In this document: positions 1 to 64,000 of the stretch, one piece after another
Numbering within the stretch: the stretch's first letter is position 1
Layout of the letters: the number at the start of each line of letters is the position of its first letter
Source of the DNA: Flavivirga amylovorans
Lineage (GTDB): Bacteria; Bacteroidota; Bacteroidia; Flavobacteriales; Flavobacteriaceae
DNA: 64,000 bases
Direction of reading: 5' to 3'
Assembly (NCBI RefSeq): GCF_030540875.1
Contig: NZ_JAUOEM010000002.1
Location: forward strand, 402,926 to 466,925
The notes under the pieces: model-generated
What the model was told of the DNA's origin: nothing
Seen by the model: only the letters and a program-made list of their open reading frames with translations
Database searches by the model: none
Made by a program: the position numbers and the translations under genes

Positions 1-1
1 T

Positions 2-2236
2 TTTGTAAAAGATGTGTTTTCAAAATTATTAAGCTTATTAATGCGTTCATCAGACTTAACCTTTGATGAAAATGAATTATTGCAGTTCAGTAAAGAGCTG
101 ACAGCTAAGAAGAAAGATTATTTTTACACCTCGCAATGGCCAATTATTCCGTTTCTAAGTAGAGTTGAGAAAATAGTACAAAAAAATGGGCTTACTCCAA
201 AATTAAAACAGTCCCTTAACGATATTCAAAAATTAATTTCAAATCAAGGATATATTTATGCTGATGAAACTAAAGCCTTAAATAAAATTAAGCTCATTAA
301 AGAAGGCCCAAAACAGTTTTCGGTGAGTGGCAGGGATAAGTTAGGAAAAGCTATTTTAGATACTACAAAAGCATTTAAAGGTGAAAAGCAAGATGCATTT
401 ATTTCATTATTAAACCATTTTTCAAAAGGAAGAGAAAAAAGTGCGCCAACAAATGTTTGGTTAAAAGATGTTCAAACCCAAATTGAAGTAATTGGGAGAA
501 AATTCTTGATAACAAGTTTCATATCATGGATTGGGTTAATAATACAGTTGTTAAAGGAGATTCACAAAGATAAATCTTATGAATTTACATTTGCGTCCGA
601 TGAAAATATTCAATTGTTGCGTTCAGCTATTTGGATGAGTTCCTTGTTGAATGATGATAATTTAAACCAAGCAGTTGAAGATTTAGGACTATGGAGTTTT
701 AAAAAGTTGCCTGGTCATGGGGCGGTTAGTGTTAAGTTGGGCAATGCTTGTATTTATGCATTTTCCAAATTGCCATATAAAGATGGGGTTTCAAGATTGA
801 CAAAGTTTAGAATGAAGATTAAATACCCTTCAGTCCAATCATTAATTACTAAGGCAATTGTTAGAGTTGCGGAGGCAGAAGGCAAGACAATGGACGAAAT
901 AGAGGAGCTTGCTGTTCAAGATTTTAAATTAAATGATGATTATCAATTAATAAAGAAATTTGATTCTTATAAAGGGATAATAACAATTATAGACAGTAGC
1001 ACAGTAACCTTGTTATGGGAAAATGAAAAAGGAAAACAAATAAAAACAATTCCTAAATATGTAAGAGATAATTTCCTAGCAGAATTAAGGATATTTAAAA
1101 AACACGTAAAGGATATTCAATCTAATCTTAGCGCACAAAGAAATAGGATAGAAAAAATATTTCTAAGTAAGCGAAAATGGACTTATTCACAATGGGAAGA
1201 ACTATACCTAGAAAATAAATTGTTAGCCTTTTTTGGGACTAAACTTATCTGGAACTTTACTGTAAGTAATAAAACGATAAGTGCCATTTTTCATAAAGGA
1301 AAGTTTGTAAATACTCAAGGAGAGATAAATATTGATTATAAGAAATCCATAGTAGAATTATGGCATCCTGTTACCGCCTCCGTGAAAGAAGTAGAATTAT
1401 GGAGAGCATGGTTACTTGAGAACCAAGTAAAGCAACCATTTAAGCAAGCTCATCGAGAAGTGTATATAGTCACAGACGCTGAAAAGGCAACAAATTCTTA
1501 TTCTAATAGGTATGCAGCACATATTATTAGACAACATATTTTTAATGCTTTGTGTAGAGAAAGAGGGTGGCGTTATCAACTTCAAGGGCAATGGGATTCG
1601 CATAATATTCCAACTTTATATATTCCCTCGTGGAAGTATAGAATAGAGTTTTGGACTGATACCGAAGGTGTTTATGATTCAGCCAATGACATGGGGATAT
1701 TTAATTATTTACAAACTGATCAAGTTCGCTTTTACGACGAGAATAATCAAGTAAATATGATTGATGTACCAGCAATAGTTTTTTCTGAAGCTATGCGAGA
1801 TGTTGATTTGTTTGTTGGAGTTACAAGTATTGGTGCTGATCCTAATTGGCGAGATGGTGGAGAAGAAAGGTATCATGGCTATTGGTCAAGTTTTTCTTTT
1901 GGAGAACTAGCTACGAGTGGTTTAGAGCGAAAAGCTTTGCTTGAAAACCTAATACCAAAGCTTCAAATAAAAGAACAATGCAGCTTTGAAGGAAATTTTC
2001 TTGTTGTAATAGGTAAACTAAGAATATATAAAATTCATATGGGCAGTGGTAATATTTTAATGAAACCCAATGATCAATATTTGTGTATTGTAGCAGATAG
2101 AAAAAAAGAGGCAAATGTGTTTCTGCCATTTGAAGGAGATTCAACATTATCTACCATATTAAGTAAAGCATTTATGTTGGCAAATGATGATAAGATTAAG
2201 GATAAGACAATAACAAGTCAAATTAAAAGATATTAA
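2..2236 (+). CDS. DUF4132 (MolR-like) protein, 5' end outside window
   Basis: The frame is open to the window edge. The first possible start inside is a GTG at 14, but DUF4132 proteins are usually about 1000 residues or more, so roughly the N-terminal third is probably missing. Family signatures are the stretch NLSAQRNRIEKIF with W(S/T)YSQWEELYLENKLLAF (residues about 375-405 from the GTG), DAEKATNSYSNRYAAHI near 490, and a C-terminal part with VGVTSIGADPNW and IHMGSGNI. DUF4132 is found in MolR-like bacterial proteins whose molecular role is not settled. No signal peptide is seen, so it is probably cytoplasmic. A gene for an exported DUF695/RraB protein follows after 17 bp and may be co-transcribed. 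The family call is firm; function is unknown. Confidence 0.8.
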   Translation, partial: FVKDVFSKLLSLLMRSSDLTFDENELLQFSKELTAKKKDYFYTSQWPIIPFLSRVEKIVQKNGLTPKLKQSLNDIQKLISNQGYIYADETKALNKIKLIKEGPKQFSVSGRDKLGKAILDTTKAFKGEKQDAFISLLNHFSKGREKSAPTNVWLKDVQTQIEVIGRKFLITSFISWIGLIIQLLKEIHKDKSYEFTFASDENIQLLRSAIWMSSLLNDDNLNQAVEDLGLWSFKKLPGHGAVSVKLGNACIYAFSKLPYKDGVSRLTKFRMKIKYPSVQSLITKAIVRVAEAEGKTMDEIEELAVQDFKLNDDYQLIKKFDSYKGIITIIDSSTVTLLWENEKGKQIKTIPKYVRDNFLAELRIFKKHVKDIQSNLSAQRNRIEKIFLSKRKWTYSQWEELYLENKLLAFFGTKLIWNFTVSNKTISAIFHKGKFVNTQGEINIDYKKSIVELWHPVTASVKEVELWRAWLLENQVKQPFKQAHREVYIVTDAEKATNSYSNRYAAHIIRQHIFNALCRERGWRYQLQGQWDSHNIPTLYIPSWKYRIEFWTDTEGVYDSANDMGIFNYLQTDQVRFYDENNQVNMIDVPAIVFSEAMRDVDLFVGVTSIGADPNWRDGGEERYHGYWSSFSFGELATSGLERKALLENLIPKLQIKEQCSFEGNFLVVIGKLRIYKIHMGSGNILMKPNDQYLCIVADRKKEANVFLPFEGDSTLSTILSKAFMLANDDKIKDKTITSQIKRY

Positions 2237-2253
2237 ACTTAAATATTGAGTAA

Positions 2254-3078
2254 ATGAAAAAAATATTAGTTCTTTTTTTTGGGATTTTCTTTAGTTATTA
2301 TCTAGCAGTGTCTCAAGGCCAAAAGGAACATTGGGAATCTTATATAGCATCTTATGAAGGTGGGAAACCTGGTTCTACAACAGTAAGAATGGATTTAGTT
2401 AATTCAGTTCCGCTTTCAGGGTTCAATTACGTTTTAGTCACTGGAATAACTTATGAAAGTAAAAGAGAAGATGGTTTTCCAAAAGGAGACGAAACATTTA
2501 ACCTATTGCATAAAATTGGTAATCAATTAGAAACAGTTCTTAATAAAAGTGTAGAGAATATTTTAGTTGGTTCTTTTATGCACAATTTTGAAAGATTAGA
2601 ATACTTCTACTTAAAATCTGACAAGGGTATTAAAGAAAAAATTGAACAATTTTATAAAACTAACTATCCAAATAAAAAGCGTTATTTAAACATTAAAGAA
2701 GACAAAAATTGGGAATATTATACTCAGTTTCTTTACCCTAATGAAGAAACTATTAATTATATGGAAGATCAAAAAGTTTTAGAAGCTCTAAAAAATGCTG
2801 GTGATAATTTGACTAAAGCAAGAAGAATTGACCATTGGACTTATTTCTCAGACGAAGCTAGTTTGGAGTTATTTAAAAATGAAGTGGTAAGACAAGGATT
2901 CAAAATTGAATCTTCAGGTAAGATTGAAGATGAAAATATGCCTTACAGGTTGCGTTTCCATAGAGTTGATAATGTAGATATTGATTCTATTTATCCTGTT
3001 ACAGCATCATTGCGTAAAATGGCAATAAAATACAAAGGAGATTATGACGGTTGGGAAACTTCTGTTGAAACTGATTAA
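2254..3078 (+). CDS. exported DUF695-RraB domain protein
   Basis: A 274-residue protein. The N-terminus (about 20 residues, MKK, hydrophobic core, ending AVSQG) looks like a signal peptide. Residues about 25-150 resemble DUF695 (W.SYIASYEGGKPGSTTVRMD, then a GDETFNLLHKIGNQLE helix). Residues about 175-270 resemble the RraB fold, with IDHWTYFSDEASLELFKNEV and the typical ending YKGDYDGWETSV. RraB in Proteobacteria binds RNase E and inhibits it in the cytoplasm; an apparent signal peptide makes that role unlikely here. It sits between the DUF4132 gene and a run of membrane-protein genes. The domain architecture is inferred from motifs; function is unknown. Confidence 0.65.
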   Translation: MKKILVLFFGIFFSYYLAVSQGQKEHWESYIASYEGGKPGSTTVRMDLVNSVPLSGFNYVLVTGITYESKREDGFPKGDETFNLLHKIGNQLETVLNKSVENILVGSFMHNFERLEYFYLKSDKGIKEKIEQFYKTNYPNKKRYLNIKEDKNWEYYTQFLYPNEETINYMEDQKVLEALKNAGDNLTKARRIDHWTYFSDEASLELFKNEVVRQGFKIESSGKIEDENMPYRLRFHRVDNVDIDSIYPVTASLRKMAIKYKGDYDGWETSVETD

Positions 3079-3093
3079 ACTAAAAAACAAGAC

Positions 3094-3852
3094 TTGAAAA
3101 GACTTAAAATAATACTTGGTTTTCTTTTGCTCTACGGTACAGGAAAAGAATACGTAAATGCTAGTAGGCAGTTAGGCTCTTTATATGATATTGGAATTAT
3201 TATTCCAATAGTACTTCTCTTATTTCTGTGTACTTGGTTGATAGGAAGTGGGTTTTCAAAAACCAAACTTAAATTTAAGACCTTAAAATTTTTAAAGTAT
3301 TTTGGATTCTCATTCTTAATTTTCGTCATAGTAGCATTTTTCAGTTTAATGTCTTATGTGATACCAACTAATTTTAAAACAATAAATGGTGTTAAAATTC
3401 CAATAAATAAATGTATTGATGGCAGCGTCAGAATGATACCCAAAGAAAATGAAAGAGAAGATTATTGTATTTGTTTGGCAGAGAAAATAACTAGTGATTC
3501 TCAATTAAAGGAAAAGTATATAAAAGACCTTGAAATGGGTGAGTTTGATAAAATCATTAAAGATTTAAATGATACTGATAAAATTATTGAATTAGGAATA
3601 GAGAGTTGTTTTACTTCTCTTGAGATGCAATGGACTAATACCCTTGCAAACTCAATGAAAAGAAATTGGAAAAAGCAATTTGAAGGTACAGAGTTTGAAG
3701 AAAGTAATGATGTAGATAAATACTGCGACTGCCTTATTGAAGAATATAGAAAATTTCCATTGACAAAAATTATGGAAGTTGGATTTAACGAAAGTGAAGA
3801 AGCGATGGCAATTGATGAAAAGTGTACTAAAGAATCTTTCAGAAATGAATAA
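3094..3852 (+). CDS. membrane protein with duplicated YCxCL motif
   Basis: A 252-residue protein not recognised as a named family. The only reasonable start is a TTG at 3094, 15 bp after the previous gene. It has two or three hydrophobic segments in the first 95 residues (around 5-18, 30-50 and 68-90), then a soluble part. The soluble part contains a repeated unit: YCICLAEKI near residue 128 and YCDCLIEEY near 210, each followed by an acidic helix and a further single Cys (ESCFTS, EKCTKES). The paired Cys spacing suggests disulfides or metal binding in an extracytoplasmic repeat. Its stop is immediately followed by the ATG of the next gene, so the two are probably translated together. Confidence 0.55.
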   Translation: MKRLKIILGFLLLYGTGKEYVNASRQLGSLYDIGIIIPIVLLLFLCTWLIGSGFSKTKLKFKTLKFLKYFGFSFLIFVIVAFFSLMSYVIPTNFKTINGVKIPINKCIDGSVRMIPKENEREDYCICLAEKITSDSQLKEKYIKDLEMGEFDKIIKDLNDTDKIIELGIESCFTSLEMQWTNTLANSMKRNWKKQFEGTEFEESNDVDKYCDCLIEEYRKFPLTKIMEVGFNESEEAMAIDEKCTKESFRNE

Positions 3853-4497
3853 ATGAAACAAATTCTAAGAGCCACAATACGTCCAATTTTTATTGGTTTT
3901 CTGTTTTACCTTTTTGTTTTATTGGCAAATAATTCAGGATTTATCGCCGAAGACTTAATTCGTACATGGACTACTTTAATAGCAGGAGTTCTTTTTTTAT
4001 ATTTAATTGCTTTTGCAGCTATAAAAGACAGGAAAAGTTTTGGTATAGCTACTATTGGTTTTAGCATAGCACATCTTTTATTCAGTATTGGAATGCCAGT
4101 TTTTATGATTATAAATGAGGTGTTTTTTGTTGACCACTCTAAAAAACCTCCACGCTCATTATTAGAAAAGGATAATATTCAAATTATAGTAGATTTTAAA
4201 AAATGTCATAAAATAAGATATGGAACATTTATATTAGCATATGATACCATTATACGATATTCTGAAAACAATAAAGATTATGAAATTGTTAAAACCTTTG
4301 ACTCACAAACTACAAATAGAATAAAATGGTTAGATAGTTGTTCTTATGTACGATTTAATGAGGATAATGGTTTGACATCAGAATATCTCAGACTAGGAAA
4401 TTTTAAAGGTGGAACTCATGATATTTATTCCAAACCTACGAATTTACACAAGTTGTCCGATGAAAAAATTGAAATGGCTAGTGAGCTTAAAAACTAA
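3853..4497 (+). CDS. hypothetical membrane protein
   Basis: A 214-residue protein whose ATG directly abuts the upstream TAA, consistent with one transcript and coupled translation. Three hydrophobic segments are visible at about residues 10-28, 38-56 and 68-90. A soluble C-terminal half (about 110-214) is rich in charged and aromatic residues and has no motif I can name. It belongs to a run of small membrane proteins of unknown role between the DUF695-RraB gene and the lipoprotein at 6063. No function is proposed. Confidence 0.55.
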   Translation: MKQILRATIRPIFIGFLFYLFVLLANNSGFIAEDLIRTWTTLIAGVLFLYLIAFAAIKDRKSFGIATIGFSIAHLLFSIGMPVFMIINEVFFVDHSKKPPRSLLEKDNIQIIVDFKKCHKIRYGTFILAYDTIIRYSENNKDYEIVKTFDSQTTNRIKWLDSCSYVRFNEDNGLTSEYLRLGNFKGGTHDIYSKPTNLHKLSDEKIEMASELKN

Positions 4498-4521
4498 TAT
4501 TTGTTATCTATTATAATCGCA

Positions 4522-5307
4522 ATGAATTCTTTTGTAATCTTCATTTTTATTATTTGTGGAATTTCAATCCTATTTTGTTTATATATAATGTTTAAACCCA
4601 GAACAAAGAAAGAAAAAGAATATGACAGAAAGCTTAAAGAAAGTTTAAAAGATGAATATATAATTGACCCAGAAACAGGTGCTAGAATAACTTTAGAACA
4701 GGCTGAATCTGGACATTGGATAGCCCATGATAATGAATTTAAAACGATTCCAGAATCAGAATTGGATAAATTGCCTACTGAAGGAGCAAAACAAGCTGAA
4801 ATAGCTTTAAATTATTTAAGAGAGAGTAAAGACTACAGGAAAACTAAATTCTCAAAAGAGCAACTCAGTATTTTAGAAGAAATAAAGACTTTAAGTAATT
4901 ATGATGATTGGTCATATTCAGATTTATATAGATTTGAAGGAGGAGTTGTTTTTCTTCCTTCTGTTGAGTTAAACATTGCTGGTCATTATAGAGAGTCTCA
5001 TTTAATGTTTTGGGTGAAAATAAATGACATATCTGGACATTACTTTTTTAGAGAGAAATCATCATCAGAAAAAATATTTGACCTCATTAGAAATGATGAT
5101 GAAATTAAATCAGATCTTTATGAATGTTTTACCATTAAAAAAAGTCATAACATTATACAGATTAAACGAATTCTAGAGAGTTTTGAAAAAGAAAAAGGGT
5201 TAGAAATTGAAATCATTAATAATAATTTATTTATTAAGACACTTAAGCTTGTCTCTTTAGATGATGTTATTAGAGTTGAACAAATATTAAATAACTTGAA
5301 CCCTTAG
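4522..5307 (+). CDS. hypothetical single-span membrane protein
   Basis: About 261 residues if the ATG at 4522 is used. An in-frame TTG at 4501 would add seven residues, but the ATG places the hydrophobic anchor (about residues 4-26, followed by KPRTKKEKEYDRK) at the N-terminus in the usual way. The rest is predicted soluble and cytoplasmic by the positive-inside rule. It contains a segment ending DPETGARITLEQAESGHWI. The C-terminal third (about 195-260) resembles an alpha/beta unit. No catalytic motif was recognised. It lies 24 bp after the previous gene in the same run of plus-strand membrane proteins. Confidence 0.55.
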   Translation: MNSFVIFIFIICGISILFCLYIMFKPRTKKEKEYDRKLKESLKDEYIIDPETGARITLEQAESGHWIAHDNEFKTIPESELDKLPTEGAKQAEIALNYLRESKDYRKTKFSKEQLSILEEIKTLSNYDDWSYSDLYRFEGGVVFLPSVELNIAGHYRESHLMFWVKINDISGHYFFREKSSSEKIFDLIRNDDEIKSDLYECFTIKKSHNIIQIKRILESFEKEKGLEIEIINNNLFIKTLKLVSLDDVIRVEQILNNLNP

Positions 5308-5323
5308 TCCCCTTATTAAAATT

Positions 5324-5839
5324 ATGAAAACTAAAAATTACAATTACGTTTCAATTATAATTATAGGTCTTGTTATAGCTTTAATAGGTTTTTTAGTTTC
5401 AAAATTCACATACAGTCCAGATGCAGAATTTTGGGCTGACATTGGTCTAATAATAAGTGAATTTACTGGATTTATTATGCTAATTCGCAATGGTACTTTT
5501 ATCCGAACTAAATATTTCAGAATATTCAAAGGAGTATTTGCAATTATAATTATTGGTGCATTGTCTAAAATAATGCATTGGCAATACAATAATGTAATTA
5601 TGATTATTGGTTTTGTATTGGCTGTATTAGTTTATTTTTTTAGTTTTCTTAACAAGCCGATAAAAAAAAGGCTTGATTACTTAAAATTAATATGGGTTAT
5701 TGTTGCGTATTCTGGGGCTATTCTTCGATTTTTGCATGTTATTAATGATGAGTATCAAATAATGTCAAGTGCTATTATGTGGCTTGCAATCATTGATTAC
5801 ATGAAAATAGAAAGAGGAAAAAGAAGATTATTTGAATAA
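5324..5839 (+). CDS. multi-span membrane protein, GldL-like N-domain flavour
   Basis: A 171-residue protein with about five hydrophobic segments (approximately residues 8-26, 36-54, 70-85, 92-108 and 125-158). The stretch GALSKIMHWQYNNVIMIIGF resembles the transmembrane signature of GldL-related flavobacterial proteins (KIMHWP...MLIIG). The long GldL cytoplasmic domain is absent, so this is not the gliding-motor subunit itself. It begins 16 bp after the preceding gene and is the last of the tandem small membrane proteins. The resemblance is weak and function is unknown. Confidence 0.5.
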   Translation: MKTKNYNYVSIIIIGLVIALIGFLVSKFTYSPDAEFWADIGLIISEFTGFIMLIRNGTFIRTKYFRIFKGVFAIIIIGALSKIMHWQYNNVIMIIGFVLAVLVYFFSFLNKPIKKRLDYLKLIWVIVAYSGAILRFLHVINDEYQIMSSAIMWLAIIDYMKIERGKRRLFE

Positions 5840-5845
5840 ACTAAT

Positions 5846-5950
5846 CAAGGTATAGTCACATCAAAATTAGAAGGATCTATTTTTTACACAAAAAAAGGTT
5901 ATGAGTTTATAATTTTTCAAAATAAAACATTATTCAAACCGAGAATATAA
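5846..5950 (+). pseudogene. possible remnant of an acetyltransferase C-terminus
   Basis: Within the 223 bp between the membrane-protein gene and the lipoprotein gene, one frame reads without stops for 34 codons (KLEGSIFYTKKGYEFIIF, then a stop). This resembles the C-terminal strand-helix of GNAT acetyltransferases (NxxxxxFYxKxGFE). There is no start codon or N-terminal domain, so it could be a gene scar or chance. The remainder of the spacer shows nothing I can name. Confidence 0.2.
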
Positions 5951-6062
5951 AATTGAAGCCCATCACTCTTAACGTATTATTTTAAAACATACTAAAGTTA
6001 GTTAGTAATCTAATAGGTACAGTTTTTGTGTATAAAAAAGAAGCAATTATTTACCCTTCATT

Positions 6063-7532
6063 ATGAAAAGCATATCAGCATTCTTATTTGTTTTATTCCT
6101 TCCACTATTAGTGGCATGCCAAGAACCAAATGTAGATTCAAAAATCAGTAAATCTACTCAGCGAATTGTAAAAAAGATCGAAAAAGTTAATGAGTTAATG
6201 GGTTCGGCAGTTTACTATGGCGGAATCAGACCTAAACAATATGATAATTTCTCTCAATTAAGAAAAACAGCAAATAAGAAGGAGTTGATACTATTGACAA
6301 GCCATAAAAATGCTGTTGTTAGATGTTATGCTTTTTGGGCATTATCCTATGATAATACTGCTAAACTTTTTCCTATTATATTAGATCATTTAAATGATGA
6401 TGAGCTTGTTAGCACCCAATTTGGGTGCACAGGAAGTCAAGAAAAAGTAGGCGACTTTTTTATAAGTATAGCTACTCCACATCATGTGGATCTTAATTCG
6501 GCTAAATTAAGCGAAAAGGAGTTCAAGGAATTAGATAGTATTCTTATCTATAAAAAGAACAACTTACAAGCTAAATCTAGGGCAATTGAAAGAATAGAAA
6601 CAACTAATTCTCACTATAAGAAAATTAAGAACCTTTTCATTGAAGATAAGGATCAAAGTGCGTTAGTAAAACTTGCTAAATATAATAAAGAAGAAGATGT
6701 CGAGTTAATTTTAAATAATAAAGTTGATTATGATTCAGATGAAAATGGTTTTTTTCATACCTATAAAGCCATTAGCCATTTTCCACATCCTAAATTTTTA
6801 CCATTACTAGAAGTAAACTTAAAAAAGACGTTAGATAATTCTCATTTTAGTAATGAATGGTCACAATTATACAGAGCTATTGCCAGTTATAAAAATGAAA
6901 AAACAAGAATTCTTTTAGAAGTTCCATTTACACAAGTTGAACACAAAAGCATAAGAAAGTATCATTTAAACTTTGTTTTTGCCGCTTTAAATGAGTTCAA
7001 ATCTACTTATTATGACGAATTACTCTGGAAGCTTTGGAAAGAAGAAAAAAGAATTTCACCTAACATCTATAACTATTTAAACAATATAGATTCTGAAAGA
7101 GCATTTGTTTTGACCAAAGAGACACTAAAAGAACCCAATAATATATCTATCCTAGATTATGGATATGATGAATTTGAATCTTCACTGAGTCTTTCTGAAA
7201 TTATGCTTGATTTAATTCTTCAAAAAGAGAAAGAGTTCGGCTATCAATTAATTCATGATAATATCAAAAAGTCTAATGTACACAATTTCCCTTTATATGC
7301 AAATAAAGCAGCAGAGTTAAGGCGTCAAATGTTTATTCAGCCATTACTAGATATTCTTCATAAAGAATGGAATGCTCATATTTATTTAGCTGCAACAAAA
7401 GCCTTAATTAAATATGGACGCAAAGATATTAACCAAAAAATAATTGAAGCTAAATCTATAAACCCAAAACTTACTCAAGATTGGGGAGGAGAAGCTTTTG
7501 ATAAATTACTTAAAGAACATAGAATAAAATAA
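6063..7532 (+). CDS. HEAT-like repeat lipoprotein
   Basis: A 489-residue protein. The N-terminus has a lipoprotein signal peptide with a lipobox LVAC (Cys19), so the mature protein is probably lipid-anchored to the cell envelope. Residues about 70-130 resemble HEAT/armadillo units (NAVVRCYAFWALSYDNTAKLFPIILDHLNDDELV). A similar unit appears near the C-terminus (PLLDILHKEWNAHIYLAATKALIKYG), giving an alpha-helical scaffold. No enzymatic motif is visible, and a role in protein contacts at the membrane is the most one can infer. It stands alone, with a 223-bp spacer before it. Confidence 0.6.
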   Translation: MKSISAFLFVLFLPLLVACQEPNVDSKISKSTQRIVKKIEKVNELMGSAVYYGGIRPKQYDNFSQLRKTANKKELILLTSHKNAVVRCYAFWALSYDNTAKLFPIILDHLNDDELVSTQFGCTGSQEKVGDFFISIATPHHVDLNSAKLSEKEFKELDSILIYKKNNLQAKSRAIERIETTNSHYKKIKNLFIEDKDQSALVKLAKYNKEEDVELILNNKVDYDSDENGFFHTYKAISHFPHPKFLPLLEVNLKKTLDNSHFSNEWSQLYRAIASYKNEKTRILLEVPFTQVEHKSIRKYHLNFVFAALNEFKSTYYDELLWKLWKEEKRISPNIYNYLNNIDSERAFVLTKETLKEPNNISILDYGYDEFESSLSLSEIMLDLILQKEKEFGYQLIHDNIKKSNVHNFPLYANKAAELRRQMFIQPLLDILHKEWNAHIYLAATKALIKYGRKDINQKIIEAKSINPKLTQDWGGEAFDKLLKEHRIK

Positions 7533-7701
7533 GAGTAATTAATACTTTTTAGCTTCAATAAATTGTTTGTTTTCTTTACTGTAAAAGTTCTAATTTATTC
7601 GTTCCGATGCCAAGTTTGATTTCAGTTTGTAGTAACGAAATTACAACGCCCCGTTTAGGCTAAAAGCAGTAATTATTTTCGTCATGTTAGTCGCTAGTTT
7701 T

Positions 7702-8325
7702 TTACTTTTTTTTCACCCGTAATTTTTCAACTTCCTCCAGTGATAGCCCAGTTGATTCAGAAATTGTTTGTTCGTCAATTCCTTTTCTTTTCAGTTCTTT
7801 TGCAATCTCAATTTTTTCATTCCGTTTTGCAATTTCAGTAGCCTCTTTCTTGATCCTCTTTTCCAACACATATTTAGGAACATATTTTGTGCTTTTTTTT
7901 AATTCGCCTAGAAGACCTGTGTCTGAAAAACTCAAATAGCTTTTAGTTGAAATAATCAAATGATCAATTACTTCAGTATTAACAATTATCCCTACTTGAA
8001 TTAATTTGTCCGAAACATCTTTGTCAGCCTCAGAAGGTTTTAACTCCCCACTAGGATGGTTATGGCATAGAATTATTTTTACAGCTCTCTTTTGTAACGC
8101 AAAGCTGAAGACTTCCATAGGCTCTGCAAATGTTTTATTTACAGTTCCTAAACTAATGAGTTCGATAAAAAGAATTCGATTATTGTTTTCTAGGCCAATA
8201 ACCCAAAAGTGTTCCCTGTTTTGGTCAATTTTGTTTTCTCGAAGTAAAATCTTTTGCATAATTCCGTATATGTCATCGGAATTCAGGATTTTAATTTTTT
8301 CTTCTTCTGTCAGTTTTATGTCCAT
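7702..8325 (-). CDS. RadC-like JAB/JAMM domain protein
   Basis: A 207-residue protein. Residues about 8-145 form a RadC/JAB domain with the metalloprotease-like signature CHNHPSGELKPSEADKD (H-x-H...S...D zinc ligands) and the following DHLII strand. Despite the old name, RadC-family proteins have no proven repair function and are frequent on integrative elements. The C-terminal tail (about 165-205: EIAKELKRKGIDEQTISEST, then GLSLEEVEKL) is the short helical motif usually seen at the end of Rpn/PD-(D/E)XK transposase-like proteins, an unusual attachment. It is on the minus strand next to a recombinase locus, so it may be element cargo. Confidence 0.8.
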   Translation of the reverse strand: MDIKLTEEEKIKILNSDDIYGIMQKILLRENKIDQNREHFWVIGLENNNRILFIELISLGTVNKTFAEPMEVFSFALQKRAVKIILCHNHPSGELKPSEADKDVSDKLIQVGIIVNTEVIDHLIISTKSYLSFSDTGLLGELKKSTKYVPKYVLEKRIKKEATEIAKRNEKIEIAKELKRKGIDEQTISESTGLSLEEVEKLRVKKK

Positions 8326-8420
8326 AACGTAAATGTAAGACTTTTTTCAAAATCGAAGATGTGTTTTTTGGCTTGTGCTTAACGTTTTATACATTGTGTA
8401 CTTGTTTTTTTAATCACAAT

Positions 8421-8597
8421 ATGCAATCATTTACTTCTAATACTTTACAATCTTATTATTTAAGACTTCAAAAAAGGTTATACAAGTAACTAAATGGTTC
8501 TCTTGAATTATCTGAAGAATGACATGCTAAAATAGAAGAGTACTATTCCAAACAATCAAAAGAGCAGAAGAAGATATTAAAGGGAAAAGATTATTGA
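8421..8597 (+). pseudogene. small decayed gene with two in-frame stops
   Basis: In the 360-bp spacer between the RadC-like gene and the ribbon-helix-helix gene, an ATG at 8421 starts a frame that keeps protein-like composition for 58 codons. It is interrupted by TAA at 8487-8489 and TGA at 8520-8522 before a final TGA at 8595. The last third is a charged helix (HAKIEEYYSKQSKEQKKIL). I cannot name a family. It is either a degraded small gene or chance; the rest of the spacer (8326-8420 and 8598-8685) shows nothing. Confidence 0.25.
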
Positions 8598-8685
8598 AGA
8601 ATATTTTTCAAAGATAAAATTGTATTTAAAAATAAATTTTATTGTAAAAAACAATAATCTGGAATTGTGTTTATGGGTAATTAAT

Positions 8686-8976
8686 TTAAAATCTTATTCC
8701 ATTTTTTTGAGAATCAACCTGAGTCTTTAAAAAGTTATTAAGAGCTTTAAGCAAATTGATTTCCTTCTTAAGCGAATCAATTTCATTTTGAAGTTCCTCC
8801 TCTCGATATGAATTTATTTTTAATTCCCCGTAAGCATTTTGATAGGTGCTTAATATACTTGCTGCCCATTTTGAGAGTGAAACATTATTTGATGAAGCTA
8901 TTTTATTATACCTCATTTTTTCAAATGCAGTTACTTTTAAGGAAACCGTCATTGTTCGTGAATTTATATCTTTCAT
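8686..8976 (-). CDS. ribbon-helix-helix DNA-binding protein with coiled-coil tail
   Basis: A 96-residue protein. Residues about 7-45 match a ribbon-helix-helix pattern: a beta strand with alternating residues (RTMTVSLKVTAFEKMRYNKI), then SNNVSLSKWAASILSTY. Residues about 55-90 form a heptad-like coiled coil (EEELQNEIDSLKKEINLLKAL). Such proteins act as repressors or as relaxosome/mobilisation accessory proteins. It is divergent from the MerR-like gene at 9143, and a long imperfect palindrome lies just upstream of its start, fitting autoregulation. No relaxase is present nearby, so a mobilisation role is not supported. Confidence 0.6.
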   Translation of the reverse strand: MKDINSRTMTVSLKVTAFEKMRYNKIASSNNVSLSKWAASILSTYQNAYGELKINSYREEELQNEIDSLKKEINLLKALNNFLKTQVDSQKNGIRF

Positions 8977-8990
8977 TGGATTGACATTAT

Positions 8991-9029
8991 GTATACTTTA
9001 GGTAAACCTTTGGTTTACTTAAGGTATAT
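8991..9029. promoter_or_regulatory. imperfect palindrome, candidate operator
   Basis: Two 18-bp arms flank a TTT centre, with the core GGTAAACC-TTT-GGTTTAC extended on both sides by near-complementary TATAC/GTATA-type sequence (a few mismatches). It lies 14 bp upstream of the ribbon-helix-helix start (minus strand) and about 115 bp upstream of the MerR-like gene (plus strand). This is the expected place for a shared operator. Binding is inferred, not shown. Confidence 0.45.
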
Positions 9030-9142
9030 TTGATTATTATTTTTTAAAATATATGTAATTATGTCGCATAATTAAATCAAATATATGTGTTTTGTTCATT
9101 ATTTAAAAATTTATAGTATATTAGTTGCATTAATTTAACCTT

Positions 9143-10057
9143 ATGAAAGCAACAGAAATACTAGAATTAGGCGATATTGTTTATGACCAGCGAGATATTA
9201 GCCCAGCACAACTCGATGTAACTTCCAGACAAATTAATTATTGGATTGATGAAGCTATTGTTCCTTTTGTTCAAAAACAGCAAACTACAGACACTATTGA
9301 ATCTAAAACTGATGTAGAAAAAACCAAAACAAAATGGATTCGTTTAAATCTTGCGCAGGCCGTTTGGGTTTCAATAGTAAAGGAGCTTTTTCAGTTTAAA
9401 GTTTCTTCAGAAACACTAAAAGAATTAGCTAAAAAAGTATGGCAGGATCCCAGAGAAAAAAAGCATGCCGATAAAGTATTCAAATATCATATCGATAAAA
9501 ACCCTAATGGTTTGCTCAAAGAAGAGATTATAAAACTAAAAAACCATATAGAAGACGAGCTTTTAATGGAGCATCATTTTAGGACTATTATAAATCCATT
9601 TACTGATATGATAAAGTCGGCTATTGAAAGAACTAGTCTCCCTTATGCGATGCTTTGCGTTCCTGAAACCAACGACTATGATTTCCGTTATGGAGATAAT
9701 AGCTTAATTATTGATTTGGCAAGTGTTTATCTTCAGAAACCGATGATTAGTTTACCATTAACGCCAATAATAGCCAAAGTGCTTTCTGTAGATTTTGATA
9801 ATAGAAAGAAAAAAGATTTAAACTACTTATCTAACGTAGAGAGACAAATAAGAGATATTGTCGTTTTTAAAAGACCAAAAATTGTCGAAATTGCTTTTGA
9901 GAATAATGATATAAAACCCATAATTATTACAGAACAACATAAAAGCAGAGAACAACTAGCCCAATATATTCTAGAGAATAAAATAGCAAAAGACGCAAAG
10001 CTTCTTATTGATATTAGATCTCAAGACAATTACAAAATAACCTTAATTAAAAAATAA
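9143..10057 (+). CDS. MerR-like DNA-binding protein of the recombinase module
   Basis: A 304-residue protein. The N-terminal part resembles a MerR-type winged helix-turn-helix, LDVTSRQINYWIDEAIVPF (about residues 24-42). It is interrupted by a hydrophilic insert, then the wing-like WIRLNLAQAVWVSIVKEL (about 66-84). The remaining 200 residues are an alpha/beta domain with no family I can name. It is upstream of a 50-residue gene and the serine recombinase on the same strand, so it could regulate the recombinase or act as a directionality factor. That role is inference from position only. Confidence 0.5.
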   Translation: MKATEILELGDIVYDQRDISPAQLDVTSRQINYWIDEAIVPFVQKQQTTDTIESKTDVEKTKTKWIRLNLAQAVWVSIVKELFQFKVSSETLKELAKKVWQDPREKKHADKVFKYHIDKNPNGLLKEEIIKLKNHIEDELLMEHHFRTIINPFTDMIKSAIERTSLPYAMLCVPETNDYDFRYGDNSLIIDLASVYLQKPMISLPLTPIIAKVLSVDFDNRKKKDLNYLSNVERQIRDIVVFKRPKIVEIAFENNDIKPIIITEQHKSREQLAQYILENKIAKDAKLLIDIRSQDNYKITLIKK

Positions 10058-10125
10058 CATCATGAAAATAAATGTAGCACATAATCAGTCCCTGAAAACA
10101 CAGCCTGGTTTTATCCCTAACAAAG

Positions 10126-10278
10126 ATGGACCAGAAATCAAATTGGTTTGCAAAGGCTAAAAACATTTTAAATAATCAAAACCCAAGCCCATATTCAGAT
10201 AATGAAGTAAATGAGATTATACAGTTATTGGAAATATTTACAGATGTACTTTTCAATAACATAATTCAAAATAAATAA
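10126..10278 (+). CDS. small protein before the serine recombinase
   Basis: A 50-residue frame starting at ATG 10126 and ending 4 bp before the recombinase start. The translation is helical and protein-like (MDQKSNWFAKAKNILNNQNP, then a segment YSDNEVNEIIQLLEIFTDVL). The tight spacing suggests it is translated with the recombinase. No family is recognised. A competing 32-codon frame (10062-10160) overlaps its first part and looks less convincing. Confidence 0.45.
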   Translation: MDQKSNWFAKAKNILNNQNPSPYSDNEVNEIIQLLEIFTDVLFNNIIQNK

Positions 10279-10282
10279 GACC

Positions 10283-11869
10283 ATGAAAAATGTAATACTA
10301 TATGTTAGAGTATCTACAGATGAACAAGCAGACAAAGGGTTTTCCCTAAGAGATCAGGAACAGAAATTATTGAATTATTGTAATCTTAATAATATGAATG
10401 TACTGATGATTTTTAAAGACGATCATTCAGCCAAAACATTTAATAGGCCTGAATTCAAAAGGCTAGTTCAATATGTAAAAACTAATAAATCTAAGATTGA
10501 TCAACTCTTATTTACTAAATGGGATCGTTTTTCAAGGAATACAACCGAATCCTATAATAAGATTAAAGACTTTAACGAATTTGGAATCATTGTCAATGCC
10601 ATTGAACAACCTTTAGACTTATCAATTCCTGAACAGGGTTTGATGCTAGCGGTGTACTTATCGATGCCAGAAGTTGAAAACCATCGACGTTCCTTAAATG
10701 TCATAGCTGGAATGCGACGTGCTTTTAAGGAAGGGCGTTATGTTGTTTCACCACCTAAAGGGTACGATATGGGTCGAGATAATCAAAACAAACCCATATT
10801 AATTCCTAATAATGATGCCAGATTTATTAAAGAAGGTTTTGAACTACTAAGCGCTGGCTTGTATTCTCAGAAAGAAGTACTCCAAAAACTAAAAGGCAAG
10901 GGGTTCAAGACCAGTAAATCTGCATTTGGACGCATCATCAGAAACCCTATATATCATGGGGATATTCATTTAAAAGCTTTTAAAGATGAACCTAAACAAA
11001 TTATTAAAGGTATTCATGAATCTTTGATTTCTAAAACCATCTTTGATAAGGTTCAATATTATATTGATGGAGGTAAAAAGCAATATAAAGTCGCCCATAA
11101 AAAAGTGAATGCAAAGTTTCCTTTGAAAGATTTCGTTTTATGTCCGAGTTGTCACAAACCCCTTAAAGCTAGTAGTTCAAAAGGTAGAAATCAATACTAC
11201 TCTTACTATCATTGCGCTAAACCATGTAATACCAGATATCGAACTGAGGATATTGAAAATTGGTTTAATAATTTTCTTGGAGGAATTACATTGAATGTAA
11301 ATGCTCGAAAGCTGTTATTTAAAATGATTGAAAGGCGATTTAAGGAGCAAACTAAATCAAAAAAACTCAGTCCAAAACATTATCAAGAAATAGATTCATT
11401 AGAGCAAAAGCTTGCCAAGTTACAGGATCTTTATCTTGATGGTGAATTTGATAGTACAGAATATCGAAACGCCAAAGAACGCTATTCTAAGAAACTGAAC
11501 CAACTCCGAGAAAAACAGGACAATTTGAAAGAGTCAAACAAGGTTTTATCTATTTATAAAAATGGCTTAGAGAAACTTCAAAATTTCGATAACCAGTTTA
11601 TTAATAGTGACATAGAGCATAAAAGAAAACTCTTGGGTTCAATCTTTCCCGAAAAATTCCAATTTGTGAATCATAAGGTTCGAACCGAAGACATCAATCC
11701 TATACTTTTAAAAATTGCTAGTATTAATAAGGGATTGAAAGGAAATAAAAAAAGGGACAAATCAAATAATTCTGATTTGTCCCATGAAGTACTCAAGGTG
11801 GGAATCGAACCCACACTCCCGAAGGAACTGGATTTTGAATCCAGCGCGTCTACCAATTCCGCCACTTGA
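10283..11869 (+). CDS. large serine recombinase (site-specific integrase)
   Basis: A 528-residue frame. Residues about 4-145 are a resolvase catalytic domain: YVRVSTDEQ gives the nucleophile Ser11 with Arg9, and WDRFSRNT supplies further active-site arginines. Residues about 160-270 are the recombinase domain (PPKGYDMG, GFGRIIRNPIYHG-like). A zinc ribbon follows with CPSCHKP at 287 and HCAKPC near 311, then a coiled coil at about 370-425. Such enzymes integrate and excise mobile DNA at short att sites. The last ~40 codons are unusual: residues about 489-500 are encoded by the inverted repeat of the tRNA terminator, and about 503-528 by the antisense strand of the tRNA-Leu gene. The true end of the domain is therefore probably near residue 485, and the tail depends on the integration site. 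Confidence 0.88.
   Translation: MKNVILYVRVSTDEQADKGFSLRDQEQKLLNYCNLNNMNVLMIFKDDHSAKTFNRPEFKRLVQYVKTNKSKIDQLLFTKWDRFSRNTTESYNKIKDFNEFGIIVNAIEQPLDLSIPEQGLMLAVYLSMPEVENHRRSLNVIAGMRRAFKEGRYVVSPPKGYDMGRDNQNKPILIPNNDARFIKEGFELLSAGLYSQKEVLQKLKGKGFKTSKSAFGRIIRNPIYHGDIHLKAFKDEPKQIIKGIHESLISKTIFDKVQYYIDGGKKQYKVAHKKVNAKFPLKDFVLCPSCHKPLKASSSKGRNQYYSYYHCAKPCNTRYRTEDIENWFNNFLGGITLNVNARKLLFKMIERRFKEQTKSKKLSPKHYQEIDSLEQKLAKLQDLYLDGEFDSTEYRNAKERYSKKLNQLREKQDNLKESNKVLSIYKNGLEKLQNFDNQFINSDIEHKRKLLGSIFPEKFQFVNHKVRTEDINPILLKIASINKGLKGNKKRDKSNNSDLSHEVLKVGIEPTLPKELDFESSASTNSAT
11747..11783 (-). terminator. Rho-independent terminator of tRNA-Leu
   Basis: An 11-bp perfect stem (GGGACAAATCA / TGATTTGTCCC) with an 8-base loop is followed on the minus strand by a run of seven T. 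It is 6 bp beyond the 3' end of the tRNA-Leu gene. It lies entirely inside the 3' part of the recombinase frame on the other strand. Confidence 0.85.
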
Positions 11870-11871
11870 GC
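11790..11871 (-). tRNA. tRNA-Leu (anticodon CAA)
   Basis: Read on the minus strand, the 82-nt sequence begins GCTCAAGTGGCGGAATTGGT, the standard start of bacterial tRNA-Leu with D-arm GGT-AGAC. The anticodon stem CTGGA/TCCAG encloses loop TTCAAAA, giving CAA. A short variable arm (TTCCTTCGGGAG-type hairpin) marks a class II tRNA. The T arm has GGTTCGATTCC, and the acceptor stem CTTGAGT pairs with GCTCAAG with one G-T pair. CCA is not encoded. It reads UUG codons. A strong terminator follows, and a -7 box precedes it. Confidence 0.97.
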
Positions 11872-11882
11872 ATTTAGGACAG

Positions 11883-11890
11883 CAAAAGTA
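11883..11890 (-). promoter_or_regulatory. -7 box of the tRNA-Leu promoter
   Basis: On the minus strand TACTTTTG matches the Bacteroidetes -7 consensus TAnnTTTG exactly and ends 11 bp before the tRNA start. A clear -33 TTG at the standard spacing was not identified. Confidence 0.6.
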
Positions 11891-11955
11891 TATATTTTTT
11901 CGATATTAAACATAAAAATATTACTCAATATACTTTTTAGGTTAAAATAAATGTA

Positions 11956-11963
11956 TAAATTTG
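11956..11963 (+). promoter_or_regulatory. -7 box of the prs promoter
   Basis: TAAATTTG matches the Bacteroidetes TAnnTTTG consensus exactly. It lies 53 bp upstream of the prs ATG at 12017 and downstream of an AT-rich stretch. This places transcription start near 11970 and argues against the in-frame GTG at 11993 being required. Confidence 0.55.
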
Positions 11964-12016
11964 CACCTCGTTTAAAATAAGGCACTGTATTAGTGCTGCA
12001 AAACAACAAGTTAACT

Positions 12017-12958
12017 ATGCCAATTGTAAAGACCGAAGCTAAAATTTTTGCATGCACACAAAGTAAAGTTCTTGGAGAAAAAATAGCTAAGGCGTTTGGT
12101 GCAGATTTAGGTAATGTAATTACTTCCACTTATAGTGATGGAGAATTTCAGCCATCATATGAAGAATCTATTCGTGGGACTAGAATTTTTATTATTGGTT
12201 CTACAAATCCAGGTCCTGAAAACTTAATGGAAATGTTGTTGATGATCGATGCCGCTAAGCGTGCTTCAGCAAGGCACATTACTGCAGTATTACCGTATTT
12301 TGGATGGGCAAGACAGGATAGAAAGGATAAACCTCGTGTACCAATTGCAGCAAAATTAGTTGCTAAAATGTTAGAAGCAGCAGGAGCAACTCGTATTATT
12401 ACAATGGATTTGCATGCCGATCAAATACAAGGTTTTTTTGAAAGACCAGTAGATCATTTATTTGCATCTACTATTTTTCTACCTTATTTAAAAAGTTTGA
12501 ACTTAGATAATTTAACCATTGCGTCTCCAGATATGGGAGGTTCTAAAAGAGCTTATGCTTATTCTAAAGCATTGACAAGTGATGTGGTTATTTGTTACAA
12601 GCAGCGAGCCAAGGCTAATATAATTTCGCATATGGAATTAATTGGTGACGTTACTGGCAAAAATGTTGTATTAGTTGATGATATGGTAGATACTGCTGGG
12701 ACATTAACCAAGGCGGCAGATTTAATGATGGAACGAGGAGCTTTAAGTGTTAGAGCAATTTGTACGCATCCAATATTATCAGGAAAAGCTTATGAGAATT
12801 TAGAAAACTCAAAATTAGAAGAACTTATAGTAACAGATTCTATACCTTTATCGCAAAAGAGCGATAAAATAAAAGTTTTAAGTTGTGCAGACTTGTTTGC
12901 AGAGGTTATGGAGAAAGTTCATAACAACCAATCTATCAGTTCAAAATTTGTAATGTAA
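12017..12958 (+). CDS. prs: ribose-phosphate pyrophosphokinase
   Basis: A 313-residue enzyme making PRPP from ribose 5-phosphate and ATP for nucleotide, His and Trp synthesis. It shows the N-terminal STYSDGEFQPSYEESIRG, the ATP-binding and flexible-loop part GWARQDRKDKPRVPIAAKLV (about residues 90-110), MDLHADQIQGFF with the metal-binding His, and the PRPP-binding loop VVLVDDMVDTAGTL (about 210-225). Length is typical. The ATG at 12017 is chosen because family members start just before the KIFACTQS-like strand; an upstream GTG would add eight residues. It is followed by the L25 gene after 65 bp with no strong terminator, so the two may be co-transcribed, as is common in Bacteroidota. Confidence 0.97.
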   Translation: MPIVKTEAKIFACTQSKVLGEKIAKAFGADLGNVITSTYSDGEFQPSYEESIRGTRIFIIGSTNPGPENLMEMLLMIDAAKRASARHITAVLPYFGWARQDRKDKPRVPIAAKLVAKMLEAAGATRIITMDLHADQIQGFFERPVDHLFASTIFLPYLKSLNLDNLTIASPDMGGSKRAYAYSKALTSDVVICYKQRAKANIISHMELIGDVTGKNVVLVDDMVDTAGTLTKAADLMMERGALSVRAICTHPILSGKAYENLENSKLEELIVTDSIPLSQKSDKIKVLSCADLFAEVMEKVHNNQSISSKFVM

Positions 12959-13023
12959 TCCTTTCCACCCTCCAAAAGGGATGGAGTGTTAGATAAGAAT
13001 AATTATTAATATATAAATAGAAA

Positions 13024-13668
13024 ATGAAATCAATTACAATCAACGGATCTCAAAGAGAAAGCGTGGGCAAAAAAGCGACAAAAGCCTTACGTAATGCTGG
13101 TCAGGTTCCTTGCGTATTATACGGAGGAGATAAGCCAGTTCATTTCGCAGCAGCAGAATTAGCATTCTCTAAACTTGTATACACACCAAATGCGCATACA
13201 GTTGTGATTGCTCTAGACAATGGAGAAACTTTAAATGCAGTACTTCAAGACATTCAATTTCATCCGGTTACAGATAGAATTTTACATGTAGACTTTTATC
13301 AATTATTTGAAGATAAAGAAATAGCTTTAAATATTCCGGTACAATTAGTAGGAAACTCAAAAGGTGTTAAAAATGGTGGTGTTTTAAGAAGAAACAACAG
13401 AAAACTACGTATTAAAGCACTTCCAGTAAACTTACCAGATTTTATTGAAGTAGATATTACCCCTTTAAAAATCGGCGATAAAGTTGCTGTAGGGGATTTA
13501 TTAAATGACAAGTATACATTTTTACACACAGACAACACTGTAGTATGTCAAATTAAGACTTCTAGAGTTGCCGTTGAAGACGAGGAAGATGAAGAAGAAG
13601 AAGGAGTAGCTGAAGGAGCAGAAGCACCAGCAGCAGAAGGAGCAGAAGCACCAGCGACTCAAGAATAG
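13024..13668 (+). CDS. rplY: 50S ribosomal protein L25/Ctc
   Basis: A 214-residue long-form L25 (Ctc type). The N-terminal 5S rRNA-binding domain (about 1-92) has [20 protein letters not shown] and VPCVLYGG, then [20 protein letters not shown]. The C-terminal TL5-type beta domain (about 95-185) has [20 protein letters not shown]. The last 30 residues are an acidic Glu/Ala/Pro tail ([18 protein letters not shown]), as in many Flavobacteria. It binds 5S rRNA in the central protuberance. The order prs-rplY-pth is a conserved neighbourhood. A strong terminator follows. Confidence 0.97.
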
Positions 13669-13694
13669 AGATATATTCTTAACTTAAATATTAA

Positions 13695-13726
13695 AAGCAT
13701 CCTGATTATTCAGGATGCTTTTTTAT
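13695..13726 (+). terminator. Rho-independent terminator after rplY
   Basis: An 11-bp stem AAGCATCCTGA / TCAGGATGCTT with a 4-base loop, followed by TTTTATTTTT. It ends the prs-rplY transcript and overlaps the far-upstream extension of the pth frame, which helps exclude a start for pth before 13748. Confidence 0.88.
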
Positions 13727-13747
13727 TTTTACAGAAACATAATAAGA

Positions 13748-14374
13748 ATGTATCGATTTTTATTCAAACTATTTAAAAGAAAAAAGGAAAAAGAAGAACA
13801 AGATATAATGAAGAAGTATTTAATAGTTGGCTTGGGAAATATTGGAGAAAAATATACAAACACACGCCACAATATAGGCTTTAAAATATTAGATTATTTT
13901 GCTAGTAAAGAAGCTTTAACATTCGAAACTCAAAAGCTAGGAGATATTACTACATACAAATTAAAAGGAAGGACATTTATTTTTTTAAAGCCCAATACTT
14001 ATATGAATTTAAGTGGCAAAGCTATTCTATATTGGTTAACGAAAGAAAAGATTCCTTTAGAAAATTTATTAGTTATTACGGATGATTTAAATCTGCCTTT
14101 CGGAAGTATTCGATTAAAAGCTAAGGGAAGTGACGGAGGACATAACGGATTAAAGGATACTCAAGATAAATTAAATACAACTAAATACAATCGTTATAGA
14201 TTTGGAATTAGTGATGCTTTTAATAAAGGGAGGCAAGTTGATTATGTTTTAGGAGAATGGACTGAAGAGGAATCAGATAAACTCAAGGAGCGTTTAGACA
14301 AGTCGGTTGAACTTATAAAAACCTTTGCTCTAGCAGGAATGAATATTGCTATGAATACATTTAATGGTAAATAA
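13748..14374 (+). CDS. pth: peptidyl-tRNA hydrolase
   Basis: A 208-residue protein that recycles tRNA from dropped-off peptidyl-tRNA. Motifs include YLIVGLGNIGEKYTNTRHNIGF (given in part; catalytic His at TRHNIG), KPNTYMNLSG, and DDLNLPFGSIRLK with GSDGGHNGLKD. The catalytic core starts at the ATG at 13808. The ATG at 13748 adds 20 residues, MYRFLFKLFKRKKEKEEQDI, a basic and hydrophobic extension that flavobacterial Pth proteins often have, so it is preferred. A start earlier than this would lie in the rplY terminator. The gene therefore needs its own promoter, which I did not locate. Confidence 0.93.
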   Translation: MYRFLFKLFKRKKEKEEQDIMKKYLIVGLGNIGEKYTNTRHNIGFKILDYFASKEALTFETQKLGDITTYKLKGRTFIFLKPNTYMNLSGKAILYWLTKEKIPLENLLVITDDLNLPFGSIRLKAKGSDGGHNGLKDTQDKLNTTKYNRYRFGISDAFNKGRQVDYVLGEWTEEESDKLKERLDKSVELIKTFALAGMNIAMNTFNGK

Positions 14375-14534
14375 AAAGAGGGTGTCTAAAAGTCCAATTT
14401 TTGTCTGTTCGAGCCTTTCGTCTGCCCTCAAGACAGGCTAAGTCGAGAATTAAAACGTCTCATTAAGTATGAAGGTTTCGACTGCGCTCAACCGGACATT
14501 CAATTTTTATTTACCTTTTTAGAAAGCCTCTTTC
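14374..14534. repeat. structured intergenic repeat with imperfect terminal inverted repeats
   Basis: The whole spacer between pth and the protease gene is bounded by matching inverted ends: AAAGAGGGTGTCTAAAA on the left and, on the other strand, AAAGAGGCTTTCTAAAA on the right (2 mismatches in 17). Inside are TTCGAGCCTTTCGTCTGCCC and GGTTTCGACTGCGCTCAACC, the second also occurring at 29020-29040. It may be a non-autonomous mobile element, and it lies where both convergent genes need a terminator. Confidence 0.5.
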
Positions 14535-14537
14535 TAT

Positions 14538-17500
14538 TTATTTAACAATGACCTTTTTGATACGTTCTCGAAGACCATCACTCACCTTTAAAAAATACAT
14601 GCCTGATTGTACATTGTTTAAATCTATACGTTCATTAACGTCTCCAGTGCTTTCAAGGACATTTTTATAAATAAACTCGCCTCTAACATTAAAAACTTCG
14701 ATAGAAATCTCTCTTGATAAAGTGCCGTTTAATTTAATATTGAATTTTCCGTTGTTGTGGTTTGGATACACTATTAAGTTTTCAAAACCAGATTCTTCAA
14801 TAGCTAAAGTTGGTATTATTCTAATGGAGTAATCTTCAACTTCACCATCAAAGCCATTTTCCGTAGGAATTGGTAACTGATCTCCAGAGTTTCCTATATA
14901 TCTTGTGGCAATTCTCATAATAGTATTTCCTAAAATAGCATTAGTAGGAATATTAATAGAAAGCGGTGAATTATTAGTAGCTTCATTTGAAACATTGATA
15001 GCATCACCTAAATCATATTCTTCACCAGGATCATTAAAACTAGAATTTTGATTCCAGTCAATCCATGCTTTTGTTGCTGTAGTAAAATTTCCTTCAGTAT
15101 TAACATTTACAGTTAAATCGTATACATTATCTCTATTTACTTCTGTAATAACAGATGAGTAATCGGAATAGTCAGAAGGTTTTTCAGAAGTTTGATTAAT
15201 AGTATTGAATTGAACCGAAGTTATCGAAGTATCATATTCAAAACCTGTTGGTAGGATATTGATTGTGTAATCTTCAACTTCACCATCAAAACCATTTTCA
15301 CAAGAAGTCGGTAGCCCATCGTCTTTATACTTTGTTGTTATTCTCATAGTTGTATTTCCAGGAATAGCATTCATAGGAACCATAATTGAAAATGGCGAAT
15401 TGCTTGTTGCTCCATTAGTAACATTAGTAGCATCTCCTAAATTATACATTTCACCAACATCATCAAAACTACAATTTTGATTCCAATCTATCCAAACTAT
15501 AGTGGCGGTAGTGTAATCACCATCCGTATTAACATTTACAGTTAAATCATACGAGGCATTTCTATCTAAATTTGTAATTATAGAGGTGTAATCTGAATAG
15601 CCAGAAGGCTTTCCCGAGGCATTATTAATAGTATTGAATTGAACTCGTGTTGTACTTGTTGGATAATCAGTGTTTGCAACCGAATTACAAACCCCGTTGA
15701 AAAAAGAAAATGTAATATTTTTATTTTTTGTGATAGATGTTGAAGTTCCTGTAAGTATTAAAGGATAATCAGCTTGTGCAACACCATCTAAATCACTAAT
15801 AGTCATGGTGACTGTTCCTGAAGCACTCAAATTAGTTGGGGAGAAAGTGACTGTAGAACCTCCTGGATTTCCAGAAACACTAAAAACGGTGTTTTCTGAA
15901 AAGCCATTTGCTGTTACATATTCAAAATGAAATACTGCTGTAGTAGCAGCGCAATCAATCGGGGTCAAAGTTTCTTCAACTATAAAAAAACTAGGAGTAG
16001 AAGAAATAGAAAAATCAAAGTTAGAAACGTCATAAAAAATATTGTCTACGGCTTCAATTAATAGTCGTGCTGTAGAGGTGTCGGACATAGCAGGTACAGT
16101 ATAGTCAAAAGAACCGTCATTTGGTGTGTTTGATGCTATAGTTGTAGGGAATGTAACGCCTCCATCGGTTGATAGTTTTATGTTTACATTTTGACAATTT
16201 ATTGTAGCATTGGTTGTTTGCCCAACCTCCCATTCAATGGTTTGTATAGACCCTTGAGTCCAAGATACAGGATTGGTAATAGTAAAAGGAGTGACATCTT
16301 CAACAGTAATTTGCATGGTATCGTAACTACTCTGCCCGCCGGCAAAAGAAGTTGGTGATCTATCTCTAACAGTTAGTGCCCAATTTAAGGATCTTGCTAC
16401 AGTAGAAACCGTTTCCCAATCGCTACCTAATGTAGGATTAGCTTGTATAGTGTTACCAGCAATGACACTACTGAATCTGGGAATATATCTGTCTGGGGAA
16501 TTTGTAGGAGGAAGCGATCTATTAGTTGGAGCAGAAACTAATGTTGGCCCAAAGTTTTGGAAATTACTAATACCATTGTCGATTTGTTCCCAGCAATATG
16601 TTAGGTTATCTCCACTGTCCAAATCGGTAGCAGCACCTTTTAAAACATAAGCGGTTCCTTTAGGAATGTTGTAATCGTTTCCGGCATCTGCACTTGGTGG
16701 ATTATTTGAGATGGCTTCTGTTGTCTGGCAACTTTTAGTACTCAAATTGTCTAATATTTGTTTAATACTATGATAATGAAAATAATCGTCACCATTTAAT
16801 TCTACATTATTGGCCCCTTCAATACCAGCATACCCCATTATAGTTGATCCACTCCCAGGTTCAGAATTAACACCTGTTCCTTCGCTCTCAAAAGCCCAGG
16901 TGTGATTAGCTCCCATTTGGTGGCCAATTTCATGAGCTACAAAATCAACGTCAAAAGAGTCGCCTTCTGGCCCACCACTTGATGGTGATGTATATGCACT
17001 ACCTTTGTTTATATCTGAGGAATTTCCAGCATTGTCATTCCTACAAACACATCCAATACACCCAGCATTTCCACCACCGCCAGTAGCTCCAAAGAGATGT
17101 CCAATATCGTAAGCAGCATTACCAAGTTCTGCGGTTAGTGTATTTTGTAATTGGAGACTCCACCCGTCGAGGCCACTACTACTTGTTCCAACAGAGGCGT
17201 CAGAATATGGGTCTGTAGCGGCATTAGTATATATTAATTGCGTAGCGTTGACAAGCTCAAAGGTTACGGCCATATCTGTCTCAAAGACTTCATTAACTCT
17301 ACTTAAAGTTGCGTTTATTGCTTGGAGTGCATCCGCAATAGCATCGCCATTACCAGCATTGCCATCATCGTGATAAGCAGTGTATTCTGATGTTGTAGAA
17401 ATTGCAATTCTGAATTTTTGTAATGTTTGATTGTTGGCACCACCTTCATTAACTTTTGAAGTATTATTCGTCTTATTGAATGATTTATTTAGTTTATCTA

Positions 17501-18032
17501 GAGTTTTGCATTCAAATTTGTCAGCGAAATTACTTTTAGAACCTTTATCATAGACAACATATTTACTAGAACCCTTGCTTAAGGGTTGCATAAACACAGT
17601 GGGTTTGTTAACATAAGAAATCATGGTCTGCACCCCCTGGGGAGACATGCTCATTCGTAAACGTGTTCCAGAATTATCTGTACTAATACCTACATATGAT
17701 TTGATGTTTGGGTATTTAGAAGCGAGTTCAGGAGAAAAAACAGGAGCTTCATAAATTTTAAAACGTTCTATTTGGCCGTTAATTCCAGGCACAGTAATAA
17801 TCGTTTCTTTTTTGTTTTTAGAACTTCTTAAGGTTGTTGAAACCGTACTTTTTTTGAAAGACACCATGTCAATTTCAAACAAATGAACTTTATCTTTATT
17901 TAAATGAAATTTAGATAATTTTTCAGAATCTTTTAGATTTTCAACCTGTTTCCACGAAGAATTTTGACCAATAGCTGAAAATGCAAACAAAAGCATTGTT
18001 ATTGAAAAAACATAATGTAGTTTTGTTTTCAT
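14538..18032 (-). CDS. secreted reprolysin-type metalloprotease with T9SS sorting domain
   Basis: An 1164-residue exported protein with a signal peptide ending FSAIGQ. The catalytic domain (about 205-440) has the metzincin zinc motif HEIGHQMGANH at about 366-376 and the Met-turn STIMGYAG near 395, with a Cys cluster CIGCVC before it. An Ig/PKD-like segment (NPPSADAGNDYNIPKGTAYV) follows. Two GEVED domains, each ending GFDGEVEDY, lie near residues 920 and 1067. The last ~80 residues are a type IX secretion C-terminal domain (NLIVYPNHNNGKFNI ... GMYFLKV ... KKVIVK). It is likely secreted or surface-attached and degrades extracellular protein. It is divergent from ribF and monocistronic. Confidence 0.92.
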   Translation of the reverse strand: MKTKLHYVFSITMLLFAFSAIGQNSSWKQVENLKDSEKLSKFHLNKDKVHLFEIDMVSFKKSTVSTTLRSSKNKKETIITVPGINGQIERFKIYEAPVFSPELASKYPNIKSYVGISTDNSGTRLRMSMSPQGVQTMISYVNKPTVFMQPLSKGSSKYVVYDKGSKSNFADKFECKTLDKLNKSFNKTNNTSKVNEGGANNQTLQKFRIAISTTSEYTAYHDDGNAGNGDAIADALQAINATLSRVNEVFETDMAVTFELVNATQLIYTNAATDPYSDASVGTSSSGLDGWSLQLQNTLTAELGNAAYDIGHLFGATGGGGNAGCIGCVCRNDNAGNSSDINKGSAYTSPSSGGPEGDSFDVDFVAHEIGHQMGANHTWAFESEGTGVNSEPGSGSTIMGYAGIEGANNVELNGDDYFHYHSIKQILDNLSTKSCQTTEAISNNPPSADAGNDYNIPKGTAYVLKGAATDLDSGDNLTYCWEQIDNGISNFQNFGPTLVSAPTNRSLPPTNSPDRYIPRFSSVIAGNTIQANPTLGSDWETVSTVARSLNWALTVRDRSPTSFAGGQSSYDTMQITVEDVTPFTITNPVSWTQGSIQTIEWEVGQTTNATINCQNVNIKLSTDGGVTFPTTIASNTPNDGSFDYTVPAMSDTSTARLLIEAVDNIFYDVSNFDFSISSTPSFFIVEETLTPIDCAATTAVFHFEYVTANGFSENTVFSVSGNPGGSTVTFSPTNLSASGTVTMTISDLDGVAQADYPLILTGTSTSITKNKNITFSFFNGVCNSVANTDYPTSTTRVQFNTINNASGKPSGYSDYTSIITNLDRNASYDLTVNVNTDGDYTTATIVWIDWNQNCSFDDVGEMYNLGDATNVTNGATSNSPFSIMVPMNAIPGNTTMRITTKYKDDGLPTSCENGFDGEVEDYTINILPTGFEYDTSITSVQFNTINQTSEKPSDYSDYSSVITEVNRDNVYDLTVNVNTEGNFTTATKAWIDWNQNSSFNDPGEEYDLGDAINVSNEATNNSPLSINIPTNAILGNTIMRIATRYIGNSGDQLPIPTENGFDGEVEDYSIRIIPTLAIEESGFENLIVYPNHNNGKFNIKLNGTLSREISIEVFNVRGEFIYKNVLESTGDVNERIDLNNVQSGMYFLKVSDGLRERIKKVIVK

Positions 18033-18115
18033 AAAAAATATTTAGGGCGTTTTTATTAAGCGATCTGTTAACAAATCTAACTTTTTTAGGTGAAATTAAC
18101 AATTTAACTTATTAA

Positions 18116-19051
18116 ATGGGTAAGATAAAACATATAGAAACTTATAAAGCTGTAGAAGCTACAGTCGTTACAATTGGTACTTTTGATGGGGTTCATATTG
18201 GGCATCAAAAAATAGTTAAGCGGTTAATTTCCAGTGGAAAAACAGACAGGTTAAAATCGGTAATTCTGACTTTTTTCCCACATCCGCGAATGGTTTTGCA
18301 GAAGGATTTTAATATAAAATTAATTAATACGATTAACGAACGTCGAAGTATTTTAGGTGAGTTAGGCTTAGACTATCTAATTGTTAAAGAATTTACTAAA
18401 GAATTTTCACGACTTTCTGCTGAAGATTTTGTGAAACAAATTTTGGTAGATAAACTAAATGCAAAAAAAGTAATTATAGGCTACGATCATAGGTTTGGAA
18501 GAAATAGAAATGCCGATATCAATGATTTAAAAACGTTTGGTGAAACTTATGGGTTTGAAGTTGAAGAAATATCAGTGCAAGATATAAATGATGTCGCCGT
18601 TAGTTCTACTAAAATAAGAAAGGCTTTAAAAGAAGGCGATATTATAAAAGCCAATTCTTATTTAGGGTATCATTTTACAATAACAGGGACAGTAACAAGA
18701 GGAAAGGGGTTGGGCAGGCAATTAAATTTCCCAACAGCTAATATTAAAGTAGAAGAAGATTATAAATTAATACCAAAACACGGATCTTATATTGTAAAAG
18801 CTGTAATAGATAATACTACAATTTATGGTATGATGAATATTGGCTTAAACCCAACGGTTAATGGTGAAAAAGAAACAATTGAAGTTCATTTTTTTAATTT
18901 TAATAATGATATTTATGACAAAAATGTTCAAATTGAATTGTTAAACCGTATTCGAGATGAAGAAAAATTTGAATCTGTTGAAGCTTTAAAAGGGCAATTA
19001 AAAAAGGACAAAGAGACTGCACTTACTTATATAGCTACATATCATGCTTAA
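18116..19051 (+). CDS. ribF: bifunctional riboflavin kinase/FAD synthetase
   Basis: A 311-residue enzyme that phosphorylates riboflavin to FMN and adenylates FMN to FAD. The N-terminal nucleotidyltransferase domain (about 1-180) has VTIGTFDGVHIGHQKIV, FFPHPRMVL, GYDHRFGRNRN and VSSTKIRKAL. The C-terminal riboflavin kinase domain (about 185-308) has GKGLGRQLNFPTANI, YGMMNIGLNPT and IEVHFFNF. The length is normal. It overlaps the next gene by 8 bp, so an HTTM protein is translated from the same message. Confidence 0.96.
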   Translation: MGKIKHIETYKAVEATVVTIGTFDGVHIGHQKIVKRLISSGKTDRLKSVILTFFPHPRMVLQKDFNIKLINTINERRSILGELGLDYLIVKEFTKEFSRLSAEDFVKQILVDKLNAKKVIIGYDHRFGRNRNADINDLKTFGETYGFEVEEISVQDINDVAVSSTKIRKALKEGDIIKANSYLGYHFTITGTVTRGKGLGRQLNFPTANIKVEEDYKLIPKHGSYIVKAVIDNTTIYGMMNIGLNPTVNGEKETIEVHFFNFNNDIYDKNVQIELLNRIRDEEKFESVEALKGQLKKDKETALTYIATYHA

Positions 19052-20360
19052 TAAATGGTTGTTTAAAAATATTGATAATTCCTCATTAGTAGTTTTTCGA
19101 ATTATTTTTGGATTGCTTTGTTTTTTAGAATCTGTAGGAGCTATTTTTACTGGTTGGATAAAAAAAACACTGGTAGAACCAGAATTCACTTTTTCTTTTA
19201 TTGGGTTTGAGTGGTTGCAACCTCTTCCGGGAAATGGGATGTATTATTACTATGCAGTCATGGGCATATTTGGATTGCTCATTATGGTAGGTTATAAATA
19301 TAGATTGAGTGCTTTATGTTTTACTTTCATGTGGTCTGCAACTTATTTAATGCAGAAATCATCCTATAATAACCACTATTATTTATTGATGCTTTTAAGT
19401 AGTATTATGGTATTCCTCCCTGCTCATAAATATGCTTCAATAGATGTAAAACTGAACCCTAAATTAAAAAGTTTTTCAATGCCACGTTGGTGTCGTTTGG
19501 TTATTATATTTCAGCTTTTTATTGTTTATAGCTATGCATCTATTGCGAAACTATATCCAGATTGGTTAGACCTCAGTGTTATGGAAATGCTTATGAAAGG
19601 TAAGCAGAATTATATTTTAATAGGAGACCTGCTTCAACAAAAATGGCTGCATTACATGTTAGCTTATGGAGGTATTGTGTTCGATGGTTTAATTGTTCCT
19701 TTATTATTATTTAAACCAACAAGAAAATATGCTTTTATGGCATCTATCTTCTTTCATTTATTCAATTCATTTGTATTTCAAATAGGTATTTTTCCGTATT
19801 TATCATTAGCATTTTCTCTGTTCTTTTTTGAAGCTGAAACGATTCAAAAATTATTTTTAAAAAAGAAACTATTTTATAATTCAGATGATATTGTAATTCC
19901 AAAGTTAAAAACACCTTTATTAGCTATTTTCTCTGTTTATTTTTTAATTCAAATAGGATTGCCTCTACGCCATCATTTTATTGAAGACGATGTACTTTGG
20001 ACAGAAGAAGGGCATAGACTTTCGTGGCGTATGATGTTAAGATCGAAAAGTGGTAGAACAAGTTACAGAGTTGAAAACAAAGAATCAGGTAAAAGTCTTA
20101 ACATTAATTTGACTGATTATTTAAGCCCAAAACAAAGGCGTACTGCAAGCACAAAACCAGATGTGATTTGGCAATTTGCACAACATTTAAAACAAAAGTT
20201 TGAAGATAATAATCAAGAAGTAGCTGTTTATGTAGATTGTAAAATAAGCGTTAATGGAAAACCATATAAAACATTAATAAACCCAGAAGTAGATTTGTCA
20301 AGTGTTGAATGGAATACGTTTAAACACAACGAATGGATTTTACCTTCAAAAGACGATTAA
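19044..20360 (+). CDS. HTTM domain membrane protein
   Basis: A 438-residue protein with about eight hydrophobic helices in the first 290 residues and a soluble C-terminal part. It matches the HTTM fold (vitamin K-dependent gamma-carboxylase-like membrane domain): an N-terminal VVFRIIFGLLCFLESVG, SSYNNHYYLLMLLSSIM, IVYSYASIAKLYPDWL and FHLFNSFVFQIGIFPYLSL. The carboxylase activity of the animal enzyme has not been shown for most bacterial members, so the substrate is unknown. Its start overlaps the end of ribF by 8 bp, a coupling often kept in Flavobacteriaceae. Confidence 0.82.
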   Translation: MLNKWLFKNIDNSSLVVFRIIFGLLCFLESVGAIFTGWIKKTLVEPEFTFSFIGFEWLQPLPGNGMYYYYAVMGIFGLLIMVGYKYRLSALCFTFMWSATYLMQKSSYNNHYYLLMLLSSIMVFLPAHKYASIDVKLNPKLKSFSMPRWCRLVIIFQLFIVYSYASIAKLYPDWLDLSVMEMLMKGKQNYILIGDLLQQKWLHYMLAYGGIVFDGLIVPLLLFKPTRKYAFMASIFFHLFNSFVFQIGIFPYLSLAFSLFFFEAETIQKLFLKKKLFYNSDDIVIPKLKTPLLAIFSVYFLIQIGLPLRHHFIEDDVLWTEEGHRLSWRMMLRSKSGRTSYRVENKESGKSLNINLTDYLSPKQRRTASTKPDVIWQFAQHLKQKFEDNNQEVAVYVDCKISVNGKPYKTLINPEVDLSSVEWNTFKHNEWILPSKDD

Positions 20361-20377
20361 ATATCTTAGCAATTCCC

Positions 20378-20385
20378 TAAATTTG
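20378..20385 (+). promoter_or_regulatory. -7 box of the serS promoter
   Basis: TAAATTTG matches the Bacteroidetes TAnnTTTG consensus exactly and sits 19 bp before the serS ATG, in the 44-bp spacer after the HTTM gene. This gives a very short leader. No clean TTG was found at the -33 position. Confidence 0.5.
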
Positions 20386-20404
20386 TCGCTTAAATTTTCA
20401 AGAC

Positions 20405-21676
20405 ATGTTACAAGTCCCTTTTATTAGAGAAAACAAAGAATTAGTAATTGAACGACTAGCAAAAAGAAGTATTGATGCTACTCAAATGATAAACGATGTT
20501 ATTTCCTTTGATGAAGATAGAAGACGAATTCAAACAGAATTAGATAACACATTAGCAGAGTCTAATTCATTGTCTAAAGAAATAGGGAACTTATTTAAAT
20601 CTGGAGAAGCTCAAAAAGCAACTCTTTTAAAAGAGAAAGCGACACAATTAAGAGATGCTTCAAAAGAGCTTGCTGAATCGCTTAATACTAAGTCTGATGC
20701 GTTAAATGAATTGTTGTATAAAATTCCTAATGTACCAAATGAGATCGTACCTCCAGGGAATACAGATGAGGATAATCAAGAGGTTTTTAAAGAGGGAGAA
20801 ATTCCTGTTTTACATGAAGGTGCATTACCGCATTGGGAACTTGCAAAGAAATACGATATTATAGATTTTGAACTTGGCAATAAAATTACAGGCGCTGGTT
20901 TCCCCGTTTTTAAGGGAAAAGGAGCCAGACTACAACGCGCGTTAATTGCTTATTTTTTAGATAAAAATACAGCAGCAGGTTATACAGAATATCAATTACC
21001 ACATCTAGTAAATGAAGCGTCCGGTTTTGGTACAGGTCAGTTGCCAGATAAAGAAGGCCAAATGTATCACGTCACAGAAGATAATTTGTATTTAATACCA
21101 ACAGCAGAGGTGCCTGGAACCAATATTTTTAGAAATGTGGTTTTAAATGAAAGCGAATTGCCTATTGGCATTACTGGTTATACACCATGTTTTCGTCGAG
21201 AAGCAGGAAGCTATGGTGCACACGTAAGAGGCTTGAATAGATTACATCAATTCGATAAAGTTGAAATATTACGAGTAGAACATCCTAGCAAATCTTACGA
21301 TGCTTTAGATAATATGGTAAATCATGTAAAAACGATTCTTCAAGAATTAAAACTACCGTATAGAATTTTAAGACTTTGTGGAGGCGATTTAGGGTTTACA
21401 TCGGCACTAACTTACGATTTCGAAGTGTTTTCTACAGCACAGGACAGATGGTTAGAAATCTCCTCAATATCTAATTTTGAGACTTTTCAAGCGAATCGAT
21501 TAAAGTTACGCTTTAAAAATAGTGATGGTAAAAATGAATTAGCACACACGCTAAACGGAAGCTCATTAGCACTACCTAGAGTGCTTGCTGGAATTTTAGA
21601 AAATTACCAAACCAAAGATGGCATTGTAATACCAGAAGTACTTCAAGCTTACACAGGTTTCAATATTATTAATTAA
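20405..21676 (+). CDS. serS: serine-tRNA ligase
   Basis: A 423-residue class II aminoacyl-tRNA synthetase charging tRNA-Ser (and tRNA-Sec where present). The N-terminal 110 residues form the tRNA-binding coiled-coil arm (DEDRRRIQTELDNTLAESNS). The catalytic core has TAEVPGTN, motif 2 FRREAGSYGAHVRGLNRLHQ, then FDKVEI, and motif 3 LNGSSLALPRVLAGILENYQ. The length matches the family. It is preceded by a recognisable -7 box and followed by a 508-bp spacer holding a small frame and a terminator. Confidence 0.97.
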   Translation: MLQVPFIRENKELVIERLAKRSIDATQMINDVISFDEDRRRIQTELDNTLAESNSLSKEIGNLFKSGEAQKATLLKEKATQLRDASKELAESLNTKSDALNELLYKIPNVPNEIVPPGNTDEDNQEVFKEGEIPVLHEGALPHWELAKKYDIIDFELGNKITGAGFPVFKGKGARLQRALIAYFLDKNTAAGYTEYQLPHLVNEASGFGTGQLPDKEGQMYHVTEDNLYLIPTAEVPGTNIFRNVVLNESELPIGITGYTPCFRREAGSYGAHVRGLNRLHQFDKVEILRVEHPSKSYDALDNMVNHVKTILQELKLPYRILRLCGGDLGFTSALTYDFEVFSTAQDRWLEISSISNFETFQANRLKLRFKNSDGKNELAHTLNGSSLALPRVLAGILENYQTKDGIVIPEVLQAYTGFNIIN

Positions 21677-21819
21677 AAGTAAAAGATTATAATTTGTAAG
21701 ATTATTAATGGTAAAATCGATGAAATGCGCTTTTGTCATGCTGTTTAACGATTAAGCTGTAATTCTTTTTGTGTTAAGGTATATATTTTAGATGTTAGCT
21801 AGATCAAACCTACCTAACC

Positions 21820-21942
21820 ATGAAGAACTTAAAACGCATAGTAATATTAATTACATTAATCTTTTTTGCAAGCAAAGTTTTATTCTCAGATTTCGAAATT
21901 TCTAAATCTGAAAATGAAGTTACAGCAGTCGTGAATAAATAG
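21820..21942 (+). CDS. candidate 40-residue exported peptide
   Basis: In the 508-bp spacer after serS, an ATG at 21820 opens 40 codons: a basic start MKNLKRIVILITLIFFASKV, then a short polar tail with SDFEISKSENEV. It looks like a signal peptide with a tiny mature part. A Rho-independent terminator lies about 100 bp downstream on the same strand, which supports transcription. No family is recognised, and it could be noncoding. Confidence 0.35.
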   Translation: MKNLKRIVILITLIFFASKVLFSDFEISKSENEVTAVVNK

Positions 21943-22038
21943 AGATTTTATTTCATTTATAAAAACTGTCCCCAATCATTTATTACATCGTTTTTAATAT
22001 TAACGGTAGTTAATGGAACATTTATTTTGGTTGGTTAG

Positions 22039-22068
22039 TGCCCGAATTTTATTCGGGCATTTTTTTTA
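22039..22068 (+). terminator. Rho-independent terminator
   Basis: The stem GCCCGAAT / ATTCGGGC with a 3-base loop is followed by TTTTTTTT. It closes the serS/small-peptide transcript ahead of the TPR gene. The rest of the spacer up to 22229 shows nothing I can name. Confidence 0.85.
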
Positions 22069-22229
22069 ACGAAACGCTGTTTTGAAAAGTTTTTAGAACG
22101 TATTCAAAATAGTAAGTTGAACTAATGCCACTATAGAGCGGGATCTTTTTCACTTTTGAGATTTTTATATGATTTCAAAAATTCATGAATATTACAACAT
22201 CTACATTCTACATTTCTTATATTTACAAT

Positions 22230-24005
22230 ATGAGATATATTCATATTTTATTCATATTAATAAGCACAACAATGTTTTCTCAAAATGATATTCTTGCGAA
22301 AGAATATTTTAAAAAAGGAGACTTTGAAAAGGCATTGTATGAGTATAAAAAATTATATGCTAAGTCGCCCTCCAACATTAATTATATCAATCAAGTTGTT
22401 CTTACACACCAGCAATTAGAGCAATATGATGAAGTGGAAACATTTCTTTTAAAATTAATGGAAAGAATTAATTATCCTGCATTTTTAGTAGAATTAGGTT
22501 ATAACTATCAGCTTAAAAATGATTTCGAAAACGCCACAATTAATTATAATAAAGCTATAGCAACTATAGATGTTAGAGCGAGTCATGTGTTTTCTGTAGC
22601 TAGGAGTTTTCAGAGTCATGCGCTTTTAAATGAGGCCGTTATATCGTATGAAAAAGCGATGCTGCTAAATCCAGATTTTAATTTTAACCTACAATTGGCT
22701 AAAATATATGGAGAGCAAGGAAACATAGAAAAAATGTTTAATAGTTATATTCATTTTGCAGAAGCTAACCCTGTTAGTTTAAATAATATTAAAAGAGCAA
22801 TTAGTGATTTTATAAGTGAGAACAGTGCAAGTGAAAACAATATTATATTTAGAAAAGTTTTACTTAAAAAAAATCAGCAAGAACCTAATTTACTTTGGAA
22901 TGAATTGTTAAGTTGGTTATTCATTCAGCAAAAAGACTTTAATAAAGCATTCATTCAAGAAAAGGCAATTTTTAATAGACAGCCAGATAATCTAAATAGA
23001 ATAGAAGAATTAGCATCCATAGCTTCTAATGAAAACGAAAATGAAGTTGCTAAAGAAATTTTAACATACATAATTGAAACGGCACAAGATTCAAATACTA
23101 AACTAAAAGCACATTATAATTTACTTCAATTAGAAACGAAAGAAAGTTTAAAAGACAACTATACTGTTATCAATACCAAATACTTAGACCTTTTTAAGGA
23201 ATTTGGAACATTTTCGCAAACCTTAAAACTACAAATAGCTTACGCTCATTTTTTAGCGTTTTACATGAACGAAACCAAAGAAGCAACCACGTTTTTAGAA
23301 AAGGCATTAAAATTACCGTTAACTAAATTACAGAAGGCAGAGGTGAAATTAGAGCTAGGAGATATTTTGGTATTACAAGAAAAGTTTAACAAAGCTTTAA
23401 TTTATTATACACAAATTCAGCGTAATTTAAAAAACAGTACCATTTCTCAAGAAGCACGTTACAAAGTAGCAAAAGCGAGTTATTATAAAGGCGATTTTAA
23501 GTGGGCAGAATCACAACTCAAAATCTTAAAAGCATCAACCTCCCAGCTTATTGCTAATGATGCGTTAGATTTAAAACTCCTTATTTCTGATAATAAATAT
23601 GAAGATTCCCTACATACTGCTTTAAAGCTGTATTCCAAAGCAGATTTGTTGGCTTTTCAAAATAGAGACGAAGAATCTATATCATTATTAAATAAGATTT
23701 TAAACGAACATAAAACCGAACCCATCATAGCTCAGACATTATATAAGCAAGCTCAATTATTTGAAGCTAAAAAGGAATATGAGAAAGCAGAAGCCAATTA
23801 CGAGGCAATTATTGCGAATTATAGAGACGGTATTTTAATCGATGATGCTTATTTTAAATTAGCTAAGATTTATGAAAAACAATTGAACTTGCCCGAAAAA
23901 GCAAAAACGTTGTATGAGTTAATAATCTTTGATCATGCCGATAGTATTTATTTTGTAGATGCTAGAAAGCATTATAGAGCACTTCGGGGTGATGCTATTA
24001 ATTAG
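22230..24005 (+). CDS. exported tetratricopeptide repeat protein
   Basis: About 591 residues from the ATG at 22230, chosen because a signal peptide (MRYIHILFILISTTMFSQ) starts there; the frame extends upstream to 22185 without such a signal. TPR units are visible at the N-terminus (AKEYFKKGDFEKALYEYKKL), at about 100-165 (LLNEAVISYEKAMLLNPDFN), and in several C-terminal copies, including EKFNKALIYYTQI and KKEYEKAEANYEAIIANY. TPRs are protein-binding scaffolds, and periplasmic members in this phylum often assist envelope complexes. It overlaps nothing, and the acetyltransferase gene follows after 3 bp. Confidence 0.85.
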   Translation: MRYIHILFILISTTMFSQNDILAKEYFKKGDFEKALYEYKKLYAKSPSNINYINQVVLTHQQLEQYDEVETFLLKLMERINYPAFLVELGYNYQLKNDFENATINYNKAIATIDVRASHVFSVARSFQSHALLNEAVISYEKAMLLNPDFNFNLQLAKIYGEQGNIEKMFNSYIHFAEANPVSLNNIKRAISDFISENSASENNIIFRKVLLKKNQQEPNLLWNELLSWLFIQQKDFNKAFIQEKAIFNRQPDNLNRIEELASIASNENENEVAKEILTYIIETAQDSNTKLKAHYNLLQLETKESLKDNYTVINTKYLDLFKEFGTFSQTLKLQIAYAHFLAFYMNETKEATTFLEKALKLPLTKLQKAEVKLELGDILVLQEKFNKALIYYTQIQRNLKNSTISQEARYKVAKASYYKGDFKWAESQLKILKASTSQLIANDALDLKLLISDNKYEDSLHTALKLYSKADLLAFQNRDEESISLLNKILNEHKTEPIIAQTLYKQAQLFEAKKEYEKAEANYEAIIANYRDGILIDDAYFKLAKIYEKQLNLPEKAKTLYELIIFDHADSIYFVDARKHYRALRGDAIN

Positions 24006-24008
24006 GAT

Positions 24009-24521
24009 ATGATAATAGCAGAAACTGAGCGTTTAATTATTTCAGAATTTACAATAGAAGACGCACCATTCTTTTTAGAACTAGCAAATACTCCTAATGC
24101 GCTTAAATATATTGGTGATAAAAATCTAAAAAGTATTGAAGATGCAGAAAAGTATCTTACAAACAAGACGATTAAAAGTTATCATGATTTCAATTTTGGA
24201 TTTTATAAACTTGAGTTAAAAGAAGAAAAAAATAAATCTATAGGAACCTGTGGACTTGCCAAACGGAGGGAGCTGGAAGACGTAGATCTTGGATTTGCTT
24301 TTCTTCCTGAATATGAAGGCAGAGGTTTTGGTTCTGAGTCCTCAAAAGAAATGATGACATTAGCAAAACAAACGTTTAAGTTAGATAAGCTTATCGCGAT
24401 AACGGTGCCATATAATAAAAACTCCATTAAGTTATTAGAAAAATTAGGCTTTGCTTGTGAAAAAAGAATAAAACCTTTTGAAGATGACGAAGAACTCCTG
24501 TTATTTGCAAAAAAATTATAA
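24009..24521 (+). CDS. GNAT acetyltransferase, RimJ/RimL type
   Basis: A 170-residue N-acetyltransferase domain. It starts with AETERLIISEFTIEDAPFFL, as in RimJ/RimL-like proteins. The core strand DVDLGFAFLPEYEGRGFGSE contains the acetyl-CoA loop (R/Q-x-x-G-x-G/A type, EGRGFG), followed by ITVPYNKNSIKLLEKLGF. Its substrate could be a protein N-terminus or a small molecule and cannot be told. It begins 3 bp after the TPR gene, so the two are probably co-transcribed. Confidence 0.85.
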   Translation: MIIAETERLIISEFTIEDAPFFLELANTPNALKYIGDKNLKSIEDAEKYLTNKTIKSYHDFNFGFYKLELKEEKNKSIGTCGLAKRRELEDVDLGFAFLPEYEGRGFGSESSKEMMTLAKQTFKLDKLIAITVPYNKNSIKLLEKLGFACEKRIKPFEDDEELLLFAKKL

Positions 24522-24567
24522 GTAACATGTCATTCCTGACAAGGTAAGAATCCATAAACAGACTAAA

Positions 24568-24891
24568 ATGATTATATACAACGTAACCGCAAACATAGAG
24601 GAATCCATTCATAAAGAATGGTTAACATGGATAAAAGAACACATTCCCCAAGTGTTAGCTACAGGGAAATTTGAAAAAGCAACCTTAAGTAGAGTTTTAG
24701 TAGAAGAAGATATGGGAGGAGTTACATATTCCATTCAGTATCGATCGTATTCACGAGAAGCCCTAGATGCGTATTATAGAGAAGATGCCGAAAAATTACG
24801 AGCAGATGGCATGAAAAAATTTGCAGATAAGATGCTAGCTTTTAGGACAGAACTAGAAATTATTGATGAATATACAGTAAACTTTAAATAG
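24568..24891 (+). CDS. DUF4286 family protein
   Basis: A 107-residue protein of a family widespread in Bacteroidota. Characteristic segments are MIIYNVTANIEESIHKEWLT, then a middle SRVLVEEDMGGVTYSIQYRS and the ending KFADKMLAFRTELEIIDEY. A ferredoxin-like alpha/beta fold is expected. No function is established. It precedes rsmA, with a 188-bp spacer that holds a fragment of a dispersed repeat. Confidence 0.85.
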   Translation: MIIYNVTANIEESIHKEWLTWIKEHIPQVLATGKFEKATLSRVLVEEDMGGVTYSIQYRSYSREALDAYYREDAEKLRADGMKKFADKMLAFRTELEIIDEYTVNFK

Positions 24892-24895
24892 TCTG

Positions 24896-24914
24896 TAATT
24901 CCTGCAAAGGCAGG
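24896..24914. repeat. fragment of dispersed CCTGC..GCAGG repeat
   Basis: ATTCCTGCAAAGGCAGGAA is a short hairpin (TTCCTGC/GCAGGAA) closely related to the arms of the element at 35165-35226. A weaker relative (TCATTCCTGACAAGGTAAGA) lies at 24530-24549 in the previous spacer. Similar dispersed hairpins are common between genes in Flavobacteriaceae. Confidence 0.5.
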
Positions 24915-25079
24915 AACCTTATAAAAGGAAATGAGAAGAATAATATAATTAAAAAAGTTTCTCTTCCTTAATATATATGAAGATTTCTTTAAACGTAATA
25001 AAAGTATTTAAAGATACTAAGGTTAAAAATAAGAATCCATTTATATAACTTACTTTTGTATTCAAAATATCCGTAATTC

Positions 25080-25874
25080 GTGGCGCGCAATCCAAACCAA
25101 CATCAAGTAAAAGCAAAAAAATATTTAGGACAACATTTTTTAAATGATGAATCTATTGCACAAAAAATTGCAGATACACTTAATTTAAAAGCCTATAAAA
25201 ATATTTTAGAGATTGGTCCAGGAATGGGTGTGTTAACAAAGTATTTACTAAAAAAAGATATCACAACTTATGTGATAGAAATTGATACAGAGTCGGTAGA
25301 ATATTTAAAAGCCAATTACTTAAATCTGGCTCCGAGAATCATAGAAAAAGATTTCTTAAAGTACGATTTAAACACTGTTTTTAATCAGGAACCATTCGCT
25401 ATTATAGGTAACTTTCCATATAATATTTCAACACAAATAGTTTTTAAAACTTTAGAAATGCGTGATCAAATCCCCGAATTTTCTGGGATGTTTCAAAAAG
25501 AAGTAGCACAGCGCATTTGTTCTAAAGAAGGCAGTAAAGTTTATGGAATTCTATCGGTTTTAGCACAGGCGTATTACGATGCCGAATATTTGTTTACGGT
25601 ACCATCAGATGTTTTTAATCCACCGCCAAAAGTAGAATCTGGTGTATTAAGACTCATTAGAAAAAAGGATTATACCTTACCCTGTGACGATACATTATTT
25701 TTTAGAGTCGTAAAAATGGCATTTCAACAACGCAGAAAAACACTTCGTAACAGTTTAAAAACATTCAATTTATCCGATAATTTAAAAGCAAATGTTATAT
25801 TTGGCAAACGTCCAGAACAATTAAGTGTTCAAGAATTTATCGAACTTACGCAATTAATCGAAAAGGACGTATAG
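25080..25874 (+). CDS. rsmA: 16S rRNA (adenine1518/1519-N6)-dimethyltransferase
   Basis: A 264-residue enzyme that dimethylates two adjacent adenines near the 3' end of 16S rRNA during 30S assembly. It begins at a GTG with [20 protein letters not shown], the usual N-terminus of the family. The SAM-binding motif I is [15 protein letters not shown], the catalytic motif is [12 protein letters not shown] (N-(I/L/F)-P-Y), and [12 protein letters not shown] and [11 protein letters not shown] follow. No ATG is available near the N-terminus. The MgtE gene follows after 21 bp. Confidence 0.95.
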
Positions 25875-25895
25875 AATCTTTTAAATTTTCCTTTT

Positions 25896-27272
25896 TTGTT
25901 AGAAGAAAAAGAAAACATACAATTTCAACTTACCAATGAGCTCATTGAGCGAGTAGAGTTATTGGTCGAAGAACAAAACGACAAAGAACTACAAACGCTT
26001 TTAAATGAGTTTCACTACGCAGATATTGCCGAAATTTTAGATGAATTAAATTTAGAAGAAGCAGTATATGTTATAAAACTTCTAGATTCTGAAACGACTT
26101 CAGATGTCTTAACAGAATTAGATGAAGACAATCGAGAAAAGGTATTAAAAAACTTATCGGCAAAAGAAATTGCTGAAGAAATTGAAGAGTTAGATACCGA
26201 TGATGCAGCAGATATTATTTCAGAATTACCAGAAGAACGACAGCAAGAAGTCATTTCGAAAATTGAAGATGAAGAACACAAGGCAGAAATCACAGAACTT
26301 CTTACTTATGATGAGGATACTGCTGGTGGACTCATGGCAAAAGAGCTTGTTAAAGTTTATGAGACCTGGACGGTTGCTGGCTGTCTACGACGTATTAGAG
26401 GACAAGCTAAAGAGGTAACCAGAGTACATTCTATTTATGTGGTCGATAAGGAAGATAAACTTGTAGGGCGCCTGTCCTTAAAAGATCTTATTGTTGCTAA
26501 AAACGAAAAAAAAATTGCAGACATATACATATCAAATGTAGATTATGTTGGAGTCAATGAAGATGTTGAAGATGTTGCTAAGATCATGGCTAAATACGAT
26601 TTAGAAGCCATTCCAGTGGTTGACGAAAATCAGATTTTATTAGGAAGAATAACCATTGATGATATCGTAGATGTTTTAAAAGAGGAGGCCGATAAAGATT
26701 ATCAGTTAGCAGCTGGTATTACACAAGATGTAGAAGCCGATGATAGTATTTGGGAACTTACCAGAGCTCGATTACCATGGTTGGTTTTGGGCTTAGTTGG
26801 TGGCGTAGGCGCTTTTTTAATAATGGAAGGCTTCCAGGAATCATTTAAAGAAAAAGCGATCCTTTTCTTTTTTACACCTTTAATAGCCGCAATGGCGGGT
26901 AACGTAGGTGTACAATCTAGTGCTATTATTGTACAAGGTCTAGCGAATGATGATGTAAGAGGTAGTGTTAATAGCAGGCTAATAAAAGAAATGCTTTTAG
27001 CTGCACTAAATGGTGTGATACTAGCCGTTTTTTTATTTTTATTTGTTTGGTTTTATAAAGGAGAATTAGACAAAGCTTTAGCAATATCAGTGTCATTAGT
27101 AGTTGTCATTATTGTAGCAGGTTTAATAGGGACTTTTGTACCCTTATTTTTAAACAAACGTGGTGTCGATCCCGCTATAGCAACAGGGCCGTTTATAACA
27201 ACCAGCAATGATATTTTAGGGATTCTTCTTTATTTTTGGATAGCAGAATTAATAATAAGTTTCTACAGTTAA
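25896..27272 (+). CDS. mgtE: magnesium transporter MgtE
   Basis: A 458-residue Mg2+ channel/transporter. Residues about 10-130 form the acidic MgtE N-domain (FHYADIAEILDELNLEEAVY and repeats of D-E-L pairs). Residues about 135-260 are a CBS pair (VYVVDKEDKLVGRLSLKDLI, and later AIPVVDENQILLGRITIDDI). Residues about 285-455 hold five transmembrane helices, with the ion-path segment TPLIAAMAGNVGVQSSAI and GVDPAIATGPFITTSNDI. The N and CBS domains sense cytoplasmic Mg2+. It probably starts at the TTG at 25896, since no early ATG exists. It is likely co-transcribed with rsmA. Confidence 0.95.
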   Translation: MLEEKENIQFQLTNELIERVELLVEEQNDKELQTLLNEFHYADIAEILDELNLEEAVYVIKLLDSETTSDVLTELDEDNREKVLKNLSAKEIAEEIEELDTDDAADIISELPEERQQEVISKIEDEEHKAEITELLTYDEDTAGGLMAKELVKVYETWTVAGCLRRIRGQAKEVTRVHSIYVVDKEDKLVGRLSLKDLIVAKNEKKIADIYISNVDYVGVNEDVEDVAKIMAKYDLEAIPVVDENQILLGRITIDDIVDVLKEEADKDYQLAAGITQDVEADDSIWELTRARLPWLVLGLVGGVGAFLIMEGFQESFKEKAILFFFTPLIAAMAGNVGVQSSAIIVQGLANDDVRGSVNSRLIKEMLLAALNGVILAVFLFLFVWFYKGELDKALAISVSLVVVIIVAGLIGTFVPLFLNKRGVDPAIATGPFITTSNDILGILLYFWIAELIISFYS

Positions 27273-27481
27273 AATTCCCAATTTACCTCTCAAGAATATT
27301 AATATTTAATTATTGGTAAATTAAATTGGTATAACCATTTTGAACACAGAGAGAAATCACATCATTAATCTGTAATTTTTAGACATTTGTTATATTTACC
27401 TACAAAAAAAGATAAAGATCATGAATTTAATCAAATATGATACCTTCCATTATGTATGCCTTTGAGATTTAATTTTACAAT

Positions 27482-27847
27482 ATGCGAGCAATAAATATCA
27501 AAAATAAATTTTCAAAATTTAATAAAAATTGGCATCCACATCAAATTGCTGTGGTAGACAATATGCAAGTTATTTTAGCCAAACTTAAAGGTGAATTTGT
27601 ATGGCATAGTCACGATGATGAAGATGAATTATTTCAAGTTGTAAAAGGAACTTTATATATGCAATTTCGAGACAGAACAGAAATTGTGAACGAAGGCGAA
27701 ATTATTGTAGTACCTAAAGGTGTTGAGCATAATCCATGTACAAAAAATGACGAAGAAGTACATGTGTTACTCTTTGAAAAGTTATCAACCTTACATACAG
27801 GACATATAAAACATGAAAAAACACAAACCCATTATCCGAAAATTTGA
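27482..27847 (+). CDS. cupin domain protein
   Basis: A 121-residue single cupin. The metal-binding motif 1 is visible as WHSHDDEDELFQVVKG (His-x-His...Glu) near residues 40-55. Motif 2 is GEIIVVPKGVEHNP (about 77-90). Small cupins of this kind bind a metal and may be isomerases, dioxygenases or ligand sensors, and the substrate cannot be read from the sequence. It is a stand-alone gene between mgtE and a 2-hydroxyacid dehydrogenase. Confidence 0.85.
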   Translation: MRAINIKNKFSKFNKNWHPHQIAVVDNMQVILAKLKGEFVWHSHDDEDELFQVVKGTLYMQFRDRTEIVNEGEIIVVPKGVEHNPCTKNDEEVHVLLFEKLSTLHTGHIKHEKTQTHYPKI

Positions 27848-27852
27848 CTTTT

Positions 27853-27878
27853 GTCATGCTGAACTTGTTTCAGCATCT
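27853..27878. repeat. dispersed hairpin repeat (GCTGAA..TTCAGC)
   Basis: The spacer after the cupin gene contains CATGCTGAACTTGTTTCAGC, a small hairpin with stem GCTGAA/TTCAGC. A partial copy of its left part (CTTTTGTCATGCTG) is seen at 21731-21744. This type of short hairpin recurs between genes in many Flavobacteriaceae genomes. Confidence 0.45.
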
Positions 27879-27936
27879 CATAGTTTTACTTCTTAATGAT
27901 AATCAATTAAACACTTACTTTTTATAGGTAATTATT

Positions 27937-28893
27937 ATGAAAATACTTCACTTAGACACCAATCATGAATTAATGATCAATCAACTTAATGATCTAGGTT
28001 TTACCAATCATGAAGATTACACATCATCAAAAGAAGCCATAGAAGCAAAAATTAAAAATTATGATGGTATTGTTTTGCGAAGCCGTTTTGTTATCGATAA
28101 ACAATTTTTAAATGCAGCGACAAACCTTAAATTTATAGGTAGAGTAGGAGCAGGGTTGGAAAATATAGATTGCGACTATGCCGAAAAAAAAGGAATAACT
28201 TTAATTTCGGCTCCCGAAGGAAATAGAAATGCAGTGGGAGAACATGCATTGGGTATGCTATTATCACTATTTAATAAACTCAATAAAGCAGATTTAGAAG
28301 TTAGGCAAGGAGTATGGTTACGTGAAGATAACCGAGGGATAGAGCTTGACGGAAAAACTGTGGGAATTATTGGTTACGGAAATATGGGGAAAGCTTTTTC
28401 TAAAAAGTTATGTGGTTTTGATGTTGAGGTGCTTTGCTACGACATTAAAGAGGATGTAGGAGACGTTAATGCAAAACAAGTATCGTTAACAACGTTTCAA
28501 GAAAATGTAGATGTAGTGAGCTTGCATACTCCAGAAACACCTTTAACTTTAAATATGATTGATAATACATTTATCAATCAATTTAAAAAACCGTTTTGGT
28601 TAATAAACACAGCACGAGGCAAAAGCGTAGTGACCAAAGATTTGGTTTCAGCTTTAAAAGCTGGTAAAATATTAGGAGCTGGGCTTGATGTTTTAGAATA
28701 TGAAAAAGCGTCGTTCGAAAATCTATTTAAAAAGGATATGACCCCTAATGCAGTTGAAATGCCAGAAGCTTTTAAGTATTTAATTAATTCGAAAAACGTT
28801 ATTTTATCACCGCATGTAGCTGGCTGGACGATAGAGAGTAAGGAGAAATTAGCACAAACCATCGTAGATAAAATTAAAGCGAATTTTTGCTAA
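27937..28893 (+). CDS. D-2-hydroxyacid dehydrogenase (SerA-like)
   Basis: A 318-residue NAD-dependent dehydrogenase. Substrate-side motifs are GIVLRSRFVID and RVGAGLENIDCDYAEKKGI. The Rossmann domain has GKTVGIIGYGNMGKAF (about 145-160), then SLHTPETPLTLNMID, INTARGKSVV, GLDVLEYE and the catalytic His in SPHVAGWT. It could be D-3-phosphoglycerate dehydrogenase lacking the ACT domain, or act on another 2-oxo acid; no neighbouring serine-pathway gene helps. The stop codon lies within the left arm of a long inverted repeat. Confidence 0.88.
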   Translation: MKILHLDTNHELMINQLNDLGFTNHEDYTSSKEAIEAKIKNYDGIVLRSRFVIDKQFLNAATNLKFIGRVGAGLENIDCDYAEKKGITLISAPEGNRNAVGEHALGMLLSLFNKLNKADLEVRQGVWLREDNRGIELDGKTVGIIGYGNMGKAFSKKLCGFDVEVLCYDIKEDVGDVNAKQVSLTTFQENVDVVSLHTPETPLTLNMIDNTFINQFKKPFWLINTARGKSVVTKDLVSALKAGKILGAGLDVLEYEKASFENLFKKDMTPNAVEMPEAFKYLINSKNVILSPHVAGWTIESKEKLAQTIVDKIKANFC

Positions 28894-29098
28894 ATTTAAC
28901 GAGTTAGATTTAAAAATTACTCATATTGAATTACTCATATTGAATTAGTTGTATTTAATGAATACTTATATGTCACCTTGAGCACAGTCGAAAGGTCATT
29001 AAAATCTATAAATTTAATAGGTTTCGACTGCGCTCAACCTGACTTCAGTCTGAATAAAAGCTATCAAAAACTATTGGTCTAACTCGTTAAATTTAGCA
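28888..29098. repeat. element bounded by 21-bp perfect inverted repeats
   Basis: The spacer is framed by a perfect 21-bp inverted repeat (28888-28908 and 29078-29098; core TAAATTTAACGAGTTAGA and its complement). The left arm includes the dehydrogenase stop codon, and the right arm ends 1 bp before the ATG of the LuxR-type gene. Inside are two tandem copies of TTACTCATATTGAA (28917-28944) and an inner imperfect inverted repeat, TTGAGCACAGTCGAAA / TTTCGACTGCGCTCAA (28978-28993 and 29022-29037). The whole spacer can fold into nested stems. Confidence 0.7.
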
Positions 29099-29099
29099 T

Positions 29100-29510
29100 A
29101 TGAAAAAAACTATTTTAGTTTTTACACTTTTAATTGTTTCCCTTTATATTATTTTCAGGATTAGTAAATATTCTTTAATTCTGGGAGGAACCTCAATGGA
29201 GTTTGTTATTACGATTATTGCCATTGTGTTTTTTATTGTTGGTATTTATATTAACAAAAAAAGTCTTCATAAACCACAAAACATTTCTAAGGACATTAAT
29301 CATAAAAAAATTAAAGCACTAGAAATTACATCTCGCGAATATGAAGTGCTACAAGCAATCTCAAAAGGATTATCCAATAAAGAAATTGCCGAAAAATTAT
29401 TCTTATCAGAAAGCACCATCAAAACACACGTTTCTAACTTATTAGTAAAACTTAATGCAAAAAGACGAACACAAGCCGTTCAAATTGCAAAAGACCATAA
29501 GATTTTATAG
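29100..29510 (+). CDS. membrane-anchored LuxR-type transcription factor
   Basis: A 136-residue protein with two hydrophobic helices (about residues 4-20 and 33-52), then a LuxR/GerE helix-turn-helix (about 72-130). The HTH has LEITSREYEVLQAISKGLSN, followed by KEIAEKLFLSESTIKTHVSN and LLVKLNAKRRTQAV. This small arrangement is common in Flavobacteria; the signal sensed is unknown. The start codon is placed directly after an arm of the 21-bp inverted repeat, which may affect its translation. Confidence 0.82.
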   Translation: MKKTILVFTLLIVSLYIIFRISKYSLILGGTSMEFVITIIAIVFFIVGIYINKKSLHKPQNISKDINHKKIKALEITSREYEVLQAISKGLSNKEIAEKLFLSESTIKTHVSNLLVKLNAKRRTQAVQIAKDHKIL

Positions 29511-29613
29511 CTTTAGGACTAAAGTATGAGATGTTTGGTACTTTAGTATGAGGCCGATTTTAGTAATAGCTAGTAGTTTTATACCAGTAATCAATAATTT
29601 TAAAATAAACAAT

Positions 29614-29985
29614 ATGACATTAGGGGCATTTTCGGTAAGTCTAAGCGTTAAAGATATTAACGCTTCTAAACTATTTTATGAGAACCTTGGATTTGAGGTT
29701 TTTGCTGGCGATTTAGAAAGAAACTATCTCATTATGAAAAACGGAAATGCCTTAATAGGGCTTTTTCAAGGCATGTTTGAGAATAATATTTTAACCTTCA
29801 ATCCCGGATGGGATGAAAGTGCAAAGACATTAGATGCTTATACAGATGTTCGAGATATTCAAAAACACTTAAAAAGTAAAGGCATCAAATTTGAAAGTGA
29901 AGCAGACGAAAATACTACAGGGCCAGCAAGCTTTGTTGTTATGGATCCCGATGGGAATGCCATTTTAATAGATCAACATGTTTAA
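29614..29985 (+). CDS. VOC family protein (glyoxalase-like)
   Basis: About 123 residues from the ATG at 29614, where the fold begins ([20 protein letters not shown]). An in-frame ATG at 29548 would add 22 residues with no family match. Paired beta-alpha-beta-beta-beta units end in [19 protein letters not shown] proteins bind metal or small ligands and include glyoxalases, dioxygenases and resistance proteins; the exact role is unknown. It begins a short run of genes (VOC, DUF4199, DUF1801, VOC) with tight spacing. Confidence 0.8.
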
Positions 29986-30000
29986 TATAATATAGAAATT

Positions 30001-30510
30001 ATGCTAAGTACAATTAAAAAATTTGGTAGTTACGCCGCTTTGGTTGGGGTGCTTTTATTTATTGGTAGTCATTTTTTCAATTGGAATGTTGGTTTTAAAA
30101 CCTTAGAAATTTTTGGTTACGCGTCTATTTTGGCCTCGTTATCTTTTGTATTCTTTGGAATAAAACATTTTAGAGATCAAATAAATAATGGTGTGATATC
30201 ATTTAAAAAAGCATTGCTTATCGGATTAGTGATTTCTGCAATTTCCGGGATAGTTATAGGTCTTTTGGATGTTGTTTATGTTACCATGATAAATCCTGAC
30301 TTTGTTGTTGAATATACAGAATATGCCTTAGAAGGTATGAAAAACACCTTATCGGCAAGTGAATTTGAAGTAGAAAAAGAAGCATTAAATGAACAAATGA
30401 AATTATTTGAAAATCCAATATTTACTTGGTCAATTATGTTCACAACTGTATTTGCAATTGGAGTCATTATATCCTTATTCTCATCCTTAATTTTACAACG
30501 TAAAAGCTAA
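30001..30510 (+). CDS. DUF4199 membrane protein
   Basis: A 169-residue protein with four hydrophobic helices (about 8-25, 35-52, 72-98 and 140-162) and the DUF4199 signature: FFGIKHFRDQINNGVISFKK, then ALLIGLVISAISGIVIGLLD. It is a Bacteroidota-specific inner-membrane family of unknown function. It follows the VOC gene by 15 bp and precedes the DUF1801 gene by 4 bp. Confidence 0.82.
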   Translation: MLSTIKKFGSYAALVGVLLFIGSHFFNWNVGFKTLEIFGYASILASLSFVFFGIKHFRDQINNGVISFKKALLIGLVISAISGIVIGLLDVVYVTMINPDFVVEYTEYALEGMKNTLSASEFEVEKEALNEQMKLFENPIFTWSIMFTTVFAIGVIISLFSSLILQRKS

Positions 30511-30514
30511 TATT

Positions 30515-30979
30515 ATGCAATCAAAAGCGACTTCACCACAACAGTACTTAGATGAATTACCAGAAGACAGAAAAGAGCCCATTAATAAATTAAGGCAACA
30601 AATTTTAGATAATTTACCAAAAGGTATTGAAGAACAAATGAATTATGGTATGCTAGGATATGTTATCCCACATTCAGTATATCCCGAGGGGTATCACTGC
30701 GATCCAAAATTACCATTACCGTTTATGAATCTGGCTTCTCAAAAGAATTTTATAGCCGTTTATAGTATGGCGCTGTATTCAAAAAAAGAATTAATGGATT
30801 GGTTTACTTCAGAATATGCCAAGCAATGCAAGTATAAATTGGATATGGGAAAAAGTTGTATTCGTTTTAAAAAAATGAATGATATTCCTTTTGAACTCAT
30901 TGGAGAACTTGCTGGTAAAATTGAAGCAGACGAATGGATTAATATTTATGAAACAGCTATAAAAAACAGAAAAAAATGA
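30515..30979 (+). CDS. DUF1801 domain protein
   Basis: A 154-residue protein of the YdhG-like DUF1801 family: YLDELPEDRKEPINKLRQQI, then a middle with EQMNYGMLGYVIP and ASQKNFIAVYSMAL, and later KLDMGKSCIRFKK. The family is cytoplasmic with an alpha/beta fold, and its function is not established. Its TGA overlaps the ATG of the following VOC gene (ATGA), so the two are translationally coupled. Confidence 0.85.
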   Translation: MQSKATSPQQYLDELPEDRKEPINKLRQQILDNLPKGIEEQMNYGMLGYVIPHSVYPEGYHCDPKLPLPFMNLASQKNFIAVYSMALYSKKELMDWFTSEYAKQCKYKLDMGKSCIRFKKMNDIPFELIGELAGKIEADEWINIYETAIKNRKK

Positions 30980-31359
30980 AAAAACGTGTTACAGGTTTAG
31001 GTGGTTTTTTCTTTAAATCAAAAGATCCCGATAAACTAAAAGCATGGTATGGTAAACATTTAGGAATTCCGGTAGATAGTTATGGTTGGACATTTAAATG
31101 GCAAGACGATATAGAAGGAGGAACGACTCAGTGGTCGCCTTTTAAAGAAGATACATCTTATTTTGAACCAAGTGAGAAACAATTTATGATGAATTTTAGA
31201 GTAGAAAATTTATTGGAATTGTTAAAAATATTAAAAGAAGAAGGTGTTACTATTGTTGGAAAAGTTGAAACGTACGAATATGGAAAATTTGGTTGGATTG
31301 TTGATCCTGAAGGAAACAAAATAGAGCTTTGGGAACCAATCGATTCAGCATTTTTGTAA
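30976..31359 (+). CDS. VOC family protein (glyoxalase-like)
   Basis: A 127-residue protein starting at an ATGA overlap with DUF1801. The N-terminal GLGGFFFKSKDPDKLKAWYG begins the first VOC unit. The second ends FGWIVDPEGNKIELWEP, the usual glyoxalase/bleomycin-resistance ending with the metal-ligand Glu. The substrate is unknown. It is distinct in sequence from the VOC protein at 29614. Confidence 0.85.
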   Translation: MKKRVTGLGGFFFKSKDPDKLKAWYGKHLGIPVDSYGWTFKWQDDIEGGTTQWSPFKEDTSYFEPSEKQFMMNFRVENLLELLKILKEEGVTIVGKVETYEYGKFGWIVDPEGNKIELWEPIDSAFL

Positions 31360-31388
31360 TTTAGCCCTAAGACTTTAAGCATAAGTAA

Positions 31389-32153
31389 TTGACTTATTTA
31401 GAAATACTAGAATCATACGGCCTGACTGCATTACAATGGATAGCTATTTGTTTTGCAGTTTTTTTATTAGGATTATCCAAATCCGGAATCAAAGGAATAG
31501 GGATTTTAATAGTCATTATACTTGCTTTTGTTTTTGGAGAGAAAGCTTCCACAGGTGTTTTACTTCCTATGCTCATTGTAGCAGATATTTTTGCAGTAAT
31601 ATATTATAATAGACATGCGCAATGGGGCTATATAAAGAAATTAATACCATGGATGATTATAGGTGTTTTAGTTGGTGTTTGGGTAGGTAACGATATCTCA
31701 GAAGTTCTATTCAAAAGAATCATGGCAGTTATTATAATAATTTCTGTTCTAATTATGTTTTATACAGAAAACAGAACATCTAAAGACATACCAAAAAACA
31801 AATTATTTTCTACAGGGGCAGGGTTCTTAGCAGGTTTTACAACCATGGTTGGTAATTTAGCAGGGCCAATTTCTAATATTTATTTTTTGGCGATGCGTTT
31901 GCCTAAAAATGAATTTATAGGAACTGCTGCATGGCTGTTTTTTATTATTAATGTCTTTAAGTTGCCCTTTCATTTTTTTGTTTGGAAAACAGTTACTAAA
32001 GAAACACTGGTTCTAAATACGGTTTTAATCCCAGCAATTATCATTGGTTTTTTTGTAGGCGTTACCATTGTAAAATTAATTTCTAATGTGAATTACAGGC
32101 GCTTTATATTAATTGTCACAGCAATAGGAGGTGTAGCTATGTTATTTAGATAG
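31389..32153 (+). CDS. sulfite exporter TauE/SafE family permease
   Basis: A 254-residue membrane protein with about eight hydrophobic helices. TauE/SafE features are the N-terminal repeat FLLGLSKSGIKGIGILIVII and the second repeat GFLAGFTTMVGNLAGPISNI. The family moves organosulfur compounds, sulfite or other anions across the inner membrane. It begins at a TTG (31389), with no early ATG. There is no sulfur-metabolism gene nearby to suggest the substrate. Confidence 0.85.
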   Translation: MTYLEILESYGLTALQWIAICFAVFLLGLSKSGIKGIGILIVIILAFVFGEKASTGVLLPMLIVADIFAVIYYNRHAQWGYIKKLIPWMIIGVLVGVWVGNDISEVLFKRIMAVIIIISVLIMFYTENRTSKDIPKNKLFSTGAGFLAGFTTMVGNLAGPISNIYFLAMRLPKNEFIGTAAWLFFIINVFKLPFHFFVWKTVTKETLVLNTVLIPAIIIGFFVGVTIVKLISNVNYRRFILIVTAIGGVAMLFR

Positions 32154-32220
32154 TCTTTTTCTTGTAACATTATTACATATTGGTAGACACATAGATAGTA
32201 CACATTAAAAATGAATGATC

Positions 32221-32676
32221 ATGTCTGAAGAATCCAAAAAACAACAACCAGAAGATAAAGTTTATGAAGCAGAAGTTCTTAAAGTCGATTCGTATAGCAA
32301 TAAAGGTTCTGTAAATGATAAAGCTGAAAAGCTAAAAGCAGAAGCTAAAGAGGTCTATTATAAAACAAAAGAAAGAGCAAATGATTTTTTAGATGAAGCC
32401 ACTGAAAAATTAGAAGACTTAACGGAAGTCGCTAAAGAGAAAGGGACTAAATTATCTGTTGAGGCGAAAGAAAAATATGAAGAAGCTAAGGTTAAGGCAA
32501 AAGGATTTGCGGAAGAAGCTGGAGAAACATTAGATAAAGTTGCTGAGAAAACAACTGTATTTGTTGATGAAGCTAACGATAAATTAGAAGAATTTGCAGA
32601 AGAGACAAAAGAAACATTATCTGAAGTGTCAAAGAAAACAAAAGGCTTCCTAAAAAAGATTTTTGATAAAAATTAA
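32221..32676 (+). CDS. Lys/Glu-rich amphipathic repeat protein
   Basis: About 151 residues from the ATG at 32221 (an in-frame ATG two codons earlier is also possible). It has no signal peptide. Residues about 30-145 are a run of amphipathic helices rich in Ala, Lys, Glu and Thr, with recurring units such as KLKAEAKEVYYKTKERANDF, KLEDLTEVAKEKG and TLDKVAEKTTVF, resembling LEA/apolipoprotein-like or YtxH tails. These often interact with membranes or protect proteins under stress, which is only inference here. The next gene encodes a TM2 protein with the same kind of repeat at its N-terminus. Confidence 0.65.
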   Translation: MSEESKKQQPEDKVYEAEVLKVDSYSNKGSVNDKAEKLKAEAKEVYYKTKERANDFLDEATEKLEDLTEVAKEKGTKLSVEAKEKYEEAKVKAKGFAEEAGETLDKVAEKTTVFVDEANDKLEEFAEETKETLSEVSKKTKGFLKKIFDKN

Positions 32677-32767
32677 ATAACTAATAGTCTGTTAGTTAAG
32701 GTGACTATTTTACCAGTGAATTTAATTTTTTAGTACCTTTATGTTGTAACCAAAAATTTTAAATATT

Positions 32768-33220
32768 ATGTCTGACGAAAAGAATTTAAGTGACGACCTA
32801 AATGATATGTTAGGTGATGCTAAAGAAGGCGCAAAAAAAGCAGCTGATAAAGCAGAAGAATTTGCAGAAGAAGCAAAAGAAAAGGCCAAAGAAACTTTTG
32901 AAGATGTTAAAGAATCTGCTTCTGAATTTGCAGAAGGAGCCAAAGAAACGTTTGATAATGTAACGGGTGAAAATAAAAAAGTACTAGCTGGGGTTTTAGC
33001 TATTATATTAGGCCCTTTAGGTATCCATAAATTTATTTTGGGATATAATAAAGAAGGTATTATTATGTTAGTAGTAACCTTTATACTAGGATTTATAACT
33101 TGTGGTTTAGGTGCTGGTTTAACTGGACTTATAGGTTTAATAGAAGGTATTATATATCTTACTAAATCTGATGAAGAATTCTATAACACCTATCAAGTAG
33201 GTCAAAAACCATGGTTTTAA
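32768..33220 (+). CDS. TM2 domain protein with amphipathic N-terminal repeat
   Basis: A 150-residue protein. Residues about 1-62 are amphipathic Lys/Glu/Ala helices (KKAADKAEEFAEEAKEKAKE). Residues about 70-130 form a TM2 domain: two hydrophobic helices joined by a short loop, with LAIILGPLGIHKFILGYNKE at the front and a Gly-rich GLGAGLTGLIGLIEGIIYL helix. TM2 proteins are small inner-membrane proteins of unclear function. The N-terminus closely resembles the product of the preceding gene, suggesting a partial duplication. Confidence 0.82.
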   Translation: MSDEKNLSDDLNDMLGDAKEGAKKAADKAEEFAEEAKEKAKETFEDVKESASEFAEGAKETFDNVTGENKKVLAGVLAIILGPLGIHKFILGYNKEGIIMLVVTFILGFITCGLGAGLTGLIGLIEGIIYLTKSDEEFYNTYQVGQKPWF

Positions 33221-33289
33221 TTTATAGTTGTTCTATTAACAATATTTTATGTTGTTTTTTTACGAAAAAGAATTCGATTTTGCATAATA

Positions 33290-33326
33290 AAATGAAGCCT
33301 TCAAATTTAATTTGAAGGCTTCATTT
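33290..33326. terminator. bidirectional terminator hairpin
   Basis: A long stem AAATGAAGCCTTCAAA / TTTGAAGGCTTCATTT separated by 5 bases lies between the convergent TM2 and DUF805 genes. A-rich and T-rich flanks on both sides allow it to end transcription from either direction. Confidence 0.8.
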
Positions 33327-33377
33327 TATTTATGAATAATCTGTCAACCTAATTTAAGGAAGACTCAAAATAGTAAA

Positions 33378-33740
33378 TTATTCTTGACCAATTAGGTCTA
33401 TTTCCTCAGCATCAGATTTTGGATTAGGCCCCCATTTATTAGAACCAGCCTCACTATCTGTACAAGCTAAAATTAAATTATAAATAGGGATTAGTAAGAA
33501 CCAGCCACTTTTACCAGCATCATGCATTCTTCTTACACCTACAGCAATTCCTGGAATTAAAACTGCTAAAGAGTAAATAGAACTTACAATAGATAAAGAA
33601 GGCATTTCCAATCCTATTGATATAAAGATAATTCCGTAAGAAATAAGAATGTTGAATAAGAAAAACATCCAATATTCTTTTCGTCTTGCTCTTCCAGAAA
33701 AATCCGCGTACTGTTTTAATACTTTTAAATACCAATTCAT
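33378..33740 (-). CDS. DUF805 membrane protein
   Basis: A 120-residue protein with the DUF805 hallmarks YADFSGRARRKEYWMFFLFN, then GVRRMHDAGKSGWF and LIPIYNLILACTDS-GSNKWGPNP. It has three to four hydrophobic helices in the inner membrane. The family is very common and has no defined function. It converges with the TM2 gene and is divergent from arsR. Confidence 0.9.
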   Translation of the reverse strand: MNWYLKVLKQYADFSGRARRKEYWMFFLFNILISYGIIFISIGLEMPSLSIVSSIYSLAVLIPGIAVGVRRMHDAGKSGWFLLIPIYNLILACTDSEAGSNKWGPNPKSDAEEIDLIGQE

Positions 33741-33806
33741 GATAATAGTTGATTTTGGGGTTAATATGTCTCAAATATAACTTTTTTATTTAAATATAAT
33801 ATCGTA

Positions 33807-33818
33807 ATATTGCAATAT
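33807..33818. promoter_or_regulatory. candidate ArsR operator palindrome
   Basis: ATATTGCAATAT is a perfect 12-bp palindrome 21 bp upstream of the arsR start and preceded by TAATATCGTA. Its position and symmetry fit an operator where ArsR would block transcription in the absence of ligand. The assignment is inference. Confidence 0.45.
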
Positions 33819-33839
33819 GTAAATACAACAATAAAGTAT

Positions 33840-34163
33840 ATGGGAATTACTAAAACTCAAATGTTTACCGAAAAGCAAAACGACTTAGCTCAGTTTTTTA
33901 AGGTTTTGGGACACCCTGCTAGAGTTGCTATTTTACAATATATAAGTAATCAAAATGCTTGTATTTGTAATGATTTAGTTGAGGAAATAGGATTGGCACA
34001 AGCTACCATTTCTCAACACTTAAAAGAGCTTAAAACTATAGGGTTGTTAAAAGGAGAAGTAGAGGGTAAAAGTATGTGCTACTGTATTAATATTGAAAGA
34101 TGGAATGCCGTTCAAAATCAGTTAAATTTATTTTTTAATACAACAAAATCAAATTGTTGTTAA
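33840..34163 (+). CDS. arsR: ArsR/SmtB family metalloregulator
   Basis: About 107 residues from the ATG at 33840 (a TTG at 33810 would add ten). It is a winged helix-turn-helix with AQFFKVLGHPARVAILQYIS, the recognition helix region LAQATISQHLKELKTIGLL and the wing KGEVEGKSMCYCINI. Candidate thiol ligands are the Cys pair in NQNACICNDL (C-x-C) and CYC in the wing, plus a terminal CC. It is likely the repressor of the arsenic-type operon that follows, released by arsenite or a related thiophile. Confidence 0.88.
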   Translation: MGITKTQMFTEKQNDLAQFFKVLGHPARVAILQYISNQNACICNDLVEEIGLAQATISQHLKELKTIGLLKGEVEGKSMCYCINIERWNAVQNQLNLFFNTTKSNCC

Positions 34164-34173
34164 ATTTTTAATT

Positions 34174-34674
34174 ATGAAAACACAAGAATTATTCAACGTA
34201 TTAAATCAAAATCAAGATAAGTCATTATTATTTGAATATGCCCCCAATTTATTAGTGGGCGCTAATTATCATATAACAGAAGTAAAACATTTGGTGGTTG
34301 ATTCTGTTGATTGTGGTGCTCAAGTTGATAGCTGGAAAGAAACTATTGTTCAACTTTGGGAAAGCCCAAACGAATTAGGAAAAACAGAATACATGTCTGT
34401 TTATAAAGCCTTAGCTATTTTAAAGAAAGTTGGAAAAATGAAACCTTATGAATTAGATGCTGAAGTTAAGTTTGAATATAGTAATGCAACATTTCATACG
34501 GCACAACTATTTGTTAACGATTTCGAAATAAAAGGGTCGCAATTAATAGTTAAATTAGCCATCGAAAAAACGGACTGTAAAGCAAAAGAACTTTGTGGTG
34601 TGCCTGAAGAATCTATAAAAACAGTGTCTAAAGAGGTTGAACCTTGTTGTTCTCCAGATGGAAACTGTTGTTAA
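34174..34674 (+). CDS. DUF6428-like protein of the ars operon
   Basis: A 166-residue protein of a Bacteroidota family that I recall next to arsR and arsC genes (DUF6428). Recognisable are LLVGANYHITEVKHLVVDSV, followed by DCGAQVDSWKETIVQLWESP. The C-terminus is Cys-rich (EPCCSPDGNCC, plus Cys in TDCKAKELCG), which could bind arsenite or another soft metal. It begins 10 bp after arsR and overlaps the following acetyltransferase start by 17 bp. Role unknown; metal binding is inference. Confidence 0.6.
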   Translation: MKTQELFNVLNQNQDKSLLFEYAPNLLVGANYHITEVKHLVVDSVDCGAQVDSWKETIVQLWESPNELGKTEYMSVYKALAILKKVGKMKPYELDAEVKFEYSNATFHTAQLFVNDFEIKGSQLIVKLAIEKTDCKAKELCGVPEESIKTVSKEVEPCCSPDGNCC

Positions 34675-35149
34675 GAGATTAACTAGGAGTGATTGGAGTT
34701 CCGTTTCAAAAATATATAAAGAAGGTATCGCTACTGGAATAGCCACTTTTGAAACGGAAGTTCCTAACTGGAAACAATGGGATGCTAAGTATATTTCAGC
34801 TTGTAGATTTGTAGCTTTAGTAAAAACTAAGGTCGTAGGCTTTGCGGTATTATCAGCAGTTTCAAAGCGAGATGTTTATAAAGGAGTTGCGGAAGTAAGT
34901 GTATATGTTTCAAATGAGTTTAAAGGAAATCATATAGGAGAAACATTGTTGAAGAGATTAGTTAAAGAAAGTGAAATTAACGAGTTTTGGACTTTGCAAG
35001 CAAGTATTTTTTCAGAAAATATAGCCAGTATTAATTTGCATTTAAAATGTGGCTTTAGACTAGTTGGTATTCGTGAAAACATCGGACAATTACATGGAAA
35101 ATGGTATGACAATCATTTTCTTGAAAGAAGAAGTCGTAAAATAAATTAA
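34658..35149 (+). CDS. arsN: GNAT acetyltransferase, ArsN1/PAT-like
   Basis: About 163 residues from the ATG at 34658, within the end of the DUF6428-like gene. It resembles phosphinothricin acetyltransferases and ArsN1: IYKEGIATGIATFETEVPNW near the N-terminus, then AEVSVYVSNEFKGNHIGETL with the acetyl-CoA loop, and SINLHLKCGFRLVG with a late GQLHGKWYDNHFLE. ArsN1 enzymes acetylate the antibiotic arsinothricin and occur in ars operons, so that activity is a reasonable proposal given the location. A general amine substrate remains possible. Confidence 0.65.
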   Translation: METVVKRLTRSDWSSVSKIYKEGIATGIATFETEVPNWKQWDAKYISACRFVALVKTKVVGFAVLSAVSKRDVYKGVAEVSVYVSNEFKGNHIGETLLKRLVKESEINEFWTLQASIFSENIASINLHLKCGFRLVGIRENIGQLHGKWYDNHFLERRSRKIN

Positions 35150-35164
35150 ATAATTATGTTATTG

Positions 35165-35226
35165 CTGCGAAGGCAGGAATTCATTATAAAAATTAGTTTC
35201 AATTAATAAGGTTCCTGCCTTTGCAG
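35165..35226. repeat. dispersed inverted repeat between arsN and arsC
   Basis: Arms CTGCGAAGGCAGGAA (35165-35179) and TTCCTGCCTTTGCAG (35212-35226) are complementary with one mismatch and enclose 32 bp. The right arm continues as GAATGACA up to the arsC start. Related short copies lie at 24896 and 24530. Confidence 0.65.
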
Positions 35227-35241
35227 GAATGACAAATAAAT

Positions 35242-35667
35242 ATGAAAAACATTTTAGTATTATGCACGGGGAATTCATGTAGAAGCCAAATGGCACATGG
35301 ATATTTAAACCATTTTTTAGATAACAGAACAGTAAACGTTTACAGCGCAGGGATAGAAACACATGGTTTAAACCCAGGAGCCTTAGCTATTATGAAAGAA
35401 GATGGGTTAAATATCGATCATCATACGTCTAATCATGTAGATGAATATGCTGATGTGGATTTTGATTATATTATCACAGTGTGTGATCATGCAAATGAAA
35501 ACTGTCCTTACATTCCAAGTAAAAATGCATTGCGTTTACACCATAATTTTTTCGATCCATCAAAAGTGGTGGGTACAGATGTCGAAAAACATGCTGCCTT
35601 TTTAAAAGCTCGTGAAGAAATAAAAACGTATTTTAAAGAGTTTGTAGAGCGATATAGTTTAGTTTAA
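35242..35667 (+). CDS. arsC: thioredoxin-dependent arsenate reductase
   Basis: A 141-residue low-molecular-weight phosphatase-like ArsC. The P-loop is CTGNSCRS with nucleophile Cys8, and the redox pair is Cys81 and Cys88 in CDHANENCP, matching the three-Cys relay of the Bacillus/Staphylococcus type. The catalytic Asp lies in NFFDPS. It reduces arsenate to arsenite with thioredoxin. The reduced arsenite is normally exported by ArsB or Acr3, but neither is seen here. Its 3' end overlaps the convergent acyltransferase gene by 4 bp. Confidence 0.93.
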   Translation: MKNILVLCTGNSCRSQMAHGYLNHFLDNRTVNVYSAGIETHGLNPGALAIMKEDGLNIDHHTSNHVDEYADVDFDYIITVCDHANENCPYIPSKNALRLHHNFFDPSKVVGTDVEKHAAFLKAREEIKTYFKEFVERYSLV

Positions 35668-37493
35668 ACGTCTCCATTATTTTCTAATTTACTTTCTAAT
35701 TCAGCCTGGAACTCTTCCATAACTGGACGTACTGTGCTTTCTGGTAAGTCAGCAATTTTAATGTACATCAAACCATCAACAGCATTGTTGAATAATGGAT
35801 CTACATTAAAAGCAACTAGTCGTGCGTTTTGTTTTATATACTTTTTAAGTAGTACAGGTAAGCGTAAAGCACCAGGCTCAACTTCGTCTATAATTTTGTC
35901 GAATTTATTTAAATCGGCTTCAGTAGCGTCAAAAACAAAGTCTTTATCGGCATCTTTAAGGATGACTTTAAACTCTTTTTTAGGATGTACATATTGTGCA
36001 ATGTATGGATCGTAGTAATGTGATTTCATAAACTCGATCATTAATGATTTAGAGAAATTAGAAAACTGATTACTAATACTAACTCCGCCAATTAAAAACT
36101 TGTGCTCAGGAAAACGTAATGTTGTGTGCACAATACCTTTCCAAAGTAAAAATAAAGGCATAGGTTTTTGTTGATATTCCTTAATGATGAAGGCACGCCC
36201 CATTTCGATAGACTGGCTCATCATTTTGTGTAACTCAGGCTCAAACCTAAAGAGGTCTTGCAAATAAAACCCATCAATACCAAAGCGTTCAAAAATTTTA
36301 GACCCGAGCCCCATTCGGTAAGCACCAGCTATTAATTTCTTTTCACTATCCCATAAAAACATATGGTGGTAATAAGTGTCAAAAGTATCTAAATCAATCG
36401 CTTCATTGGTTCCTTCCCCAACCTCTCTAAAAGTAATTTCACGTAAACGTCCAATTTCGCGCAAAATATTAGGAATGCTTTTTGGCTCTGCTAAAAACAC
36501 TCCGTAGTTTTTACTTTGTAATAGGCGGGAATTGTTTTCAATTAACAGTTTAACCTCTTGCGTCATCAATTCATTGTCAACAGGTGTAACAATATTTTTA
36601 GGCGTTTTAGGGGTTTTTAAGGTTGATGAAATATTGTCTAAAATCTTTGACTTTTCCTCAAAGGCATTTGATAGCATATAGGTTTTTCGTCTTAAAAAAC
36701 CAGAAAAATCATCAAGAGATACGTATTCTTTTTGATCGTCAACAGAGATAGGTTTTCCTATTCTAACCTTAATAACGCGTCGTTTTTGAGTTAATAACTC
36801 AGAAGGTAATTTAGCAGTTCTAAAAGTATCACTAATTTTAGAAAGCTTGTAAAACAATTTGCTGTTTTTAGCATGAAAATAGATGGGAACAACAGGAACT
36901 TCTGCTTTTTTAATAAGCTTCATAGCAGCTTCTTCCCAAGGTTTATCTACTACCAATTTACCATCTCGATATGTTGATACTTCTCCTGCAGGGAAAATAC
37001 CTAGTGGATGTCCATCTCTTAAGTGTAAAATAGAATTTTTAAACCCAACGATACTAGATTTTACATCTTTCCTATCCTCAAAAGGATTAACGGGCATGAT
37101 ATAAGGTTTTAAAGGCTCTATTCTATGTAGTAAAAAATTAGCTATTATTTTAAAATCTTTTCGCTGCTCAAGCATCAGCTTTAAAAGTAAAATACCATCA
37201 ATACCGCCAAGTGGGTGGTTAGAAATAGTAATATAAGGGCCATCTTTTGGTAAGCGCTTTAAATCTTCTTCAGGGATTTCGAATTTAATTTGAAAGTCAT
37301 CCAAAATACCATCTAAAAAATCCAGATCATTAAGGTGTTTGTTGCGATTGTATATTTTATTAAGAGTAGATATTTTAAGAACTTTCATTAATGCCCAACC
37401 AATAAAAGTACCTATAAACCCATATTTGTCTAATTGGATAGCTTTAGCGACTTCTTTGGCAGTTACCAGTCCCGTATTTTGTTGTTTGGTCAT
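35664..37493 (-). CDS. olsF: bifunctional acyltransferase, OlsF-like (aminolipid synthesis)
   Basis: A 609-residue fusion. Residues about 60-280 are a PlsC-type acyltransferase with SNHPLGGIDGILLL (acyltransferase His93 and Asp99) and GIFPAGEVSTYRDG. Residues about 320-500 are an OlsB/GNAT-type N-acyltransferase with EITFREVGEGTNEAIDLDTF and later FYLQDLFRFEP. This order is that of OlsF, reported in Flavobacterium and Serratia to make ornithine lipids in both steps. Glycine or other aminolipids are alternatives in this phylum. It is the last gene of a minus-strand set behind aspartate kinase, 22 bp downstream. Confidence 0.75.
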   Translation of the reverse strand: MTKQQNTGLVTAKEVAKAIQLDKYGFIGTFIGWALMKVLKISTLNKIYNRNKHLNDLDFLDGILDDFQIKFEIPEEDLKRLPKDGPYITISNHPLGGIDGILLLKLMLEQRKDFKIIANFLLHRIEPLKPYIMPVNPFEDRKDVKSSIVGFKNSILHLRDGHPLGIFPAGEVSTYRDGKLVVDKPWEEAAMKLIKKAEVPVVPIYFHAKNSKLFYKLSKISDTFRTAKLPSELLTQKRRVIKVRIGKPISVDDQKEYVSLDDFSGFLRRKTYMLSNAFEEKSKILDNISSTLKTPKTPKNIVTPVDNELMTQEVKLLIENNSRLLQSKNYGVFLAEPKSIPNILREIGRLREITFREVGEGTNEAIDLDTFDTYYHHMFLWDSEKKLIAGAYRMGLGSKIFERFGIDGFYLQDLFRFEPELHKMMSQSIEMGRAFIIKEYQQKPMPLFLLWKGIVHTTLRFPEHKFLIGGVSISNQFSNFSKSLMIEFMKSHYYDPYIAQYVHPKKEFKVILKDADKDFVFDATEADLNKFDKIIDEVEPGALRLPVLLKKYIKQNARLVAFNVDPLFNNAVDGLMYIKIADLPESTVRPVMEEFQAELESKLENNGDV

Positions 37494-37515
37494 GAGCGTA
37501 AATGTACTAAATAGT

Positions 37516-38766
37516 TTATTTAGTTACTATCTGAACGGTTTCTTGAGTTAATTGTTTTAATAGCACGGTTTTATCTTCTTCAATCTGATTAATGGCATTT
37601 TCATTGTAATGACGAATCGTATAAAGCGATACATTTTCGTGGCAAGTTACTTTAAATTTTGCTCTTAAATGGTGTAATAATTTGTCAAGATTGTTAAAAA
37701 GATTATCCACGCAAACAGAAAAGCTAATAGCTGAATTTTGAATCATATCCACTTTCATTTTATATTGATGTAATAAATTGAAAATGTGACTAATATTTTC
37801 TTCAACTATATATGAAAAATCTAAAGATGATAATGAAATTAAAGTTTGGTTTTTCTTTACTATGAAACAAGGAATCATTGGGTCTAAAGTAACGTTTTTT
37901 CCAATTTTTGTTCCTGGCTCGTTAGGGTTTAAAAACGATTTCACATACAATGAAATTTCTTTACCTTGTAGAGGTTGTAATGTTTTTGGATGAATTACAG
38001 AAGCTCCGTAGAAAGCCAATTCTATAGCTTCTCGGTATGATATTTTATTAAGCAATTGGGCATTTTCAAAATAGCGAGGATCTGCATTTAAAACCCCAGG
38101 AACATCTTTCCAAATAGTAACGCTTTCAGCATTTAAGCAATAGCCATAAATGGCCGCTGTATAATCACTACCTTCTCTACCAAGAGTTGTTGTAAAATTA
38201 TTAGAATCGCTGCCCAAAAAACCTTGAGTGATATTTAAAATAGTTTTGTTGAATCCTGAGTTTATTAAGCGTAGCGTTTCTTCCCAATTTATGTTAGCAC
38301 GTCTATAGTAACTGTCTGTTTTAATTTGAGTTCTAACATCAATCCAATTATTCTTTATGTTGATGGTATTTAAATAGTCGCTTATTATTGTTGTAGAAAC
38401 TAATTCTCCAAAACCTATCACTTGATCATAAACAAAATTATAATCTGGGGACTTATTAGTTGATAAAAAATTATTGAGCTCATCAAAAAGGGTTGATACT
38501 TTTTTAAAAACAGCATGGTTTTCATTCTCAAATAAATCTAATAAAATGTCATTGTGATATTTTTTCACCTCTTGAAGTGAGCTTTGTAGTCGTGTTTTAT
38601 TTTCAAAATAGTTTTTAATAACAAGTTCCAAAGCATTGGTTGTTTTCCCCATAGCAGAGACAACAATAAGTGTGTTTGTATAACCCACTTTTTGTAAGAC
38701 CGAAGCTATATTTTTTACACCTGTAGCATCTTTTACCGATGCGCCACCAAATTTAAATACTTGCAT
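37516..38766 (-). CDS. aspartate kinase
   Basis: About 416 residues from the ATG at 38766, the start of the conserved MQVFKFGGASVKD; upstream in-frame codons lie in the preceding gene's 3' end. Kinase motifs are LIVVSAMGKTTNAL, LGREGSDYTAAIYG and WKDVPGVLNADPRYF. ACT-like regulatory regions occupy about residues 300-410. It makes aspartyl phosphate, the first step to lysine, threonine, methionine and diaminopimelate. It is a single-function enzyme here, not fused to homoserine dehydrogenase. Feedback control by Lys or Thr cannot be read off. Confidence 0.92.
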   Translation of the reverse strand: MQVFKFGGASVKDATGVKNIASVLQKVGYTNTLIVVSAMGKTTNALELVIKNYFENKTRLQSSLQEVKKYHNDILLDLFENENHAVFKKVSTLFDELNNFLSTNKSPDYNFVYDQVIGFGELVSTTIISDYLNTINIKNNWIDVRTQIKTDSYYRRANINWEETLRLINSGFNKTILNITQGFLGSDSNNFTTTLGREGSDYTAAIYGYCLNAESVTIWKDVPGVLNADPRYFENAQLLNKISYREAIELAFYGASVIHPKTLQPLQGKEISLYVKSFLNPNEPGTKIGKNVTLDPMIPCFIVKKNQTLISLSSLDFSYIVEENISHIFNLLHQYKMKVDMIQNSAISFSVCVDNLFNNLDKLLHHLRAKFKVTCHENVSLYTIRHYNENAINQIEEDKTVLLKQLTQETVQIVTK

Positions 38767-38767
38767 T

Positions 38768-39247
38768 TTATAATTTTGATATATAATCTTTAATGCCCTG
38801 TTCATTTAAGTGAACTACATCCCAATCGCGTTTTACCTGTGCTCCCTTTTTTTCATAAAAAACGATAGCTGGCTCGTTCCAGTCGAGTACTTCCCAATTA
38901 ATGCGTTTTACACCTAAACGATGTCCGTATTTAATAACTTCATCTAAAAGTGCAGTTCCTAAGCCAGCCCCTCTCATAGATTCACTTACTATTAAATCTT
39001 CTAAATGCAATGCATGTCCTTTCCATGTAGAATAGCGGTTGTAAACCAAAGCAATCCCTTCAATTTTATTATTAACTTCGGCTACAAAACATTGAAATGC
39101 AGGCGGATCTCCAAATCCATCTGCTTGCAAATCTTCAACAGTAACTTCAACAGCATCGATTTCTTTTTCAAAACTGGCCAATTCTTTTATTAAACGATGT
39201 ACTTGAGGCATATCATTTTTAGTGGCTTTTCGTATAGCGTAATTCAT
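38768..39247 (-). CDS. GNAT acetyltransferase, diamine acetyltransferase-like
   Basis: A 159-residue protein resembling the spermidine/diamine N-acetyltransferase group: IRKATKNDMPQVHRLIKELA at the start, HALHLEDLIVSESMRGAGLG with the acetyl-CoA loop RGAGLG, then EVLDWNEPAIVFYEKKGAQV. The amine acceptor is not known. It precedes aspartate kinase with the start and stop almost touching (2-bp gap), so the genes form one operon with the OlsF-like gene. Confidence 0.88.
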   Translation of the reverse strand: MNYAIRKATKNDMPQVHRLIKELASFEKEIDAVEVTVEDLQADGFGDPPAFQCFVAEVNNKIEGIALVYNRYSTWKGHALHLEDLIVSESMRGAGLGTALLDEVIKYGHRLGVKRINWEVLDWNEPAIVFYEKKGAQVKRDWDVVHLNEQGIKDYISKL

Positions 39248-39318
39248 AGGATGATTATAATTATTTCAAATATAGTTCAAAGTTCATTATTTAGAGCCAT
39301 TAATCTTTATCGAAAACG

Positions 39319-39349
39319 TTGTAGTTCATTAAAAAATAATTGATATTTG
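39319..39349 (+). promoter_or_regulatory. fbp promoter (TTG-N20-GATATTTG)
   Basis: TTG at 39319-39321 and GATATTTG at 39342-39349 are separated by 20 bp, close to the Bacteroidetes -33/-7 pattern (first base of TAnnTTTG differs). The -7 box ends 22 bp before the fbp ATG, in the divergent spacer with the acetyltransferase gene. Confidence 0.45.
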
Positions 39350-39371
39350 CACAAACTAAACCGATACCTTT

Positions 39372-40379
39372 ATGTCTCATAAAAAACAAACTCTAGGAGA
39401 ATTTATTATTGAAAACCAATCATCTTTTAAATACTCTTCAGGTGAATTATCTAGTCTTATCAATTCCATTAGGTTAGCAGCAAAGGTGGTAAATCATGAG
39501 GTTAATAAAGCAGGTTTAGTAGATATTATTGGGGCAGCAGGAGATATGAATATCCAAGGAGAAGATCAACAGAAGTTGGATGTTTATGCAAATGAAAAAT
39601 TTATACAAACACTAACAAATAGAAATATTGTTTGTGGTATAGCTAGTGAGGAAGAAGATGATTTTATTTCTATTAATAGTCAAGATGAAAATCACCAAAA
39701 TAAGTACATCGTTTTAATAGATCCTTTAGATGGTTCTTCAAATATTGATGTGAATGTATCTGTAGGAACTATTTTTTCAATTTACAGACGTGTAACTCCT
39801 GTTGGGACTCCTGTAACTTTGGAAGATTTTTTACAAAAAGGGAGTGAGCAAGTAGCAGCTGGTTATGTTGTGTATGGGACATCTACCATGCTTGTTTATA
39901 CAACTGGTGATGGTGTTAATGGGTTTACGCTAAACCCGGCAATAGGGTCCTTTTATTTGTCACACCCAGATATGCAATTCCCAGAAAATGGAAGTATTTA
40001 TTCTGTTAATGAGGGTAACTATATTCATTTCCCACAAGGCATAAAGAATTATATAAAATATTGTCAACAGGAAGAAAATGATAGGCCTTATACATCAAGA
40101 TATATTGGATCATTGGTTTCTGATTTTCATAGAAATATGATTAAAGGAGGCGTTTATTTATATCCACAAAGCTCAAAAAACCCTGATGGGAAATTACGAT
40201 TACTATACGAGTGTAATCCTATGGCATTTTTAGCTGAACAAGCTAATGGAAAGGCAAGTGATGGTTTTGTTCGGACTATGGATGTTGAACCTACGGAACT
40301 ACATCAACGTGTGCCTTTTATTTGCGGTAGTAAAAACATGGTTGAAAAGGCGGAAGAATTTATGCGAAAAGGGCAATAA
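39372..40379 (+). CDS. fbp: class I fructose-1,6-bisphosphatase
   Basis: A 335-residue gluconeogenic enzyme hydrolysing fructose 1,6-bisphosphate. Metal and phosphate motifs are [10 protein letters not shown] (Glu ligands), [20 protein letters not shown] and, later, [20 protein letters not shown], with [17 protein letters not shown] near the active site. The length is usual for the class. It is monocistronic, with its own promoter and a strong terminator directly after the stop. Confidence 0.97.
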
Positions 40380-40408
40380 AAAATGCGAACTGAAAAGTTC
40401 GCATTTTA
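40380..40408 (+). terminator. Rho-independent terminator after fbp
   Basis: The stem AAATGCGAACT / AGTTCGCATTT with a 4-base loop is followed by TATAAG and begins at the fbp stop codon. The T-run is short but the stem is perfect. Confidence 0.8.
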
Positions 40409-40570
40409 TAAGTATACCAATTATTAGTGGAAAATAATTAGGAATAGAAACTAAAAAGGATACGCCATACCCAGCTTCAACAAATTTTAATTAAAAAAGG
40501 GCGTTGGGTTTTATTGTGTTGTTAGTCAGTATTTTAATTGTAAAAAGACCTCGCGTCTAGGTGTTATATA

Positions 40571-40603
40571 AAAAAATCCTTCTACAAGTGTAAAAGGATT
40601 TTA
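40571..40603 (-). terminator. Rho-independent terminator after gltD
   Basis: AAAATCCTT and AAGGATTTT flank an inner TACA/TGTA pair. On the minus strand the hairpin is followed by seven T. It lies 30 bp beyond the gltD stop. The rest of the 253-bp spacer shows no gene. Confidence 0.8.
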
Positions 40604-40632
40604 AACTAATATATTTAAAATTGCTTTGCTGC

Positions 40633-42096
40633 TTACATCGCAACCAAATCTCCAGTTATATCTTTTGATGGTAAATTCGACTTACCCATTAAGTATAAGT
40701 CTACTTGACGTGCAGCCTCTCTACCTTCAGAAATAGCCCAAACAATTAACGATTGTCCGCGACGCATATCTCCTGCTGTAAAAATATGAGGAATGTTTGT
40801 CTGATATTTTCCGTATTCAGCTTTATAATTAGATCGTGCATCTTTTTCGATACCTAACTTGTCTGCTAACGTGCTTTCAGGACCAGTAAATCCTAATGCT
40901 AATAATGCAAGATCACAAGGCCATGTTTTTTCTGTACCTTCGATTTCTATTAATTGCGGGCGTTCACCAGGAACCATCTTCCACTCAACATTAACTGTTT
41001 TTAGGGCTGTTAATTTACCGTTCTTGTCTTTTATGAATTCCTTTGTATTAATTAGCCAGTTTCTTTCAACACCTTCTTGATGAGAAGAAGACGTTTTAAG
41101 TTGTAACGGCCAAAAAGGCCAAGGTGTTGTTGGTGAACGATGTCCGGGAGGTTTTGGCATGATTTCAAAATTTACTACAGATTTTGCGCCATGACGATTC
41201 GATGTTCCTACACAATCTGAACCAGTATCACCACCACCAATAACAATAACATTTTTATCGGTTGCTAATATTTGGTCTTTAACCTCTTTGCCAAATAATA
41301 CTTTAGTCTGTTGGGTTAAGAAATCCATAGCTTGTACCACACCATCTGCATCAATGCCTGGAGTTGGTAAGCTTCGTCTTTCTGTTGCACCTCCACAAAG
41401 AACAACCGAGTCGAAAGCTTTTAATTCCGAAACATCGTAATTAACACCTACGTTTACATTTGTTTTAAAAGTGATACCTTCTGCTTCTAGAATAGCCAGT
41501 CTACGGTCTATAATTTCCTTTTCCATTTTGAAATTAGGAATACCGTAACGTAATAATCCTCCGACTTCATCATCTCTTTCAAAAACGGTTACTGTGTGGC
41601 CAGCTCTATTTAATTGTTGAGCAGCTGCTAAACCAGCAGGGCCTGAACCTACAACAGCTATGGTTTTTCCTGTACGTGTTTTTGGAGGTTGAGGTTTAAT
41701 CCAACCTTCTTTAAAAGCACGTTCTACGATGTTTTTTTCAATATTTTCGATAGATACTGGATCTTCAATAATACCTAACACACATGACTTTTCGCAAGGT
41801 GCTGGACATAAACGACCTGTAAACTCCGGAAAGTTATTTGTTGAGTGTAACAACCAAGAGGCTTTTTGCCATTCACCTTGGTGTACCATGTGATTAAAAT
41901 CTGGTATTAAGTTACCTAATGGGCAACCGCTATGACAAAACGGGATGCCGCAGTCCATACAACGTGATCCTTGTTTTGTTAATTCAGGTTCACTTAAAGG
42001 AACTGTAAATTCTTTATAATGTTTTACACGATCTTCTACAGATGTGTATGCTTCATCTTGTCTTTCAAATTCTTTAAATCCTGTTACTTTTCCCAT
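40633..42096 (-). CDS. gltD: glutamate synthase (NADPH) small subunit
   Basis: A 487-residue flavoprotein that passes electrons from NADPH to the large subunit. The N-terminus holds two iron-sulfur Cys clusters, CMDCGIPFCHSGCPLGNLIP and CPAPCEKSC. The FAD Rossmann motif is VVGSGPAGLAAAQQL, and the NADPH one is VIGGGDTGSDCVG. A final FAD motif is HIFTAGDMRRGQSLIVW. It lies 4 bp after gltB, so the two subunits are co-transcribed, and the gltD terminator ends the operon. Confidence 0.97.
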   Translation of the reverse strand: MGKVTGFKEFERQDEAYTSVEDRVKHYKEFTVPLSEPELTKQGSRCMDCGIPFCHSGCPLGNLIPDFNHMVHQGEWQKASWLLHSTNNFPEFTGRLCPAPCEKSCVLGIIEDPVSIENIEKNIVERAFKEGWIKPQPPKTRTGKTIAVVGSGPAGLAAAQQLNRAGHTVTVFERDDEVGGLLRYGIPNFKMEKEIIDRRLAILEAEGITFKTNVNVGVNYDVSELKAFDSVVLCGGATERRSLPTPGIDADGVVQAMDFLTQQTKVLFGKEVKDQILATDKNVIVIGGGDTGSDCVGTSNRHGAKSVVNFEIMPKPPGHRSPTTPWPFWPLQLKTSSSHQEGVERNWLINTKEFIKDKNGKLTALKTVNVEWKMVPGERPQLIEIEGTEKTWPCDLALLALGFTGPESTLADKLGIEKDARSNYKAEYGKYQTNIPHIFTAGDMRRGQSLIVWAISEGREAARQVDLYLMGKSNLPSKDITGDLVAM

Positions 42097-42100
42097 GACA

Positions 42101-45100
42101 CTATGCTGTTGTTAGTTCTTCTACCATTTGTTCTTCAGTCTCTAAACGTATTAAGGCACGTTTGTATTCTATTGGCATTACCTTTACAAAAGAGCCTAAG
42201 CTGGCATCCCAATTTGCCAATAAATCTTTACCTCTGTTACTGTTTGTGTAAAGTACATGCTTCTCTATAGATGCTTTTAAGTCTGCAGCATCTTCTGCTG
42301 AAATATCTTCAAATTCTATAGTTTCTGTGTTACATAAACCATTAACAAATTTGTTTTCTGGATCATAAACATAAGCAATACCACCACTCATACCAGCAGC
42401 AAAGTTTCTTCCTGTGCTACCCAGAACAATGACCTTTCCTCCAGTCATATATTCACAACAATGATCTCCAACACCTTCTACAATTGCTGTTGCTCCAGAG
42501 TTTCGTACTGCGAAACGTTCACCTGCAATTCCGTTGATGTATGCTTCTCCTTCTACAGCACCGAATAAACAAACATTGCCAACAATAATGTTGTTTTCTG
42601 CTATGAAGTCTGCTTTTGCTGGTTTCTTAATGATTAATTTACCTCCAGATAACCCTTTACCTAAATAATCATTGGTGTTTCCTTCTACAGTGAATGTTAA
42701 TCCATGAGCTCCAAAAGCACCAAAACTTTGACCAGCAGAGCCAGTGAAGTTTATATTTAATGTGTCTTCTGGTAGTCCTAGATGACCGTAAATTTTTGAT
42801 ATCTCATTACTGACTATAGCTCCAACAGTTCTATTAATATTCTTTATTGGATATGCTAAGTTCATTTTCTCTTTTCTATATAAAGCTCTATGAGAATCTT
42901 TTAATATAGTATGGTCTAAAACGTCATCTAAATTATGGTCTTGCGTTTCTGTATTTCTTATTGTAAGCTGGCTATAAACAGATGGTCTGTGTAAAATACT
43001 TGATAAATCTAAGCCTTTAGCTTTATAGTGCTTAATCGCTTTGTTTGCATTTATCTTGTGTGTTTGCCCAACCATTTCTGCTAAGGTTCTAAAACCTAAT
43101 TGCGCCATGATACCTCTTAATTCTTCAGCAATGTAGTAGAAGAAGTTAATAACATGCTCAGGTGTACCTTTAAAGTTTTTACGTAACTCTTTGTCTTGAG
43201 TTGCGATACCAACTGGGCAAGTATTTAAATGACATTTACGCATCATAATACAACCAGAAGCAACTAATGGAGCTGTTGCAAATCCAAACTCTTCAGCACC
43301 TAACAAAGCAGCTATAGCAACATCACGTCCTGTTTTTAATTGACCATCACATTCTACAACAATTCTACTTCTTAATTTATTTAAAACGAGTGTTTGTTGT
43401 GCTTCAGCTAAACCAAGCTCCCAAGGTAACCCGGCATGTTTTAGCGATGTTAATGGAGATGCTCCAGTACCACCGTCGTAACCAGAAATTAAAACAACAT
43501 CGGCTTTAGCTTTTGAGACTCCTGCAGCAATGGTTCCTACGCCTACTTCTGATACTAATTTAACATTAACTCGTGCGTCTCGATTGGCATTCTTTAAATC
43601 GAAAATTAATTGTGCTAAATCTTCAATAGAATAAATATCGTGATGTGGCGGTGGTGAAATTAAACCAACAAATGGTGTCGAGTTTCTAGCTGCAGCAATC
43701 CAGGGCAATACTTTTTCGCCTGGTAATTGTCCGCCTTCTCCTGGTTTTGCCCCTTGAGCCATTTTAATTTGAATTTCCTTCGCATTGGTTAAATAATGTG
43801 AAGTCACTCCAAAACGACCGGATGCTACTTGTTTTATTGCTGAGTTACGGCTATCACCGTTTATATCTTTTTGAAAACGTTTTCTATCTTCCCCTCCTTC
43901 ACCAGAATTTGATTTACCACCAATTCTGTTCATGGCAATAGCTAAGTTTTCATGAGCTTCTCTAGAAATAGATCCGTAAGACATCGCTCCTGTTTTAAAG
44001 CGCTTAACAATGTCTGTCCAAGGTTCTACCTCTTCCAATGGAATAGGGTCTAAGTTATCAAACTCAAATAACCCACGAATGGTCATTAAGTTTTCCGATT
44101 GCTCATTGATTGCTTTTGAGTAAACGTTGTAACTCGCTTGGTCACTTAACCTAACAGCTTGCTGTAATTTAGCAACAGTAGTAGGGTTAAATAAGTGTCT
44201 TTCACCATTACGTCTCCATCTATAGTCTCCTCCAATGTTTAAGCCTAAACGTTTATCTATTGCATTGTCTGGATAAGCTTGTTTGTAACGTTCGTTAATT
44301 TCTTTTTCAATTTCATATAAACCAATACCTTCAATTCTAGAGGCTGTATAAGGAAAATATTTTTGAACAAATTGAGAGTTGAAACCAACAATTTCGAAAA
44401 TTTGAGAACCTCTATAAGAGTGAAGTGTAGAGATCCCTATTTTGTTCATGATTTTTAAAATCCCTTTTCCAATAGCTTTATTGAAATTATCAACAGCTTT
44501 TTGCTCGTCCATATCAACAATGAAGCCTTCTTTTACTTGCATTCTGATAATTTCATTTACCATATATGGATTGATGGCACTGGCGCCATAACCAAATAGG
44601 GTTGCAAAATGGTGTGGTTCACGAGGTTCGGCAGATTCAATAATAATATCGAAATAAGAACGCTTACGTAAACGATTTAATTGATGATTAACGTAAGAAC
44701 ATGCTAATAAAGCAGGGATAGGAGCGAACTCTTGATTAACACCTCTATCTGAAAGAATTATGATATTTGTTTTTCTCTCAAGTGCTTTTTCAACTTGTCT
44801 GATAATATCTTCTAAAGCATCTTCAAGACCATTGAGACCTTTTGCTTTAGGGTATAAAATCTCAATTGTTTCAGCTTTAAAGCTTTCAATTGAGATACTT
44901 CTTATTTTTTCTAAATCGGCATTAGAAATAACAGGGTTTTGAATTCTAAGTTTTCTACACTGTCTTTCTGTAATACTAAAAATATTCCTGTCTTTACCAA
45001 GATTTAAACTAATATCGGTTACGATTTCTTCACGAATACCATCCAATGGTGGATTGGTAACCTGTGCAAATAATTGTTTGAAATAGTTTGAGATTAGCTG

Positions 45101-46615
45101 AGGTCTGTCTGATAAAACGGCTAAAGGCGTATCAATTCCCATGGATCCCAAAGCCTCTTTACCTACAACAGCCATAGGGGTAATCACCTCTTGGATATCT
45201 TCGAATGTATAATTAAATAAACGTTGCCTGGTTTTTATATCAATGGTTTCAATAGAGCATGTTTCGTTATTGTAAGGCACATCTTTTAAATGTAATCTCG
45301 TTTTGTCTAACCATTCTTTATAAGGTCTCTCTAAAACAATTTTACTCTTAATTTCTTCATCTTCAATAATACGTCCTTTATTCATGTCTACCAAGAACAT
45401 TTTTCCAGGCTCTAAACGACCGTGTCTTTCTACGTCTTCAGCATCAATTTCTACAACGCCAATTTCAGACGACATAATTAATTTACCACTTTTGGTAACT
45501 GTATACCTAGAGGGTCTTAGACCATTTCTGTCTAATAAAGCGCCTATGTAATCACCATCTGTAAAAGGCACAGATGCAGGGCCATCCCATGGTTCCATAA
45601 GGCAAGCATTGTACTCGTAAAATGCTTTTCTCTCTTCAGACATGGTTTTGTGTTTCTCCCATGCTTCAGGAATCATCATCATCATAATTTCTGGTAATGA
45701 TCTTCCTGTATGTGTTAATAATTCAACGACCATATCCATAGAAGCAGAATCCGACTTACCTGGTAATATGATCGGGAATAATTTATCTATTTGAGGTCCG
45801 AAAACATCACTTTTCATGATCTCTTCACGAATACGCATTCTACTTACGTTACCACGAAGCGTGTTAATCTCACCATTTTGACACATAAAACGAAATGGTT
45901 GCGCTAATTCCCATGTTGGCATCGTGTTGGTAGAGAAACGTTGATGTACTAATGCTAAACGTGTTACTAAATCTTGCTGTTGCAAATCGGTATAATAAGG
46001 CCCTATATCTTCAGGCATTATTATTCCTTTATATATTAAGGTTGTAGTTGATAAACTTGGTACATAAAAATACGAGCTTTCAGAAATTTTTGATTTTCTA
46101 ATGGTATGCTCCGTAATTTTACGTGCTGCGTATAATTTAGCTTTAAAATCGGCTTCGGTAATAGCTTCTGTTTTTCCAACAAAAAGCTGTTCAATATTAG
46201 GTTCTGACGCTAAAGCTATTTGACCTAACTGTGTAGAATCTACAGGAACTTCTCTCCATCCTAGGGTAGACAGCCCTTGTGCTTTTATTTCATTTTCAAA
46301 TGTATCTTTACAGAATTGATATTGGTTTGATGTTTTCGGTAAAAATACCATACCCACAGCATATTCTCTTTGAGCAGGGATATTAAAATTGCAAACGCGT
46401 TTAAAATAATCATGAGGGATATCAATTAATAAACCAGCTCCATCACCGGTTTTTCCATCGGCACTTACACCACCACGGTGTTCTAGCTTTACGAGAATTT
46501 CTAAGGCGTCATGAATGATTTGATTTGTTTTATCTCCATTAAGATTACAAATAAAACCTGCGCCACAATTTTCGTGTTCAAATTCGGGTAAATACAGTCC
46601 TTGTTTCTTCAGCAT
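42101..46615 (-). CDS. gltB: glutamate synthase (NADPH) large subunit
   Basis: A 1504-residue enzyme from the ATG at 46615; a TTG three codons upstream is less likely. The N-terminal amidotransferase begins after a short propeptide at Cys18 in ENCGAGFIC, the expected nucleophile. It has [20 protein letters not shown]. The synthase barrel carries FMN and 3Fe-4S motifs: [20 protein letters not shown], then [20 protein letters not shown]. The C-terminal beta-helix has [20 protein letters not shown]. It makes two glutamates from glutamine and 2-oxoglutarate. Divergent from the porin-PII-Amt operon, which suits shared nitrogen control. Confidence 0.97.
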
Positions 46616-46624
46616 AATCAACAA

Positions 46625-47080
46625 ACTTTGGTTTAAAAATCGAGTTGAAGAGCTAAGATATGCACTAAGATTCGAATTACAATAGGGCCTATTTCATTAT
46701 TCCGATTATAGAAACGAAGTTGAGATAAAAATAATTATATATCAATATTAAACGTGTTTTTTAATAAATATTCAATCTATAAATTTTTAGGAATAAATAA
46801 GGATATGTGAATTAATGATAATAAATAATCAGATTAATATAAATAATATCATAAAAAATTAGAAAATACTGACAATCATTCAAATAAACTGGTTGTTAAA
46901 AACTCAAAAAACTCCATTATAAACTTAATACCTATAAAAAAATAGGGTAAAAAATGAAATATTGATAAAATTAACTCAATTACCCCTATTTTTTATGGGG
47001 TGTATGTGTTTTTTATATAGTTTAGCGTCATTAATTAGAAAACAAACACTAAAAAGTCAATAACTTAAACGAAAACAATT
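46625..47080. promoter_or_regulatory. divergent regulatory region, gltB / porin-PII-amt
   Basis: A 466-bp AT-rich spacer between the gltB start and the porin ATG, without any convincing gene. It holds ACCCC-TATTTTTTAT-GGGGT (46982-47001), an inverted repeat about 80 bp before the porin gene, and a related AATAGGGTAAAAAA upstream (46940s). It is likely to contain both promoters and nitrogen-responsive sites. No sigma-54 type box was found and no regulator can be named. Confidence 0.4.
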
Positions 47081-48091
47081 ATGAAAAAATTAATGACTCT
47101 TTCAATGCTTTTTATGGCAACAGTTTTATTAGCACAAGAAGAAGAGGTTTCTAAGAAGAAAGTATCTATAAGTGGTACAGTTGATGCTTATTATAAAACA
47201 AACTTAACATCTACCGATGCGGCTAACCCTGCATTTAATGGTGGTGATGGTGGTTCTCAAAATTTCGGAACATCATTTGCTAACGAAACAGGATTTGCTT
47301 TAGGTATGGCAAATATTATTGCTAGTTACGAAGGTGAAAAAACAGGAGTGGTTGCAGATGTGGTTTTTGGACCGAGAGGAAATGATGCCATTACAGGAAA
47401 TAATATTAATCAGTTATATGCTTATTGGAATGTATCTGAAGGAACGACATTAACTTTAGGTCGATTCAATACATATTTAGGATATGAAGTTATTTCGCCA
47501 GCGGCAAACTTTAACTACAGTACGTCTTATTTATTCTCTAATGGGCCATTCTCTCATGTTGGTTTAAAAGCAGATTTTGCTCTATCTGATGATTTTAGCT
47601 TAATGTTAGCTATAATGAATGCTACAGATATTGATAGCAATACTACTGGCGATTATGCTTTAGGAGCTCAGTTAGGATATTCAGGTCAGTTTTTAAATTT
47701 CTATTATGATTCTGGAATTAAATTAGGATTTGAAATTGATTACACAGGTGGATTTGATTTATCTGATGATTTCTTCTTAGGAATTAATGGAGCTTATGCA
47801 GATAATGATGGGAATGGATTTTATGGAGCTGCTCTATATCCGCAACTTTCAACCTGTGATAATTTCTCAATTGGTTTAAGAGGGGAGTATTTTAACTGGA
47901 TGTTTGATGGTCCTGTAGACGATACAAATGTATTCGCAGTGACTTTAACAGGAAGCTATACTCTAGAAAACTTGATTATAAAACCTGAATTACGTTTAGA
48001 CAGTAATTCTGAAGAGGTTTATTTTGATTCAGATTTAGAGGCTACAAAAAGCTTAGCTGCTTTTACACTGGCTGCTATATATTCTTTCTAA
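47081..48091 (+). CDS. outer membrane beta-barrel channel (BBP2-like porin)
   Basis: A 336-residue exported protein with a signal peptide ending ATVLLAQ. The mature part alternates aromatic and hydrophobic beta strands and Gly/Asp-rich turns, resembling the OmpL-like BBP2 porins: an early ISGTVDAYYKTNLTS, the LGRFNTYLGYEVISPAANFN segment, and a final AAFTLAAIYSF strand ending in Phe. Located directly before PII and Amt genes, it may pass ammonium or other small nitrogen compounds through the outer membrane. That substrate is inferred from context. Confidence 0.82.
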   Translation: MKKLMTLSMLFMATVLLAQEEEVSKKKVSISGTVDAYYKTNLTSTDAANPAFNGGDGGSQNFGTSFANETGFALGMANIIASYEGEKTGVVADVVFGPRGNDAITGNNINQLYAYWNVSEGTTLTLGRFNTYLGYEVISPAANFNYSTSYLFSNGPFSHVGLKADFALSDDFSLMLAIMNATDIDSNTTGDYALGAQLGYSGQFLNFYYDSGIKLGFEIDYTGGFDLSDDFFLGINGAYADNDGNGFYGAALYPQLSTCDNFSIGLRGEYFNWMFDGPVDDTNVFAVTLTGSYTLENLIIKPELRLDSNSEEVYFDSDLEATKSLAAFTLAAIYSF

Positions 48092-48113
48092 CTAAAACTA
48101 AATATATACAATC

Positions 48114-48452
48114 ATGAAGAAAATTGAAGCAATTATTAGAAAATCAAAATATCGTGTTGTTAAAGAGGCATTGCACGATGTTGGCGTGAACTTTTTCTCT
48201 TACTGGGATGTTACTGGTTTAGGAAATGAAAAAGAAGGACATGTATATAGAGGCGTATCATATAGTACAAGTGATATTCAACGTAGACATATATCAATTG
48301 TCGTAAATGATGATTTTGAAGAAGTGACTATTCAAGCAATTCTTAATTCAGCTGGAACAGGTGAAGTAGGAGATGGAAAAATATTTGTATCAGATATTAA
48401 TGAATGTTACAGAATACGAACAGGGGAAAAAGGTGGAGACACTTTAAAATAA
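48114..48452 (+). CDS. glnK: PII nitrogen regulatory protein (GlnK/GlnB type)
   Basis: A 112-residue trimeric signal protein. It begins MKKIEAIIRKSKYRVVKEAL, and the C-terminal signature is VGDGKIFVSDINECYRIRTG. The T-loop (about residues 37-55) contains GHVYRGVSYSTSDIQRR with a Tyr at 50, one position from the Tyr51 used for uridylylation in enterobacteria; whether it is modified here is unknown. It probably binds ATP, ADP and 2-oxoglutarate and gates the Amt encoded 27 bp downstream, as GlnK does. Confidence 0.92.
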   Translation: MKKIEAIIRKSKYRVVKEALHDVGVNFFSYWDVTGLGNEKEGHVYRGVSYSTSDIQRRHISIVVNDDFEEVTIQAILNSAGTGEVGDGKIFVSDINECYRIRTGEKGGDTLK

Positions 48453-48479
48453 TTAATCATCATCTAAAAAATATATAAC

Positions 48480-49697
48480 ATGGAATTATTTACAGCTAAC
48501 AATGTATGGATGATGGTCTGTACAGCACTGGTTTTCTTTATGCACACTGGTTTTGCATTTTTAGAAATCGGGTTAACAAGACAAAAGAACACTATCAATA
48601 TTTTATTTAAAAACATTTTTATTATCACTGTTGGACTTTTATTATACTATATAATAGGGTTTAACTTAATGTATCCTGGTGAATTTAACGGATATATAGG
48701 ATCTATAGTTCCTGGTATTTCGCCACCAGAAAACGGTATGACTCCAGAATATGCAGATGGCGGTTATACATGGTGGACAGACTTTTTATTCCAAGGGATG
48801 TTTGCTGCAACTGCTGCAACAATTGTTTCTGGAGCTGTCGCTGAACGTATGAAGATTGGACCTTTTATGATATTCACAGTCATATATGTAGGATTGGTTT
48901 ACCCAATTGCCGGATCATGGAAATGGGGTGGTGGATTCTTAGATGAATTAGGATTTTATGATTTTGCTGGTTCTACCTTAGTGCACTCTGTAGGAGGTTG
49001 GGCTGCTTTAGTAGCCGTTTGGTTACTAGGTTCTAGAATAGGTAAGTTTAAAGACGGTAAGCCACAGGCGATTCCTGGACATAACATTCCTTTAGCAACT
49101 GCTGGTGTTTTAGTGCTTTGGTTAGGATGGTTTGGATTTAACGGTGGTTCTGTACTTTCTGCAGATCCAGAATTAACATCATTAACTTTAGTAACAACAT
49201 GTTTAGCTGCTGCGGCAGGTGGTGTAGTAGCTGCTTTAGTGTCGTTTTTAAGATATAAGAATTTAGATTTAACAATGTTCTTAAATGGTATTTTAGGTGG
49301 TTTAGTAGGTATTACTGCTGGAGCAGATGTTATGACTCCGGAAAGTGCTATTATAATTGGTGCTATTGCTGGTGCTTTAATAGTATTTGCTGTAAGCTTT
49401 ATTGACGCTATTAAATTAGATGATCCAGTTGGAGCTATAGCAGTTCACTTAATTTGTGGTATTTGGGGTACGCTTGCTGTAGGTATATTTTCAACCAACC
49501 CAGAGCATAGTTTCTTAATACAATTATTGGGTGTTGCATGCTATGCAGGATTTTGTTTGGTAACATCATTCATTATCATATTCACACTTAAGAAAACAGT
49601 TGGAATACGAGTTTCTGAAAAAGAAGAATTAGAAGGACTAGATGGCCATGAACATGGCATGAGTGCTTACTCAGATTTTAGAATGAATGAGCATTAA
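48480..49697 (+). CDS. amt: ammonium transporter
   Basis: A 405-residue Amt/Mep/Rh channel with about eleven helices. Conserved segments are the N-terminal FMHTGFAFLEIGLTRQKNTI, DFAGSTLVHSVGGWAALVAV (pore His) and VLWLGWFGFNGGS, then DDPVGAIAVHLICGIWGTLA (second pore His). The C-tail is short, and HEHGMSAYSDFRMNEH at the end is where PII proteins contact Amt in related systems. It takes up ammonium when external levels are low. It is the last gene of the porin-PII-Amt operon. Confidence 0.96.
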   Translation: MELFTANNVWMMVCTALVFFMHTGFAFLEIGLTRQKNTINILFKNIFIITVGLLLYYIIGFNLMYPGEFNGYIGSIVPGISPPENGMTPEYADGGYTWWTDFLFQGMFAATAATIVSGAVAERMKIGPFMIFTVIYVGLVYPIAGSWKWGGGFLDELGFYDFAGSTLVHSVGGWAALVAVWLLGSRIGKFKDGKPQAIPGHNIPLATAGVLVLWLGWFGFNGGSVLSADPELTSLTLVTTCLAAAAGGVVAALVSFLRYKNLDLTMFLNGILGGLVGITAGADVMTPESAIIIGAIAGALIVFAVSFIDAIKLDDPVGAIAVHLICGIWGTLAVGIFSTNPEHSFLIQLLGVACYAGFCLVTSFIIIFTLKKTVGIRVSEKEELEGLDGHEHGMSAYSDFRMNEH

Positions 49698-49727
49698 TAA
49701 ATTAGTTTAGTTAGTTTAGTCTAAAGT

Positions 49728-49766
49728 AAAGGGCATCTTAAATTTATTTAAGACGCCCTTTTTTAT
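49728..49766 (+). terminator. Rho-independent terminator after amt
   Basis: AAGGGC-TCTTAAAT / ATTTAAGA-GCCCTT form a long stem with one internal mismatch, followed by TTTTTTAT. It ends the porin-PII-Amt transcript. Confidence 0.85.
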
Positions 49767-49886
49767 TAATAAAGTTACCCGAATAAAATAGTTTCATGTA
49801 TTCAGTTTCAATAACCATGAAAGCATCTTTATATTTACGAACTTTACTCTTTTTTTGGAGATATTTTTAGCCCTAAATTTTATAAC

Positions 49887-50659
49887 ATGAAAAAACATTT
49901 AATTTTATTAGCCTTAATTAGTAGTTTTAGATAGACATAATAAGACGGTTGTAGCGCCAGATAAGAAATGGAAGGTGTTTATATGGAAAAGGCTGAACAA
50001 AAGAAGTTACGGAGAAGGTGTGTTCCGATTATATGATGAAGACTATAATAAAACATATATCTCTGCTACCAATGAGAAAGAAATTGTTGTTCCTGTAATA
50101 GAAGTGTGATGAGGAGGATATGATAATTGAATCAACAGAGAATGATTACATATCAGGAAATGGTCTTAGTTGTAAGCACGATGATGAGTTAATTAGCGAA
50201 CATGGAAATCATCAAATTAAGTCTTGTAGTAAGAGTAAAATTATAAACCTGCCTGAAGGCTATGAATTACTAAGTTTATTAGGGGTTGAAAAAAATTTAA
50301 AGCCCGATTTTGTTTATGTTTCTCATAAAAAGAAAATTGGAGTATATAGTATTTTAAGTGAAAAGATAATTATAGAACCAATATATAATGACTTAGAAAA
50401 AATAGAGGACACAGACTATTTTTTAAGTACTAATGGGAAACACGTAGGTTTAGAATATCTTGGAAAAGATTATAATGGAACTATTGAACATCTGATGATT
50501 TCTAGTCCCAAATTTTCTAATATAGAAAAATTTAAAACGGCATATAGCATATTCTTAGTTAGCTTACCTAAAAACATAAGTGGTTATATGAAGTCAGGAA
50601 AAGATAAAGTTGTCTACTTGCCTAAAAAGATTAGGAGTAAATACAATTTAGATGAATAG
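49887..50659 (+). pseudogene. decayed exported WG-repeat-like protein, copy 1
   Basis: An ATG at 49887 opens a signal-peptide-like start (MKKHLILLALISSF) that hits TAG at 49932. A second frame then reads to a TGA near 50107 (KWKVFIWKRLNKRSYGEGVF in it). From about 50108 a third frame reads to 50659, containing KKKIGVYSILSEKIIIEPIY, a WG-repeat-like unit, and ending VVYLPKKIRSKYNLDE. At least two frame breaks in 200 bp show that the original gene is broken. The longest intact piece, 50120-50659, may be called a 179-residue gene. It is paralogous to the following copy. Confidence 0.7.
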
Positions 50660-51753
50660 GAATGCATGTTTGTTTATTGCATTGCTTCTATGTACTAAGG
50701 TTTTTAGCCAAACACCATATTATGATGGCGAAAAATAGGGCTTAGTAAGTAGAGACGGAGTTATTGTAACACAGCCAAGTTACGATAGTCTTCCTGTGTT
50801 GTTTTCGCTTAAAAACAATAGTGTCTTTAAGGTTGAAATAAATAACAAAGTACTACTTGTTGATAAAAATAATAATGTACTTCTTAATGAATATGATGAT
50901 TATTCAAGGTTATATTTCCCAATACTTGGAGTTAAAAAAATGGTAAATATGGCGTATATAACCTCCTTAAAAAGGAACGCCTGGTAAAGCCGATATTTGA
51001 TACCATAATATCAAATTATTCTCTTTCTGATGTTGTTTTTGAGGTTAGACTTGATGGAAAAAAGTCTATAATTAATGAAGAAGGTAAATTACTTATACCA
51101 TGGGATAACTATAAAAAATAGAAATGGATACATTTAGTGAGGCGTCATATATAATAGCTCATTATTTAGGAGGTAAGTTTGTCGTGTTTGACATAGATTG
51201 AAACCCGAAAACTGATTCCTATAGGAGAGATATTAATATAGAATCTATCTCATTATTAGAAGATGATTTTGAGTATGTATTAAAAAATAGACGAGGATAT
51301 AATATATTCAAGACGGAATTGTCGTCAGATGTAAGACCAGACCGTTTATTATTTACAAAAAATTATCAAGCACCATTAGAGCGTATGGTGTTAATTACAG
51401 TTTATAAAGATTCTGGTAAAGAAGGTTTATTCGATATGGCTTATGGGGAGACTATAGCAAAACCAGTATACGAGTCTATTTCTACTTTAGGAGGCTCAAG
51501 TAAAGTTATTGTTACAGATAATGGTTTGCAAGGTGTAATGTGGTTCGATTCTAAAGAGGATCCTGATTATGAAAAGAATCATATTATAACTAATGTAACT
51601 CCTATAGTTTTTTCTAACATTGAATTTGTAAATGAATATATGCTCCTATTTGAGTTATCGAATGGGTATAAATGTTTTCATTCTCATGATAATGATGAGG
51701 GTGAATATGAATTTTATCTACCCACAGCTATTAAAGAAAAATATGGTTTGTGA
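50652..51753 (+). pseudogene. decayed exported WG-repeat-like protein, copy 2
   Basis: It begins at an ATG overlapping the end of copy 1, with a signal peptide ending KVFSQ. At 50736-50738 a TAG stands where a WG repeat needs Trp (DGEK-stop-GLVSRDG). Near 50940 a run of A is one base short, after which the correct frame reads GKYGVYNLLKKERLVKPIFD. There is another break near 51118 and a TGA at 51199-51201. The last open part (51202-51753) ends EFYLPTAIKEKYGL, like copy 1. It is therefore a broken gene with at least four lesions. The fragments 50796-50987 and 51319-51753 are not independent genes. Confidence 0.72.
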
Positions 51754-51810
51754 TTTTTTTTTCATTAATGACTGACTGAATTATTCTTTTGTTTTAAAAA
51801 CGGCTCATAA

Positions 51811-52194
51811 TTAGTACAACTCAATTGGTAAATTATCTGGGTCAGTTAGAAAGGTGAATCTTTTTCTTGTGAATTCATCAATTCGAATTGATTCTGTTTC
51901 AATGTTTTTGTGCCGAGGAATTTTATCCACCCGTCAAGATCATTAACATCAAAAGCGATGTGTCTTAAGCCTGTAGCTTCAGGTTGGCTTAATCTGCTTT
52001 GAGGAGACGAAAATGAAAATAACTCAATTAAATATTCGCCATTTAAAGAAAGGTCAAGTTTGAAAGACTTGCGTTCTTCTCTGTAAATTTCATTATTAAT
52101 ATTAAACCCTAAAATCTCAGTATAAATTTTTTTGGATTTCTCATAGTCTGAACATATTATAGCAATATGGTGCAGTCGGTTAATTTTTTTCCAT
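51811..52194 (-). pseudogene. frameshifted VOC (YaeR-like) gene
   Basis: On the minus strand the translation begins INRLHHIAIICSDYEKSKKI and continues to RHIAFDVNDLDGWIKFLGTK, then the frame must change to read ETESIRIDEFTRKRFTFLTD and end PDNLPIELY-stop at 51811. This is a glyoxalase-like VOC protein of the YaeR type, broken by at least one frameshift. The start is also out of frame with the ATG at 52194. It occupies the otherwise empty spacer 51754-52249, next to an intact VOC gene. Confidence 0.65.
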
Positions 52195-52249
52195 ATAATG
52201 TTTTTTAAACCCCATCTACTTATATATTCGTCAGCTCTTTAAATTAGTT

Positions 52250-52639
52250 TTAAAATTTAAAATCTTTAATAGGGGAAGATATATCAACTAAAGTTCCATT
52301 AGGGTCTTTAAGTAATAATCGTCTTTGTCCGTAAAATGTGTCGGTAGGTTTGCTAATAATTTCAAATTTTTCCGATTCTGCTATTTGAAATATTTCGTCT
52401 GCATTATCAACTACGAACGTTACGTAAAATCCTTGCGGGTTATTTTGAAAGTCCTTCGGTACTATTTCGTTTGTTCGGTCAATTATTCCCAATTCCAGCT
52501 TTTTGTCATTTGAAATTAGATGGACAAACCAATCACTATCATAGTCTACGTTGAAGTCGAATAGTTTTATATAAAAATCGCTGCTTTCTTGTAAATTGTC
52601 CGAACAGATGTTCGTTATTATTCGATTTATTTTCTTCAT
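52250..52639 (-). CDS. VOC family protein (glyoxalase-like)
   Basis: About 129 residues from the ATG at 52639 (the frame extends to 52657 with another start). It begins KKINRIITNICSDNLQESSD, followed by FYIKLFDFNVDYDSDWF, and ends RRLLLKDPNGTLVDISSPI, a VOC fold of the bleomycin-resistance type. The ligand is unknown. It is next to the broken VOC gene but not closely similar to it. Confidence 0.82.
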   Translation of the reverse strand: MKKINRIITNICSDNLQESSDFYIKLFDFNVDYDSDWFVHLISNDKKLELGIIDRTNEIVPKDFQNNPQGFYVTFVVDNADEIFQIAESEKFEIISKPTDTFYGQRRLLLKDPNGTLVDISSPIKDFKF

Positions 52640-52795
52640 TTCTGTAGCTTTATTCAAATATAGCGTGTTTTTATCCTATACTGAATGAAAATGAGGATAT
52701 TTCAGTTGTAATGCTTGGCTTTAAAATAGCTGTCCTTGCTCGTCACAGCCTTAAATCCGTATATCTGTAAGAATCTGCAATTGATATTTCTAAGA

Positions 52796-52822
52796 TTAGA
52801 CTCAAAATCGTTTTGAGTCTAA
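52796..52822. repeat. perfect palindromic hairpin
   Basis: TTAGACTCAAAA and TTTTGAGTCTAA flank TCG, a perfect 12-bp stem with a 3-base loop. It stands alone in the 347-bp spacer between the VOC gene and the methyltransferase gene. It could be a terminator remnant, but no long T-run follows on either side. Confidence 0.6.
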
Positions 52823-52899
52823 TAATTTGATAGTTATGCCCAGTGTTTTTGTATAATAAATGGTTACCTGGTCTATCAATAAGATTAGGCAACATTATC

Positions 52900-52931
52900 A
52901 AATCCCGAACAAAAATGTTCGGGATTTTTCT
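52900..52931 (+). terminator. Rho-independent terminator-like hairpin
   Basis: The stem AAATCCCGAACA / TGTTCGGGATTT with a 4-base loop is followed by TTC on the plus strand and an A-rich flank on the other. No gene is seen directly upstream on the plus strand, so it may belong to a lost gene or shield the methyltransferase gene from read-through. Confidence 0.6.
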
Positions 52932-52990
52932 ATTGTGAATAACTTAATTTAAGGTTGGTTTTTTTATTATCAATATTATTCTATTTTTAT

Positions 52991-53019
52991 AACCATATAT
53001 AAGGTTGTATAATATGGTT
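52991..53019. promoter_or_regulatory. inverted repeat overlapping the methyltransferase start
   Basis: AACCATAT (52991-52998) and ATATGGTT (53012-53019) are perfect inverted arms 13 bp apart; the second includes the ATG at 53014. A binding site here would block transcription or translation of the gene, and its product carries a DNA-binding domain. This fits autorepression, but it is inference. Confidence 0.45.
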
Positions 53020-54282
53020 ATAAAAGATTATTTTTCAGTCTCCGAAGCTGCTGAAATATTAGGTAAAAACTCAGAAACTCTCAGAAGGTGGGATAATGAA
53101 GACAAGTTAAAAGCTGTTAGGGAACCTATTAGTAATTATCGTGTATACAAAAAGGAACAACTAGAAGTTTTTCCCGAGTTTAAATTATACTTCAATAAAC
53201 TTGATAAAGGAAATTTTGTTGAACCATTAAAAGAGTATCAAGTACTGGAACTTTTTGCTGGCGCAGGTGGATTAGCAATCGGATTAGAACAAGCTGGGAT
53301 AAAATGCAAGGCTCTTAATGAAATCGACAAATGGGCATGTAAAACATTACGTACAAATCGCCCCAACTGGAATGTGATCGAAGATGACATCAAAAATATT
53401 AATTTTACAGGTTTTAAAAATAAAATTGACATTGTAACTGGCGGATTTCCTTGTCAAGCATTTAGCTACGCAGGTAAAAAATTAGGTTTACAAGATGCCC
53501 GAGGAACTTTATTTTATGAATTTGCTAGAACAGTAAAAGAAACTGAACCGAAAATATGTATTGGAGAAAATGTGCGTGGACTTATAAGTCACGATAATGG
53601 CAAAACCCTAGAAGGCATGATTTCAATTTTAGATGAAATCGGTTATAATGTAGTTTCTCCTGTTAAAGTTTTAAAGGCAATACATTATAATGTTCCTCAG
53701 AAACGTGAACGACTTATTTTGGTTGCTGTTAGAAAAGATATTGATATAGAATACAACTACCCTTTAGCATTTTCTGAAATATACACACTTAAAGATGCCC
53801 TTAAAAAAGGCTCATTATTCAATAGAAATGTTCCAAAATCCAAAGGAGCTAAATATCCAGAGCACAAAAAAAAGGTATTGGATCTAGTACCTCCAAAAGG
53901 TTATTGGAGAGATTTGCCATTGGATATCCAGAAAGAATATATGCAAAAAAGCTTTTACTTAGGTGGCGGAAAAACTGGAATGGCAAGACGCATTGGATGG
54001 GATGAACCTTGTTTAACACTAACCTGTAGCCCAGCACAAAAACAGACCGAAAGATGTCATCCAGATGAAACTAGACCATTTACAGTAAGAGAATATGCAA
54101 GAATTCAGACTTTCCCAGATGATTGGCATTTTGAAGGTTCTGTATCCCAACAATACAAACAAATAGGAAATGCAGTTCCTGTAAATCTAGCTAAAGAAAT
54201 TGGATATTCTATAATTTCATTCTTGAACGAAGTACATAAAGAAGGGTTTAAAGCAAATGAACTAAAAACTCTAGCGGTTTAA
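53014..54282 (+). CDS. DNA (cytosine-5-)-methyltransferase with N-terminal HTH
   Basis: About 422 residues from the ATG at 53014. Residues 1-60 are a MerR-like helix-turn-helix (YFSVSEAAEILGKNSETLRR, WDNEDKLKA). The methylase domain has motif I VLELFAGAGGLAIGLEQAG, motif IV GGFPCQAFSY with catalytic Cys147, motif VI GENVRGL, motif VIII QKRERLILV and motif X QIGNAVPVNLAKEIG. The region RRIGWDEPCLTLTCSPAQKQ before motif IX resembles methylases for GGNCC/GGWCC, which matches the Eco47II-like endonuclease encoded convergently with a 12-bp overlap. It protects host DNA; the HTH probably controls expression. Confidence 0.9.
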   Translation: MVIKDYFSVSEAAEILGKNSETLRRWDNEDKLKAVREPISNYRVYKKEQLEVFPEFKLYFNKLDKGNFVEPLKEYQVLELFAGAGGLAIGLEQAGIKCKALNEIDKWACKTLRTNRPNWNVIEDDIKNINFTGFKNKIDIVTGGFPCQAFSYAGKKLGLQDARGTLFYEFARTVKETEPKICIGENVRGLISHDNGKTLEGMISILDEIGYNVVSPVKVLKAIHYNVPQKRERLILVAVRKDIDIEYNYPLAFSEIYTLKDALKKGSLFNRNVPKSKGAKYPEHKKKVLDLVPPKGYWRDLPLDIQKEYMQKSFYLGGGKTGMARRIGWDEPCLTLTCSPAQKQTERCHPDETRPFTVREYARIQTFPDDWHFEGSVSQQYKQIGNAVPVNLAKEIGYSIISFLNEVHKEGFKANELKTLAV

Positions 54283-55047
54283 GCTATCAAAACCATCATA
54301 ATGACAAAAGTTTTCAAAAGTAATATCGTCTAATATATTTCTATTACACTTTTTTGCATTTTCCGAAATATCGCTTAAGATAGTGCTTTCTTTTTCTGAT
54401 TTGCTTTTAATGGTTTTTAAGAAATCATCTATGGCTTTAGGTAAAATTTTATACAATTTAAAAAGCGCAGCTTCATCGCCTGTAAGCAACCCATAAAACT
54501 TATCACCAGAAATCATATAAACTCTACTATGGCTATATTCTTTACCATTAATTATTGCTTCCCACTTTTTCACAAAACTTTTCTTTGCTAAAATTTGTAC
54601 CAAATAACATTTAGCTTGTTTGTTATCATCTGCAAACCTAGCTAATTTCTGAAAAGCACTCTCAGCAGAACTACTATTCATCGTATTATGCTTGTTCTTT
54701 ATTTCGGCAAAAATGGAATCATCATTCGCCTTAATATCATAGCCACTTAATGTCCCATTATTGTATCCACTAATCCCTCCCAATACTTCTTCATGAAAAG
54801 TTCCAATGGCATTATTTACAGACTTATCAATTTGTCTAGCCATTTCTAATTTTATTAAATCTTTCTCAGAAATTTCATTGAATTTAGAATCAAATGTTAG
54901 TTTGAAAGTATCAACCTTATTCTTATAAAACTTTGCTTTTGTAAATTCTTTTTTTGCTTCTAAATATGATTGGTATAAATTTGAAATACAATGTAACAAA
55001 TGTTCATCGAACACATAGCTCAAATATTTGTTTTTTGATTGATTCAT
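54271..55047 (-). CDS. type II restriction endonuclease, Eco47II-like
   Basis: A 258-residue protein resembling the Eco47II family (GGNCC specificity): GTFHEEVLGGISGYNNGTLS, then the PD-(D/E)XK core GYDIKANDDSIFAEIKNKHN with Asp104, Glu115 and Lys117, followed by TMNSSSAESAFQKLARFADD. It cuts unmodified DNA. The gene is convergent with the methyltransferase gene, overlapping it by 12 bp, and divergent from vsr with 24 bp between starts. The exact recognition sequence is inferred from family resemblance only. Confidence 0.78.
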   Translation of the reverse strand: MNQSKNKYLSYVFDEHLLHCISNLYQSYLEAKKEFTKAKFYKNKVDTFKLTFDSKFNEISEKDLIKLEMARQIDKSVNNAIGTFHEEVLGGISGYNNGTLSGYDIKANDDSIFAEIKNKHNTMNSSSAESAFQKLARFADDNKQAKCYLVQILAKKSFVKKWEAIINGKEYSHSRVYMISGDKFYGLLTGDEAALFKLYKILPKAIDDFLKTIKSKSEKESTILSDISENAKKCNRNILDDITFENFCHYDGFDSLNR

Positions 55048-55071
55048 TTTATTTGTATTTTAGAAATAATC

Positions 55072-55548
55072 ATGTCCTACGAATATAAAAAAATAAAAGT
55101 TCCTAGATTCAATGAAGCGTCTGGGTTTTATACCTCAAAAAAACGCTCTAAAATGATGAGCAAAATTCGTGGTAAAAACACCAAACCAGAAATGCATTTT
55201 CGCAGAGCACTTTGGAAAAAAGGTATACGGTATAGGGTGGATAGCAAACAACTTCCTGGACGCCCAGATGTAAGTATAAAAAAATATAAGCTTGTTATTT
55301 TTATTGACGGCGAATATTGGCATGGCTATAATTGGGATGAACGGAAGGGGAAGTTAAAAACAAATCGTGATTTTTGGATACCCAAGATCGAGAGGAATAT
55401 GCAACGTGACAGAGAAGTTAACCAACAATTAGAGAATATGGGTTATACCATATTTCGATTTTGGGCTCACGAAATAAAAACCAATCTAAAAACTTGTATT
55501 AACGATGTTATGGTATATTTAGATATTGAAAGGTTCAAAATTAATTAA
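55072..55548 (+). CDS. vsr: Vsr-like very short patch repair endonuclease
   Basis: About 158 residues from the ATG at 55072. It has KRSKMMSKIRGKNTKPEMHF, the catalytic Asp66 in LPGRPDVSI, and FIDGEYWHGYNWDERKGKLK with the equivalent of the active His84. Late motifs are FWIPKIERNMQRDREVN and FRFWAHEIK. Vsr nicks next to T in T:G mismatches produced by deamination of 5-methylcytosine, so it complements the adjacent C5 methylase. The four zinc-ligand positions of the E. coli protein (Cys66, His71, Cys73, Cys117) are not Cys or His here at the aligned places, so it probably folds without that zinc. Confidence 0.85.
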   Translation: MSYEYKKIKVPRFNEASGFYTSKKRSKMMSKIRGKNTKPEMHFRRALWKKGIRYRVDSKQLPGRPDVSIKKYKLVIFIDGEYWHGYNWDERKGKLKTNRDFWIPKIERNMQRDREVNQQLENMGYTIFRFWAHEIKTNLKTCINDVMVYLDIERFKIN

Positions 55549-55607
55549 AAAATAACGTTTTCATTTTGCTTATAAATAATTAGTCAACCTATTAGGCTCA
55601 TCTAAAA

Positions 55608-56363
55608 TTAACAGTCCAACCATTTTTTAAAATTACTAGTTCGTTCTCTGGACACTATAATTTGTTCTTCTTCACAAGGCTGTAACTTCAATAATAACCT
55701 GCTATTAAAATAGCTATGAATTTCGTTTACAGCATTAACAGAGACCATATACTTTCGGTTTATTCTAAAAAACTGAATAGGATCCAGAATATTTTCTAAT
55801 TGATCTAAAGAATATTCAATAGGGAATTTTTTTCCATTAGTATTTCGCAAGTAAATCAATCCGTCATGGGATTTAAAATAAGCGATATCCTCTACATTAA
55901 AACTATTAAACTGATTTCCGATTTTCACCATAAAACGTCTCTTATACGCTTTAGAAAAAAGACTTTTTAACTGTTCATATTTTTTCTCATTCTCTTTTTC
56001 CGGAACTAATTTTGTTTTTCTAAATTTATTTAAAGCGGTTTCTAAATCCCTCTTATCAATTGGTTTTAACAAATAGTCTAATCCATTATATTTAAAACCT
56101 CTTATAGCATACTCGTTATAAGCGGTTGTAAAAATTATTGGTGGATGCTCTTTTAGTCCATCAATAATATCAAAGCCATAACCATCATTCAACTGTATAT
56201 CTAAAAATATTAAATCTGGAAGGACATTATTTTTAAACCATGCAATGCCCTCTTCAACAGAACTTATAAGCTCTAAAATCTCAACATCGGGAGCTAGTTC
56301 TTTCACAAGATTCGCCAGTCGTTTTGATGCTATATTTTCGTCTTCTATAATTAAAGCCTTCAT
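55608..56363 (-). CDS. LytTR family response regulator
   Basis: A 251-residue protein. The receiver domain (1-120) has the acidic pair in IIEDEN, phospho-acceptor Asp55 in LIFLDIQLND, Thr in FTTAYNEYAIRGF and Lys in YLLKPIDKRD. The LytTR DNA-binding domain (about 145-250) has NVEDIAYFKSHDGLIYLRNT, then LDPIQFFRINRKYMVSVNAV and SRERTSNFKKWL. It is encoded 1 bp after its sensor kinase. The target genes are unknown; the TonB receptor gene at 57713 is the nearest candidate. Confidence 0.93.
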   Translation of the reverse strand: MKALIIEDENIASKRLANLVKELAPDVEILELISSVEEGIAWFKNNVLPDLIFLDIQLNDGYGFDIIDGLKEHPPIIFTTAYNEYAIRGFKYNGLDYLLKPIDKRDLETALNKFRKTKLVPEKENEKKYEQLKSLFSKAYKRRFMVKIGNQFNSFNVEDIAYFKSHDGLIYLRNTNGKKFPIEYSLDQLENILDPIQFFRINRKYMVSVNAVNEIHSYFNSRLLLKLQPCEEEQIIVSRERTSNFKKWLDC

Positions 56364-56364
56364 A

Positions 56365-57453
56365 TTAAGAATCTAGAGGGATATTAAATTGTTTTATAGT
56401 TTTCTGTAATAAAGGAATTGCAATCTTATAAATATCATTTTCTTCTTCAATAGTTACAGGGTCATTTGTATAAAAAGCATAGCGTTTTTTAATATTACTA
56501 ATTCCCAATTTAGTAGATGGCTCTTCTTTTCTTTTTCGCAATGTATTTTGCACAACTAAACTTTTGTTATTAACAGAAAAAATACTTATTTCTAAAGGCT
56601 TTTCCTTAGAAAAATAATTATGTTTTAAAGCATTCTCAACAAGCATTTGCAAAGACAATGTTGGTATTAAAAAATCTTTTGGATTAACAGAAATATGCGT
56701 TGTTATATATAAAGATTCTTTATGTCTTACATTCATCATAAAAATAAATGAATCTAAAAAGTTCATCTCCTTCTCTAAAGACACCAAATCTGCTTCTTTA
56801 TTATCTAAAATATAACGGTAGCAAGATGCTAATCGAGTTACAAAGTCGGATGCCAAATCACGATCCTGATACATCAACGAGGTTAAAATATTTAAACTAT
56901 TAAACAAAAAATGCGGACTAATTTGATTTTTTAATGAGTTATATTTGGACGTCATGACCTCTTGTTTTAACCGATGCATCGAATTTTCAATTTCTTTTGT
57001 TCGCTTTGTCATATAATAAAACAGATTACATACACTAAGTGAAAAAAGCAATAATACCGCTCTAAAAAAGTCTATACGAAATTGCAACCACGGGTTTTCT
57101 GAATCTATTTTGCATATGTAATTAAATTCAAAAATGGCTAAATAATATATTAATGCCGTAAGAGGTAAAACTATTACTAATGTTTCTATTAAAATTTTTA
57201 GACTATTAGAAAAGCCTATATTAGGTTTTAATATATTCTTTTTACTACTCCTTTTAATCAACCAATCGTTTACTTGCCAAGTTAACAGAAACAGTATAAC
57301 AGCAGATATGTAATAAAAAATAGGTTCGTTAATCGGGTCTTCCCCATTAAGCCTATTTTCTTCATGGTTAACAGTAAGCTTAATCAATAAAAAAACAATA
57401 TTGACAACAAGAAATCTATAGCCTATTTTTTTTATATGTGTAATCTTAATCAT
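56365..57453 (-). CDS. LytS-type sensor histidine kinase
   Basis: A 362-residue inner-membrane kinase. Four hydrophobic helices are visible in the first 155 residues (about 12-25, 45-62, 88-110 and 128-148). A His_kinase domain follows, with the phospho-acceptor His181 in NQISPHFLFNSLNILTSLMY, then FVTRLASCYRYILDN and the ATP-lid region QMLVENALKHNYFS. It lacks a clear periplasmic sensor domain, so its signal may be detected in the membrane. It is paired with the LytTR regulator that follows. Confidence 0.92.
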   Translation of the reverse strand: MIKITHIKKIGYRFLVVNIVFLLIKLTVNHEENRLNGEDPINEPIFYYISAVILFLLTWQVNDWLIKRSSKKNILKPNIGFSNSLKILIETLVIVLPLTALIYYLAIFEFNYICKIDSENPWLQFRIDFFRAVLLLFSLSVCNLFYYMTKRTKEIENSMHRLKQEVMTSKYNSLKNQISPHFLFNSLNILTSLMYQDRDLASDFVTRLASCYRYILDNKEADLVSLEKEMNFLDSFIFMMNVRHKESLYITTHISVNPKDFLIPTLSLQMLVENALKHNYFSKEKPLEISIFSVNNKSLVVQNTLRKRKEEPSTKLGISNIKKRYAFYTNDPVTIEEENDIYKIAIPLLQKTIKQFNIPLDS

Positions 57454-57712
57454 TTATACCACGTTCTAACAATCTCCAAATTCAAATATACAGCGTACTT
57501 CGTTAATAAAGAATCTGTTTTTGTATGAATTGTCAATTGAAGGCTTAAACTGTTTCATTTTTATTTAAGCTGAAAAAATACTTTAAAAAATATGCTTATC
57601 ATAATTCAAACGAAAAATGACACGATTCAAACTATAATAAGGCAATTTAGAAATAATGGCTTTCCGTTATGTGTTTTCTGTTTCAAATTTGACAGAAATA
57701 AATTAAACACAA

Positions 57713-60091
57713 ATGAAGACTATATTAAAATTATTCATTCTATGCTTAACATGCTCTCTAAAGGGACAAACAGGAACCATTAAAGGTTTAGTAATAGACA
57801 AACAATCTGAAATTCCGCTTCCGGGAGCTACAGTAGAATTATTAAATCAGGATAAATCCATAGGAGTTATTACTAATAAAAATGGCTATTTTACTTTAAA
57901 AAATGTACCTCTAGGCAGACAAGCTATACGTATTAGTTATGTGGGCTACGAACCTTTAACACTTCCTAATTTGGATGTAACTTCCGGTAAAGATGTTGCT
58001 GTAAATGCAAGCTTAGCAGAAGCATTTGGAGCATTAGATGCTGTAATTCTAACTACTGAAACGAATAAAGATAGGGCAGTTAATAAACTTGCATCAATTT
58101 CTGCTCGCCAATTTAGTATGGAAGAAGTTAATCGTTTTTCTGGAGGAAGAAGCGATGTTGGTCGATTAGCATCAAATTTTGCCGGTGTTTCTGCACCCGA
58201 CGATAGTAGAAACGACATTGTGGTACGTGGTAATTCGCCATCGGGATTATTATGGCGATTAGAAGGTGTTCCTATACCTAGTCCTAATCATTTTTCCTCA
58301 TTGGGTACTACGGGAAGCCCCGTTTCTGCATTAAATCCTAATATGCTTAAAAATTCCGATTTTATAACTTCTGCCTTCCCTGCAGAATATGGGAACGCTT
58401 TAGGAGGTGTTTTCGATTTAGGGTTTAGAAAGGGAAATACAGATGATTATGAATTTACGACTCAAGTAGGGGTTTTTACAGGGTTTGAAGCTATGGCAGA
58501 AGGACCACTAGGCAATAAGCAAGGTTCTTTTTTAGTTGCAGGAAGATATTCTTTAATCGGTCTGGTAGGCGGAGGTGGTACATCTGCAACACCAAACTAC
58601 AGTGATATTTCCTATAATATTGATTTAGGAACTGGAACTTATGGTAATTTATCACTATTTGGAATTATTGGAAATTCAGACATTGATTTTTATGGTAATG
58701 ACATTGAAAAAGACGACCTGTTTGCTGCTGAAGATGAAAACTCATTTGTTAAATCTAATTTTAACGTTTTTGGTTTTAATCACCGCATTACTATTGGTAA
58801 AAAAAGCTATTTAAAAACAGTAGCATCTGTATCTGGTTCTGGTAATAATTATACAGAAGATCGGTTTATAGAGAAAAATACACCTAATGAGCGCATTATT
58901 AAGTATACAGAATCTGACAATAAACAAAACCGTATTACAATTTCGTCCTTGTTCAATTCTAAACTCAATAGCAAGATAACATTGAGGACAGGGGTTCTTT
59001 TCGAAAATATTAAACTAAAATCTTACCTGCAAGACAGAGATGAACAACCCGATTTAAACAACGACGGTGATCCTGACTTATTTACATTTAGAAATACAGA
59101 TGAAAGTTTAAATTTATTTCAACCTTATGTTCAAGGGCGTTTTAGATTGTCTGAAAAACTTACTTTAAACGCTGGACTGCATTCTCAATATAGCTCTTTA
59201 AATAGTCAATTTGTAATAGAGCCAAGAGCCGCATTAAACTATAAAATAGCGCCTAAGCATAGCTTAAGCTTAGGTTATGGCATACATCATCAAAATATAC
59301 CATTACCAATTCTATTTTTAAACGAAGATATTAACGGCGAGTTAGTACAAACTAATAAAAATTTAAAATTTACAAGAAGTGATCATTATGTGCTGGGTTA
59401 CGATGTGAAACTAGCAAAAAGCTGGAGAGCTAAAGCAGAAGTTTACTACCAAAATATTAACAAAGCAGCTGTAGAACCTTTTCCGTCAAGCTATTCTTCA
59501 TTGACTGAAGGTGCCGATTTTGATTTTAATAACAGCGTCTTTTCTCTTAAAAATGAAGGAAAAGGCTATAATCAAGGTGTTGAGTTAACTGTCGAGAAGT
59601 TTTTTAGCAATGGGTTTTATGGATTATTAACATCGTCTTTTTTTGAAAGTAAGTACAAAGGTAGTGATGGTATAGAAAGAAACTCACCATTCAATAATGG
59701 CTATGTCACAAATCTATTGGCAGGTAAAGAAGTTACCGTTGGCAAAGCACAAAAAAATGTTTTATTTTTTGATACTCGATTTACAGTTTCAGGTGGACGT
59801 TATTACACCCCTGCAGATTTAGAAGCTTCTCGCCAAGCAGGTTTTGAAGTTCTTTTAGAAGACCAGGCTTTCTCCAAACAGCATGATAATTACATGCGTT
59901 GGGATTTCAAAGTTGGTTTTAAAATAAATAGCAAGAGAAAAAAGCTATCGCATCAATTCTTTGTAGATCTACAAAACTTAACCAATAGGAAAAATATTTT
60001 TGAACGCCGTTATAACCGTTTAACAAATAACATAGATCAGGTAGACCAAATAGGTTTTTTTCCTGATGTAGGTTATCGTTTCCAATTTTAA
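57713..60091 (+). CDS. TonB-dependent receptor
   Basis: A 792-residue outer-membrane transporter. A signal peptide ends at about LKGQ. Residues about 25-100 are a carboxypeptidase-regulatory-like domain (GTIKGLVIDKQSEIPLPGAT). A plug follows (VGRLASNFAGVSAPDDSRND, IVVRGNSPSGLLWRLEGVPI), then a beta-barrel ending DVGYRFQF with terminal Phe. The substrate is not known. No SusD-like partner is adjacent, so a siderophore, cofactor or peptide is as likely as a glycan. The divergent two-component pair may regulate it. Confidence 0.93.
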   Translation: MKTILKLFILCLTCSLKGQTGTIKGLVIDKQSEIPLPGATVELLNQDKSIGVITNKNGYFTLKNVPLGRQAIRISYVGYEPLTLPNLDVTSGKDVAVNASLAEAFGALDAVILTTETNKDRAVNKLASISARQFSMEEVNRFSGGRSDVGRLASNFAGVSAPDDSRNDIVVRGNSPSGLLWRLEGVPIPSPNHFSSLGTTGSPVSALNPNMLKNSDFITSAFPAEYGNALGGVFDLGFRKGNTDDYEFTTQVGVFTGFEAMAEGPLGNKQGSFLVAGRYSLIGLVGGGGTSATPNYSDISYNIDLGTGTYGNLSLFGIIGNSDIDFYGNDIEKDDLFAAEDENSFVKSNFNVFGFNHRITIGKKSYLKTVASVSGSGNNYTEDRFIEKNTPNERIIKYTESDNKQNRITISSLFNSKLNSKITLRTGVLFENIKLKSYLQDRDEQPDLNNDGDPDLFTFRNTDESLNLFQPYVQGRFRLSEKLTLNAGLHSQYSSLNSQFVIEPRAALNYKIAPKHSLSLGYGIHHQNIPLPILFLNEDINGELVQTNKNLKFTRSDHYVLGYDVKLAKSWRAKAEVYYQNINKAAVEPFPSSYSSLTEGADFDFNNSVFSLKNEGKGYNQGVELTVEKFFSNGFYGLLTSSFFESKYKGSDGIERNSPFNNGYVTNLLAGKEVTVGKAQKNVLFFDTRFTVSGGRYYTPADLEASRQAGFEVLLEDQAFSKQHDNYMRWDFKVGFKINSKRKKLSHQFFVDLQNLTNRKNIFERRYNRLTNNIDQVDQIGFFPDVGYRFQF

Positions 60092-60122
60092 TTAAGAGTG
60101 GTTAATAGCGTTTATTTTTATT

Positions 60123-60156
60123 CCAGGCAAGGACTTAGTTTCTTGTCTGGGTTTTT
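60123..60156 (+). terminator. Rho-independent terminator after the TonB receptor gene
   Basis: CCAGGCAAG and CTTGTCTGG pair (one G-T) around a 10-base loop, followed by GTTTTTATT. It lies 31 bp after the receptor stop codon. Confidence 0.75.
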
Positions 60157-60284
60157 ATTGTTACTCTATAAAGACACAAATCCGAATAAATAGAAGGGAA
60201 ACGATTTTTTTCATTTTAATAAAACGAAAAAAATTAAAAAATCTTGCCTGGAAGAAAGACCTAACTATTCTGTAAGATTAGCTA

Positions 60285-60557
60285 TTATTCATCAACCATA
60301 TCCTTCTCAAAATACCACCATAAACTAGAATCAATAGACGTTTTCATTTTATTAATATCTACACCATCTTTTAAAAAAACAGTAATATTTTCGTCTGCTC
60401 GGTTTTGCCCAATACTTTCTCTAATTTCGATAAACTCTATTTCTTTAAAATGTTCTAAATGTCTTTTAATTTTGTTATCTAAAGATTTATCTGTTAAAAA
60501 AATCTTGATCGTTTGATGACTTGGGGAGTTTCTTATTTCAGATCTAAAAGGTAGCAT
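60285..60557 (-). CDS. small hypothetical protein
   Basis: About 90 residues from the ATG at 60557; a TTG at 60581 would add eight. It has alternating strand and helix (TIKIFLTDKSLDNKIKRHLE, EFIEIRESIGQNRADENITV), which suggests a small alpha/beta or ferredoxin-like fold. No motif or signal peptide is seen. It converges with the TonB receptor gene and is divergent from the DUF1569 gene, with the latter's start 92 bp away. Function unknown. Confidence 0.5.
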   Translation of the reverse strand: MLPFRSEIRNSPSHQTIKIFLTDKSLDNKIKRHLEHFKEIEFIEIRESIGQNRADENITVFLKDGVDINKMKTSIDSSLWWYFEKDMVDE

Positions 60558-60649
60558 AGCATATAGTTTTAAGTAAGACAATTTACAGATTGCAAATGCA
60601 ACACCCTAAGTTAAGCATTTATTCTTATTTTTTATAATTATATTTAACA

Positions 60650-61123
60650 ATGTACAATAAAAAAATAGCCATTCTAAACAATCTATTATCTCAAATAGAA
60701 CAAAATATTCCTTTTAAAGATAAAAGTAATCCCATGGTATCTAAAGCTAATGTGGGTTGGCAATTAGACCATACATTGAAAGTAATAAACAGAGTTTATA
60801 AATACTTAGAGCTATCTAATCCGCATGATCACAAAAAAGATTTTAATGTCAAAAGAAGCATTTTATTTGCATTATGTTACATCCCAAGAGGGCGCGCAAA
60901 AGCGCCAAAAGTTGTCAAGCCTCCAAATGTTATCTTAACAGCTGATTTACATACACAGCTCAATGAGGCGAAGAAACATATAAACAACATAGCCTTTCTT
61001 GATAAAAATGTTCATTTTAAACATTTTATATTTGGAACTCTATCAAAAACCAAAACGCTACGTTTCTTAGAAATGCATACCAAACACCATTTAAAAATAG
61101 TTCATGATATTTTGAGCAAATAA
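60650..61123 (+). CDS. DUF1569 family (DinB-like) protein
   Basis: A 157-residue protein of the DUF1569 group within the DinB/YfiT superfamily, a four-helix bundle that often binds metal. Matches are SKANVGWQLDHTLKVINRVY, with a His about residue 40, and the C-terminal TLRFLEMHTKHHLKIVHDIL with the HxxxHH-type metal site. Many members are of unknown function, with thiol-transferase activity known for some relatives. It converges with the phytase gene. Confidence 0.8.
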   Translation: MYNKKIAILNNLLSQIEQNIPFKDKSNPMVSKANVGWQLDHTLKVINRVYKYLELSNPHDHKKDFNVKRSILFALCYIPRGRAKAPKVVKPPNVILTADLHTQLNEAKKHINNIAFLDKNVHFKHFIFGTLSKTKTLRFLEMHTKHHLKIVHDILSK

Positions 61124-61148
61124 AAACCCTTCCTGTTTACAGAAAGGG
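61123..61148 (-). terminator. Rho-independent terminator after the phytase gene
   Basis: CCCTT-CTGT and ACAG-AAGGG form a stem with one internal mismatch. On the minus strand it is followed by TTTTTATTTG. It sits between the convergent DUF1569 and phytase genes. Confidence 0.7.
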
Positions 61149-61174
61149 CTATACACCTTTAAACTAAGGTTATT

Positions 61175-62194
61175 TTATTCTAATAATTTAAGTTTTTTTA
61201 AATCGTGAAAAAAGAAATTCTTTTTATTGTTCATAGAAACAAATAATCCATTAGGGAATTTAGCTCCCAATTTAGCTGTTGTTACATCACAACCGTCTGT
61301 TTCTATAGTTCCTAAATTAATTTCTTTAATAAAAGCATTTGTTTTTAAATCGAAAACATTAAATGTATGTGCTTGCTGGTTTGATACGATTAAGTATCCT
61401 TTATCTTGGTACTTGGCAATAGCAATACCTTCAATATCTTCTTTAAAATACTCTTTACCAAAACAGTAAATTTCATCATCCCCTTTTAAGGGTTCGGCAT
61501 AGTATTTACGAATACAATACATCTCATCAGAATAATATACAATACCTGTCTCATCATCAACTGCAATGGCTTCAATTTCTTTTACACCACTAAATTCACC
61601 AAACTTCCTAACTAATTCAGAATGCACTCCTAAACTATCTGAAATTAAATGATATTGATATAAATACTTATCCTTAGGCCCCGTTTTTCTACCTACAATA
61701 GCATATAACTTGTCTGTTTCTGGCGATTTATAAAGCGCTATACCCATTGGTAAATTCGCTTCAGGTCCTTTCTCATCTGTAAAAACAGGAAATCCTCCGT
61801 TATCGAGCGGTTTCATATCTGGGACAGAAAACAAACGTATTTGTTGTCGTTCTCTTTCTGTAAATGCAATAACATCAACTTTAGTAGAATCGTTAAGTTG
61901 AAAACCATATTCTAAATCGACATTATTTGGTCGCTTCAAATTTCTTATTGTTTTGTCTTCTATAATCTTACCATCTAAATCAAAGGCATAAATAGCGCCT
62001 TCTGTATTTTTATCGGTACCAAAAACAATACTCTTCGAAGCATTTTTTGGATTAACCCATATAGCAGGATCGTCTGTATCGTGTAAAGTTGTTTCGGTAA
62101 CAACATCAGCTACAATTTCAGGTAATTTTGTAGTACATGATATCATTAAGACAACGAAACAAATAAAAATGATGTTTGCTTTAAGCTTTTTCAT
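61175..62194 (-). CDS. beta-propeller phytase lipoprotein
   Basis: A 339-residue protein with a lipobox LMISC (Cys20), so it is probably lipid-anchored. It matches beta-propeller phytases: DTDDPAIWVNP at 39-49 (Ca2+/phosphate site), RPNNVDLEYGFQL with the NNVD motif, FGEFSGVKEIEAIAVDDETG and DIEGIAIA. The enzyme removes phosphates from phytate in a Ca2+-dependent way. Its ATG overlaps the stop of the upstream TonB receptor gene by one base (TAATG), so the two are translated together, and the receptor is a candidate phytate or inositol phosphate importer. Confidence 0.9.
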   Translation of the reverse strand: MKKLKANIIFICFVVLMISCTTKLPEIVADVVTETTLHDTDDPAIWVNPKNASKSIVFGTDKNTEGAIYAFDLDGKIIEDKTIRNLKRPNNVDLEYGFQLNDSTKVDVIAFTERERQQIRLFSVPDMKPLDNGGFPVFTDEKGPEANLPMGIALYKSPETDKLYAIVGRKTGPKDKYLYQYHLISDSLGVHSELVRKFGEFSGVKEIEAIAVDDETGIVYYSDEMYCIRKYYAEPLKGDDEIYCFGKEYFKEDIEGIAIAKYQDKGYLIVSNQQAHTFNVFDLKTNAFIKEINLGTIETDGCDVTTAKLGAKFPNGLFVSMNNKKNFFFHDLKKLKLLE

Positions 62195-64000
62195 TATTGC
62201 TTTTTCTTGAATAAATCATATTTTAAACCAAATGTAATACGTCTTCCATAATACTCTACTTGCATGGTTCTGTTTTTAACACCTTGGAAATAACGTAATG
62301 GCTGATCGGTGATATTATTTAAATCGAAGTAGACACTAATGTTATCGTTAACTGCATACGAGGCATTAAAATCTAAAAAGAATTGCTGATCATAATATCT
62401 GTCTTCGAAAGCATTTCCGTTAACTTCATCGATATATGAATCCGAAAAGTTAGCAGACAAACGCAAGTTTAATTTTTTACCACCATAAGCTAAAGAACCG
62501 TTAAACATATTTGGTGCTGTACCAGGTAAATCTAAATCGATACGCTCATCACCATCTTCATTTCTTATACCATCTGCACTAGATGTTAAATACGTGTAAT
62601 TTAAAAGCACACTGAAGTTTCTGGCAAAGCCTGGCAAAAAGTCTAACTGACGTTGAAAAGATACTTCTGCTCCCAATATAGTGGCATCGTCTCCATTTCG
62701 TGGTTGTAGAGCATCAAAACCAGTTGACGGATCTACAAATTGAAAATCATAAATAAAGTCTTTAATACTTTTATGAAAAATTCCACCTGAGATAATACCA
62801 ACATTGCTAAAATAATATTCCCCCATTAAATCAAAATTCATCGATGTTGTAGCACTTAATTCCGGATTCCCCACACTTACTTCCTCATCTTCACTAACCA
62901 CATTTCTAAAAGGTACTAAATCTACATAATTTGGCCTTGCCAATGTGTTTGTCCAGGCAAAACGCAATACAGTATTATCAGCTACATTATATTTTAAGTG
63001 AATCCCTGGTAAAATGTTAACATAAGAGTTATCATCTTCAATCTTTTCTGAACCTACAAAATCTCCATCTTGATTAAATTCAACTAAATATCCATTGGTT
63101 TCTATTTCTGTATTTTCAATACGAATACCTGCTAAAACCGATAATTTATCAGATAATTTTTGATTAATCATTGCATACCCAGCGTAAACATTCTCTTTAA
63201 CTTCATAATTCTCCGCTAAAAACTCATCAACAACAGGCACTCTGTCAAATAAAGACGCATTTAACAAATCTAACTGTCCTAAAAAAGCAGGATCAACAAA
63301 CATTCCTGCAGCATATTTATCTCCAGCTAAAAAGTCAGTATCAGTTTGATCTACTAATGGTAAAGCACTTAAATCATCAAAACTGCTATTAGTAGACTCA
63401 AACTCAAAGAAGTTATTATCTCTTTCTTTTTCTTTTATTCTTATACGTCCTCCAAATTTAATAAACCCACTACTTGTATTAAGAAGATCTATTGGCAATT
63501 TAAAGTTAGCAAAGAAGTTAAAATCTTTTTCCTCTGTAAATTGATTTTCTTCAGTAATTTCTTTTAAACTAAAATTGTTTAAAGCAACATCGCTACTATT
63601 AGCAGGCGTAATTAACGGAAACTTTTGATTAGCAAAATCCGTATTAAAAGGAATAGGGTCGCCTCCGCTGGTTTCTTCTAATTCATACTCAATATAACGT
63701 TCATTTAATCGCTCTTCTGAAGCACTAGCATAAGATGCCAACCAATCAAGTTCTAGTTTACCAAATAAATGATCTCCACCTAAGCTATAATTTTGCATGC
63801 GTTGATCTTCTAAACGGGTATTCTTATTTCTATTATTATCTATACCTCCTTTAGTTTGTCTTCTTATTTCACCTTGGTATCCAGTAATAGTTTCTGTACC
63901 ACTAGCAAATATTGGCTCAATACTTCTGTAACGAAGTCTAAAACGATTTTCTCTATCGTCTCTCCAGTTATACATAGTTTTTAAATAGATCCTATTATTA
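62194..64000 (-). CDS. TonB-dependent receptor, 5' end outside window
   Basis: The frame is open to the right edge of the window. The first in-frame Met inside is at 63975, but barrel sequence surrounds it (RFRLRYRSIEP), so this is not the real start. About 600 residues of beta-barrel are seen, with strands such as KLSVLAGIRIENTEIET, then NVADNTVLRFAWTNTLARPN, RNFSVLLNYTYLTSSADGI and a terminal RRITFGLKYDLFKKKQ. The plug and signal peptide are missing. It resembles Oar/TonB-dependent receptors with long extracellular loops. It is overlapped by the phytase start codon, pointing to uptake of phytate-derived compounds. Confidence 0.88.
   Translation of the reverse strand, partial: NNRIYLKTMYNWRDDRENRFRLRYRSIEPIFASGTETITGYQGEIRRQTKGGIDNNRNKNTRLEDQRMQNYSLGGDHLFGKLELDWLASYASASEERLNERYIEYELEETSGGDPIPFNTDFANQKFPLITPANSSDVALNNFSLKEITEENQFTEEKDFNFFANFKLPIDLLNTSSGFIKFGGRIRIKEKERDNNFFEFESTNSSFDDLSALPLVDQTDTDFLAGDKYAAGMFVDPAFLGQLDLLNASLFDRVPVVDEFLAENYEVKENVYAGYAMINQKLSDKLSVLAGIRIENTEIETNGYLVEFNQDGDFVGSEKIEDDNSYVNILPGIHLKYNVADNTVLRFAWTNTLARPNYVDLVPFRNVVSEDEEVSVGNPELSATTSMNFDLMGEYYFSNVGIISGGIFHKSIKDFIYDFQFVDPSTGFDALQPRNGDDATILGAEVSFQRQLDFLPGFARNFSVLLNYTYLTSSADGIRNEDGDERIDLDLPGTAPNMFNGSLAYGGKKLNLRLSANFSDSYIDEVNGNAFEDRYYDQQFFLDFNASYAVNDNISVYFDLNNITDQPLRYFQGVKNRTMQVEYYGRRITFGLKYDLFKKKQ

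Follow-up and report, generated by a model that had tools for sequence, protein, structure and literature searches.

We describe a mobile element of Bacteroidota whose large serine integrase very probably uses tRNA genes, and apparently also the tmRNA gene, as bacterial attachment sites (attB), and carries the attachment site of the element (attP) within its own gene. Integration would then replace the C-terminal tail of the enzyme by one encoded in antisense to the host tRNA. The element was found through a window, by which we mean the whole stretch of 64,000 nucleotides analysed here (positions 402926-466925 of contig C6 in the 4.86-Mb genome G000). The architecture is well supported by sequence comparison, and from it we infer the consequence of the tail swap.

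Materials and methods

Genomes, contigs and loci are designated by G, C and L numbers. Related recombinases were collected by an N-terminal pattern, which led to 80 loci kept of 451 in named genomes and 80 of 180 in viral contigs, and by a search with residues 1-480 in 397 genomes of the family, 22 of which matched at an E value of 1e-40; ten further loci came from a query with the full ORF. Both the patterns and residues 1-480 are independent of the part that overlaps the tRNA. Identical proteins, matches ending before residue 455 and loci below 31% identity were removed before counting. The latter were mainly 73 viral loci (L174-L246), of which one (L177) ends in an antisense tRNA, a weak control because many of these contigs stop right after the gene. 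Six loci below 31% identity were kept by name (L009, L010, L266, L267, L268 and L274), five of them with an adjacent tRNA.

The term P arm is used for the side of attP found at the far end of an integrated element. Twenty-four P arms were tabulated, most of them found through tail similarity or profile searches; the junctions of the element in the window, G434, G447, G448a and L152 were found independently of tail similarity, and L126 was noticed later. Sixteen pairings of a recombinase with a P arm were compared, two P arms sharing one G096 recombinase, and each pairing being itself an assignment made by us.

Of the papers cited by accession, PMC10083194 is Durrant et al. 2022 and PMC3783163 is by Rutherford and colleagues.

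Results

Recombinase gene and tRNA-Leu(CAA) gene in the window

The features of the window are listed in Table 1. The recombinase has the domain order expected of its class, an N-terminal resolvase domain followed by a Recombinase domain (Pfam Resolvase, 2.3e-25; Recombinase, 5e-10), with Zn_ribbon_recom at 19.2 bits, under the cut-off of 25.3. As regards the zinc ribbon and coiled coil of the class, cysteines 288, 291, 312 and 316 of the relative L152 are invariant in 48 alignment rows, and its structural model has helices at 340-387 and 393-418.

Table 1. Features of the window and of the proposed attachment site
Feature	Position	Strand	Evidence
Right-hand part of the putative 50.4-kb integrated element	1..11788	.	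P arm with in-frame tail at C6:364340; shared GTAC
ORF of 50 aa directly before the recombinase gene; candidate directionality factor or partner	10126..10278	+	Small-ORF clustering in relatives
Large serine recombinase, integrated form, 528 aa	10283..11869	+	ORF and Pfam
Intrinsic-terminator-like hairpin of the tRNA, element-borne, doubling as recombinase codons	11754..11783	-	Fold
tRNA-Leu(CAA), putative host target	11789..11871	-	ARAGORN and genome DNA search
Proposed crossover region GTAC, 3' terminal bases of the tRNA on the complementary strand	11789..11792	.	Four bases common to attR and P arm
25 tail codons of the integrated recombinase, host tRNA complement (the core may supply the first base only)	11792..11866	+	Integrated versus joined-end translations
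TCGAACC of the T-loop, 16 bases away from the core; proposed attB half-site for the zinc domain	11805..11811	+	tRNA motif count
Host flank gene	11993..12958	+	ORF list; flank DNA aligns with relatives at tRNA-Leu(CAA)

The first-pass annotation had placed the recombinase stop codon inside the antisense tRNA-Leu(CAA) gene and had assigned the last 26 or so residues to the tRNA complement. Both statements held: the stop codon TGA occupies 11867-11869, and the last 26 codons (11789-11866) are the complement of the tRNA. That the terminator stem is read as codons was likewise borne out, for about 10 residues ahead of the tRNA-complement codons and not for the 12 or so proposed. The stem runs from 11783 to 11754 on the minus strand with 13 pairs and is followed by TTTTTTT (fold z-score -6.05); by eye, hairpins occupy the equivalent place in relatives. 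The tRNA-Leu(CAA) stretch gave a single full-length match at 100% in a DNA search of its own genome. The flank gene beyond it is presumably that of ribose-phosphate pyrophosphokinase, judging from its sequence.

Small ORFs just upstream of the recombinase form one cluster in 58 of 77 loci and a second in three (L087, L088 and L090). The 50-aa ORF of the window, which gave no match in Pfam or NCBIfam, was compared with these clusters by eye only, and resembles the three-locus one. Further upstream, a 304-aa protein (9143-10057) is without a match in the same two collections; around its gene, the two recombinase loci of the genome share about 69% DNA identity, and L088 has, by eye, a similar protein. 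The second of these recombinases (C1:1228113-1229648) reads into tRNA-Arg(TCT), and no match to a P arm was found for it up to the contig end.

Antisense tRNA genes at the end of related recombinases

The first-pass annotation had suggested looking among relatives for recombinases that end in the same antisense tRNA sequence, and the arrangement proved not to be unique to the window. An antisense tRNA was counted as adjacent when it lay no more than 450 nt after residue 480; on this definition 89 of the 117 distinct recombinases carry one at their 3' end, and 20 anticodon types are represented. The distance from residue 480 to the tRNA is 52-304 nt (median 66, n = 89). The recombinase frame is open through the linker and terminator to the tRNA in 88 of these 89 loci, compared with 23 and 5 for frames 1 and 2 and with 14.6 of 89 expected after base shuffling; since the frame is kept so far above this expectation, the open frame into the antisense tRNA is not due to chance. 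Without the six loci kept by name the counts become, by subtraction, 84 of 111 for the tRNA and 83 of 84 for the frame. The stop codon lies inside the tRNA in 60 loci, beyond it in 28 and before it in one.

The 28 recombinases without a full tRNA include several that reach tRNA fragments or, judged by eye, the 3' end of a tmRNA, and several at which the contig breaks off. L152 reads into a P arm, and so, by eye, does L126. The recombinases of L094, L160 and L272 appear by eye to enter the tmRNA 3' end.

On a tree of 88 of these proteins, no fewer than 50 switches of anticodon type and 34 of amino acid type are needed. Two G096 recombinases that agree at 473 of 480 aligned positions lie at tRNA-Leu(CAA) and tRNA-Leu(TAA). 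The tails of integrated copies vary widely in length and sequence.

In L147 (3908-4321) two units composed of a tRNA-Leu 3' fragment, a spacer and a terminator follow the recombinase ahead of the full tRNA, and in L167 two such units and a broken third follow it from position 11814; these repeats look as if attachment sites alone had been inserted repeatedly. Terminator regions resembling recombinase tails were also seen at tRNA genes where no recombinase was found (G000:C10:257995-258086, L011 and L012), probably scars of lost elements; the C10 copy is a tail scar at tRNA-Arg(TCG). By eye, L154 and L256 have a frameshift just before the core, beside the A-run of the terminator, which may reflect repeated loss of the tail once an element has integrated.

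The far end of the element and the P arms

Integration at the tRNA, which the first-pass annotation had raised conditionally, is indicated by the far end of the element. This was located at G000:C6:364340, 50.4 kb to the left and beyond the window, and GTAC is common to both ends. A DNA search of the genome revealed there a copy of the recombinase 3' end with its terminator (87% identity over 50 nt, 79% over 100 nt), which diverges from the tRNA after GTAC and stays in frame as HYIDLFSNQVLKLFKQLIDLD-stop. This tail resembles those of related elements, and the P arms of relatives are also similar. The displaced side of the element is the tail of an older recombinase, its own empty site not being seen; the element would therefore have joined an earlier insertion.

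Tandem copies in G434, G447 and G448 have the same order of recombinase tail, hairpin, six to eight tRNA bases and P arm, with a tail in the recombinase frame. The displaced copy of G434 is decayed, with a stop just before the core, and a second copy of G448 has the hairpin without a recombinase tail. In G447 two equal-scoring recombinase genes (C1:1294961-1296406 and C1:1392457-1393902) lie 97.5 kb apart, each with an in-frame TAA, which points either to stop readthrough or to decay before duplication. Most P arms are preceded, by eye, by a terminator-type hairpin.

Two displaced trailers look like the displaced host sides of attB. The G070 trailer is 89.7% identical over 39 nt to the tRNA-Leu terminator region in relatives, and the flank beyond it runs collinear with G020 for about 17 kb, beginning some 3.4 kb from the tRNA-Leu of G020; the G096 trailer matches G016 over 33 nt at 97%.

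Copies of the first 18 tRNA nucleotides with up to two mismatches were not found upstream of the 89 loci (at most 10 kb each, often less), nor was a displaced tRNA 3' fragment in 60-80 kb for three G096 loci and G070. A search for free forms in phages and plasmids gave no match at an E value of 1e-30.

The left part of the element (G000:C6:364340-402925, L053-L055) carries an array of 15 tRNAs, two RtcB ligases, a PrfH release factor, an RlaP-type nucleotidyltransferase, KptA/Tpt1, an ADP-ribosylglycohydrolase and a PRPP-synthetase-like gene, i.e. an RNA-repair and NAD-related set.

Core and T-loop motif

In the 16 pairings, attR and P arm have four to eight bases in common from the G of a GT dinucleotide. 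To the left of this GT they share zero to four bases, except in G447 (20 bases), in which another copy of the same gene forms the left side. Serine-type junctions thus break 4-8 nt from the tRNA 3' end, and with a crossover at the 3' terminal bases an element need not carry a tRNA fragment.

The GT is at the expected place in 71 of the 89 tRNAs and absent from it in 18. Counted with hand-chosen motif lists that differ slightly between tRNAs and P arms, the start of a T-loop motif lies 16 bases from GT in 61 of these 71 tRNAs (eight of the others scored 21, one 19 and one none), and that of a TCGAA-type motif lies 21 bases from GT in 19 of 24 P arms, the other five lacking it at that distance. 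The motif position therefore differs by 5 bp between attP and attB (index 21 versus 16). A displacement of 5 bp between attP and attB has been described for the zinc-domain motif of the LI integrase (PMC3783163). By analogy, the tRNA T-loop may be the half-site of the zinc domain, which would explain why many tRNAs and the tmRNA serve as targets.

A crossover in the T-loop or anticodon, suggested by L090, L091, L149, L169, L170 and L171, was considered and rejected, because L090, L091, L032 and L167 have, by eye, an integrase-like gene of the tyrosine type beside the break, and because at the G434, G447 and G448 junctions the break is no more than 8 nt from the end of the tRNA. For L149, L169, L170, L171 and L173, displacement by another prophage is the presumed cause.

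Reading frame across attP

When the two ends were joined by script, the recombinase frame was kept in 15 of the 16 pairings; the exception was G448, whose recombinase is frameshifted before the core. In the element of the window the joined-end frame runs on at C6:364340 into a tail different from the integrated one and resembling the tails of related elements. The C-terminus would thus differ between the integrated and excised forms, as the first-pass annotation had anticipated for an element integrated here, and attP appears to lie within the recombinase gene. In the integrated form about 25 C-terminal residues are encoded by the host. The GT is a codon-phase match to the recombinase frame in 57 of 71 cases and out of frame in 14. 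L152 and, by eye, L126 are contiguous genes that run into a tail of the P-arm type.

The frame of the P arm is open over 17 codons in 24 of 24 P arms, a count biased by the discovery of most of them through tail similarity, compared with 1 and 10 in the other frames and 6.3 after shuffling. Past the motif, pN/pS is 0.55 in frame versus 0.83 and 1.53 in the other frames (three groups, 15 P arms, the pairs not being independent), and differences at the three codon positions are 0.46, 0.24 and 0.49, the second being the least variable. The tail past the motif thus has a coding signature.

An AlphaFold model of L152 with its natural tail (48 rows) had a mean pLDDT of 80.9 and a pTM of 0.44. Residues 516-526 may form a helix, predicted with low confidence, and the pLDDT is below 50 for residues 530-544; the model is thus uninformative on the tail and on docking. 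The tails were also considered as ssrA-like tags; this is not general, as by eye the majority of the 24 P-arm tails have endings unlike that of ssrA, those of L152 and G096c ending in AA.

Discussion

We propose that the integrase recognises the T-loop motif of a tRNA gene, probably by its zinc domain, and that crossover takes place within the 3' terminal bases of the tRNA, which would keep the tRNA whole while the element supplies it with a new terminator-like hairpin. On the circle, the ORF would run through the recombinase, the terminator codons, the core and the P arm, and finish with some 20 conserved tail residues, HYIDLFSNQVLKLFKQLIDLD in the present case; the predicted circle junction is ...CATGAA-GTAC-ACTACATTGACC..., with the recombinase frame uninterrupted. 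On integration, the tail codons would come to lie at the far end of the element, and the gene, now fused to the antisense tRNA, would have a different tail. The target, both ends, the core, the frame across attP and the coding-type conservation of the tail are supported by the sequences; the tail may in addition be functionally important, and the two forms may differ in activity.

Our tentative view of such a difference, which we find the most likely one, is that the enzyme with the circular tail promotes integration and that of the integrated copy is restrained or altered, a neutral by-product being about as likely. This neutral reading, in which the tail is conserved merely as attP DNA and the C-terminus changes because attP is packed against the gene, is a serious possibility that we would not put at even odds. 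It agrees with the diversity of the integrated tails in length and sequence, with the frameshifts before the core seen by eye in the integrated copies L154 and L256, and with the fact that the FSNQ part of the tail, TTCTCGAACCAA, is the T-loop-like motif itself. It fits less well with the lower in-frame pN/pS and the less variable second codon positions past that motif, and with a frame maintained across the core in all pairings except one.

The two other explanations concern the element itself. Were the recombinase an ancient fixed gene beside the tRNA, with an accidental overlap, the relatives that keep just a recombinase-tail scar beside a tRNA could be understood, but the architecture is common to the 20 anticodon types, with the many type changes on the tree, 11 genomes of the same genus match at tRNA-Leu(CAA) over the C-terminal part only (residues 426-528 at most), and displaced host terminator regions lie at far ends; this reading is already contradicted by the far ends, and we give it almost no credence. 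It is also very improbable, if slightly less so, that a tyrosine integrase inserted the element and that the serine recombinase is a passenger. The integrase-like genes next to broken tRNA copies in L090, L091, L032 and L167 would suit a passenger, but the tRNA breaks there fall in the T-loop or the anticodon arm and those of the serine-type junctions at the 3' end, and the 5-bp motif shift is a feature described for a serine integrase. Our preferred reading is a serine integrase with attP in its own gene. It may, at somewhat less than even odds, amount to a built-in switch: the circle would yield the enzyme with its tail, and integration one that is re-tailed and restrained or retargeted. Reading of the T-loop, which tRNAs and tmRNA share, would allow moves among almost any tRNA genes with no tRNA sequence to be carried along.

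Such an integrase would extend to serine recombinases of bacteria a self-altering behaviour described in one review as exclusively archaeal, Mx8 already being a bacterial case. Crossover at the last bases together with a spare terminator suggests how an element can occupy an apparently single-copy tRNA gene harmlessly. Directionality becomes testable with two natural forms of one enzyme, and integrases with natural sites at many tRNA genes may be of use in genome engineering. In annotation, elements of this kind would escape searches for displaced tRNA fragments.

The enzyme resembles the large serine integrases (A118/LI, Bxb1 and phiC31) in its Resolvase and Recombinase domains and its short core; it has PDB matches to the A118 integrase, and, as described for the LI integrase, the motif is closer to the core by 5 bp in attB than in attP. 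Unlike them, it targets tRNA 3' ends and apparently has attP inside the integrase ORF. The first-pass annotation had called a tRNA target unusual for a serine recombinase, an assessment that is supported here. According to Islander, targeting of tRNA and tmRNA genes is known for tyrosine integrases only (PMC4383910). The main text of PMC10083194 does not contain the word tRNA, and PMC12424338 gives tRNA targets for all integrases together, without a breakdown for serine integrases. In the literature searched, which lay largely outside subscription journals and included PMC12884075, we came across no serine integrase that sits at a tRNA gene or whose own ORF contains attP; within these limits the self-altering, tRNA-end-targeting behaviour of a large serine integrase is new.

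As in the tDNA islands of Islander, the tRNA gene is kept after integration; those islands have tyrosine integrases and a displaced tRNA fragment (PMC4383910), whereas here 4-8 nt are in common and no longer copy was seen at serine-type junctions in the upstream stretches searched. The integrase of phage Mx8 is of the tyrosine type, unlike the serine recombinase described here. In Myxococcus xanthus, attP of Mx8 lies in the int coding sequence, and integration gives the gene a new 3' end and a modified specificity (PMC6070905); attP within the integrase gene and a 3' end changed by integration are thus shared features. In mycobacteriophage BPs, attP lies in the repressor ORF, the C-termini of which differ before and after integration (PMC4557955). 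The switch of a C-terminus through an attP inside an ORF is common to both systems, but in BPs it affects the repressor, the viral form of which bears an ssrA-like degradation tag, and such a tag is not general in the P-arm tails here. Archaeal suicidal integrases of the SSV1 type carry the att site in their own gene, which integration alters, and the review that describes them regards self-altering behaviour as exclusive to archaeal recombinases (PMC8371274). The present element is like them in having an att site in the integrase ORF and a gene that would be changed by integration, as judged from the joined-end frames. The archaeal enzymes are tyrosine recombinases whose gene is split with the catalytic domain in the C-terminal fragment, whereas the present enzyme is a serine recombinase whose catalytic part stays whole.
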